Shown piece by piece: positions 1 to 33,851 of a DNA stretch of 33,851 nt. The translations under genes were made by a program, and so were the position numbers. The stretch comes from an uncultured Bacteroidales bacterium (GTDB lineage: Bacteria; Bacteroidota; Bacteroidia; Bacteroidales; Muribaculaceae), in assembly GCA_902762385.1 (NCBI GenBank), contig CACWNQ010000022.1:1-33851 (forward strand), in the 5' to 3' direction. The notes under the pieces were generated by a model. That model was not told the DNA's origin and made no database searches. It saw only the letters and a list, made by a program, of their open reading frames with translations. Every line of letters begins with the position of its first letter. Position 1 is the stretch's first letter.

Positions 1-33
1 CTTATGCTTTGAAATCTCCCCGAGCTAAAGGTT

Positions 34-130
34 AGAGCTTCGCTAAAATTATTATGGTGCTTCGCACTAAAATTTTTTGTTATAAATTTTAGAGTCGAAG
101 ACTCTCTAATTTTCATGTGCGCAGCACATG
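34..130. repeat. Cluster of four short hairpins in AT-rich DNA
   Basis: Four small inverted repeats with 3-nt loops lie within 100 bp: AGC-TTC-GCT (36-44), GTGC-TTC-GCAC (57-67), AGAGTC-GAA-GACTCT (91-105) and CATGTGC-GCA-GCACATG (114-130). The first three are followed by similar TAAAATT or CTAATTTT linkers. The region has no credible gene. The stems are seen directly; a function (structured RNA, repeat debris or a recombination substrate) is not known. Confidence 0.6.
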
Positions 131-153
131 GCAAAAAGTATGGTAGTTTTCCT

Positions 154-201
154 CTCACAAAGTTGCACCTGCCGTTGTCGCAAAGCCTGCTTACGCAGGA
201 A
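154..201 (+). repeat. 48-bp dispersed repeat, copy 1
   Basis: This copy starts CTCACAAAGTTGCACCT and ends in the hairpin CCTGC-TTAC-GCAGG followed by AA. It matches copy 2 (550-597) at all but a few central positions and copy 3 (1930-1977) more loosely, without gaps. Each copy carries an internal short direct repeat (TCACAAAG, then TCRMAAAG). No coding content is apparent. Confidence 0.75.
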
Positions 202-230
202 ATTTGGCTGCGCGTGGGTGGTTTAGGTCA

Positions 231-275
231 AACAACTTGAACAACACATAGAACAACTTGAACAACTGTTTTTAT
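231..275 (+). repeat. AAC-rich block ending in AACAACTGTTTTT
   Basis: AACAACTT/GAACAAC units are repeated here and end in the 13-mer AACAACTGTTTTT (261-273). The same 13-mer ends a second AAC-rich block at 424-466. The two blocks lie between and beside copies of the 48-bp repeat, so the 1-600 region reads as a mosaic of repeated pieces. I see no gene in it. Confidence 0.6.
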
Positions 276-423
276 TTTTCTTGCAAATTGGGTGGTGGGA
301 CAGTTTTTGAAAAAAAATGAGGATAGGTGGCAGTATGTCAATGAACGCGCATGTGCGCAAAGGTAGTGGATGGTGGGGTGGCGAGGCAACATTAAAAAAA
401 CGGCGAATGATCCGTGAATTATC

Positions 424-466
424 AAACAACTAAAACAACCCAATAACAACCAAAACAACTGTTTTT
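424..466 (+). repeat. AAC-rich block, second copy
   Basis: A run of CAAAACAAC-like units ends in AACAACTGTTTTT (454-466), identical to 261-273. It is followed by GTTAATCTC, the same lead-in that precedes repeat copy 2 at 545-550. Non-coding. Confidence 0.6.
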
Positions 467-549
467 GTTAATCTCGAAAAGCCCTTAATCAATGCACAAA
501 GCATAATGCATAATGCACAATGGGGGCTGCGTGCGGATGTTTTGTTAAT

Positions 550-597
550 CTCACAAAGTTGCACCTATTGGTGTCACAAAGCCTGCTTACGCAGGAA
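550..597 (+). repeat. 48-bp dispersed repeat, copy 2
   Basis: Same length as copy 1 with differences limited to the centre. It ends in the hairpin CCTGC-TTAC-GCAGG. With copy 3 it brackets the secreted-protein gene at 815-1735 in direct orientation. Confidence 0.75.
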
Positions 598-678
598 TGT
601 TGAAACGTGGAATCGGTGGAATCACTAACGGCGAATTGGTCGAATTAATCGAATTGTTTTGGACCACACATAGCGCAC

Positions 679-719
679 AAAAAAAACCGCAGCTTTGGTA
701 GAAGTAACCAATGCTGCGG
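679..719 (-). terminator. Rho-independent terminator of the gene at 815-1735
   Basis: On the minus strand, a stem CCGCAGC-A-TTGGT pairs with ACCAA-A-GCTGCGG around a 7-nt loop (12 pairs with one mismatch) and is followed directly by eight T residues (complement of the A run 679-686). It lies about 95 bp past the stop codon at 815. Confidence 0.8.
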
Positions 720-727
720 CGTGTTTC

Positions 728-747
728 GGACAACGTACGCGTTGTCC
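728..747. repeat. Perfect 8-bp inverted repeat
   Basis: GGACAACG-TACG-CGTTGTCC is a perfect 8-bp stem with a 4-nt loop. It lies between the gene ending at 815 and its terminator. There is no T run next to it, so it is not itself a terminator; it may be a transcript 3'-end structure or a remnant repeat. Confidence 0.6.
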
Positions 748-814
748 CTACTCAATGGGGAATTCTGAATTTTGACACACCCGCCAGTGCTGTTATGGAA
801 AAAGCTGGGGGGCT

Positions 815-1735
815 CTACTTGATTACTTTCTCGGTGGTGCTGGTGCCATCGGTGTAGGTTGTGACCTTGATGTTCACGCCTTGCTGAGGCTCGGCGCTTT
901 CCACACCAGCAAGGTTGTAGTAGCGCACGCCCTTAATCTGCCTGTCGCCAGCGACGGTGGTGATGGCTGAGAACTCCATTGCTTCGTCGTAGAGGCAGCC
1001 CTTGTAAATGAGCTCATCACCATCATATACAGCCACAAGCCCTGGCAATCGCTCCTGAGAAAGCATGCCAGTTGCAGGAAATAATTGTGGTGAAAGCAGA
1101 TCTCCTGAACGGCTGTCAATGCCGATTCCCTCTATAACCTTACAACCATAGAAGAATTCATCAAAGCTGTTCTCTGGATTCGTGTTCAGTATATAAGCAT
1201 TGTGGCTTTCTCCTCCAACCATGACTGTGGTTTTCTCGTCGATATTGCGTACAAGAAAGAAACCGTCGACGTAATAAGTATAGTACATGTAATTATAATT
1301 TATCGGCGGCAAATAACCTTCTACATTAAAGTTATATATAGTGATGTCAATAATATTAGGATCAACACCCTCCTCATTATAAAACCAGAAAGGATACCTA
1401 TTATATACTGTTTCAACAGTATTTTGATCTATTTCGTAAGGAAAGCGATAAACTGCGCCCCTCTTTGTCTTCCACTCAAAAAGTAAAGCAACCGGAGTGG
1501 ATTCGCTGATTGGATTCATGCCTTTGTCTAACAGAGTGTAATACACTATACCATCATTCTTTATCTCAAGAGAATAAAGATATAAAGGTGTTATCTCATG
1601 AGAGCTACCTACCTGCTGAAAAAACATGTAAACCCATTTCCTGCCGTCCACAACAAGTGGGTGGTACACATCATCATCGGATTTTGCGCTGGTCATAACT
1701 AAAAGTCCCAGCAGTAATAATGTAATCTTTTTCAT
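815..1735 (-). CDS. Secreted protein of unknown function with C-terminal tail module
   Basis: A 306-residue protein with an N-terminal signal peptide (MKK, then a hydrophobic stretch to about residue 18), so it is exported. The body is rich in Tyr and Phe and I do not recognise a catalytic family. The last 39 residues, from YYNLAG to EKVIK, match the tail of the neighbouring 648-residue protein (2161-4107) at 22 of 39 positions although the bodies differ. This points to a shared C-terminal module of the kind seen on many exported proteins of Prevotella and Muribaculaceae; a sorting or surface-attachment role is inference. The leader (AATAAACGGCT before ATG) is nearly the same as that of 2161-4107. 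A TAACTTTG promoter element lies about 46 bp upstream and a terminator follows. Confidence 0.85.
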   Translation of the reverse strand: MKKITLLLLGLLVMTSAKSDDDVYHPLVVDGRKWVYMFFQQVGSSHEITPLYLYSLEIKNDGIVYYTLLDKGMNPISESTPVALLFEWKTKRGAVYRFPYEIDQNTVETVYNRYPFWFYNEEGVDPNIIDITIYNFNVEGYLPPINYNYMYYTYYVDGFFLVRNIDEKTTVMVGGESHNAYILNTNPENSFDEFFYGCKVIEGIGIDSRSGDLLSPQLFPATGMLSQERLPGLVAVYDGDELIYKGCLYDEAMEFSAITTVAGDRQIKGVRYYNLAGVESAEPQQGVNIKVTTYTDGTSTTEKVIK

Positions 1736-1780
1736 AGCCGTTTATTTTTATGTGTTAAACTTAATCTTATTGCGATGTTG

Positions 1781-1788
1781 CAAAGTTA
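1781..1788 (-). promoter_or_regulatory. Bacteroidetes -7 element for the gene at 815-1735
   Basis: TAACTTTG on the minus strand fits TAnnTTTG exactly and sits 46 bp upstream of the start codon. I do not see a TTTG element at the usual spacing; that position holds a C tract on the plus strand instead. Confidence 0.5.
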
Positions 1789-1929
1789 TAAACATTTTTT
1801 TAAATTACCCCCCCCTATTTGTTAAATTGCGTTAAAACGAATGGTTTTATCGGTATTTTTTGTTGGCTCTCAACCCTGTTCATGTAGCTCAATTTGAACC
1901 GATTTGAACAAATCGCTGCGGTGGATAAT

Positions 1930-1977
1930 CTCACAAAGCTGCATCTATCGATGTCGAAAAGCTGGCTTACGCCAGAT
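1930..1977 (+). repeat. 48-bp dispersed repeat, copy 3, with compensatory stem changes
   Basis: A diverged copy of the repeats at 154 and 550, aligned over 48 bp without gaps. Its terminal hairpin is CTGGC-TTAC-GCCAG where the others have CCTGC-TTAC-GCAGG: two adjacent base pairs are changed on both sides so pairing is kept, and the TTAC loop is unchanged. It is followed by ATTATTTTTTTC. The overlapping 70-codon open frame (1894-2106) is not a convincing gene. Confidence 0.7.
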
Positions 1978-2009
1978 TATTTTTTTCTTCGTAAGTCTCT
2001 TGAGAAAAA

Positions 2010-2147
2010 TTCTACGGAGTCTTTCAGCATCAATGGGCTGCGTCTCAGCATAAATCAAGCAAGCTTGATGTTCTGCATTCGACTTGCACCATTGGTCTTG
2101 GAGTAATGGAGTATTTTTGACTCCTTAACTCCTCAAACTCCGTAGAA
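2010..2147. repeat. Structured element closed by an 11-bp inverted repeat
   Basis: TTCTACGGAGT (2010-2020) and ACTCCGTAGAA (2137-2147) are perfect inverted repeats. Inside lie a 13-bp near-perfect hairpin (2100-2132, GGAGTAATGGAGT against ACTCCTTAACTCC, two mismatches) and ATCAAG-CAAG-CTTGAT near 2052-2067. On the minus strand the outer stem is followed by a short T-rich stretch, so it could end the transcript of the gene that stops at 2161. It could equally be a small mobile repeat or a structured RNA. Confidence 0.5.
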
Positions 2148-2160
2148 AAAACAGTATTGG

Positions 2161-4107
2161 TTATTTGATTACCTTCTCGCTCGTGCGTGTGCCGTCGCTG
2201 TAGGTGGTGACCCTGATATTAAAGCCCTTGAACGGCTCTTTGCTGCGCATGCCGTTGATGTTGAAATATTCGATGCTGCTTATCTGCTTTTCGACACTTA
2301 CATTTTCGATTCCACTGAGATCATCAATCACACCTTGCACGTTATACTCCTGAGAATTATAAAGCCTAGTTGTTATAAAGTTATATTGACAATAATATGC
2401 TTTAGGCCTTCCATGCCAGTCGGTGATTGCCCCTCCCATAATAGGCGGTCTAGCAATATATTGTAAAGTCACAACAGGTTCGGTAAACATTATCCTATCC
2501 CCGTCGAGATATCCCCCTTTAATTACCGAAAGACGATTCAAGTCCAACCCATTCTCAATATCTTCGGACAGACTATAACTCTCGTTCTCATCAAGATTTA
2601 CAATTCGACTTGTCAACTCTCCATAAGGTGGATTAAGGTCAGGCAGTGCATTGTATGGTGGTTCTGTCTCATATCTCACACCAAGTTCCAATCGGTCGGT
2701 CTCAGGGAGTTTGACATCAATCACCTCGGTAAACTTGCCTAAATAGAAGTAGAATAAGTTTACGTTCTTTCTAAGGTCAAGATTCTTTAATTTGTAATAC
2801 TTTATTTGTTCAGGGTCTTTATTGTAATCGCCCAATTCGCCTAAAGCGAGAGCATCCAAGTTGTAAAGATACTCCACACCCTTGAAGTCTTCGGTTCTCA
2901 TGAGGAAATCTTCTCCTTGAACGTTGGAGTCAGTTGGACCGATATAACTGCCTGGAGGTGTTACGCGTATTCGCCTGATGACTCCCAATTCATCATAAGT
3001 TAAAATGTTGTCATTGTCGACATCAACATTTATTGCCATCCAAGTGCGGAAGTTCTCGTCGGGGAAATGCTCCTCGTCAAGAGCCACACTTTCGCCTTCG
3101 TGAATTGCCTGTTGCTCTTTCAAGTGCCACTGAGTGCGTGGATTGATCCTTATTGTGCTCTGGCAAAAATTCTGTTTGCCGGTAACCGGGTCGGTAGAGA
3201 TAAGGTACTTCATGTGAGCCTCATTCTTGCCTTCATCGAAGAGCAATACCGCTTTGCCATTCTCATCATAGCTTAGTGACGCGTTCTCTATCTCAATGAT
3301 CTTATCGACATCAAATCCATTGCTGACATATCTGTCAAGGTCAAATTTGTCGGTTACAGTCACGTTATTATTGGTGATTAAATGCTCTCCACCAAATACG
3401 CTTCCTTCAATACTAATCTCAGGCATAGTAGCGCCTTGGGGTGTGTCGTACTCAAAGAACAGCATCTCGGAATTCTTGATGTCGACTTTCCTCAAGTTGC
3501 CGGTTTGTGGCAGATAGAGATGTGCAAATGGTTTAGTGTCATAAAAATACTCGCCACGCGGGATAATATTTTCATACATGTATTGGTCGAGTTTAACCAG
3601 CAGCTCATCTAAATAGAAATATAAAGTTAGATTCTTGTTTCCAATCATGTATCTCCAAGACGGATTGTTCAGTTCCAGAGTCTCGAGATTAGGGAACCAG
3701 TCAAAGTGGTAATCAACAGCTTGTCGTCCCAACAGATGAGTAGGGTCGGAAGCATCATTTATGACCCTCACATCAGCCAATTCTTCTTGGCTTAGAATGC
3801 TGTCATTGTTGACATCAACATATTGCAGGCACCAATCATAGAAGCAATTAGTAATGGATTGACTTACAAACCACCTTCTCAAATCAGCAAAATCGTTAAT
3901 GTAGGCATATTCACTCCAGTCGTAAGACTGACCATAATAATTGATGTTTTTATAGTAGTTATTTACATAATCTACATAGAAACCATAATAGTTCATGCCG
4001 CTCAAGTCCTTCTCGGTCGGAGTTTCTTCATTAGCGGCCATCACCGATGCTTGCGACATGAACAATGATAACGCAAGCGTCATTAAAATAGAAAGAACCT
4101 TTTTCAT
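2161..4107 (-). CDS. Secreted EF-hand/leucine-rich protein with C-terminal tail module
   Basis: A 648-residue exported protein with a signal peptide in the first 24 residues. It carries two canonical 12-residue EF-hand type calcium loops: DVNNDSILSQEE at residues 98-109, and DVDNDNILTYDE near residue 361. In both, Asp/Asn occupy positions 1, 3 and 5 and Glu position 12. Each loop is followed by leucine-rich segments (for example LKNLDLRKNVNLFYFYLGKF), so the protein looks like two diverged EF-hand plus LRR units. The final 39 residues match the tail of the 815-1735 protein. A surface or extracellular calcium-binding adhesive role is inference; no catalytic motif was seen. It starts 82 bp after the beta-helix gene in the same direction and may share its transcript. 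Confidence 0.85.
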   Translation of the reverse strand: MKKVLSILMTLALSLFMSQASVMAANEETPTEKDLSGMNYYGFYVDYVNNYYKNINYYGQSYDWSEYAYINDFADLRRWFVSQSITNCFYDWCLQYVDVNNDSILSQEELADVRVINDASDPTHLLGRQAVDYHFDWFPNLETLELNNPSWRYMIGNKNLTLYFYLDELLVKLDQYMYENIIPRGEYFYDTKPFAHLYLPQTGNLRKVDIKNSEMLFFEYDTPQGATMPEISIEGSVFGGEHLITNNNVTVTDKFDLDRYVSNGFDVDKIIEIENASLSYDENGKAVLLFDEGKNEAHMKYLISTDPVTGKQNFCQSTIRINPRTQWHLKEQQAIHEGESVALDEEHFPDENFRTWMAINVDVDNDNILTYDELGVIRRIRVTPPGSYIGPTDSNVQGEDFLMRTEDFKGVEYLYNLDALALGELGDYNKDPEQIKYYKLKNLDLRKNVNLFYFYLGKFTEVIDVKLPETDRLELGVRYETEPPYNALPDLNPPYGELTSRIVNLDENESYSLSEDIENGLDLNRLSVIKGGYLDGDRIMFTEPVVTLQYIARPPIMGGAITDWHGRPKAYYCQYNFITTRLYNSQEYNVQGVIDDLSGIENVSVEKQISSIEYFNINGMRSKEPFKGFNIRVTTYSDGTRTSEKVIK

Positions 4108-4189
4108 AGCTGTTTATTTATATCTAATTAATTGCATAATTTCTTATTATTCTCAAACTTTTCATTTGTTGTAAAATAATAAGTTCACC

Positions 4190-5914
4190 TTAATTCAAAT
4201 AAATGTTATATATTTCTTTTCGGATGCTACTACTCACATAGTTGTTTAATATAGTCAATATATTACTGGTGACATTCTCAAAAATATTGTTAGAAATACA
4301 CACTCTGCTTGCATTGCATCCATTGTTAGTATAATAGAATGTAGGTGTGCCAGAAAACTTTGATACTACATGATTATTTTTATAACAGAAATTTCCACAA
4401 GTACCATAGTTCTGTAATGCAATTACATCTTTTTCACATTCGATGTAATTATCTTCTATTGAGATATTCAGTTCTCTCACATTAGTATTATAAATTCTTG
4501 AATCTCCTTTAATAATATTATTCTTGACACACAAATTTACTTGGTCTATAACAGGGGATCCATTAGAACTTGTGATAGAAGCAAACAAGTAAATGCCAGC
4601 AAGGTCATTGTCGGTAATTGTGGCATTACTATTGAGACGTTGAATCTTAAAGAAACGTATTTGGCGATATAATTGACCAGATAAAGTCCCACAGACTCTT
4701 GTGGAATTCTTTGAGACCCTAACCTCACCTCCTATTTGAGTCAAGAAATGTAACCCTGGTTCATTCTCATAAACTTTGATAGAAGCTTTATTATATAGAC
4801 TATTGCCCAAAATATCATATTTACTATCAATGGCAGAGTACTTGTTTATAAGTTCAAACACCGAGACTAAATTATCGACCACCGAAAAATCCCCAGTTTC
4901 AAAATGATTGTTCTTAAATACAACGTTTCTTAAAAATATCTGATCCTCAAAATTACATTTTATAAATCGTCGACATAAATCATTAATAACAAATTCATTG
5001 TTTTTAAAAACAATATTTTCTATGTGGAATTTTGTGTTTCCCTGTTGTGATTGTTCTGGATGCAGTATTGTGTCATGGTCAATAATTGAAATAAGACAAT
5101 CATTTGTATTTGTATTTGAATAATGGTTTTCATATACAAACACATTATTTTCAACAATTATATTTTCCTTATGACAAATTCCATCCGTAGGCTCTTCACT
5201 TTCAGGAATTTCATAATAATTATTATTAGGATCCGATTGATTATGAGAATCAGAATGATGTCCGAAAAAGCCCAAAGCCTCATCATTTCCAGACTTTTTT
5301 ATTATGTTGTTGAATATCTTATAATTCCGTGTTATGCCTCTGATCCAAAGAATACCGCCTTCATGAATTTGCTCTGTATTGTTGTGATAATTTTCCAGCA
5401 GACAGTTATTGACAACAACATTCTCACATTGGCGCATATCAACATTTGTGAGAATAAGTTGACCTTCTAATTTCATTTTAACGTTCTCAATAGTTATTGA
5501 TTCTGCCCAATAGAATTTCAAATAATAAAACCGATTATATGTTGAATGCCACCAATGGTTACCATCAATTTTAAATTCGATGTTTTTTATTATTATATTT
5601 GGGCGAATATAAGTTTGTATGCCTTGTACGGTTTTAGTTATGTAATTAAAATGCAAGAAACAATCGTCTGAGTAATCACTGTCGGATGAGTATCTGACTG
5701 CGATGACAGCTCCTTCACAGCCTTCAATAATGAGATTACATTTAAACTGAATTGCTCTGTTTAGATAATAAATGCCAGGCTCTGTAATTTGGACTTTCAC
5801 AACCTTATTATCTTGGCGATTTCCAATACTTACAAGAATTGAAGATAAGTCAAATCCTTTTTGGAATGTTGGACCTGTAATTTGTCCGTCAACATAAAAA
5901 TTGCTCATATTCAC
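4190..5914 (-). CDS. Right-handed beta-helix protein lacking a signal peptide
   Basis: A 574-residue protein made of many short beta-strand repeats with Asn ladders (patterns such as NNEFVIND, VVFKNNHFETG, IVENNVFVYEN). This is characteristic of parallel beta-helix folds of the pectate-lyase, NosD or tailspike type. The first 80 residues contain the opening typical of the fold (GIYYLNRAIQFKCNLIIEGC). Start options are GTG at 5914 or ATG at 5908; neither gives a signal peptide, unlike the secreted neighbours on both sides. Base composition is far more AT-rich than the rest of the window (some 60-bp lines are near 20 percent GC), which suggests a foreign origin. Substrate and activity cannot be read from the sequence. 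It follows the DUF3244-like gene by 37 bp. Confidence 0.8.
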   Translation of the reverse strand: MNMSNFYVDGQITGPTFQKGFDLSSILVSIGNRQDNKVVKVQITEPGIYYLNRAIQFKCNLIIEGCEGAVIAVRYSSDSDYSDDCFLHFNYITKTVQGIQTYIRPNIIIKNIEFKIDGNHWWHSTYNRFYYLKFYWAESITIENVKMKLEGQLILTNVDMRQCENVVVNNCLLENYHNNTEQIHEGGILWIRGITRNYKIFNNIIKKSGNDEALGFFGHHSDSHNQSDPNNNYYEIPESEEPTDGICHKENIIVENNVFVYENHYSNTNTNDCLISIIDHDTILHPEQSQQGNTKFHIENIVFKNNEFVINDLCRRFIKCNFEDQIFLRNVVFKNNHFETGDFSVVDNLVSVFELINKYSAIDSKYDILGNSLYNKASIKVYENEPGLHFLTQIGGEVRVSKNSTRVCGTLSGQLYRQIRFFKIQRLNSNATITDNDLAGIYLFASITSSNGSPVIDQVNLCVKNNIIKGDSRIYNTNVRELNISIEDNYIECEKDVIALQNYGTCGNFCYKNNHVVSKFSGTPTFYYTNNGCNASRVCISNNIFENVTSNILTILNNYVSSSIRKEIYNIYLN

Positions 5915-5951
5915 ATAAATTAATTGCTAATAATTATAATTGTATGCGTTC

Positions 5952-6311
5952 TTAATGAACTGTAAAGTTCCCATAATAAGTGTATCCATATATACTATGG
6001 ATAGTAATAGTATAGTAACCAGCAGGTAGATTGGTGTATGTGGCAGTATAACCACCATAGTGGCTTTCACCATATACATAATAATATGGGGCGCCAGTGC
6101 CGTCATCACACTCGAGGTCGATAGTCCCTGTAGTGCCAAAGTAGACATAGAGTTCGTTCAAGTCATCATCATAGGTTACGTAGGGAGGGTCGAGGTAGAT
6201 TTGTTCATGACCGTTACCAGTGCTTGAATGAATTACAACATCATTTGCTAATCCATTGATAAAGCAAAACGACACCAATAACGATAGGATGTAAAGGGTG
6301 TTTTTTCTCAT
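5952..6311 (-). CDS. Small secreted DUF3244-like protein
   Basis: A 119-residue protein with a clear signal peptide (MRKNTLYILSLLVSFCFING). The mature part is very rich in Tyr and Gly and ends in an Ig-like pattern (LPAGYYTITIHS, then YTYYGNFTVH) resembling the small DUF3244 family of Bacteroidales, where the motif PAGxYTI precedes the last strands. The family's function is unknown to me. It is first in a possible operon with the beta-helix gene, has its own likely promoter at 6358-6389, and lies downstream of the TPR/LuxR gene, which ends at 6504 on the same strand. Confidence 0.75.
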   Translation of the reverse strand: MRKNTLYILSLLVSFCFINGLANDVVIHSSTGNGHEQIYLDPPYVTYDDDLNELYVYFGTTGTIDLECDDGTGAPYYYVYGESHYGGYTATYTNLPAGYYTITIHSIYGYTYYGNFTVH

Positions 6312-6357
6312 AAAATTGATGTTTTTATTGATAAAATTTTAGTGGCATTTCACATTG

Positions 6358-6389
6358 TAAAGTTACTTCAACAAAAAGGACTAAACAAA
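6358..6389 (-). promoter_or_regulatory. Promoter of the DUF3244-like gene
   Basis: On the minus strand a TTTG element (6386-6389) is followed after 20 nt by TAACTTTA (6358-6365), one mismatch from TAnnTTTG. The expected leader is about 40 nt. Confidence 0.5.
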
Positions 6390-6399
6390 TTGAGATGGT

Positions 6400-6443
6400 A
6401 AATGCGCCCTTGTAAGTCGCTGATTTACAGGGGTGCATTTTTT
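6400..6443 (+). terminator. 18-bp hairpin with T run, plus-strand orientation
   Basis: A stem from AAATGC (6400) to GCATTT (6440) pairs over 18 bp with a 5-nt loop (6418-6422). Three of the pairs are G-U when read as plus-strand RNA, so they become C-A mismatches on the minus strand. Six Ts follow on the plus strand (6438-6443). It lies between the end of the TPR/LuxR gene (6504) and the DUF3244-like promoter, both minus-strand, so its orientation is opposite to the known genes. It may still act on both strands. Confidence 0.55.
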
Positions 6444-6503
6444 AACATTGTAAACGGCCTTTATTCTGAATCAATTGACCAAGATAACACAGACCCAATC
6501 ATA

Positions 6504-8201
6504 TTATTTTGCTCTATTCCTATTCAATATTTCTTGCTTAATAAATGCCTCAAGATTTTCGCTGGCTTTTATCTTATTCCTTATTCTTGTCTTAATGGTT
6601 TTTATTGAGTTCTTGGTATATCCTGTTGATATAGATATGGCATCATTGTTATACCCCAAGCATACCAGGCTTAGTATTCTTATCTCATTTTGATTTAACT
6701 GGCAATTGCTATCTTTTGTTAAGGAAGAGATAAAACCTGCCGATTTTTTGTCGGCAACATCGAAAATGATATCCCAATAATGATCATTGGCACTTGCTTG
6801 TGCAATAATGTTCTCTAATTCTTTAATGAAATCGGCACGCTTGACATCATAACTTTTATTCAATAGCGCATTGAAAGAATTGAAGTATTGGTTCAAGAAG
6901 TCCACATTATCTTGCTGTGACTTGTAATTGTGCTGCAAGAGGCTGTTTTTTTGCTTCTCTTGATTCAATTTGTCATAGGCAATATTGGTGTCTTTTATGA
7001 GTTCTTTCACATAAAACTGGTTATTATTAAGCTCTTTCACAAGATTCTTGAACTTTTGATCTTTACAAAAAAGATTTGTAATCAAGGTGATTAGAAATAC
7101 AATAAGAACAGCAATAATAAGAAAGAAGAAAGTCTTTTGCTCAGAAAAGTGCTTGTCTTTTTTATATTTAAGCTCGCTATCCATTTGTGCTTCTTTCTCA
7201 AAGATGAGATTCCGTTGGGATTTCGCTTTGATGGCATCGGATATTCTTGTGCCCAAATTTTGATAGAATAATGCTTCTTTTTCGTGTCCCTGCGCATTGT
7301 GAATATATCCATTAGCAAACGCCATCATCATCCTGTCGTAATCACTCATGGCAACTGTGTCAACTCTTGCTAAAAGAATTTTGGCAGAATCGGGCATACC
7401 CAATGCGGCATAAGCGTTGGCAGCATTAAAGAGCATGGCGTTAGAAGGGTTTGTGCCGTTGACACATTTTACAGAAGCATTCTTAGCATCAAGAAATAAC
7501 GAATCGAGAAAATAGGCCATTGAAAGTTCGTTGAGGTAAGAGTAGCTTGACGCAGTATCTCTCATTTCAATAGCCATAATCTGAGCCTGGGTAAGATATT
7601 TAATTGCTTTTTTCTTTTGCGATTCGCGACATAAATTGCCGGCTATGCCAAGACAGAACATAATCATTGGTCGGTCGCCCAGTCGTTCATAATAATAGAG
7701 GGCTTTCTCGAATTTCTCGAGGTCGAGGTTGTTGCTGGCGTAGTTGTCGTAGTAAAGCTTGCCCATGCGGAGGTTGAGCTGCGCGAGATTACGGTAGTCG
7801 GTGGTGTCGGCATTGTCTTCGGCCATCTTGTAGTAGCGCATGGCATCGATGGGGAGATTCATGTCCTCGTAGGCTCCACCTTTATATAATAGGGCGCGGG
7901 TGTAGTGCTCGCGGTTGTGGTTGTCGCTGTAATAATCAACGGCTTTGGTGATGAGGGTGTCGGTGGTAAGAGGGATGTTGCAGCGGAACTGCGCCTGTGT
8001 GAGTAAGAGCGCATAATATGCAAGGTTTTCTTCTCCTTGAAGTGAATCGCGGTTGATGGATTCGAGGATGGTTAGGGAACTGTCGGGACGTGTCCACATA
8101 AGCGTGTCGGCAAGCACCAGCCGCTTGTCAACACTTCGGCTGCAGCCCATCACAATAGTGATGAGCAGGATGGCAAGTAATATGTATAATGGTTGCCTCA
8201 T
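6504..8201 (-). CDS. Membrane-tethered TPR regulator with LuxR-type HTH
   Basis: A 565-residue protein when started at ATG 8201; the frame is open 27 codons further but runs back into the HAD gene. The chosen start gives a lipoprotein signal with lipobox IVMGC and Cys20. Then come tetratricopeptide-type helical repeats (about 45-330), one transmembrane segment (about 358-378), a coiled-coil stretch (380-433) and a C-terminal LuxR-type helix-turn-helix (about 501-558, with RILSLVCLGYNNDAISISTG). This predicts a periplasmic sensor linked through the inner membrane to a DNA-binding domain, an architecture known in Bacteroidetes. It starts 13 bp after the HAD stop codon and so is probably co-transcribed with the lipid-type enzymes upstream. 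GC content drops from about 50 percent in the first third to about 30-40 percent in the rest. Confidence 0.85.
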   Translation of the reverse strand: MRQPLYILLAILLITIVMGCSRSVDKRLVLADTLMWTRPDSSLTILESINRDSLQGEENLAYYALLLTQAQFRCNIPLTTDTLITKAVDYYSDNHNREHYTRALLYKGGAYEDMNLPIDAMRYYKMAEDNADTTDYRNLAQLNLRMGKLYYDNYASNNLDLEKFEKALYYYERLGDRPMIMFCLGIAGNLCRESQKKKAIKYLTQAQIMAIEMRDTASSYSYLNELSMAYFLDSLFLDAKNASVKCVNGTNPSNAMLFNAANAYAALGMPDSAKILLARVDTVAMSDYDRMMMAFANGYIHNAQGHEKEALFYQNLGTRISDAIKAKSQRNLIFEKEAQMDSELKYKKDKHFSEQKTFFFLIIAVLIVFLITLITNLFCKDQKFKNLVKELNNNQFYVKELIKDTNIAYDKLNQEKQKNSLLQHNYKSQQDNVDFLNQYFNSFNALLNKSYDVKRADFIKELENIIAQASANDHYWDIIFDVADKKSAGFISSLTKDSNCQLNQNEIRILSLVCLGYNNDAISISTGYTKNSIKTIKTRIRNKIKASENLEAFIKQEILNRNRAK

Positions 8202-8214
8202 GTGGCAAGGGCCT

Positions 8215-8934
8215 CTAAAGGCTGATGAGTGCTTGGGTAACCTCGGCAAGGGTCCTGATGGTGCCGGGATGCGTTTGGGCATCTTCGTCGGGTGTCCAGC
8301 CTTTGCCTTTGAGCCACAAGGTGTGGCAACCTATCGACTCGGCAGGGAGGATGTCTTTCTTGAGGCTATCACCCACAACCAGAACTTCATTAGGCTCCAT
8401 TTCAAGGACATCGACGCCCAACTTGAAAATCACAGGGTTGGGCTTGCGCACTCCCACCACTGCGCTTTCAATCACGCCCTTGAAATACTTGCGCAGGTCG
8501 AAGTCGCGCAACACGCTATCGACGTTGCCGTAGAAATTGCTCACAAGCATCATGGGGTAATGCCGGCTCAGGAACTCGAGCGTGGGCCTGGCCTCCTCGA
8601 TTGAAGAGCGAGCAGCATCGTAGCAGTATTGCGCCACCTGCTGTGCCAGCGGCTCGATGTCATCGCATTGCATATTGCCCTTGTCGACAAGGTCCTGCAA
8701 CTCGATGCGCATTTTCTTGAGAAGCAGGTCATGAAAGTTATCGTTGGGGAGGATGTGTCGCACGCGTGCAAGTTCACGCTCGGCCACTACGTAACTGTCG
8801 CGGAACTGCTCCTTGGTCACCGGTATGCCCGCGTGGCAATATCCGTCCCAAATCACCTCGCTCCAGTGGATGCCACGGCTGTCGATAGTGCCACCGTAGT
8901 CGAAGATAATGCCCTTGATTAGTTCAGAGTTCAT
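8215..8934 (-). CDS. HAD-superfamily hydrolase with DYGGT motif
   Basis: A 239-residue HAD-IA-like protein. Motif I is FDYGGTIDS with nucleophile Asp12, motif II is VSNF (Ser132), the motif III lysine is K164 in RKPNP, and motif IV is GDSLKKD (Asp189, Asp194). The second Asp of the usual DxDGT motif, the acid/base, is replaced by Gly14. Phosphatase activity on a small phosphorylated metabolite or lipid head group is the natural guess, but the substitution may slow or alter the chemistry. It sits 47 bp after the CDP-alcohol phosphatidyltransferase and 13 bp before the TPR/LuxR regulator. Specificity cannot be assigned from the sequence. Confidence 0.85.
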   Translation of the reverse strand: MNSELIKGIIFDYGGTIDSRGIHWSEVIWDGYCHAGIPVTKEQFRDSYVVAERELARVRHILPNDNFHDLLLKKMRIELQDLVDKGNMQCDDIEPLAQQVAQYCYDAARSSIEEARPTLEFLSRHYPMMLVSNFYGNVDSVLRDFDLRKYFKGVIESAVVGVRKPNPVIFKLGVDVLEMEPNEVLVVGDSLKKDILPAESIGCHTLWLKGKGWTPDEDAQTHPGTIRTLAEVTQALISL

Positions 8935-8944
8935 AGTTTCCCTT

Positions 8945-8991
8945 TACAACTTACTACTTATTACTTACTACTTACTACTTATTACTTAACT
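8945..8991. repeat. TTACTACTTATT-type spacer tract
   Basis: The 47-bp gap between the HAD gene and the CDP-alcohol phosphatidyltransferase is almost entirely tandem ACTTACTACTTATT-like units, running into the phosphatidyltransferase stop codon. Similar low-complexity spacers occur at 13879, 16213, 29093 and 32089. Confidence 0.6.
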
Positions 8992-9950
8992 TCGTATTTT
9001 CCGGCTTGGAGGTCAGCGGTAAGCTTCTTGCAGATGCGCTCATGACGACAAATCATGTAAACGAGCATAGTGTTGAGCACAATGAGCTCGAATGCAAAGT
9101 ACAGCCAAGGGATTCTAATGATCACCGAGATGAACATCGCAATGGTGCGGGTGTTGAAGGTGAGCATGTTAGTATACTTCATCAGTGGCAAGCTCAGCTT
9201 ACGGAAGTCGTCGCGGAACTGCTGTGGTGCCATTTGGTCGCCAAACTGCTTCTTGAGCTCACGGCGCAGGCGCTGCATGGCTGGCGTGAGGCGCTCCTGA
9301 TTAGCAGTGTAGTTGCGATAGAAGAACATGGTGATGCGCTTGAAACCCGACGATTGCTTGATTTGCTCATCGAGCTTCTCGGTGCTCTCAAGTTCGCTAC
9401 CGCCCTCGCCTTTAAGGAAGTAGAGGTGGAACTGGCGATAATAGTCGGCCATAGCACATTGCAGTGCATGACTCACACCGGCTGCGATTGCCATTGTCCA
9501 GATAATCCAGTGGTTTTGCGACTGAATGAAGAAGTCGCCCAGCCAAGCATCGCCAAAGTGCAGCTCGCGGAACACGAGAGCGAAGTAGATGGCAAAGAAC
9601 CACAGGTCGCCACTCACACCATCCAGGATGCGACCAATCTGCGAATACTGCTTAGTGAGTCGTGCCAACTGACCATCGGCGCTGTCGTAGGTATTGGCCC
9701 ATATAATGAGGAAAATTCCCACATAGTTAAGCCAGATGTAGGGTTGCGCTCCAAAGTAGAGCAGAATACCACCTCCCACGCCTAGGAAGATGGATGCTAT
9801 TGTGACAATGTTTGGCGAGATTCCAAGTTTGGCGAAGAGAGTCGCCCATGCGAAGCCAAGTGGTCTGTAGAACCACAGGTCGATGTGCTCCTCGGTATCC
9901 ATCGACTTGAGCGACTGGTTGTATTGTTCTTTTAATTCCTTGAAATTCAT
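8982..9950 (-). CDS. CDP-alcohol phosphatidyltransferase family protein
   Basis: A 322-residue integral membrane enzyme of the family that moves a phospho-alcohol between a CDP-activated donor and an alcohol acceptor in phospholipid synthesis. The signature is clear: Asp89, Asp92-Gly93, Ala96-Arg97, Gly106, Asp110 and Asp115. In the family pattern the last two Asp are separated by three residues; here there are four (GVSG), so the last Asp is displaced by one. Several hydrophobic segments follow. The C-terminal part (about 190-250) is a charged cytosolic insertion. It lies in a run with a nucleotidyltransferase, an ATP-grasp protein and a HAD hydrolase, which suggests the run makes and attaches a head group. 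Inositol-lipid synthesis, known in gut Bacteroidetes, is one possibility, but no inositol-phosphate synthase is in the window. Confidence 0.9.
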   Translation of the reverse strand: MNFKELKEQYNQSLKSMDTEEHIDLWFYRPLGFAWATLFAKLGISPNIVTIASIFLGVGGGILLYFGAQPYIWLNYVGIFLIIWANTYDSADGQLARLTKQYSQIGRILDGVSGDLWFFAIYFALVFRELHFGDAWLGDFFIQSQNHWIIWTMAIAAGVSHALQCAMADYYRQFHLYFLKGEGGSELESTEKLDEQIKQSSGFKRITMFFYRNYTANQERLTPAMQRLRRELKKQFGDQMAPQQFRDDFRKLSLPLMKYTNMLTFNTRTIAMFISVIIRIPWLYFAFELIVLNTMLVYMICRHERICKKLTADLQAGKYEVK

Positions 9951-9998
9951 GTTTCCTAAATATTGAAAAAAAGTTCCTAAATATTGATTTTCCTTGGG

Positions 9999-10859
9999 TC
10001 AGCGATTCTTGATAATGTTGATGATGCGCTTGGCAATGTGAGGTGCGGCATCATTGCGACATGGCGCAAAGCTTGGCCAGTCGTTGAAGTCGATGATTTT
10101 CACATCACCGTCGGAACCAACAATGCAGTCGCCGCCATAAATCTCGATATTGAGTTCCTCGGCAGCACGATTGCATATGTGCTTCAGGTTCTTGAGGTCA
10201 AACTTAAGTCCCTGCGACTTGCCATTAATAGCTTCGTGGCCATACTTGCTGTGACCCTCATCGAAAGGATAGAACCAGAAGAAATAGTTGGTTCCACGCA
10301 CTCCGTAGAACTTGATGAGGTCGCCCACCAAGTGCACATTGATTACAGCACGCTTAATGCCACGCAGAAAGTACTCCTGCAGCACCTCTTGTGCCTCCTC
10401 GCTGTGGCGCACGTAACTCACGTCCTCCTTGTGCATAGCGTGGAAGTCACCTCGCTTAATCCAGCAGCTCTGGAAGCCACTTTTCTCAAGTCGGTCTTTC
10501 ACCACCTCGTCGGTGTTGACAATGAGACTTTCGGGATAAGGGATTCCGTTTCCAAGCAGAATACGTGTCATGCGCTCTCGAGTACAGTTCTCGATACCGA
10601 AGCCAGAGTTAATGACAAGTCTGCCCTCGTTCTCGAGTCGCTGCAACTTGAGGATAGAGCTGTGCTCACGGCACATGTTCATTATTATATCCTCCTTGAT
10701 GTCGCCCTTGTTGAACTGCTCCTCACTGTAAGTGTTGACTATGCACCCCCGCTTGCGCAGCTGCTCGGCTACCGCATTGAAGATGGCTGTGTCGTTGCCT
10801 ATGTGATTGGGTGAATAGGCTCCTGCCCTCATCACCCCCGCAATGTTAATTTCGGCCAT
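9999..10859 (-). CDS. ATP-grasp superfamily protein, substrate unknown
   Basis: A 286-residue cytosolic protein with ATP-grasp features: an ATP-binding lysine region (CWIKRGD, Lys135), acidic residues in GGD (Asp244), and the metal-binding end motif IIDFNDWPSF with Asp257 and Asn259. The IIDxNxxP form resembles inositol phosphate kinases of the ITPK type as well as RimK-like ligases, so it could phosphorylate a polyol or join an amino acid. I cannot choose between these. It lies 23 bp after the nucleotidyltransferase and 48 bp before the CDP-alcohol phosphatidyltransferase on the same strand, which ties it to the same pathway. Confidence 0.75.
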   Translation of the reverse strand: MAEINIAGVMRAGAYSPNHIGNDTAIFNAVAEQLRKRGCIVNTYSEEQFNKGDIKEDIIMNMCREHSSILKLQRLENEGRLVINSGFGIENCTRERMTRILLGNGIPYPESLIVNTDEVVKDRLEKSGFQSCWIKRGDFHAMHKEDVSYVRHSEEAQEVLQEYFLRGIKRAVINVHLVGDLIKFYGVRGTNYFFWFYPFDEGHSKYGHEAINGKSQGLKFDLKNLKHICNRAAEELNIEIYGGDCIVGSDGDVKIIDFNDWPSFAPCRNDAAPHIAKRIINIIKNR

Positions 10860-10882
10860 AATATATTGATTAATGTGTGTAA

Positions 10883-11584
10883 TTACTTACCATTGATGAA
10901 ATCTTGTGCCACCGCGATGTCGCTAGCGTGGTCAACGTCGATAATCTTGTCGATGCTAAAAGCTTTAAGATTCATTCCAGCGTCGATGAGTGCACGCTGG
11001 AAGTTGCGCATGCGCGACACGCCACGCTCAATGCAGTCGTTGAGCACCGGGAAAGCCTTGTCGCTCATGGCATATACTCCACCCGACACATATTTTGCCC
11101 CATCAAAGGACTTGTCGCAGAAGGCCTTGATGTTCATGCGTCGGTCCACATCAACATATAGCGGTTTCTCGTCCTCGATGAATGGAGTCACGGCCCACAT
11201 GCCATCGTGGCGAGTGTCGGCTTCAAATGCTGCAATGTATTGAGCAAAGTCCTCTTCGCGGAAAATAGTGTCGACCGTGGTAAGGCAGAACTTACCAGGT
11301 TTCATCACCTTGCTCAACTCCCAAAAGCTGTGCATTGAACTGGGGGTGGACTTGACCACAACATTTAGAGGCACGTCAAGCCGCAGGGTGTCAAGAAACG
11401 CCCTGACCTCGGGCATGAAGTCGTTGATGATGACCGAGATGCTCTCGGCATTGCAGCGCATGAAAATATTCATGAGCCTCAATATCATGGGTTCACCGCT
11501 GAGTTCAACCAGTGGTTTGGGCTTTGCCACGCCCTCTTGTGCCAGTCGCGAGCCCTCGCCCGCTGCTATTATTGCATAATGCAT
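10883..11584 (-). CDS. Sugar- or polyol-phosphate nucleotidyltransferase
   Basis: A 233-residue protein with the N-terminal signature of NTP transferases: AAGEGSRL (residues 7-14), then PKPLVELSGEPMI. A central TTVDTIF segment replaces the common metal-binding LxxDxxF form, and DVDHASDI near the C-terminus supplies the second metal-binding Asp. Such enzymes activate a phosphorylated sugar or alcohol with CTP or UTP. Followed immediately by ATP-grasp and CDP-alcohol phosphatidyltransferase genes, it is a candidate for making the CDP-activated head group used by the latter. The exact substrate is unknown. Confidence 0.85.
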   Translation of the reverse strand: MHYAIIAAGEGSRLAQEGVAKPKPLVELSGEPMILRLMNIFMRCNAESISVIINDFMPEVRAFLDTLRLDVPLNVVVKSTPSSMHSFWELSKVMKPGKFCLTTVDTIFREEDFAQYIAAFEADTRHDGMWAVTPFIEDEKPLYVDVDRRMNIKAFCDKSFDGAKYVSGGVYAMSDKAFPVLNDCIERGVSRMRNFQRALIDAGMNLKAFSIDKIIDVDHASDIAVAQDFINGK

Positions 11585-11676
11585 TATTTCTCAGTTTTGA
11601 GTTTTTAGTTCTTAGATTTTAGTTCTAGAATATCTAGAAGGTATAGATTCTCTAGTGGACAGGCGCTACTTGTCAC

Positions 11677-12789
11677 TTAACCTAGCGGTTCCTCATCCTC
11701 TATCTTGGTTAGGTCGAGGACCACGTTATCCTTGCCCTTGTCGAAGTATTGCTTCTTGAGAGGGTTCTGTCGCATCTCATCCCATTGCTGACGGTTGCGA
11801 TATATATCGATAGCTTCATAGATTGCATGACGCATCGACTGCTCACTAGCAACACCCTGCCCCGCAATGTCATAACCTGTGCCATGGTCAGGGCTGGTGC
11901 GAACATAGGGCAATCCTGCTGTCACATTAACGCCTTCGTTCATTGAGATAACTTTGAAGGGGGCCAATCCCTGATCGTGATACATAGCGAGAATTGCGTC
12001 GAAACGACGGTACTGCCCGTTGCCGAAGAACCCGTCGGCAGCATAAGGGCCGAAGCACAGCACTTGCTCATCGTTGGCCTGCTGAATTGCCGGCTCTATG
12101 ATTTGTTTTTCCTCATTGCCAATCACGCCATTGTCGCCGCAATGTGGGTTAAGTCCAAGCACTGCGATGCGAGGCTTTTGAATATTGAAATCGCGCTGCA
12201 ACGAGTGGTCGAGAGCATGTAGTTTCTCGACAATCAATTCCTTTGAAATTGCTCCAGCAATTTGAGCTACTGGCACATGGGTAGTCACAAGCGCTACACG
12301 CAGCTTGTCGCTGGCAAGTATCATTAGAGCCTTGGCACCATCGCCCACACTGGCCTCGAGATATTCGGTGTGTCCTGGGAATGAGAACTCCTCGCTGTGA
12401 ATGTTCTCTTTATTGATTGGGGCTGTCACCAGAACGTCGATTACCCCCTTCTTGAGGTCGCTAACAGCAGCCTCAAGAGCCATAAAAGCAGCTTTACCTG
12501 CCTGCTTTCCTGGAAGTCCGAGCTCAATCTTCACCTCCTCGTTAATCACCTCGACCAGATTCACTGCACCGTCCTTGACATAACCAGCATTTCGCGTGGT
12601 ATTGACTTGAGCAGTAGTAATGCCGAGAGCTTTTCGATGGTAATTCAATATTTTGCTCGACCCATAAATGATGGGGGTGCACAACTCCAGGATGTCGTTG
12701 CTAGCGAAACATTTCATGATAACCTCATAGCCCACACCATTAGTGTCGCCCTGGGTGATACCTATACGTATTTTTCTTTCTTTACTCAT
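11677..12789 (-). CDS. pdxA: 4-hydroxythreonine-4-phosphate dehydrogenase
   Basis: A 370-residue protein matching PdxA, which oxidises 4-phosphohydroxy-L-threonine with NAD in the pyridoxal 5'-phosphate pathway. Diagnostic segments are GITQGDTNGVGYEV near the N-terminus, GHTEYLEA (a metal-binding His), HDQGLAPFKV, and RTSPDHGTGYDIAG near the C-terminus. Length is normal for the family, with a slightly longer tail. It is the first gene of a minus-strand run: the nucleotidyltransferase follows after 92 bp that contain a TCTAGA-ATA-TCTAGA repeat and an AT-rich spacer, so co-transcription is possible but not certain. Confidence 0.95.
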   Translation of the reverse strand: MSKERKIRIGITQGDTNGVGYEVIMKCFASNDILELCTPIIYGSSKILNYHRKALGITTAQVNTTRNAGYVKDGAVNLVEVINEEVKIELGLPGKQAGKAAFMALEAAVSDLKKGVIDVLVTAPINKENIHSEEFSFPGHTEYLEASVGDGAKALMILASDKLRVALVTTHVPVAQIAGAISKELIVEKLHALDHSLQRDFNIQKPRIAVLGLNPHCGDNGVIGNEEKQIIEPAIQQANDEQVLCFGPYAADGFFGNGQYRRFDAILAMYHDQGLAPFKVISMNEGVNVTAGLPYVRTSPDHGTGYDIAGQGVASEQSMRHAIYEAIDIYRNRQQWDEMRQNPLKKQYFDKGKDNVVLDLTKIEDEEPLG

Positions 12790-13096
12790 TGTTTATTAAT
12801 AATTTAACTGCGTGTTAAGCATGTGTGATTTGAACAATGCCCACCACACCATTTTAATAAAAGTTGGTAAAATTACTGCTTTTTTGTGAAACTGACAACA
12901 TAAAGGCTGTGTTTTTAATGTTTTCAACAAAAACACGACACACACTTCAACTACATGTCATTTAGCATTTTTTCAGTAAAAAAAAGTTTTAAAACACTTG
13001 ATATCGTGATTTTATTACTAATTTTGTGCAATAAATGAACAATCCTTTCAGTTTTGATTGTTATAACAGTATTTTTATCAACAAACTTCATCGACA
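12790..13096. other. Divergent intergenic region between pdxA and glycosyltransferase
   Basis: An AT-rich 307-bp region separating divergent genes. It holds a TAATTTTG element for the rightward gene. No clear TAnnTTTG element was found for pdxA, and no RNA gene or strong hairpin was seen. Confidence 0.6.
13019..13026 (+). promoter_or_regulatory. Bacteroidetes -7 element for the GT2 gene
   Basis: TAATTTTG fits TAnnTTTG. A CTTG lies 18 nt upstream as a weak -33 match. The leader to ATG 13097 would be about 65 nt. Confidence 0.5.
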
Positions 13097-13852
13097 ATGA
13101 GCGACAGCGTAGTTATCATACCCACCTACAATGAGAAGGAGAACATCGAGGCTATAATCCGCGCCGTCTTGGCACTCGAGGAGCAGCATCGATTCGACGT
13201 TCTTGTAATCGACGACAATAGCCCCGATGGCACTGCTGCTATAGTGGAAAAGATGATAGAGGAGATTCCCGATCGCATCAACATCCTTAAGCGTAGCGGC
13301 AAGCTGGGGCTCGGCACAGCCTATATCGCAGGCTTCAAGTGGGCGCTTGAAAAGGGGTATGACTACATGATTGAGATGGATGCCGACTTCTCACACAGGC
13401 CTGAGGACCTGATTCCGTTGCAACGTGCATGTGCCCAGGAAGGCGCTGACCTCTCGGTTGGCTCTCGCTACATAACAGGTGTTAACGTTGTGAACTGGCC
13501 CATGGGCCGCGTGCTGATGAGCTATTACGCATCGGCCTACGTGCGACTCGTCACAGGCATGGGAGTGCGCGACACCACAGCCGGCTTCGTGTGCTACAAG
13601 CGTCAGGTGCTTGAAGCCATCAACCTTGATGCCATCGAGTTTAAGGGCTACGCCTTCCAAATCGAGATGAAGTTCACTGCCTACAAGATGGGATTCCGCA
13701 TCCAGGAAGTGCCCATTGTGTTCATCAACCGTGTGCTTGGCACCAGCAAGATGAGCGGCGGCATTTTCAGCGAGGCTCTGTTCGGAGTTGTGAAACTGCG
13801 CTGGGACAGCATCTTCAATCCTCAGCGTTTCACCAGGCAGACACGCCAGTGA
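13097..13852 (+). CDS. Polyprenol monophosphomannose synthase-like glycosyltransferase (GT2)
   Basis: A 251-residue family 2 glycosyltransferase. Seen: PTYNEKENI near the N-terminus, the nucleotide-binding DDNSPDGT at 39-46, the metal-binding DAD at 95-97 (EMDADFSHRPEDL), and a later GFVCYKR block. Length and motifs match the single-domain dolichol/polyprenol phosphate mannose synthase group, which transfers a sugar from GDP-mannose or a similar donor to a lipid phosphate at the inner face of the membrane. No C-terminal transmembrane segments are present, as in the soluble DPM1 type. The exact sugar is inferred only. Confidence 0.88.
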   Translation: MSDSVVIIPTYNEKENIEAIIRAVLALEEQHRFDVLVIDDNSPDGTAAIVEKMIEEIPDRINILKRSGKLGLGTAYIAGFKWALEKGYDYMIEMDADFSHRPEDLIPLQRACAQEGADLSVGSRYITGVNVVNWPMGRVLMSYYASAYVRLVTGMGVRDTTAGFVCYKRQVLEAINLDAIEFKGYAFQIEMKFTAYKMGFRIQEVPIVFINRVLGTSKMSGGIFSEALFGVVKLRWDSIFNPQRFTRQTRQ

Positions 13853-13878
13853 CCTTGCCTTTCATTTTCTTTTTTATA

Positions 13879-13917
13879 AAAAACTGACAACTAATTACTG
13901 ATAACTAAAAACTATTT
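13879..13917 (+). repeat. ACTGATAACTAA-type spacer tract
   Basis: AAAACTGACAACTAA, then ACTGATAACTAAAAACT: short units of the same kind as 29093-29121 (ACTGATAACTAACAACT). It lies just upstream of the -7 element of the YitT gene. Confidence 0.5.
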
Positions 13918-13919
13918 AC

Positions 13920-13927
13920 TACCTTTG
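13920..13927 (+). promoter_or_regulatory. Bacteroidetes -7 element for the YitT gene
   Basis: TACCTTTG, an exact fit to TAnnTTTG and the same octamer as in the recR promoter. It implies a leader of roughly 90 nt before ATG 14023. Confidence 0.6.
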
Positions 13928-13940
13928 CGCCCTGATTTCG

Positions 13941-13978
13941 GGGGGCAAGTGTACGCGTTTGTGTCCACACACGTCCCC
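13941..13978 (+). promoter_or_regulatory. Structured 5' leader of the YitT gene
   Basis: GGGGGC (13941-13946) can pair with GTCCCC (13973-13978), then GTGT (13949-13952) with ACAC (13967-13970) after a small internal loop. An alternative smaller stem (GTG-TCCA-CAC) overlaps it. It could affect translation or attenuation; no T run follows, and it does not fit a riboswitch class I know. Confidence 0.4.
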
Positions 13979-14022
13979 ATTCTATAATAAGCAATTAACT
14001 AAAAAACAACAATTTTACCCCT

Positions 14023-14976
14023 ATGTTAGCTCTCGACAACAAGAAGAAGCTCAAGCGTGAGATAATCGCCTATGTGTTGCTCATTTTGGGTAGCGCATTG
14101 TTCGCAATTGGCGATGTAATGTTTGTAAACCCCTACCTGATGGCGCCTGGTGGCACTTATGGTCTGAGCAACGTGTTCAACACAGTGTGGCCTTGGAAGA
14201 TTTCTTATTATGCCATATGCATGGATGTGCCATTGCTCATCATTGGCACTTGGATTTTGGGACCAAAATTCGGTATCAAGACCATCATATCCACTGCCTT
14301 GATTTTCGTCTTCACTTTCATCCTTGAGAGCTGGTGGGGCTACAACCCCGTGCTCCACGATGGCGACATCGTTAGCCAGGCTACCAACTCGTCGATGGTT
14401 CCCATTCCACACAACGGTGGTTGGTTCTCACCCGACTATTTCCTCAACACAGTGGTTGCAGGCCTCATCTACGGCGTTGCCATTGGCTTGATATTCCGTT
14501 CTGGAGCCACTAGTGGCGGTAGCGACATCATCTCGATGATTCTGCACAAGTACACCAAGATTTCGCTTGGCACACTTGTGATGATAGTCGACGGCATTAT
14601 CACCCTGAGCACACTTGTTGCATTTGGCGACATTCGCTTGCCCATCTACTCGGTTATTGTCATCTTCATCGAAGGTAAGGTAATCGACCTCGTGGTCGAC
14701 GGTACGAAGAGCTACAAGACCATGTTCATAATCACCGACAATCCTGAACCAGTGCGCGATTTCATCATCAACAACCTGAAGCGTGGCGGCACCTGCATCA
14801 CTGGTAGCGGCCTCTATAAGGGCAACGAGCGCAAGATGGTGTATGTGACACTCGACCGTGCCGACATGATTAAGCTGCGCTCGGTGCTTTACCGCATCGA
14901 CCCCAAGGCGTTCGTCAACATCATGGAGAGCAGCGAAATCCTGGGCCAGGGCTTCCGTCGCCTGCCACAGGAATAA
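14023..14976 (+). CDS. YitT family membrane protein with DUF2179 domain
   Basis: A 317-residue protein with several hydrophobic membrane segments in the first 220 residues (for example the stretch from about 17 to 40 containing LILGSALFAIGDVMF). It has glycine-rich family motifs (APGGTYGLSNV, RSGATSGGSDII) and a soluble C-terminal DUF2179 domain (about 225-310, with GGTCITGSGLYKGNERKMVY). The biochemical role of YitT proteins is not firmly known. It is a monocistronic unit: it has its own promoter and structured leader, and a strong terminator at 15020-15057. Confidence 0.92.
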   Translation: MLALDNKKKLKREIIAYVLLILGSALFAIGDVMFVNPYLMAPGGTYGLSNVFNTVWPWKISYYAICMDVPLLIIGTWILGPKFGIKTIISTALIFVFTFILESWWGYNPVLHDGDIVSQATNSSMVPIPHNGGWFSPDYFLNTVVAGLIYGVAIGLIFRSGATSGGSDIISMILHKYTKISLGTLVMIVDGIITLSTLVAFGDIRLPIYSVIVIFIEGKVIDLVVDGTKSYKTMFIITDNPEPVRDFIINNLKRGGTCITGSGLYKGNERKMVYVTLDRADMIKLRSVLYRIDPKAFVNIMESSEILGQGFRRLPQE

Positions 14977-15019
14977 TAATAATATTCATTCAAGAAGCAG
15001 TTGCTTCATCACACAACAC

Positions 15020-15057
15020 AGCTGCCGCATCACACACAAGTGGTGCGGTAGTTTTTT
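15020..15057 (+). terminator. Rho-independent terminator after the YitT gene
   Basis: CTGCCGCATCAC pairs with GTGGTGCGGTAG (12 bp, two G-U pairs) around a 6-nt loop and is followed by six Ts. Confidence 0.85.
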
Positions 15058-15167
15058 ATACATTGCTTTAACTTTAATGATGTTAAAATTACACTGGATT
15101 TAACATTTATAACACAAAAACATTATTAATTAACGATGAATATTAGGTTATATAATTATCAAAATAA

Positions 15168-15175
15168 TAATTTTG
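15168..15175 (+). promoter_or_regulatory. Bacteroidetes -7 element of the bat operon
   Basis: TAATTTTG fits TAnnTTTG and lies 43 bp before ATG 15219, after the YitT terminator. No clear TTTG at the -33 position. It is the best candidate for the main promoter of moxR through batDE. Confidence 0.55.
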
Positions 15176-15218
15176 CACGTAGAAAAAAACTAACAACCAA
15201 CAAGACAAGAATGATATT

Positions 15219-16214
15219 ATGAATGATCAAGTAAACATTCGCGAATTGAACGAGATAATTGCCACAAAAAGCAATTTCGTCAACACCATTACACAGGGAA
15301 TGAACCAAACAATCGTGGGTCAGAAACACCTAATCGATTCTCTGTTGATTGCGCTTCTGGCCAACGGGCATGTGCTTCTTGAGGGCGTGCCAGGCCTTGC
15401 CAAGACCCTCGCCATCAAAACCTTGTCGCAGCTAATTGATGCAAAATACAGCCGCATACAGTTCACCCCCGACCTGCTGCCAGCCGATGTGATAGGCACC
15501 ATGGTCTACAGCATACAGAAGGAAAAGTTTGAGGTCAAGAAAGGCCCTATCTTCGCCAACTTCGTACTTGCCGATGAGATTAACCGTGCTCCAGCCAAGG
15601 TGCAGAGCGCTTTGCTCGAGGCCATGCAGGAACGTCAGGTAACAATTGGTGACAACACCTTTGCCCTCGACGAGCCCTTCCTTGTGATGGCAACCCAAAA
15701 CCCCATTGAGCAAGAGGGTACATATCCCTTGCCCGAGGCGCAAGTCGACCGCTTCTTGATGAAAGTAGTGATTGGCTATCCAAACCGCCAGGAGGAGAAA
15801 GACATCATCAGGATGAACATTGGTGCTTCGATGCCCGAGATTCGTCCCATGGTAACTCCTGCCGACATTGTCGACGTGCGCAACGTTGTGAAGCAAATCT
15901 ACATCGACGAGAAGATTGAGCGTTACATTGTCGACATCGTCTTCGCAACACGCTTCCCCGACGACTATGGCTTGCACGACCTTAAGAGTATAATTTCGTT
16001 TGGCTCATCGCCACGTGCATCTATCAGCATGGCACTTGCAGCAAGAGCCTACGCCTTCCTGCGCGGACGCGGCTATGTGATTCCCGAAGACGTGCGTGCC
16101 GTGTGTCACGACGTGATGCGCCATCGCTTGGGCTTGAGCTACGAGGCCGAGGCCAATAACATAAGCGCCGACGAGATTATAAGCAACATTGTCGACAAGA
16201 TTGCAGTACCATAG
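15219..16214 (+). CDS. moxR: MoxR-family AAA+ ATPase
   Basis: A 331-residue AAA+ ATPase of the MoxR/RavA group. Walker A is GVPGLAKT (residues 56-63), Walker B ends in ADE (118-120) followed by INRAPAKVQSALLEAMQER, and sensor and arginine regions follow (ATQNPIEQEGTYPLPEAQVDRF). MoxR proteins act as chaperone-like partners of von Willebrand A domain proteins; four vWA or vWA-like genes follow in the same direction, which fits the Bacteroides aerotolerance (bat) locus. It is separated from the next gene by 71 bp containing a TAGTTATTAGTTC-type spacer. Confidence 0.95.
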   Translation: MNDQVNIRELNEIIATKSNFVNTITQGMNQTIVGQKHLIDSLLIALLANGHVLLEGVPGLAKTLAIKTLSQLIDAKYSRIQFTPDLLPADVIGTMVYSIQKEKFEVKKGPIFANFVLADEINRAPAKVQSALLEAMQERQVTIGDNTFALDEPFLVMATQNPIEQEGTYPLPEAQVDRFLMKVVIGYPNRQEEKDIIRMNIGASMPEIRPMVTPADIVDVRNVVKQIYIDEKIERYIVDIVFATRFPDDYGLHDLKSIISFGSSPRASISMALAARAYAFLRGRGYVIPEDVRAVCHDVMRHRLGLSYEAEANNISADEIISNIVDKIAVP

Positions 16215-16285
16215 TAGTTCATAGTTATTAGTTCAAAGTTTTTAGATGGAACTATTACAACTCAGAAACTTTGCATTAAAAGTAG

Positions 16286-17155
16286 ATGGAACGAAGTGAA
16301 TTGCTTAAGAAGGTACGCAAGATTGAGATAAAGGCCAAGGGCCTGTCTCAAAACATCTTTGCAGGTGAATACCACACCGCTTTCAAGGGGCGTGGCATGA
16401 CCTTCAGCGAGGTGCGCGAGTACCAGTATGGCGACGACGTGCGCGACATCGACTGGAATGTAACCGCTCGCCAAAACCATCCATATGTCAAGGTGTATGA
16501 AGAAGAGCGTGAACTCACCGTTATGCTCGTAGTCGACGTGAGCGGCAGCAAGAACTTTGGCGCCGTGGGCGAGTCGAAGCAAGACGTGATGACCGAAATA
16601 GCCGCCACGCTCGCATTCTCGGCTATCGAGAACAACGACAAGGTGGGAGTGCTGCTCTTCAGCGACAAGATTGAGAAATTCATCCCGCCACAGAAGGGGC
16701 GCAAGCACATTCTGCGCGTCATCAGCGAATTGCTGAACTTCAAGGCCGAGAACCGGGGCACCAACCTCAACCTCGCCCTTGAGTACCTGACCAGTGGCAT
16801 CAAGAAGCGCTGCACGGCATTTCTCATCAGCGATTTCCTCGACTCACAAGACTACTATAAGAGCCTGTCGATTGCCAACCACAAGCACGACGTGATAGCT
16901 GTGCAGGTTTACGACAAGCGCGAAGCCCACCTTCCCAACGTGGGCCTCATCAAGGTCAAGGACTCTGAGCGTGACAACGAGCGCTGGATCGACACCAGCA
17001 GTCGTCGTGTGCGCCAGGCCTACGACCGATGGTGGTATGAGCGACAGCAAGCTATGAGCGACACCCTCACTCGCAGCAATGTCGACCTGGCTCAAGTAGC
17101 AACCGACGAGGACTTTGTGAAGGCGCTAATGGCACTTTTCAAGAAAAGAGGTTAG
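16286..17155 (+). CDS. DUF58 domain protein, bat operon
   Basis: A 289-residue cytosolic protein. The DUF58 signature GMTFSEVREYQYGDDVRDID (residues 37-56, then WNVTAR) is intact. It is followed by a vWA-like domain with MIDAS motif DVSGS (84-88). DUF58 proteins are regular partners of MoxR ATPases. Start ATG 16286 was chosen because it precedes the conserved N-terminal helix ERSELLKKVRKIEIKAKGL. It lies 28 bp upstream of the DUF4381-like gene and is clearly in the operon. Confidence 0.93.
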   Translation: MERSELLKKVRKIEIKAKGLSQNIFAGEYHTAFKGRGMTFSEVREYQYGDDVRDIDWNVTARQNHPYVKVYEEERELTVMLVVDVSGSKNFGAVGESKQDVMTEIAATLAFSAIENNDKVGVLLFSDKIEKFIPPQKGRKHILRVISELLNFKAENRGTNLNLALEYLTSGIKKRCTAFLISDFLDSQDYYKSLSIANHKHDVIAVQVYDKREAHLPNVGLIKVKDSERDNERWIDTSSRRVRQAYDRWWYERQQAMSDTLTRSNVDLAQVATDEDFVKALMALFKKRG

Positions 17156-17183
17156 AGCAACTAGATTAGGATTTTTAGAAAAA

Positions 17184-18149
17184 ATGAGGTTTAGACGATA
17201 TATAATAAACATGCTCTTGCTGCTGGCACCCCTCGCTATGAGTGCCGGTAAAACCACCATTACCGCCAAACTCGACTCGGCCAACGTGATGATGGGCAAG
17301 ACAACTACCCTGCACATCAACATCACTCAAGATAATGGAGTGAACGGACTACTCGTAACCCTGCTGCCCGACACGTTGAATGCCATGGTTGAGATTGCCG
17401 ACCGTGGAAAGGCCGACACTACCACCCTCAACGGCAACCGTATCGAGATAAAGCACGATGTCACTTTGCAGGCATTCGACCCAGGCACCTATCAATTGCC
17501 CCCTATTGCCTATGTGGTAGGCAAAGACACCATTAAGAGCAAACAGCTAACACTACAAGTCGACTCAATCAAAGTTGATCCTGAAGGGAAAATAAAAGAC
17601 TTCAAACCAATCGCTAAAGTACCCTTCAGGCTTCTTGACTTGATTCCCGACTTCATTAGCGAGTACTGGTGGGCATGGCTGCTCGGCATTGCACTCATAG
17701 CAGCTGCCATCATGGCCTATTTCAAGTGGTTCAAGAAGGGTATCAATCCATTGAAGCCCATCAAGAAGCGCTTGCCACCCTATGATGAGGCTATGCTGGC
17801 ACTTCAACAATTAAAGTCGAGCAATTTGTGGCAGAATGGTCAAGAAAAAGAATATTACACAAAACTCACCGACATCTTGCGTGTGTATATCGACCGCCGA
17901 TTCGGCATCAATGCCGTGGAAATGACGTCGTCGCAAATCATGGAGAAAATAAAGCAGAATGAGGAGGCACACATTGCTAACGACCAGCTCAACAGCGTAC
18001 TTGAGATTGCCGACTTTGTGAAGTTTGCCAATATGCATACCCTAGCCGACGATAACGAGATTGCATTCCAGCGTGCTATTAATTTCGTAGAGCAGACTAA
18101 ACCTGCCCCCGAACCCGATGACAATCAAGGAAAGGAGGCCAAGCCATGA
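17184..18149 (+). CDS. DUF4381-like membrane protein, bat operon
   Basis: A 321-residue protein with an N-terminal signal peptide (residues 1-20), a beta-rich periplasmic domain to about 145, one transmembrane segment near 157-180 (WWAWLLGIALIAAAIMAYF), and a cytosolic helical domain ending in a Pro/Glu-rich tail. The cytosolic part (YYTKLTDILRVYIDRRFGINA) resembles DUF4381 proteins of vWA operons and also the cytosolic part of BatD. Its stop codon overlaps the batA start (ATGA at 18146-18149), indicating translational coupling. Its exact role is unknown; it is inferred to be a membrane component of the Bat complex. Confidence 0.85.
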   Translation: MRFRRYIINMLLLLAPLAMSAGKTTITAKLDSANVMMGKTTTLHINITQDNGVNGLLVTLLPDTLNAMVEIADRGKADTTTLNGNRIEIKHDVTLQAFDPGTYQLPPIAYVVGKDTIKSKQLTLQVDSIKVDPEGKIKDFKPIAKVPFRLLDLIPDFISEYWWAWLLGIALIAAAIMAYFKWFKKGINPLKPIKKRLPPYDEAMLALQQLKSSNLWQNGQEKEYYTKLTDILRVYIDRRFGINAVEMTSSQIMEKIKQNEEAHIANDQLNSVLEIADFVKFANMHTLADDNEIAFQRAINFVEQTKPAPEPDDNQGKEAKP

Positions 18150-19144
18150 TTAACGATATGCACTTCATGCACCCTGGGCTGCTGTGGTTGTTGCTGCTCA
18201 TCATTCCACTCACAGTGTGGTATGTGCTCAAGCAGCGCAAGAGCGACCCCACATTGCGACTTCCCACCACACAAGCCTTCGATTCGATGCCACGCAGCTG
18301 GAAAGAGTGGATGCGACATGTGCTTTTTGCTCTCGAGATGCTAGCTCTTGCATGCATTATTATCATATTGAGCAGGCCTCAGTCGCCTAACAGTTGGTCA
18401 AAGACCGACATTGAAGGTACCGACATCATGCTTTCACTCGATGTGAGTAGCAGTATGCTCGCTAAGGACTTCAACCCCAATCGCCTAGAAGCTGCCAAAG
18501 ATGTGGCTACCAAGTTTGTGAGCAACCGCACTAGCGACAACATTGGTCTTGTGGTCTTTGCTGCCGAAGCCTTTACGCAAGTGCCTATGACCAACGACAT
18601 TGCCACACTCGTCAATCACATCGGTGAGCTACAGATTGGTATGCTTGAAGATGGTACGGCTGTGGGCGACGGACTCGCTACAGCTATCAATCGAATTAAA
18701 GACGGTAAAGCTAAGTCGAAGAGCATCATCCTACTCACCGACGGCAGTAACAACACTGGTGTAGTAGCACCAATAACTGCTGCACAAATTGCTGCCAAAT
18801 ATGGTATAAAGGTTTATGCCATAGGTGTGGGCACAATGGGCGAGGCTCTCTACCCCACCCTAACTATAGGAGGTCAAATCACCTACACACCCCAACAAGT
18901 GGAGATTGACGAAGAATCACTTCAAGAGATAGCAAAAACCACTGGCGGCAAGTATTTCCGTGCCACCAGCAAGAGCGTTCTCGACGACATTTTCGCCGAA
19001 ATCAACAAACTAGAGAAAACGCGCTTAGATGTGCAACGCCACAGCCACATGGACGACAATTACCAGCCTTGGGCATTGGCGCTACTGCTGTTGCTCACCC
19101 TATGCGCAATAATACGTTACACCGTGCTCAAGAGTATCCCTTAA
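18146..19144 (+). CDS. batA: BatA, vWA membrane protein
   Basis: A 332-residue protein: two N-terminal membrane segments (about 10-28 and 57-76), a vWA domain with intact MIDAS DVSSS (99-103), a later Thr in GTAVGDGL and Asp in LLTDGSNN, and one C-terminal membrane segment. It matches BatA of the Bacteroides aerotolerance operon, reported to affect survival under oxygen. The vWA domain would face the periplasm or cytosol depending on the orientation of the first helices. It starts within the stop codon of the preceding gene. Confidence 0.93.
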   Translation: MINDMHFMHPGLLWLLLLIIPLTVWYVLKQRKSDPTLRLPTTQAFDSMPRSWKEWMRHVLFALEMLALACIIIILSRPQSPNSWSKTDIEGTDIMLSLDVSSSMLAKDFNPNRLEAAKDVATKFVSNRTSDNIGLVVFAAEAFTQVPMTNDIATLVNHIGELQIGMLEDGTAVGDGLATAINRIKDGKAKSKSIILLTDGSNNTGVVAPITAAQIAAKYGIKVYAIGVGTMGEALYPTLTIGGQITYTPQQVEIDEESLQEIAKTTGGKYFRATSKSVLDDIFAEINKLEKTRLDVQRHSHMDDNYQPWALALLLLLTLCAIIRYTVLKSIP

Positions 19145-19172
19145 GGCACACCACATAATTAAATGCTATATC

Positions 19173-20222
19173 ATGTTTAGTTTTGCAAATCCCGAATTCC
19201 TTTATTTGCTGGTCCTGCTGCCAGCAATAGCAGGTCTTTACCTGCTTGAAAGGATGGCACGCAAGAAAAATATGGCAGCTTTCGGTCGAGAAGAACAGGT
19301 GCTAAATCTCATGCCCGACGTCTCAACCCGCAAGCCACTCATAAGACTCATTATCATTCTGTTGCTCCTCGCTATGGCCATCATAATCTTAGCACGCCCC
19401 AGAGCTGGAGCAGGCAAGAAAATGACTGGCGCCACCAATGGCATCGAGGTGGTAATTGCCATGGACGTTTCTAACTCAATGAACGCAAGCTGCACTAGCG
19501 ACCCTCAGGGAATGAGCCGCTTGCAGCGTTCAAAAATGATTATGGAAAAACTCATCGAGCGCCTGCGCAACGACAAGGTGGCGCTAGTGGTCTTTGCCGG
19601 TAGGTCCTACATGCAGATGCCCATGACCATCGATGGCCAGAGTGCCAAGATGTTTCTTAGTGGCATCAACACCTCGATGGTACCCCTTCAAGGCACAGCC
19701 ATAGGGTCGGCAATCGACATGTCGATGCAGGCATTCACTAAGGAGAGCAAAGCATCAAAGTCAATCATCCTCATTACCGATGCCGAAAATTTTGAGGACG
19801 ATGCTGTTGAGGCGGCAAAGAATGCCAGCAGCAACGACATCCAAGTCAACGTGATAGGCATAGGCACAACCGAGGGCGCTCCAATTCCCACCACCGACGG
19901 GGGATACATGGTCGACGACAACGGCCAAACCGTGCTTTCATGCCTCGACGAAGAGAAGGCACAACAAATTGCCAAGGCTGGCGACGGCACCTATGTTCAA
20001 GGAAGCGCCACCGACGCTGTCGAGGTTCTCGATGACACTCTCCAAAAACTTGCGAGCACTAATCTCTCACAAGTGACCTTCACTAAGAGCGATGAGCAAT
20101 TCCCTGTTTTTGCGTGGATTGCACTAGTACTGCTTATTGCCAACGTCCTTCTTCTTAACAGTAAGAATCCTTGGCTTGCAAAACATGATTTCTTCAAATT
20201 TAGAGAGAAAAAGCAACTATGA
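19173..20222 (+). CDS. batB: BatB, vWA membrane protein
   Basis: A 349-residue paralogue of batA with the same layout: two N-terminal membrane segments, vWA domain with MIDAS DVSNS (98-102), GTAIGSAIDMS and LITDAENFEDD, and one C-terminal membrane segment (about 305-325). It follows batA by 28 bp and overlaps batC by 4 bp (ATGA at 20219-20222), so the three genes are coupled. Confidence 0.93.
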   Translation: MFSFANPEFLYLLVLLPAIAGLYLLERMARKKNMAAFGREEQVLNLMPDVSTRKPLIRLIIILLLLAMAIIILARPRAGAGKKMTGATNGIEVVIAMDVSNSMNASCTSDPQGMSRLQRSKMIMEKLIERLRNDKVALVVFAGRSYMQMPMTIDGQSAKMFLSGINTSMVPLQGTAIGSAIDMSMQAFTKESKASKSIILITDAENFEDDAVEAAKNASSNDIQVNVIGIGTTEGAPIPTTDGGYMVDDNGQTVLSCLDEEKAQQIAKAGDGTYVQGSATDAVEVLDDTLQKLASTNLSQVTFTKSDEQFPVFAWIALVLLIANVLLLNSKNPWLAKHDFFKFREKKQL

Positions 20223-21112
20223 CTACTTCGTTAAAACTACTCATAAGCGTTATCGCCACAGCAGCGGCATTTTTGTCGCTAGCTGGATGCTCGGGCGAAA
20301 ACGAACCTGCACAACAAGACCCGTCGACAAAGGCCGAGCGCAACTTCATTCGCAACGGCAACAAGCTTTTTGAAGAAAAGAATTATGCCGAAGCCGAGGT
20401 CGAATTCAACAAGGCTCTTCAAGCCAATCCATCTTCGGCTGTGGCAGCCTATAACCTTGCCCTCACTCTTGCCATGCAGGCCGAGCCTAACGACTCGACA
20501 GGCATAATCCAGCACGCCGACTCTCTCTTCAACTTTGCTGCTTCAATAACAAAAGATAAGCAGCTCAAGGCCATGGCTCACTATAACATGGGCAATCTGG
20601 CCTACAACAGCAATCAATTTGACAAAGCAATCAACGACTACAAGAACGCCCTGCGCGCAATGCCTAGCGATGACGATGCTCGCTATAACCTGCGCATGGC
20701 TCAACTCAAGCAGCAAGAGCAACAGCAAAACCAGCAAAATCAGAATCAGAATCAGGACCAAAACCAAGATCAAAATCAAAATAAAGACCAGAACCAAGAT
20801 AAGAATAAAGACCAAAACAAGGATCAAAATCAACAGAATCAAGACAAAAATAAAGACCAGAACCAGAATCAACAAGATCAGCAAAATCAACAAAATCAAA
20901 ACCAGAACCAGAACCAACACCAACAGAATCAAGACCAGCAAAAGCAACAACAACAGCAACAACAAGCCAAAGCTGGCCAAATGGACGAGAGAAGCATGCA
21001 ACAAGTGCTGAAAGCCATGGAGAATAAGGAAAAAGAAACTCAGCAAAAGTTATATCAAATGGGAGAACGCCAGCGAGAATATGAGCGCCGCAACACTCAA
21101 AACAAGTGGTAA
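20219..21112 (+). CDS. batC: BatC, TPR lipoprotein with Gln/Asn-rich tract
   Basis: A 297-residue lipoprotein: signal with lipobox LAGC (Cys24), TPR repeats (about 40-160, for example AVAAYNLALTLAMQAEPN and AMAHYNMGNLAYNSNQFDKA), then a highly repetitive Gln/Asn/Asp/Lys tract (about 163-250). The tract is built from NQNQDQ and DKNKDQ units. It ends in a charged helix (MDERSMQQVLKAMENKEKE). BatC TPR proteins are part of Bat complexes. The tract is a likely length-variable, disordered linker. Confidence 0.9.
   Translation: MTTSLKLLISVIATAAAFLSLAGCSGENEPAQQDPSTKAERNFIRNGNKLFEEKNYAEAEVEFNKALQANPSSAVAAYNLALTLAMQAEPNDSTGIIQHADSLFNFAASITKDKQLKAMAHYNMGNLAYNSNQFDKAINDYKNALRAMPSDDDARYNLRMAQLKQQEQQQNQQNQNQNQDQNQDQNQNKDQNQDKNKDQNKDQNQQNQDKNKDQNQNQQDQQNQQNQNQNQNQHQQNQDQQKQQQQQQQAKAGQMDERSMQQVLKAMENKEKETQQKLYQMGERQREYERRNTQNKW
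20702..20970 (+). repeat. CAR/AAY-rich degenerate tandem repeat inside batC
   Basis: About 270 bp of imperfect AAYCARAAYCAR and GAYAARAAYAAR units encode the Gln/Asn/Asp/Lys tract of BatC. Length change by slippage is expected to keep frame because units are multiples of three. Confidence 0.7.
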
Positions 21113-21131
21113 ATTCTCACACACAACATTT

Positions 21132-21139
21132 TAATTTTG
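21132..21139 (+). promoter_or_regulatory. Possible internal promoter before batDE
   Basis: TAATTTTG in the 42-bp gap between batC and batDE fits TAnnTTTG and lies 16 bp from the ATG at 21155. No TTTG at the -33 position was found, so it may be chance. Confidence 0.3.
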
Positions 21140-21154
21140 CACACAAAATAACTC

Positions 21155-23779
21155 ATGAACAGAACAATCAACATAATAGCACTGATTTTACTCTCCACGA
21201 TAGTCGAAGCCACGGCTGCCACTTTTAGGGTACAGGCACCTAGCCAAGTGGAAGAGGGGCGCACTTTCAGAGTAGAATTCATTCTTGATGGCTCAACCAA
21301 TTACAGCGACCTTGACCTGCCACGGCTCGATGGTGCTCAATTGCTCAATGGCCCTGAGATACTGAAAAGCATGAGTTCAACCACCACCATTATCATAAAT
21401 GGCCAAAAAATAACAAGTAGCGACGACTCACAAGTTATCTTCTCAATGCTGTATCAAGCGGTAACGCCTGGCACCCACACAATGAAAGAGGCATCAATCT
21501 ATGCCAATGGCAGGCGCCTCACCACACGACCCATAAGCATTGAGATTGTGCCCAATGGCTCTCTTGGTTCATCACCATCATCTCCTGCTTCGCCTGCTAT
21601 ACCCGACCCTTCGACCATGGTGCCATCACAGCAGCCATCGAGTCAGCAAGTGGATCCCAACATAAAAAGCAGCGACTTGTTTATCAAGGTCAACCTCGAC
21701 AAAGAGATAATCTACGAACAAGAGGCCGTGGTGTGCACCATCAAGCTCTACACCCGCTACCCAAGGGTGTCGTGCCACAGCACACAGCAACCGTCGTTCA
21801 ACGGATTCCTTATTGAAGAAATCCCTGTCAATCCCAACAATCAAAGCCAGGAAGAAATCAATGGTCGCCAATATGGAACTTCGGTGCTCAAGAAATGCAT
21901 TCTTTATCCACAAGAGTCGGGCAACCTAACCATCACCTCAGGCAGTTATGACGTGCAAGTTTACCAAGACATCTTCGACACGCCTTTCGGCATGTTTGGA
22001 CCCTCGGTCCCTGTCGAACTCAAGGTAAAGAGCGACCCTGTGAGCGTGAAAGTAAGACCATTGCCCGATCCCAAGCCGGCCAACTTCAGTGGTGCTGTGG
22101 GAACATTCAATGTCACCACTCGCATCAACCCATCTAGTTTCAAGACCTATGCTCCTGCCACCTACAGCATTATCGTTACTGGCTCAGGCAACCTGAAATA
22201 CATTCAGAATCCCAAGGTCGACATGCCCAAGCAGTTCGACATCTACGACCCACAGAACACCATCAACTCGTCGCCATCGGCCGACAACATGGGCGGGTCG
22301 GTCACCTTCGACTATCTCTTCATTCCACAATATGTGGGCGACTTCAAAATCCCCGATTCCTATTTCGTTTATTTCAACACCGAGACCCAACAGTACGACA
22401 GCATAAGAATTGAAGGACGCGACATCAAGGTCGCCAAAGGTGAAGGCAAGCCCTCAGAGCACTACAAACTCCGCAACATGGACATTGCCAACCTGCACAC
22501 TGGCGACACCAGACTCACACGCAAGCAGTCATTCTTCATCACCAGCCCCTTCTACTGGATAGCAATGGTTCTTGCCGTCCTGGCAATGATTGCTACACTG
22601 ATGATGTATCGAAAGCGGCAGAAGACTCATGCCAACACCTCGCTCATGCGAACTCGCCGCGCTAGCAAGCTGGCACAGCAGCGACTGAAAACCGCCAATG
22701 CATTAATGCTCAAGAACGACCGCGACGGCTTCTACAACGAGACACTCAACGCATTGTGGGGATACCTGAGCGACAAACTCAGCATTCCAGTCTCCGAACT
22801 CAGCAAAGACAACATTGCCACAGTGATGGACGACTTCGGATTCTCGCCCAATCACATCGCCGACACGATGCGCATGCTCGAGACCTGCGAGTTTGCACAA
22901 TATGCTCCCGACCTCAATGCCGGCAACATGAAGCAAGTGTATAACGATAGCGCCACACTCATCGACAGCCTCGAGCGAGTGAAGCGCAAAAAAGACAGCA
23001 ACTCCACCATGCGAGCATTAACTGTAATAACAGCCACATTGATGGCACTCTCGACCTTTGCCTCAGGTATCGACTACGTGCAACAAGGCAACAAGGCCTA
23101 CGGCAGCAAGGATTATCAGAAGGCTGTCGAGTTATATGAACGTGCTGCTAAAGACGGTACATCGTCAACGCTCTACTACAACCTTGGCAATGCCTACTAC
23201 CGCCTTAACGACCGTGGCCATGCCATCCTCAACTATGAGCGTGCTTTGAAAATGGATCCCAGCAACAGCGACGCTCGCTACAACCTGGAGTTTGTTAGAG
23301 AGAAGGCCCAACTGGTCGATGACAATGGTGCCGACTTCTTCTCATCATTGCTTGGTAGCTGGGTGAGCCGAGTATCGAGCAATGCCTGGGCTATAATAGC
23401 ATTCATGTCACTGCTGCTCACACTGGCGGCAATAGCCACCTATTTAATTGTCGACTCGGTCAAGTTGCAGAAGCTTGGATTCTTCGGAGCCATTGCCATG
23501 GCCGTGATAATGCTTTTTGCCCTCTCATGTTCTATCTACATGCACAGCCGCTGCACAAGTAACAACTACGCCATCATCCTCGAAGACAAGGCACCCGTCA
23601 ATAAATCGCCTCGTGCTGGCGACAAAGACGTTGCTTTCACCCTGCCCTCGGGCTCTAAGGTTGAAATCGTAGATTCCGTTTTGATGAAAGGTGGCAAAAG
23701 CGAGTGGTACAAAATTGAGACCGCTGGCGGCAAAGTGGGCTGGATGTACAAGCACAGCAAAGACAAAGAAATTATTTAA
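21155..23779 (+). CDS. batD: BatD-BatE fusion protein
   Basis: An 874-residue protein that joins two normally separate Bat proteins. Residues 1-618 are BatD: signal peptide, beta-rich extracytoplasmic domains with VEEGRTFRVEF, a transmembrane segment (about 463-484) and a cytosolic helical domain. At Met619 (nt 23009) a signal-peptide-like segment begins (MRALTVITATLMALSTFASG). It is followed by TPR repeats (about 640-720), two transmembrane segments (about 745-766 and 775-796) and a C-terminal SH3-like domain (about 805-870, with KVGWMYKHS), which is BatE. No stop codon lies between the two parts. The old signal peptide would serve as a membrane anchor, taking the chain back to the periplasm. 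Whether BatE is also made from Met619 cannot be seen. Confidence 0.92.
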   Translation: MNRTINIIALILLSTIVEATAATFRVQAPSQVEEGRTFRVEFILDGSTNYSDLDLPRLDGAQLLNGPEILKSMSSTTTIIINGQKITSSDDSQVIFSMLYQAVTPGTHTMKEASIYANGRRLTTRPISIEIVPNGSLGSSPSSPASPAIPDPSTMVPSQQPSSQQVDPNIKSSDLFIKVNLDKEIIYEQEAVVCTIKLYTRYPRVSCHSTQQPSFNGFLIEEIPVNPNNQSQEEINGRQYGTSVLKKCILYPQESGNLTITSGSYDVQVYQDIFDTPFGMFGPSVPVELKVKSDPVSVKVRPLPDPKPANFSGAVGTFNVTTRINPSSFKTYAPATYSIIVTGSGNLKYIQNPKVDMPKQFDIYDPQNTINSSPSADNMGGSVTFDYLFIPQYVGDFKIPDSYFVYFNTETQQYDSIRIEGRDIKVAKGEGKPSEHYKLRNMDIANLHTGDTRLTRKQSFFITSPFYWIAMVLAVLAMIATLMMYRKRQKTHANTSLMRTRRASKLAQQRLKTANALMLKNDRDGFYNETLNALWGYLSDKLSIPVSELSKDNIATVMDDFGFSPNHIADTMRMLETCEFAQYAPDLNAGNMKQVYNDSATLIDSLERVKRKKDSNSTMRALTVITATLMALSTFASGIDYVQQGNKAYGSKDYQKAVELYERAAKDGTSSTLYYNLGNAYYRLNDRGHAILNYERALKMDPSNSDARYNLEFVREKAQLVDDNGADFFSSLLGSWVSRVSSNAWAIIAFMSLLLTLAAIATYLIVDSVKLQKLGFFGAIAMAVIMLFALSCSIYMHSRCTSNNYAIILEDKAPVNKSPRAGDKDVAFTLPSGSKVEIVDSVLMKGGKSEWYKIETAGGKVGWMYKHSKDKEII

Positions 23780-23801
23780 CCCCCTATAAACCTTTTACCC
23801 A

Positions 23802-24470
23802 GTGGAAGCTTTACAACAATTCGACGCCAGCATCTTCTCGGCTATTAACTCATGGCACATGGCCTACTTCGACAGCTTCATGTGGCTTGTGACAAAGATT
23901 GCGACATGGATTCCCATGATTCTCATGCTGGTTTATATGCTGTTCTTAAAGAAAGGATGGCGCCGCGCCTTAGTTGTTATTTTAGCGATTGGTCTTGTAA
24001 TTCTCATCGCCGACCGAGTATCGGCAGGCATTATCAAGCCGTTAGTAGAAAGAGCACGTCCCTCACACAACCCCGACCTGCAGTCAACCATTCACATTGT
24101 GAACGGTTATCGAGGAGGAGCATTTGGCTTTGTGTCGAGCCATGCCGCCAACTGTTTCGGCATAGCTCTACTGCTAGCCATGATTTTCAAGAATCGCTTT
24201 TTCACATGGACTATGGTTGCATGGGCCACTCTCATGTGTTATAGCCGCATTTATCTCGGTGTACACTATCCTGGCGATATCTTCTGTGGGGCCATCCTTG
24301 GTTTCATAGCTGCTTGGATTGTTTACCGCCTGCTGCGGTGGTTTGCCACCAAGCACCCTTTGTGGGGCAATATTGAGTTCAGTCATGCCGAGGTCAGGCA
24401 AATGATTTATGCCGCTGTCATCAACATCACGTTGCTGGCAGTTTGGGCCATTTTTATCACTACAACATAA
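23802..24470 (+). CDS. PAP2-family membrane phosphatase
   Basis: A 222-residue integral membrane protein with all three PAP2 motifs: KPLVERARP (K-x6-RP), SSHAANCFG (with the catalytic His) and SRIYLGVHYPGD (SR-x5-H-x3-D). It probably acts on undecaprenyl diphosphate or another lipid phosphate at the outer face of the inner membrane. The start is GTG at 23802, supported by the family-like N-terminus EALQQFDASIFSAINSWHM; the next Met would remove part of this conserved start. It lies 22 bp after batDE and is probably the last operon gene. Confidence 0.9.
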   Translation: MEALQQFDASIFSAINSWHMAYFDSFMWLVTKIATWIPMILMLVYMLFLKKGWRRALVVILAIGLVILIADRVSAGIIKPLVERARPSHNPDLQSTIHIVNGYRGGAFGFVSSHAANCFGIALLLAMIFKNRFFTWTMVAWATLMCYSRIYLGVHYPGDIFCGAILGFIAAWIVYRLLRWFATKHPLWGNIEFSHAEVRQMIYAAVINITLLAVWAIFITTT

Positions 24471-24508
24471 AATATCTTCAATTATTTTCACGTTTAACAA
24501 AAAAGCAT

Positions 24509-24516
24509 TACCTTTA
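24509..24516 (+). promoter_or_regulatory. Possible promoter of the small HTH gene
   Basis: TACCTTTA is one mismatch from TAnnTTTG and lies 54 bp before ATG 24570, in a 99-bp gap after the PAP2 gene. Confidence 0.3.
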
Positions 24517-24569
24517 TAGCACATTTTCTAAACAACCCAGTTTTCTAAATCATAAAAATCAACGTTATC

Positions 24570-24836
24570 ATGCCAAAGACCATTACTTTCAATGAGCTTC
24601 GCCGCATCAAGGCTAGTTTGCCCGAAGGCTCGACACACGTGATTGCCGACAAGTTGAACCTCAGCGTTCAAACAGTGAGAAACTACTTTGGTGGGTCGAA
24701 CTATGACTTCGGCATTCACATGGGTGTGCACATCGAGCCAGGGCCCGATGGAGGCATTGTAGTACTTGACGATCCTACAATCCTCGACATGGCACTCGAG
24801 ATCCTTGAAAAACAGAAGTTCAAAGAAGAAGTCTGA
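24570..24836 (+). CDS. Small HTH DNA-binding protein conserved in Bacteroidetes
   Basis: An 88-residue protein with a helix-turn-helix in the first half (THVIADKLNLSVQTVRNYF, about 22-40) followed by a Gly-rich turn (FGGSNYDFGIHMGVHIEPGP) and an acidic C-terminal helix (TILDMALEILEKQKFKEE). Proteins of this shape are widespread as small putative DNA-binding proteins in Bacteroidales; I know no assigned target. It stands alone, closed by the terminator at 24860. Confidence 0.8.
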   Translation: MPKTITFNELRRIKASLPEGSTHVIADKLNLSVQTVRNYFGGSNYDFGIHMGVHIEPGPDGGIVVLDDPTILDMALEILEKQKFKEEV

Positions 24837-24859
24837 CAACTGCTATTTGCAGTAAAACT

Positions 24860-24901
24860 ACATGGAATCCCCACCAGCAAGTGAAGATTCCATGTTTTTT
24901 T
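24860..24901 (+). terminator. Rho-independent terminator, convergent genes
   Basis: ACATGGAATC (24860-24869) pairs with GATTCCATGT (24886-24895) around a 16-nt loop, with T7 at 24895-24901. It lies between the HTH gene (+) and the end of tex (-). On the minus strand the stem is followed only by AGTTTT, so it is mainly a plus-strand terminator. Confidence 0.85.
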
Positions 24902-24919
24902 ATTCCTGTAACTCCAATA

Positions 24920-27058
24920 TTAGGGTTGCTGCACGCCTTTCATCGAGAGGGCTATGCGCTTGCGCTCCAGGTCAACGCTCACCACTCGCACCCTCACGTG
25001 CTGATTGAGCTTAACAGCTTTGGCAGGATTCTCAACCCGCTTGTCGCTCAGTTGCGACACATGCACGAGTCCCTCTTTGTGAACGCCTACATCAACAAAT
25101 GCTCCAAACTGAGTGATATTGGTCACAATACCCGGCAATTCCATTCCCGGTTTCAAGTCGGTAATCTCATGCACGCTCTCGTCAAATTCCATTGCCTTAA
25201 CCTCGCTACGTGGGTCACGACCGGGTTTCTCGAGCTCTTTCATGATATCAACCAGCGTGAGTTCTCCCACCTCGCGTGAAACATAGCGCTTGATGTCGAT
25301 AAGATTGCGCTTCTCCTTGTCTTTTATAAGCTCCTCGACTGTACACCCACAATCCTTAGCCATCCTGGTCACAAGGTCATAGCGCTCGGGATGAACTGCA
25401 CTGTTGTCGAGTGGATTGTCGCTCTCGGGCACACGCAGGAATCCTGCCGCCTGTGTGAACGTCTTAGGCCCAAGTTTGGGCACCCTGAGTAGCTCGGCGC
25501 GCGAATGGAAATCGCCATTCTCGGCCCTGTAGTTCACAATGTTCTGCGCCAGTGTGGGGCCAAGACCCGACACATAGGTGAGCAGTTCCTTGCTGGCAGT
25601 GTTCAGGTTCACGCCCACACTGTTCACGCAACTTTCCACAGTGTATTGCAACGCTTCTTTAAGCTTCGCCTGGTCAACATCGTGCTGATACTGCCCCACT
25701 CCAATCGATTTTGGATCGATTTTCACGAGCTCGGCCAGTGGGTCGAGCAATCGTCGGCCTATCGACACTGCGCCACGCACGGTCACATCCTTATCGGGAA
25801 ACTCGTCGCGCGCAATCTTGCTGGCACTGTAGATTGATGCTCCATTCTCGCTCACTACAAACACGTTGATATCGCGGTGATAACGAATTCGCTTAAGGAA
25901 TTTCTCGGTCTCGCGACTGGCTGTGCCGTTACCCAGGGCAATAGCATCCACCTTATAGGTCTCAACCAGGTTATGAATCTTCTTGGTAGCGCCCTCGATA
26001 TCGTAGTTTGGAGCAGTAGGATAAATCACGTCGTTGTGCAGCAGATTGCCATTCTCATCAAGGCACACCACCTTGCAACCGGTGCGGAAGCCTGGGTCAA
26101 CGGCAAGTATGCGCTTGTGGCCCAATGGTGGAGCAAAGAGCAACTGACGCACGTTCTGGGCAAACATGTCGATTGCCTCGGCATCGGCGCGCTCCTTAGA
26201 GATTGCTGCAAACTCGTTCTCAATCGATGGCTTGATGAGTCGCCCGAAGCTGTCCTCGGCAGCCTCCTCAACCAGTTGCGACGTCTCGCCCTTGCCATGC
26301 ACCACGATGCGGCACACGTTGTCGACAGCACGGTCATTGTTGATATCGATGCTCACCTTCAGGAATCCCTCCTTCTCGCCACGCCTGATGGCAAGCAACT
26401 GATGCGACGAGATGCGCTTGAGTGGCTTCGAGAAGTCGTAGTAGAACTCATAGTTGCGACCCTCAATCTCCTTGCCTTTCACCACACTGCAATTGAGGAT
26501 TGCGTCATAACGGAACGAGCGCCTCACACTGTTGCGCACCGTAGTGTTCTCACTCACCCACTCGGCAATAATGTCGAGAGCACCATCTATGGCCTCATCG
26601 CTACTTGGCACCTTGTCGCCATCGACAAATCGTGATGCCATCTGGTTCACATCACCACCTTTCTGCGCCATAATCATCTTGGCAAGAGGCTCAAGGCCTT
26701 TTTCCCGCGCCACTTGTGCACGAGTGCGACGCTTGGGCTTGTAAGGCAGATAAATGTCCTCTAGTTCGGTTGCATCCCAGCAGTTGAGAATGCGATTTGA
26801 CAGTTCATCGGTCAATTGATCCTGTGCCTCGATGGTCTTGAGGATTGTCGACTTGCGCTTCTGCAGTTCATCATAGTAAGCCATGCGCGCGTCAATCGAC
26901 TGAATCTGAGTCTCATCGAGGTTGCCGGTCACCTCCTTACGGTAGCGGCTGATGAAAGGTATCGAGTTATCGTCACGAAGCAGGCTAACTGTCCCACTCA
27001 CCTGATTGATTGGGATGTTTAGCTCTTGCGATATGAGAGTTGAAATCTTATCGGCCAT
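24920..27058 (-). CDS. tex: Tex, S1-domain RNA-binding transcription accessory protein
   Basis: A 712-residue protein with the Tex layout: helical N-terminus (ISQELNI, then VSGTVSLLRDDNSIPFISRYR), the YqgF/RNase H-like domain (ILAVDPGFRTGCKVVCLDENG), a helix-hairpin-helix pair (LLTYVSGLGPTLAQNIV, and VPKLGPKTFTQAAGFLRV), and a C-terminal S1 RNA-binding domain (VTNITQFGAFVDVGVHKEGL). The role is in transcription and RNA handling; the precise function in Bacteroidetes is unclear. It begins 43 bp after the metallophosphoesterase gene and probably shares its promoter at 28390. Confidence 0.95.
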   Translation of the reverse strand: MADKISTLISQELNIPINQVSGTVSLLRDDNSIPFISRYRKEVTGNLDETQIQSIDARMAYYDELQKRKSTILKTIEAQDQLTDELSNRILNCWDATELEDIYLPYKPKRRTRAQVAREKGLEPLAKMIMAQKGGDVNQMASRFVDGDKVPSSDEAIDGALDIIAEWVSENTTVRNSVRRSFRYDAILNCSVVKGKEIEGRNYEFYYDFSKPLKRISSHQLLAIRRGEKEGFLKVSIDINNDRAVDNVCRIVVHGKGETSQLVEEAAEDSFGRLIKPSIENEFAAISKERADAEAIDMFAQNVRQLLFAPPLGHKRILAVDPGFRTGCKVVCLDENGNLLHNDVIYPTAPNYDIEGATKKIHNLVETYKVDAIALGNGTASRETEKFLKRIRYHRDINVFVVSENGASIYSASKIARDEFPDKDVTVRGAVSIGRRLLDPLAELVKIDPKSIGVGQYQHDVDQAKLKEALQYTVESCVNSVGVNLNTASKELLTYVSGLGPTLAQNIVNYRAENGDFHSRAELLRVPKLGPKTFTQAAGFLRVPESDNPLDNSAVHPERYDLVTRMAKDCGCTVEELIKDKEKRNLIDIKRYVSREVGELTLVDIMKELEKPGRDPRSEVKAMEFDESVHEITDLKPGMELPGIVTNITQFGAFVDVGVHKEGLVHVSQLSDKRVENPAKAVKLNQHVRVRVVSVDLERKRIALSMKGVQQP

Positions 27059-27101
27059 AATTATAAATCACTTTTTACTAATCACTTTCTATTTTTTACA
27101 C

Positions 27102-28364
27102 TTAGTCCTTAATCCTATGCCCGTATTCATCCACGATGCATTCGCCTCGCTTCTTGAGGGTGATAAGGGTAATCTCGGGGTAGGCACTGCCCAGTCGCGC
27201 CGGTATGCCCACCATGCCCAGGCCTATGTTCACATAAAGCTTGTGGTCGCCCTCGGTATACAGGCCTCCCCAATACTCATAGGTGAAACACGCTGGCGAG
27301 AACTTGCGACCAAAGAGCGTGAACATGCACTGCATGGCGTGAGTGTGACCCACGAGCATCAAGTCAACCTTGTCGACGAGTCTCAGCATGGTCACGCGCT
27401 TCTGATAAGCACGCTCTAGCTTCCACTCGTCAGGCGAGTGCTGCAACAGCACTACAAAGCGCTTTGCGCTATCATAGTCGACATAGGCCGAGTCAAGATT
27501 TCCATAATGCGGGTAGGGCCAACCCATGAAGCACTTGGTTCCCACCACGGCAATCTCGCTCGAGTCACGACGCAAGATAATGTGGTCGTTAACAAGCACT
27601 TTCCAGCCCATATGCTCCTGCAATGAAATGAGATCATTCAAGTCATCCTTTCGTTTATCGTCATTGGCCCAATAGCAATAATGTCCGTCGTCATGGTTGC
27701 CAAGCACCGAGACAACACCATCGGGGGCATGAAGCCTCGACAGAGTTTTATTGAAAGGCTCGGCCTCGCCCGACCAGCGGCTCACTAGGTCGCCAGTGAA
27801 GCATATCATGTCGGCACCCAGCGAGTTAATGCTGTCAACACATTGCGCAACGAACGTGGTGTCACCACCATAGGTGCCCAAGTGGGTGTCGCTGAATTGC
27901 GCTATGCGATAACCGTCAAACTCCTTGGGAAGATTCTCAAACTCGAGCTCAACTCTATTAACCTTCACCTTGTAAGGAGTGTAGAAAAGGCCACTCAGCA
28001 TGAACAGGAACACCAGCACGCCCACCACCGTGGCAGCTATGCCGCCCCACTTGCGCACTCGTGGCCCACACCTCTTCAGGTGCGTCGGCACCCACACAAG
28101 CGCAGCAATATAGCGAGGAACATAACAAGCATAGTAAGTGTAGATTGACCACATCACCATCAGGAATGTGGTGTCATCGCATTGCGTTTTGGGGATTGCA
28201 ATCACTGCCACAATCATTCCCAGCAGCACCATTGCCAGCACGGCATGCAAGCCACTCTTGAGCTTGGGCCTATGCTCACTGCGCCTGAACTTGCGGTAGA
28301 GCCACAAGTCGAGTGCCAGGTTCACGACTAGCAACGTGATCAGGGGTATCCATTGTATTGTCAT
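27102..28364 (-). CDS. Membrane-anchored metallophosphoesterase
   Basis: A 420-residue protein from ATG 28364; a GTG at 28370 would add two residues. The N-terminal half has about four hydrophobic membrane segments. The C-terminal half is a calcineurin-like phosphoesterase with all metal motifs: FSDTHLG (Asp159, His161), [23 protein letters not shown] and VGHTHAMQ. It resembles the YkuE-type phosphoesterase group. The substrate is unknown; an envelope phosphodiester or lipid is reasonable given its membrane anchor. It is divergent from recR and followed by tex. Confidence 0.88.
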
Positions 28365-28389
28365 TTTCACTTAACGGTTATTCAAACTT

Positions 28390-28421
28390 CAAAGGTACAC
28401 CATTTTTTTTATCTAAACAAA
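28390..28421 (-). promoter_or_regulatory. Promoter of metallophosphoesterase-tex
   Basis: On the minus strand TTTG (28418-28421), 20 nt, then TACCTTTG (28390-28397). Both elements match consensus. The start codon at 28364 lies about 20 nt from the expected transcript start. Confidence 0.75.
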
Positions 28422-28428
28422 TTGCAAC

Positions 28429-28459
28429 TTTGCTATTTAATGATTTTTGTCTACCTTTG
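28429..28459 (+). promoter_or_regulatory. Promoter of recR, placed for a leaderless transcript
   Basis: TTTG (28429-28432), 19 nt, TACCTTTG (28452-28459). Both elements are exact matches, and the ATG of recR follows only 4 nt after the -7 element, so transcription should begin at or next to the start codon. The -33 elements of this promoter and its minus-strand partner are 7 bp apart. Confidence 0.8.
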
Positions 28460-28463
28460 CACT

Positions 28464-29093
28464 ATGGAACAGGAATTTGCCTCAACATTACTCGAGAACG
28501 CTGTGAGCGAGTTTGCTCAACTGCCAGGCATAGGCCGCAAAACGGCTCTCAGGCTCGTGCTCTACCTGCTCAAGCAGAATGAGGACGTGGCCACGCGATT
28601 TGGAGAGAGCATCATCAAGCTGCGCAAGGAGATTCGCTATTGCCGCGTGTGCCACAACATCAGCGAGACCGACGTGTGCCCAATTTGCTCCAACCTCGCA
28701 CGCGACCGCAGCACGGTGTGTGTGGTCGAGAATGTTAAGGACGTGATGAGCATCGAGAACACGGCGCAGCACCACGGCCTGTACCATGTGCTGGGCGGGC
28801 TCATATCGCCCATGGATGGCATTGGCCCTCAGGACATTGAGATTGAGAGCCTGGTTGAGCGAGTGCGCAGTGGAGAGGTGAAAGAGGTTATTCTTGCACT
28901 GAGTGCCACCATGGAGGGCGACACCACCAACTTCTACATCTACCGCAAGCTGGCACCCTTCCCCGACGTGAAAATCACCATCCTCGCACGAGGCGTGAGC
29001 GTGGGCAACGAGATTGAATACACCGACGAACTAACCCTGGGCCGCTCAATCCTTAACCGTACTCTTTTCAGCGACTCCTTCGCCCGAGAATAA
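28464..29093 (+). CDS. recR: Recombination protein RecR
   Basis: A 209-residue protein from ATG 28464; the frame stays open upstream but only this start fits RecR. It has the N-terminal helix-hairpin-helix ([17 protein letters not shown]), a C4 zinc finger (CRVC and CPIC, Cys60, 63, 72, 75) and the Toprim domain ([12 protein letters not shown], then [13 protein letters not shown]). RecR acts with RecO in loading RecA at gapped DNA. Length is normal. Its promoter directly abuts the start codon. The next gene follows after 29 bp made of an ACTGATAACTAA spacer. Confidence 0.96.
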
Positions 29094-29121
29094 AACTAAA
29101 AACTGATAACTAACAACTCCC
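29093..29121 (+). repeat. ACTGATAACTAAC-type spacer tract after recR
   Basis: AAAACTAAAAACTGATAAC followed by TAACAACTCCC fills the gap between recR and the small basic ORF. The core ACTGATAACTAA also occurs at 13897-13908. Confidence 0.5.
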
Positions 29122-29122
29122 A

Positions 29123-29314
29123 ATGGCCGACAACTACGTTGAAAACCACTATAACGACTACCTGAAGGCGAAGGCTAAGAAAGAAGCCGCCCGCAAGCAC
29201 AGGCAGCACCAATACCTTGAGGCCTACCGCAAGCGCCTCAAGCAACAACAGGCGCCTCAGGGCCATGGCGATGAACCGTCACAAAACGGGATATTGGGAG
29301 AAAAAAGCCGTTAG
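29123..29314 (+). CDS. Small basic protein after recR, hypothetical
   Basis: A 63-residue protein rich in Lys, Arg, Gln and His with a predicted amphipathic helix (DYLKAKAKKEAARKHRQHQY). No enzyme motif. It sits 29 bp after recR in the same direction and its last 36 bp overlap the 3' end of the minus-strand DUF3307 gene. It may bind RNA or DNA, but that is only inference from charge. The N-terminal MADNYVENHYNDY looks like other small Bacteroidales proteins that follow unrelated genes, so I believe it is real, with moderate confidence. Confidence 0.55.
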   Translation: MADNYVENHYNDYLKAKAKKEAARKHRQHQYLEAYRKRLKQQQAPQGHGDEPSQNGILGEKSR

Positions 29315-29689
29315 ACCAACAATCGCAAGAATGACCAACTGATGCAGCAGTTGATCTAGTCCATAGAGCACCCAATAGGGCTTATGGGCAGGGTCGGCAT
29401 AACGAGGGAATGTGCGAGCTGTCCATCCCTTGGCATAGTCAATTATAAAATGAGTGACAAGTTCAAAAGCCATCAGCAACAAGCAAGCTTTTATTGAGAC
29501 ACCATAGAGAGGAACCATTATCCCCATCAGCACTGCACCCATGAGTGTGGCATGCACCGCGGCATGCCATGCAATGTGCCACCATCTCTTGCCTGTGGCT
29601 TTGGCCTCGAGCATGGTGGGAGTAGTAAAACAGAAATCAGCCAGGAAGTGGCAAAAAAATAGCAGCGGCAATAATAACAATAAACTCAT
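29279..29689 (-). CDS. DUF3307 family membrane protein
   Basis: A 136-residue integral membrane protein with about four hydrophobic helices and family-type residues HFLADF, WHIAWHAAVHATLM, ELVTHFIIDYAK and GLDQLLHQLVI. This His- and Asp-bearing pattern fits DUF3307, whose function is unknown. It is last of a minus-strand run after the GT2 (28-bp gap) and its 3' end overlaps the small gene on the plus strand. Confidence 0.85.
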   Translation of the reverse strand: MSLLLLLPLLFFCHFLADFCFTTPTMLEAKATGKRWWHIAWHAAVHATLMGAVLMGIMVPLYGVSIKACLLLMAFELVTHFIIDYAKGWTARTFPRYADPAHKPYWVLYGLDQLLHQLVILAIVGLTAFFSQYPVL

Positions 29690-29717
29690 AGCGGTGACGG
29701 GTGGCGCTCTAAATGTT

Positions 29718-30464
29718 TCAAAATAATCGCTTGTGCTTCCAGTAGAAATATAACAGGGCTTTCATGTGCATGCGCCCTAATTTTGAGAATGGGCTGCGAC
29801 GCGTTGAGCGACGATAGTCGTGCATGATGGTGTAATTGTTGAGGCAATGAGTCTTCCATCCCGCCTGCTTGATGCGGATGCACCAGTCGGCATCCTCGGG
29901 GCCGTAGAAGATGTGCTCGTCGAGCGTTCCCACTTTGTCAACCACTTTGCGCCAGAACATCTGGCAGGCACCTATCACATACACTGGCTCTATGATGCCA
30001 TTCTCATCGGGTTCATAGCGCATCTTGTTGCCTATTCCCAGCACATTTCTTGCCTTTATCATCAGTCCGGGATATGGCTTGCAACTGTCTTGAGCTATAC
30101 CTTCCTTGTCGACAAGCCGGCACGAGCACAATCCCACATCGGGGTGAGCATCAAGGTAGTCGCTCATGGCGTTGATAGCTACCGTTGTCGCCTCGGTGTC
30201 GTTGTCGAGTAGCAGCAATTTCTCGCCCTTTGCCACTGCAATGCCCTGATTGCGCGCTGCTGCCACTCCCCTATTCTCGCTGTTGAGAATAAGTTGCAGC
30301 CACGGGTAGTTTTCGCGCAAGAAGTCGAGCGTGCCATCGGTCGAATAGTTGTCAACAATTATCACCTCGCAATCAGGATTATCAATGAAGTCACGCAACG
30401 AGTCAAGGCACCGTTTCAGGAACCCTAACCCATTGTAAGTGATGATAATGATTGAAAGGCGCAT
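29718..30464 (-). CDS. Family 2 glycosyltransferase, rhamnosyltransferase-like
   Basis: A 248-residue GT2 enzyme: ITYNGLGFLKRCLDSL at the N-terminus, VDNYSTDGTLDFL, the metal-binding DND (LLLDNDTEA) and GPEDADWCIRIKQAGW in the acceptor part, like WbbL-type rhamnosyltransferases. It lacks added membrane segments and ends in a basic stretch (FYWKHKRLF) that could touch the membrane. It begins 12 bp after the radical SAM gene, so the two are co-translated. The sugar and acceptor are not identifiable. Confidence 0.9.
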   Translation of the reverse strand: MRLSIIIITYNGLGFLKRCLDSLRDFIDNPDCEVIIVDNYSTDGTLDFLRENYPWLQLILNSENRGVAAARNQGIAVAKGEKLLLLDNDTEATTVAINAMSDYLDAHPDVGLCSCRLVDKEGIAQDSCKPYPGLMIKARNVLGIGNKMRYEPDENGIIEPVYVIGACQMFWRKVVDKVGTLDEHIFYGPEDADWCIRIKQAGWKTHCLNNYTIMHDYRRSTRRSPFSKLGRMHMKALLYFYWKHKRLF

Positions 30465-30476
30465 GGCATTCGATTT

Positions 30477-31919
30477 CTAACCGAACAGCTTGATTTTCAA
30501 GGCACGGGCAGCATGAGTAAATTCGCTCCAGCTGGTGAATCGGCGCAACTGCTTCGACATAAAGCCCCACGACAAGAAATAACTGATGTTGTTCTTGAAG
30601 AGTATCTTCTCCATTTCATGCGACGAAATGTTAGGCAAGTTCAAGATTGATTCTCGCTGAACATCGGTGGGCACATAGTCGGGAGTCGACAGCCAGTTGT
30701 TCTCCTTGCACAGCTTGTAGAACTCTGTGCCTGGGAATGGCGACACTATGTTGAACATCACCTGGTCGACCTTCAATTTCTTGGCCTCCTTCAGGGTGTG
30801 GCGCAGTGTCTCCTTGGTCTCGAGAGGACTGCTGCCTATGAGCACGTTCAACTTCACAGGCACTTTATATTTCTTCAGCAAGTGGATTGCTTCATAAATC
30901 TGCTCGGTAGTGATGCCCTTGCGCACATACTTGAGAATCTCGTCGTTAAACGACTCCACACCCAGGTCCACATAGCAGCAACCACTCTCACCCAGCATCT
31001 TGGCAATGGGCTCGGTAATGGCGTCGACACGGGCCTGACAGCCCCATAGCATGCCATATTTCTTCATGATATCGCACATCAGGCGAGTGCGCTCCTCGTT
31101 CCATATGAAGTTGTCGTCCATGAAGCCTATTGCCTTGTAGCCCTGCTCATGAAGCATAGCCATTTCACGGTCTACACTCTCGGCAGTGCGATAGGAGATA
31201 GTGGGTTTGCGGCCTGTGAAGCGCTTGTTCTCAATCTCTCTTGCAAAGGTCAACGAACTTGGCACACAGTATATGCAGTGATAGGGGCAGTTGCGCGAAG
31301 TGAATGCTGTAGTGTAACCACTGCGTTTTATCTTGGGGTTGTGGTATTGACGGTCGGCAATGAAGTGACGAGCGGGGAATGGGAGCACATCCAGGTCAAC
31401 CATCAATGGGCGGAAACCGTTGTTCACCACCTTACCCTCGCTGTTCATCCACGAAATGCCCAGGATGTCGCTGAGCGGTTTACCCTCGTCCAGGGCATGA
31501 AGCAGTTCTACCATGGTAGCCTCTGGCTCACCACGCACAATGATGATGCGTTCGTCCACAAGGCACTTCTCAATGAAGTACGACGGACCAGGACCCATAA
31601 GGATAACTTTAGCCTCGGGACGCATCTTCAAGAGGGTGTCGATAGCAAGCATGTCACTCTCAATCGACAGGTTCACCGTCCATATGCAGTAGATGTCACT
31701 ATTGTCGCTTGCAATAAACTGCCTGAAGTCCTCCTCGCTCTTCTTGTAGAACACAAAGTCTTCATAGGTCACCTCACCAAGCTTCTCGGCCTCAACTACG
31801 CCAATCACTGTGAGTTCATAGATATTTGGAGCAAAGTACACCACCCTTGTGCAGCCTGCCGAGCGCTCAGCAGGTCGCTGTCCATCAAGTACTGGTGGCA
31901 CTAAGAAAGTAATCTTCAT
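30477..31919 (-). CDS. B12-binding-type radical SAM protein
   Basis: A 480-residue protein. The N-terminal part (about 1-140) has the fold pattern of the B12-binding domain of this class (AKVILMGPGPSYF, then RGEPEATMVELLHALDEG) though the DxHxxG motif for B12 is not seen. The radical SAM motif CPYHCIYC gives Cys211, Cys215 and Cys218 (CxxxCxxC). Then come GFMDDNFIWNEERTR and GVESFNDEILKYVRKG, typical of the class. The substrate is unknown; relatives act on lipids, hopanoids and antibiotics. Being translated with a GT2 suggests envelope glycan or lipid modification. Confidence 0.9.
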   Translation of the reverse strand: MKITFLVPPVLDGQRPAERSAGCTRVVYFAPNIYELTVIGVVEAEKLGEVTYEDFVFYKKSEEDFRQFIASDNSDIYCIWTVNLSIESDMLAIDTLLKMRPEAKVILMGPGPSYFIEKCLVDERIIIVRGEPEATMVELLHALDEGKPLSDILGISWMNSEGKVVNNGFRPLMVDLDVLPFPARHFIADRQYHNPKIKRSGYTTAFTSRNCPYHCIYCVPSSLTFAREIENKRFTGRKPTISYRTAESVDREMAMLHEQGYKAIGFMDDNFIWNEERTRLMCDIMKKYGMLWGCQARVDAITEPIAKMLGESGCCYVDLGVESFNDEILKYVRKGITTEQIYEAIHLLKKYKVPVKLNVLIGSSPLETKETLRHTLKEAKKLKVDQVMFNIVSPFPGTEFYKLCKENNWLSTPDYVPTDVQRESILNLPNISSHEMEKILFKNNISYFLSWGFMSKQLRRFTSWSEFTHAARALKIKLFG

Positions 31920-32045
31920 GTATCTAATTGCGTATTCTTTTTAGGGTAATAAAATAACTTATTAGAGATTTATTAAACTACCCTTTACTCTTTTTAAAAA
32001 ACATGTCTTTACTATAGAACGTGATTTTTTAGTTTTTCTTACATT

Positions 32046-32070
32046 ATTGTTGAAAACTTTTTTCAACAAT
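32046..32070. repeat. Perfect 11-bp inverted repeat in a divergent promoter region
   Basis: ATTGTTGAAAA-CTT-TTTTCAACAAT is a perfect 11-bp stem with a 3-nt loop between the divergent genes starting at 31919 (-) and 32169 (+). It could be an operator, since it is a symmetric site about 63 bp upstream of the barrel gene's -7 element, or a hairpin ending a short transcript. Confidence 0.6.
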
Positions 32071-32088
32071 GCATTCTCACATCCGACT

Positions 32089-32127
32089 TCTGATTTCTCA
32101 CATCTTATCTCTGATATCTGAAATCTA
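32089..32127 (+). repeat. TCTGATTTCTCACATC-type spacer tract
   Basis: TTCTGATTTCTCACATCTTA followed by TCTCTGATATCTGAAATCT: short degenerate CTGAT units directly upstream of the promoter at 32110-32140. Same style of low-complexity spacer as at 8945, 13879 and 29093, in a different register. Confidence 0.45.
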
Positions 32128-32140
32128 TTTTATACCTTTG
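32110..32140 (+). promoter_or_regulatory. Promoter of the small barrel protein gene
   Basis: TCTG (32110-32113, one mismatch to TTTG), 19 nt, TACCTTTG (32133-32140). The ATG at 32169 lies 28 nt after the -7 element. Confidence 0.65.
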
Positions 32141-32168
32141 CACCCACAATAATTTAATTTTTACGACA

Positions 32169-32753
32169 ATGAAGATCAAAACATTTATTCTCATATTGGC
32201 ACTTGCGGCCCCTATATGCAACATCAATGCACAGGAGCCTAAGCATGAAATAAGCGTTTCTTACGGTGTTTTACCTAACTCTCTATGGCTTGATGGAGTG
32301 CAGACTTTCTTCGAAGCGCTTTTTGGACAAAAAAAGGATACACGAAACTATGTCGGCCCTATTGGATTGGAGTATCATTACCGAGTGAGCCCGCTCATTG
32401 GTGTGGGTGCTGTCGCTGTCTATTCTCACCACGAAGAAGACCTTCTAAAAGATGACGCAGTGATTAGGAGTCGAAACAAAAACTACTACACCATTATGCC
32501 TAGCGTGAAGTTCAACTGGCTTCGACGCGATCACTGGGGACTCTACTCCAAGGTGGCAATTGGTGCATCACTCTTCAACCAGAAAATGAAAGAGGCCGAG
32601 ACAGGCCAGAAAACCGACGAGAATAAAGTAAACTTCAACTTCCAGGCTTCGGCTATATGTGTAGAAGCAGGTTCAGGCACAATCTATGGATTCTTCGAGG
32701 CAGGTATAGGAGAACAAGGTGTATTTTTGGGAGGCGTTAGAGCCAAATTCTAA
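32169..32753 (+). CDS. Small outer-membrane beta-barrel protein
   Basis: A 194-residue protein with a signal peptide (cleavage near INAQ|EP at about residue 22). The mature part is a run of alternating amphipathic strands (GVGAVAVYSHHEED, NYYTIMPSVKFNW, HWGLYSKVAIGASLF, GFFEAGIGEQGVFLGGVRAKF) and ends in Phe, typical of small 8-strand outer-membrane barrels. It has no OmpA domain. Its function is unknown, with a porin-like or structural role possible. Its own promoter is clear, and it is divergent from the radical SAM operon. Confidence 0.85.
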   Translation: MKIKTFILILALAAPICNINAQEPKHEISVSYGVLPNSLWLDGVQTFFEALFGQKKDTRNYVGPIGLEYHYRVSPLIGVGAVAVYSHHEEDLLKDDAVIRSRNKNYYTIMPSVKFNWLRRDHWGLYSKVAIGASLFNQKMKEAETGQKTDENKVNFNFQASAICVEAGSGTIYGFFEAGIGEQGVFLGGVRAKF

Positions 32754-32795
32754 TAACACCCTTTCACAATCCAGCCCAGTTTTCATATTCACCAT

Positions 32796-32837
32796 AAAAA
32801 AGCGGTTGATTTACCTTAATGTGTAAATCAGCCGCTT
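32796..32837 (-). terminator. Terminator of the lipocalin-like gene
   Basis: A 15-bp stem (32800-32814 with 32823-32837) around an 8-nt loop. On the minus strand it is followed by six Ts (complement of 32796-32801), with one A-C mismatch that is a U-G pair on the plus strand. It stands between the converging barrel gene (stop 32753) and lipoprotein gene (stop 32860) and may serve both. Confidence 0.75.
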
Positions 32838-32859
32838 GTAGTTTTAGATGATGTGGGAT

Positions 32860-33243
32860 TTAGCCTTTTGCCCTGTGGAGATCAGTTTCTATAGTCCCTT
32901 GTTTCATATGTAACACATCACCATCAATGGATATTATCACTGGTTCAGAATCATCCTCAATTGTCAAAATGTTACCCTTCAATGACCAGTTGAAATTCCT
33001 CACAGGTTTATTAACACCATCAATAACCGACCATGTCTTGCCAGTATGATCTGCATTAAAAAGTATATAAGCAGAATGAGGATGTGTCACTATCATTTCT
33101 CCATCTACTATGTCATATAAATCTCCAACCCATGTACCAATAAGTTCTTGTTCCAGATTTTGCTTTGGCTCGTCTTTATCGTCGCCACAAGAAGTGAGAA
33201 CGAAAGGCAGAATGATTGCCATTAATAAAAGTATCTTCTTCAT
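32860..33243 (-). CDS. Lipocalin-like lipoprotein
   Basis: A 127-residue lipoprotein: signal MKKILLLMAIILPFVLTSC with lipobox LTSC (Cys19), followed by the acidic GDDKDEP stretch common in surface or outer-membrane lipoproteins of Bacteroidetes. The body matches the short lipocalin-like pattern (ELIGTWVGDLYDI, YILFNADHTGKTW, FNWSLKGNILTIEDD). No ligand can be predicted. It is downstream of the LuxR-type gene on the same strand, with its own promoter in the 157-bp gap. Confidence 0.85.
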   Translation of the reverse strand: MKKILLLMAIILPFVLTSCGDDKDEPKQNLEQELIGTWVGDLYDIVDGEMIVTHPHSAYILFNADHTGKTWSVIDGVNKPVRNFNWSLKGNILTIEDDSEPVIISIDGDVLHMKQGTIETDLHRAKG

Positions 33244-33279
33244 AATGTTGTGATTTTATGGGTCAATAATTCTTTTGTG

Positions 33280-33310
33280 CAAATATAATATAAAAGTTGC
33301 TCTCTGCAAC
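33280..33310 (-). promoter_or_regulatory. Promoter of the lipocalin-like gene
   Basis: On the minus strand GTTG (33307-33310, near TTTG), 19 nt, then TATATTTG (33280-33287), an exact -7 match. The leader would be about 30 nt. Confidence 0.6.
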
Positions 33311-33400
33311 GGTTTTGGATAGCAAATTGTTCTTTTGCACATTTTCTTTAACACTAGTTTTCTGTCATAATCTTTATGATTGTTATTCCATAAGCAATAT

Positions 33401-33851
33401 TTATATCAGCCCCGAATTAGTGGCAAGGGTAAGGGCCTCGGTGATAGAACGAGTGCCTAGGCGTTCAAACATCACTCGCTTGTAGGTTTTAATGGTATCA
33501 ACTGAGCGATTCATCTTGTCGGCTATCTGTGCGACGGTCAGGCCTTGTGCCGAGAGTATGAGTACCTGTTTCTCTTGTGGACGCAGAGTGAGTGTTTCTC
33601 GGGTTAACCAGCGATGCTGTTCAAGTGAATATTCCCAATAGGTCGAAGCTCCTTTTTTGCGTAACTCAATGTGACCAGGTTCACTATGCGACGAGAGCGA
33701 CACCACACACATTGCAAGCCACAGCCTGCCGTCATCGGCATATGCAAATGGTGTCATTTTATGATTTATAAGAAAACGGTTTTCGCCGTCCTCAATGTGG
33801 AAGTCATAACTTATGAAAAAACCATCACGTTCTTCAAAGGGGATTTTGTTG
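33401..33851 (-). CDS. LuxR-type response regulator, 5' end outside window
   Basis: The reading frame is open from the right edge of the window to a stop at 33401, giving 149 residues of the C-terminal part. The ATG at 33757 lies inside conserved sequence (preceded by FISYDFHIEDGENRF), so it is not the real start. Seen: a PAS-like or sensor remnant with RLWLAMCVVSLSSHSEPGHI, a WEYSLEQHRW linker, and a complete LuxR HTH (LTLRPQEKQVLILSAQGLTV, AQIADKMNRSVDTIKTYKRVM, FERLGTRSITEALTLA). This is a common Bacteroidetes type of one-component regulator. The target is unknown; the lipocalin-like gene downstream is one possibility. Confidence 0.85.
   Translation of the reverse strand, partial: NKIPFEERDGFFISYDFHIEDGENRFLINHKMTPFAYADDGRLWLAMCVVSLSSHSEPGHIELRKKGASTYWEYSLEQHRWLTRETLTLRPQEKQVLILSAQGLTVAQIADKMNRSVDTIKTYKRVMFERLGTRSITEALTLATNSGLI

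Follow-up and report, generated by a model that had tools for sequence, protein, structure and literature searches.

The four genes described here probably belong to the alternative inositol-lipid cluster of the B. vulgatus/Prevotella type, the ATP-grasp protein encoded among them being preferably read as an inositol-phosphate kinase, and it is highly probable that the locus serves inositol-lipid synthesis. The pathway as such is not undescribed, as the preliminary description had it, since Heaver et al. 2022 have reported a "putative alternative inositol lipid cluster" in which genes for an NTP transferase, a CDP-alcohol phosphatidyltransferase and a HAD protein are found beside that for the inositol-phosphate synthase MIPS (PMC9246714). 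What is already known is thus the NTP transferase, CDP-alcohol phosphotransferase (CDPPT) and HAD genes together with MIPS, and what is new is an ATP-grasp gene travelling with them. The alternative route was proposed in that paper from three genes and is given there as unconfirmed; the term "ATP-grasp" is absent from its main text (PMC9246714), and in the open-access literature searched no paper was found that ties an ATP-grasp gene to the alternative cluster.

Gene order and neighborhood

The genes lie on the minus strand of the window, that is, the whole analysed stretch of 33,851 nucleotides, and are separated by gaps of 23, 48 and 47 bp, as had been observed before. They encode, in order, an NTP (nucleotidyl) transferase that is a candidate inositol-phosphate cytidylyltransferase (10883..11584; Pfam NTP_transf_3 39.4 bits, cut-off 27), an ATP-grasp protein of an unnamed family (9999..10859), a membrane CDPPT that is a candidate for transferring phosphoinositol to a lipid acceptor (8982..9950; Pfam CDP-OH_P_transf, PF01066, 36.8 bits, gathering score 22), and a HAD-superfamily hydrolase/phosphotransferase (8215..8934; Pfam Hydrolase 57 bits, cut-off 26.4). 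This order is kept in 33 of 37 related loci from 36 other genomes (G228 is counted twice and the window's own locus is excluded), and chance co-occurrence of the four families is therefore rejected. The loci outside the 33 are a hybrid (G139), a locus split in two places (G588) and two that meet contig ends (G137 and G011), and HAD is present in 34 of the 37. Furthermore, the NTP transferase and the ATP-grasp protein are fused in L032, L081 and L136, and in L134 the fusion extends to the CDPPT. The notion that the genes form a single operon, devoted to a lipid head group activated with CDP, is supported. A homologue of the flippase-like LPG_synthase_TM in 23 of the 37 loci and Mla-type genes in eight of ten loci of families f135 and f153 point to a membrane lipid.

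Upstream lies pdxA of vitamin B6 synthesis (11677..12789, minus strand; TIGR00557 377.5 bits, cut-off 290.35), which likewise precedes the NTP transferase gene in 22 related loci (L009-L030) and is not taken to be more than a conserved neighbor. Downstream by 13 bp is the gene of a TPR protein (6504..8201, minus strand) that, as read from the sequence, has a lipoprotein-like start and a LuxR-like C-terminus, that has no Pfam match, and that had been suggested to be a regulator sensing the product. However, 25 related loci yielded no homologue beside the cluster at E<=1e-8, and neither did blastp at E<=1e-3 among the ORFs of 58 loci, where each cluster gene has 40 to 49 matches; the gene therefore stands outside the conserved unit, and a role as pathway sensor is rejected. 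The spacer between HAD and CDPPT is a short low-complexity repeat with matches elsewhere in the window genome, and it is given no role since spacers differ in relatives (five of 25 loci compared). The source bacterium is akin to ruminant-gut bacteria.

Association with MIPS and relation to known clusters

The preliminary description had pointed out that no inositol-phosphate synthase is present in the window and that the product may differ, but MIPS is encoded in the same genome (G000:C20:823-2130), unlinked to the four-gene cluster. This MIPS is 79.5% identical to that of G025, a member of another genus of the same family, where the gene order is NTP>ATP-grasp>CDPPT>HAD>MIPS with MIPS directly downstream of HAD, and in 29 of the 37 related loci MIPS is found at most 10 kb from the ATP-grasp gene. 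Among 198 genomes of the order, MIPS occurs in 30, the ATP-grasp gene in 24 and both in 23, so that MIPS is present in 23 of 24 ATP-grasp genomes as against seven of the 174 others (Fisher p 7e-23, uncorrected for shared ancestry), and among 395 genomes of the phylum it is present in 14 of 15 as against 49 of 380 (p 2e-11, likewise uncorrected). The exceptions, G183 and G387, likely have an alternative source of inositol phosphate: in G183 an actinobacterial-type INO1 homologue adjoins HAD (PF01658 71 bits, cut-off 27; TIGR03450 374.5 bits, cut-off 638), and in G387, which has no PF01658 match, HAD is adjoined by a PfkB kinase. A second PfkB protein adjoins MIPS in G545. Seven genomes of the order have MIPS and lack the ATP-grasp gene, and the one tested, G124 (L078), has a PIP-synthase-like neighbor (NF052561 357.7 bits, cut-off 350). 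The window genome furthermore encodes a serine palmitoyltransferase (SPT; 665.1 bits, NCBIfam cut-off 640).

Members of the alternative cluster of Heaver et al. are expected to show BlastP E<1e-8 to BVU_RS13095/13105/13115, to have a MIPS homologue that is usually adjacent, and to make PI-DHC / PI-DAG (PMC9246714). Like that cluster, the window has NTP transferase, CDPPT and HAD genes together and MIPS in the genome, which supports the inositol-lipid-like character suggested earlier; unlike in that cluster as described, MIPS is not adjacent and an ATP-grasp gene sits between those of the NTP transferase and CDPPT. In P. copri, MIPS is likewise described as unlinked from the alternative cluster (PMC9246714). 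The tags BVU_RS13095, 13105 and 13115 leave 13100 and 13110 free, so that by the numbering an ATP-grasp gene and one for a flippase-like protein could have their place there. According to the same paper, B. vulgatus and P. veroralis, which lack the BT_1522/23/25 genes, contain PI-DHC (PMC9246714). The BT-type cluster (BT_1522, BT_1523, BT_1525, BT_1526) resembles the present one in using the MIPS product and ending in PI lipids, but it differs in its PIP synthase, PgpA-type phosphatase and PAP2-type PI-DHC synthase; the window protein reaches 31.2 bits with the BT_1523-type PIP synthase model NF052561 (cut-off 350), and PgpA (PF04608) has no match in the window genome.

The ATP-grasp protein

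The assignment of the protein to the ATP-grasp superfamily and to the core of the cluster draws on its AlphaFold model, structural matches, ITPK profile matches and co-occurrence with MIPS. The window protein falls into no ATP-grasp family of Pfam, the strongest fits among 18 members of its own family having E values of 0.006 to 0.05. The family has the fold of the superfamily to which ITPK and RimK/LysX/Ddl belong, with an overall likeness to RimK, but differs from them by a signature of its own, KFY ... GGD ... DxNDWPSF, in which the metal-motif residues D257 and N259 are invariant in 30 of 30 members. The metal motif usual in ATP-grasp ligases is E-x-N and not D-x-N, the latter being ITPK-like. 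When the family profile was compared with PDB sequences, six of the 11 matched were ITPKs, the best E values being 3e-8 and 3e-7 with two profiles; the best ITPK match is fragmentary, consisting of three stretches with i-Evalues of 0.003, 160 and 2.5, and with the second profile the ligase PsnB (6.7e-7) comes close behind the ITPK (3e-7). The likeness to both ITPK and RimK had been aptly spotted: the sequence profile leans to the former and the predicted fold to RimK/Ddl. In the proposed comparison of folds, ligases are the best structural matches of the AlphaFold model, and ITPK is absent among the 50 matches listed, which does not speak against it.

Judged by its sequence, the protein may be a kinase, though this assignment is tentative. 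It is only slightly less probable that the same inositol-lipid cluster instead contains a RimK/LysX/Ddl-like ligase, by which the inositol head group, or the CDP form of it, would be modified with a carboxylate such as an amino acid. Such a ligase would agree with the structural matches and with the fact that the Pfam ITPK model is matched by none of the 18 members at E<=1 (ten families matched), while three of the 18 touch PF08443 (RimK), the best with an E value of 0.02 and none above the cut-off; the RimK model TIGR00768 yields 23.9 bits (cut-off 143.4). It is however in poor agreement with the D-x-N motif, with the first rank of ITPK in the PDB sequence profile and with the plain PI-DHC reported in species carrying the alternative cluster (PMC9246714), and it leaves HAD without an obvious task. 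We therefore lean towards a kinase over an acyl ligase, favored by the ITPK-leaning profile, the D-x-N motif and the constant presence of HAD in a route that, as Heaver et al. wrote it, leaves no phosphate to remove. A function that is neither kinase nor ligase seems rather unlikely.

If a kinase, the protein is hardly a simple one converting inositol to inositol phosphate, since the gene accompanies MIPS rather than substituting for it and is retained in G387, which lacks a PF01658 match, despite the PfkB kinase beside HAD. Nor is the idea that the protein acts only with the NTP transferase fully upheld: in G139 the ATP-grasp gene is accompanied by a PIP synthase of the BT type and by a PI-DHC synthase, and a close NTP transferase relative is absent, a gene set that a model tying it to the NTP transferase alone does not predict.

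The partner enzymes

The top NCBIfam matches of the NTP transferase are tied at about 42 bits, far under their cut-offs: the Thermococcales L-myo-inositol-1-phosphate cytidylyltransferase (NF041135, archaeal-type IPCT/DIPPS; 42.4 bits, cut-off 580), AglF (42.3, cut-off 400) and Arch_glmU (42.0, cut-off 292.1). Two paralogues were included in each of the NTP transferase and CDPPT profiles, and the PDB search was redone without them for the NTP transferase; 4jd0 is a Thermotoga inositol-phosphate cytidylyltransferase. In HAD phosphatases motif I is normally DxDx[TV], with a second Asp. In the window HAD protein it reads DYGGT, with Gly at Asp+2, and D[YF]GGT is found in 54 of 59 family members, four being unmatched by the pattern used and one having LDTNGT; plain phosphatase action is therefore not assured. 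The CDPPT has the motif DSADGQLAR...GRILDGVSG, and so contains the first half and the third Asp of DX2DGX2AR...GX3DX3D, a pattern in the search of Heaver et al. (PMC9246714), with Gly replacing the fourth Asp. Of the 65 strong members of the family, the window protein among them, 62 have Gly here, one has Ser and only two paralogues (L080:379-1266 and L082:525-1406) have Asp, a truncated member without the motif having been left out of the count.

The pairing of a cytidylyltransferase with a CDP-alcohol phosphotransferase, presumably acting via CDP-inositol, is reminiscent of archaeal IPCT/DIPPS, but in the window the genes are separate and their scores are far under the equivalog cut-offs. 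A soluble product of the di-inositol-phosphate type, for which CDPPT would join CDP-inositol to inositol phosphate and HAD would dephosphorylate the product as in hyperthermophile osmolyte synthesis, would account for the HAD step and for the best partial matches, the bifunctional Thermococcales model being among those tied for the NTP transferase and archaetidylinositol phosphate synthase being the best for CDPPT, both far under cut-off. It is nevertheless very unlikely given the LPG_synthase_TM homologues and Mla-type genes mentioned above and the PI-DHC of cluster-bearing species (PMC9246714). Least probable of all is another CDP-activated head group without inositol: CDPPT relatives lacking the ATP-grasp gene adjoin a glycerol-3-phosphate-cytidylyltransferase-like gene in L138, L080 and L082 have a second CDPPT with its own distant NTP transferase, and the ATP-grasp gene is missing in five of 28 order genomes with CDPPT at E<1e-60 (38 of 198 at E<=1e-10, the ten weaker being dropped), all of which indicates that the CDPPT subfamily serves other head groups and pathways too, but, although MIPS is unlinked in the window genome, its presence in nearly all ATP-grasp genomes of order and phylum and its proximity in most related loci argue against this.

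Proposed route and implications

Building on the observed family identities, gene order, MIPS co-occurrence, fusions and SPT gene, we infer the reactions as follows. MIPS, encoded elsewhere in the window genome, would make inositol-3-phosphate, the NTP transferase would activate inositol phosphate as a CDP derivative and the membrane CDPPT would transfer phospho-inositol to diacylglycerol or dihydroceramide, while HAD may remove or move a phosphate; the ATP-grasp protein would come in at the NTP transferase stage. In the preferred version the ATP-grasp protein is a kinase by which the head group would be phosphorylated a second time, either ahead of its activation or in the course of it, and after transfer HAD would take off this phosphate to leave a plain PI lipid.

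A more far-reaching reading, which we consider speculative and on the whole unlikely, places an ITPK-type bacterial kinase inside lipid head-group synthesis, such that inositol-3-phosphate would become doubly phosphorylated, CDP-inositol-phosphate would be formed and HAD would dephosphorylate after transfer; the kinase/phosphatase pair could then shift the phosphate from position 3 to 1 via meso inositol-1,3-bisphosphate, and amino-inositol lipids might be made in other classes of the phylum, where the core is found with an aminotransferase, an inositol-dehydrogenase-like enzyme and Mla-type genes. If true, the shift from 3 to 1 would let a CDP-inositol route yield PI linked at the eukaryotic ring position and not its mirror form. 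The ATP-grasp gene is in any case kept beside the three others in 33 of 37 loci, and in four loci its product forms a fusion with the enzyme proposed to depend on CTP; this conserved place and the fusions indicate that schemes omitting it are probably incomplete. It adds a specific enzyme candidate to a route that had been proposed from three genes.

Identity of the cluster

The window carries genes for an NTP transferase, an ATP-grasp protein, a membrane CDP-alcohol phosphotransferase (CDPPT) and a HAD protein, all co-directional on the minus strand (11584-8215) with intergenic gaps of 23, 48 and 47 bp, with pdxA upstream and, further downstream as we read the sequence, a TPR protein whose C-terminus resembles LuxR; coordinates and residue numbers in the preliminary description are correct. 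The HAD-CDPPT spacer (window:8935-8981) is a short low-complexity repeat of TAAGTAG units, matched in part at seven other genomic places, and the spacers of five relatives inspected differ from it in sequence. Elsewhere in the window, tandem 12-21 nt repeats (20705-20940) within an ORF at 20219-21112 encode a Gln/Asn-rich stretch.

The NTP transferase, CDPPT and HAD of the alternative inositol-lipid cluster of Heaver et al. (PMC9246714) are all present in the window, and the pathway, first thought undescribed, has thus mostly been described already, as a putative one. In that paper, B. vulgatus and P. veroralis are given as lacking the BT-type inositol-lipid genes, and P. copri as having its inositol-phosphate synthase (MIPS) similarly apart from the cluster. 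The argument that the product may differ since the window holds no MIPS fails, as the window genome encodes a single MIPS elsewhere (G000:C20; PF07994, 340 bits), and in G025, a genome of the same family and a different genus, the order is NTP>ATP-grasp>CDPPT>HAD>MIPS. Ceramide is furthermore likely to be available as acceptor, since a serine palmitoyltransferase of the window genome scores 665.1 bits, over the NCBIfam cut-off of 640.

Conservation and variants

A similarity search with the cluster gave 25 loci, and all four genes occur in unchanged order in 22 of them, pdxA preceding the NTP transferase in 22/22. Locus L032 has all four families, with NTP transferase and ATP-grasp fused, CDPPT first and MIPS just upstream, while L031 has only ATP-grasp and CDPPT of the four, and L033 CDPPT alone. 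Whole-genome searches at order level (198 genomes) found MIPS in 30, the ATP-grasp family in 24 and both in 23 (Fisher p 7e-23, ancestry ignored), and at phylum level (395 genomes) the counts were 63, 15 and 14 (p 2e-11). At E<1e-60, 28 of the 198 order genomes have a CDPPT; 23 of them also carry the ATP-grasp gene and 5 lack it. Among 37 loci read individually, from 36 genomes and leaving out the window's own, NTP>ATP-grasp>CDPPT>HAD is kept in 33, MIPS lies at most 10 kb away in 29, and a flippase-like LPG_synthase_TM homologue is found on the stretch read in 23; the four without the standard order are G137 and G011 (contig ends), G139, and G588 with two separate units, NTP>ATP-grasp and CDPPT>HAD>MIPS. 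We conclude that the four-gene set is real and its co-occurrence not due to chance.

In families f135 and f153, from other classes of the phylum, ten loci were read (L122-L131). MlaE, ABC ATPase and MlaD homologues are added in eight, a class-III aminotransferase and a Gfo/Idh/MocA oxidoreductase likewise in eight, not the same ones, and two tandem ATP-grasp genes occur in four. The one oxidoreductase examined best matches inositol 2-dehydrogenase in NCBIfam (68 bits, cut-off 355), and our guess would be that these clusters make an amino-inositol lipid. Directly upstream of the inositol cluster, L080:379-2008 and L082:525-2153 hold a paralogous CDPPT with a second, distant NTP transferase and the end of an ORF that by eye is aminotransferase-like, possibly, at a guess, a phosphonolipid set. 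At L138:6650-10704 a CDPPT relative accompanies a glycerol-3-phosphate-cytidylyltransferase-like gene, a short-chain dehydrogenase, an LPG_synthase_TM gene and an acyltransferase; a whole-genome search for the ATP-grasp family found no member in that genome, and the locus is taken as another CDP-activated lipid head-group cluster.

Active sites

Heaver et al. (PMC9246714) identified the B. vulgatus CDPPT by the pattern DX2DGX2AR...GX3DX3D. This pattern ends in Asp, whereas the window's CDPPT family has Gly at this fourth position in 62/65 strong members, the window protein (8982-9950) included; the Asp is retained in 6/6 distant matches of other kinds. As the B. vulgatus protein was found with the Asp-ending pattern, this discrepancy deserves attention. 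For the window's HAD (window:8215-8934) and its relatives, motif I reads D[YF]GGT in 54/59, and the usual second Asp is missing. Since these changes are common to the relatives, the standard mechanism should be assumed for neither enzyme.

Place of the ATP-grasp protein

Natural fusions of NTP transferase and ATP-grasp (L032:9011-10501, 496 aa; L081:3910-5451, 513 aa; L136:7890-9467, 525 aa), extended by CDPPT in L134:6937-9399 (820 aa), point to neighbouring steps on one intermediate. G183, which has the ATP-grasp gene, gave no PF07994 match and has an actinobacterial-type INO1 homologue beside the HAD. The G387 genome gave no PF01658 match and has a PfkB-type kinase beside the cluster HAD (L120:4114-5049), and a PfkB-type kinase with a similar N-terminus adjoins MIPS in G545 (L150:5523-6419); both are candidate inositol kinases. 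In view of these genes, genomes with the ATP-grasp gene always seem to have some means of obtaining inositol phosphate, and it is probably not the ATP-grasp protein that supplies it. In G139, of the window's family, a hybrid cluster (L079:134-4968) has the order ATP-grasp>GtrA>PIP synthase>PI-DHC synthase>MIPS; the PIP synthase scores 272.1 bits with NF052561, under the cut-off of 350, the PI-DHC synthase 486.3 bits against a cut-off of 480, PgpA is encoded elsewhere in the genome, and a close NTP transferase relative was not found in G139. Here the ATP-grasp protein goes with the BT-type route, and a model that links it only to the NTP transferase is limited accordingly. The ATP-grasp gene, a constant step described in none of the papers searched, is the part that is new and testable.
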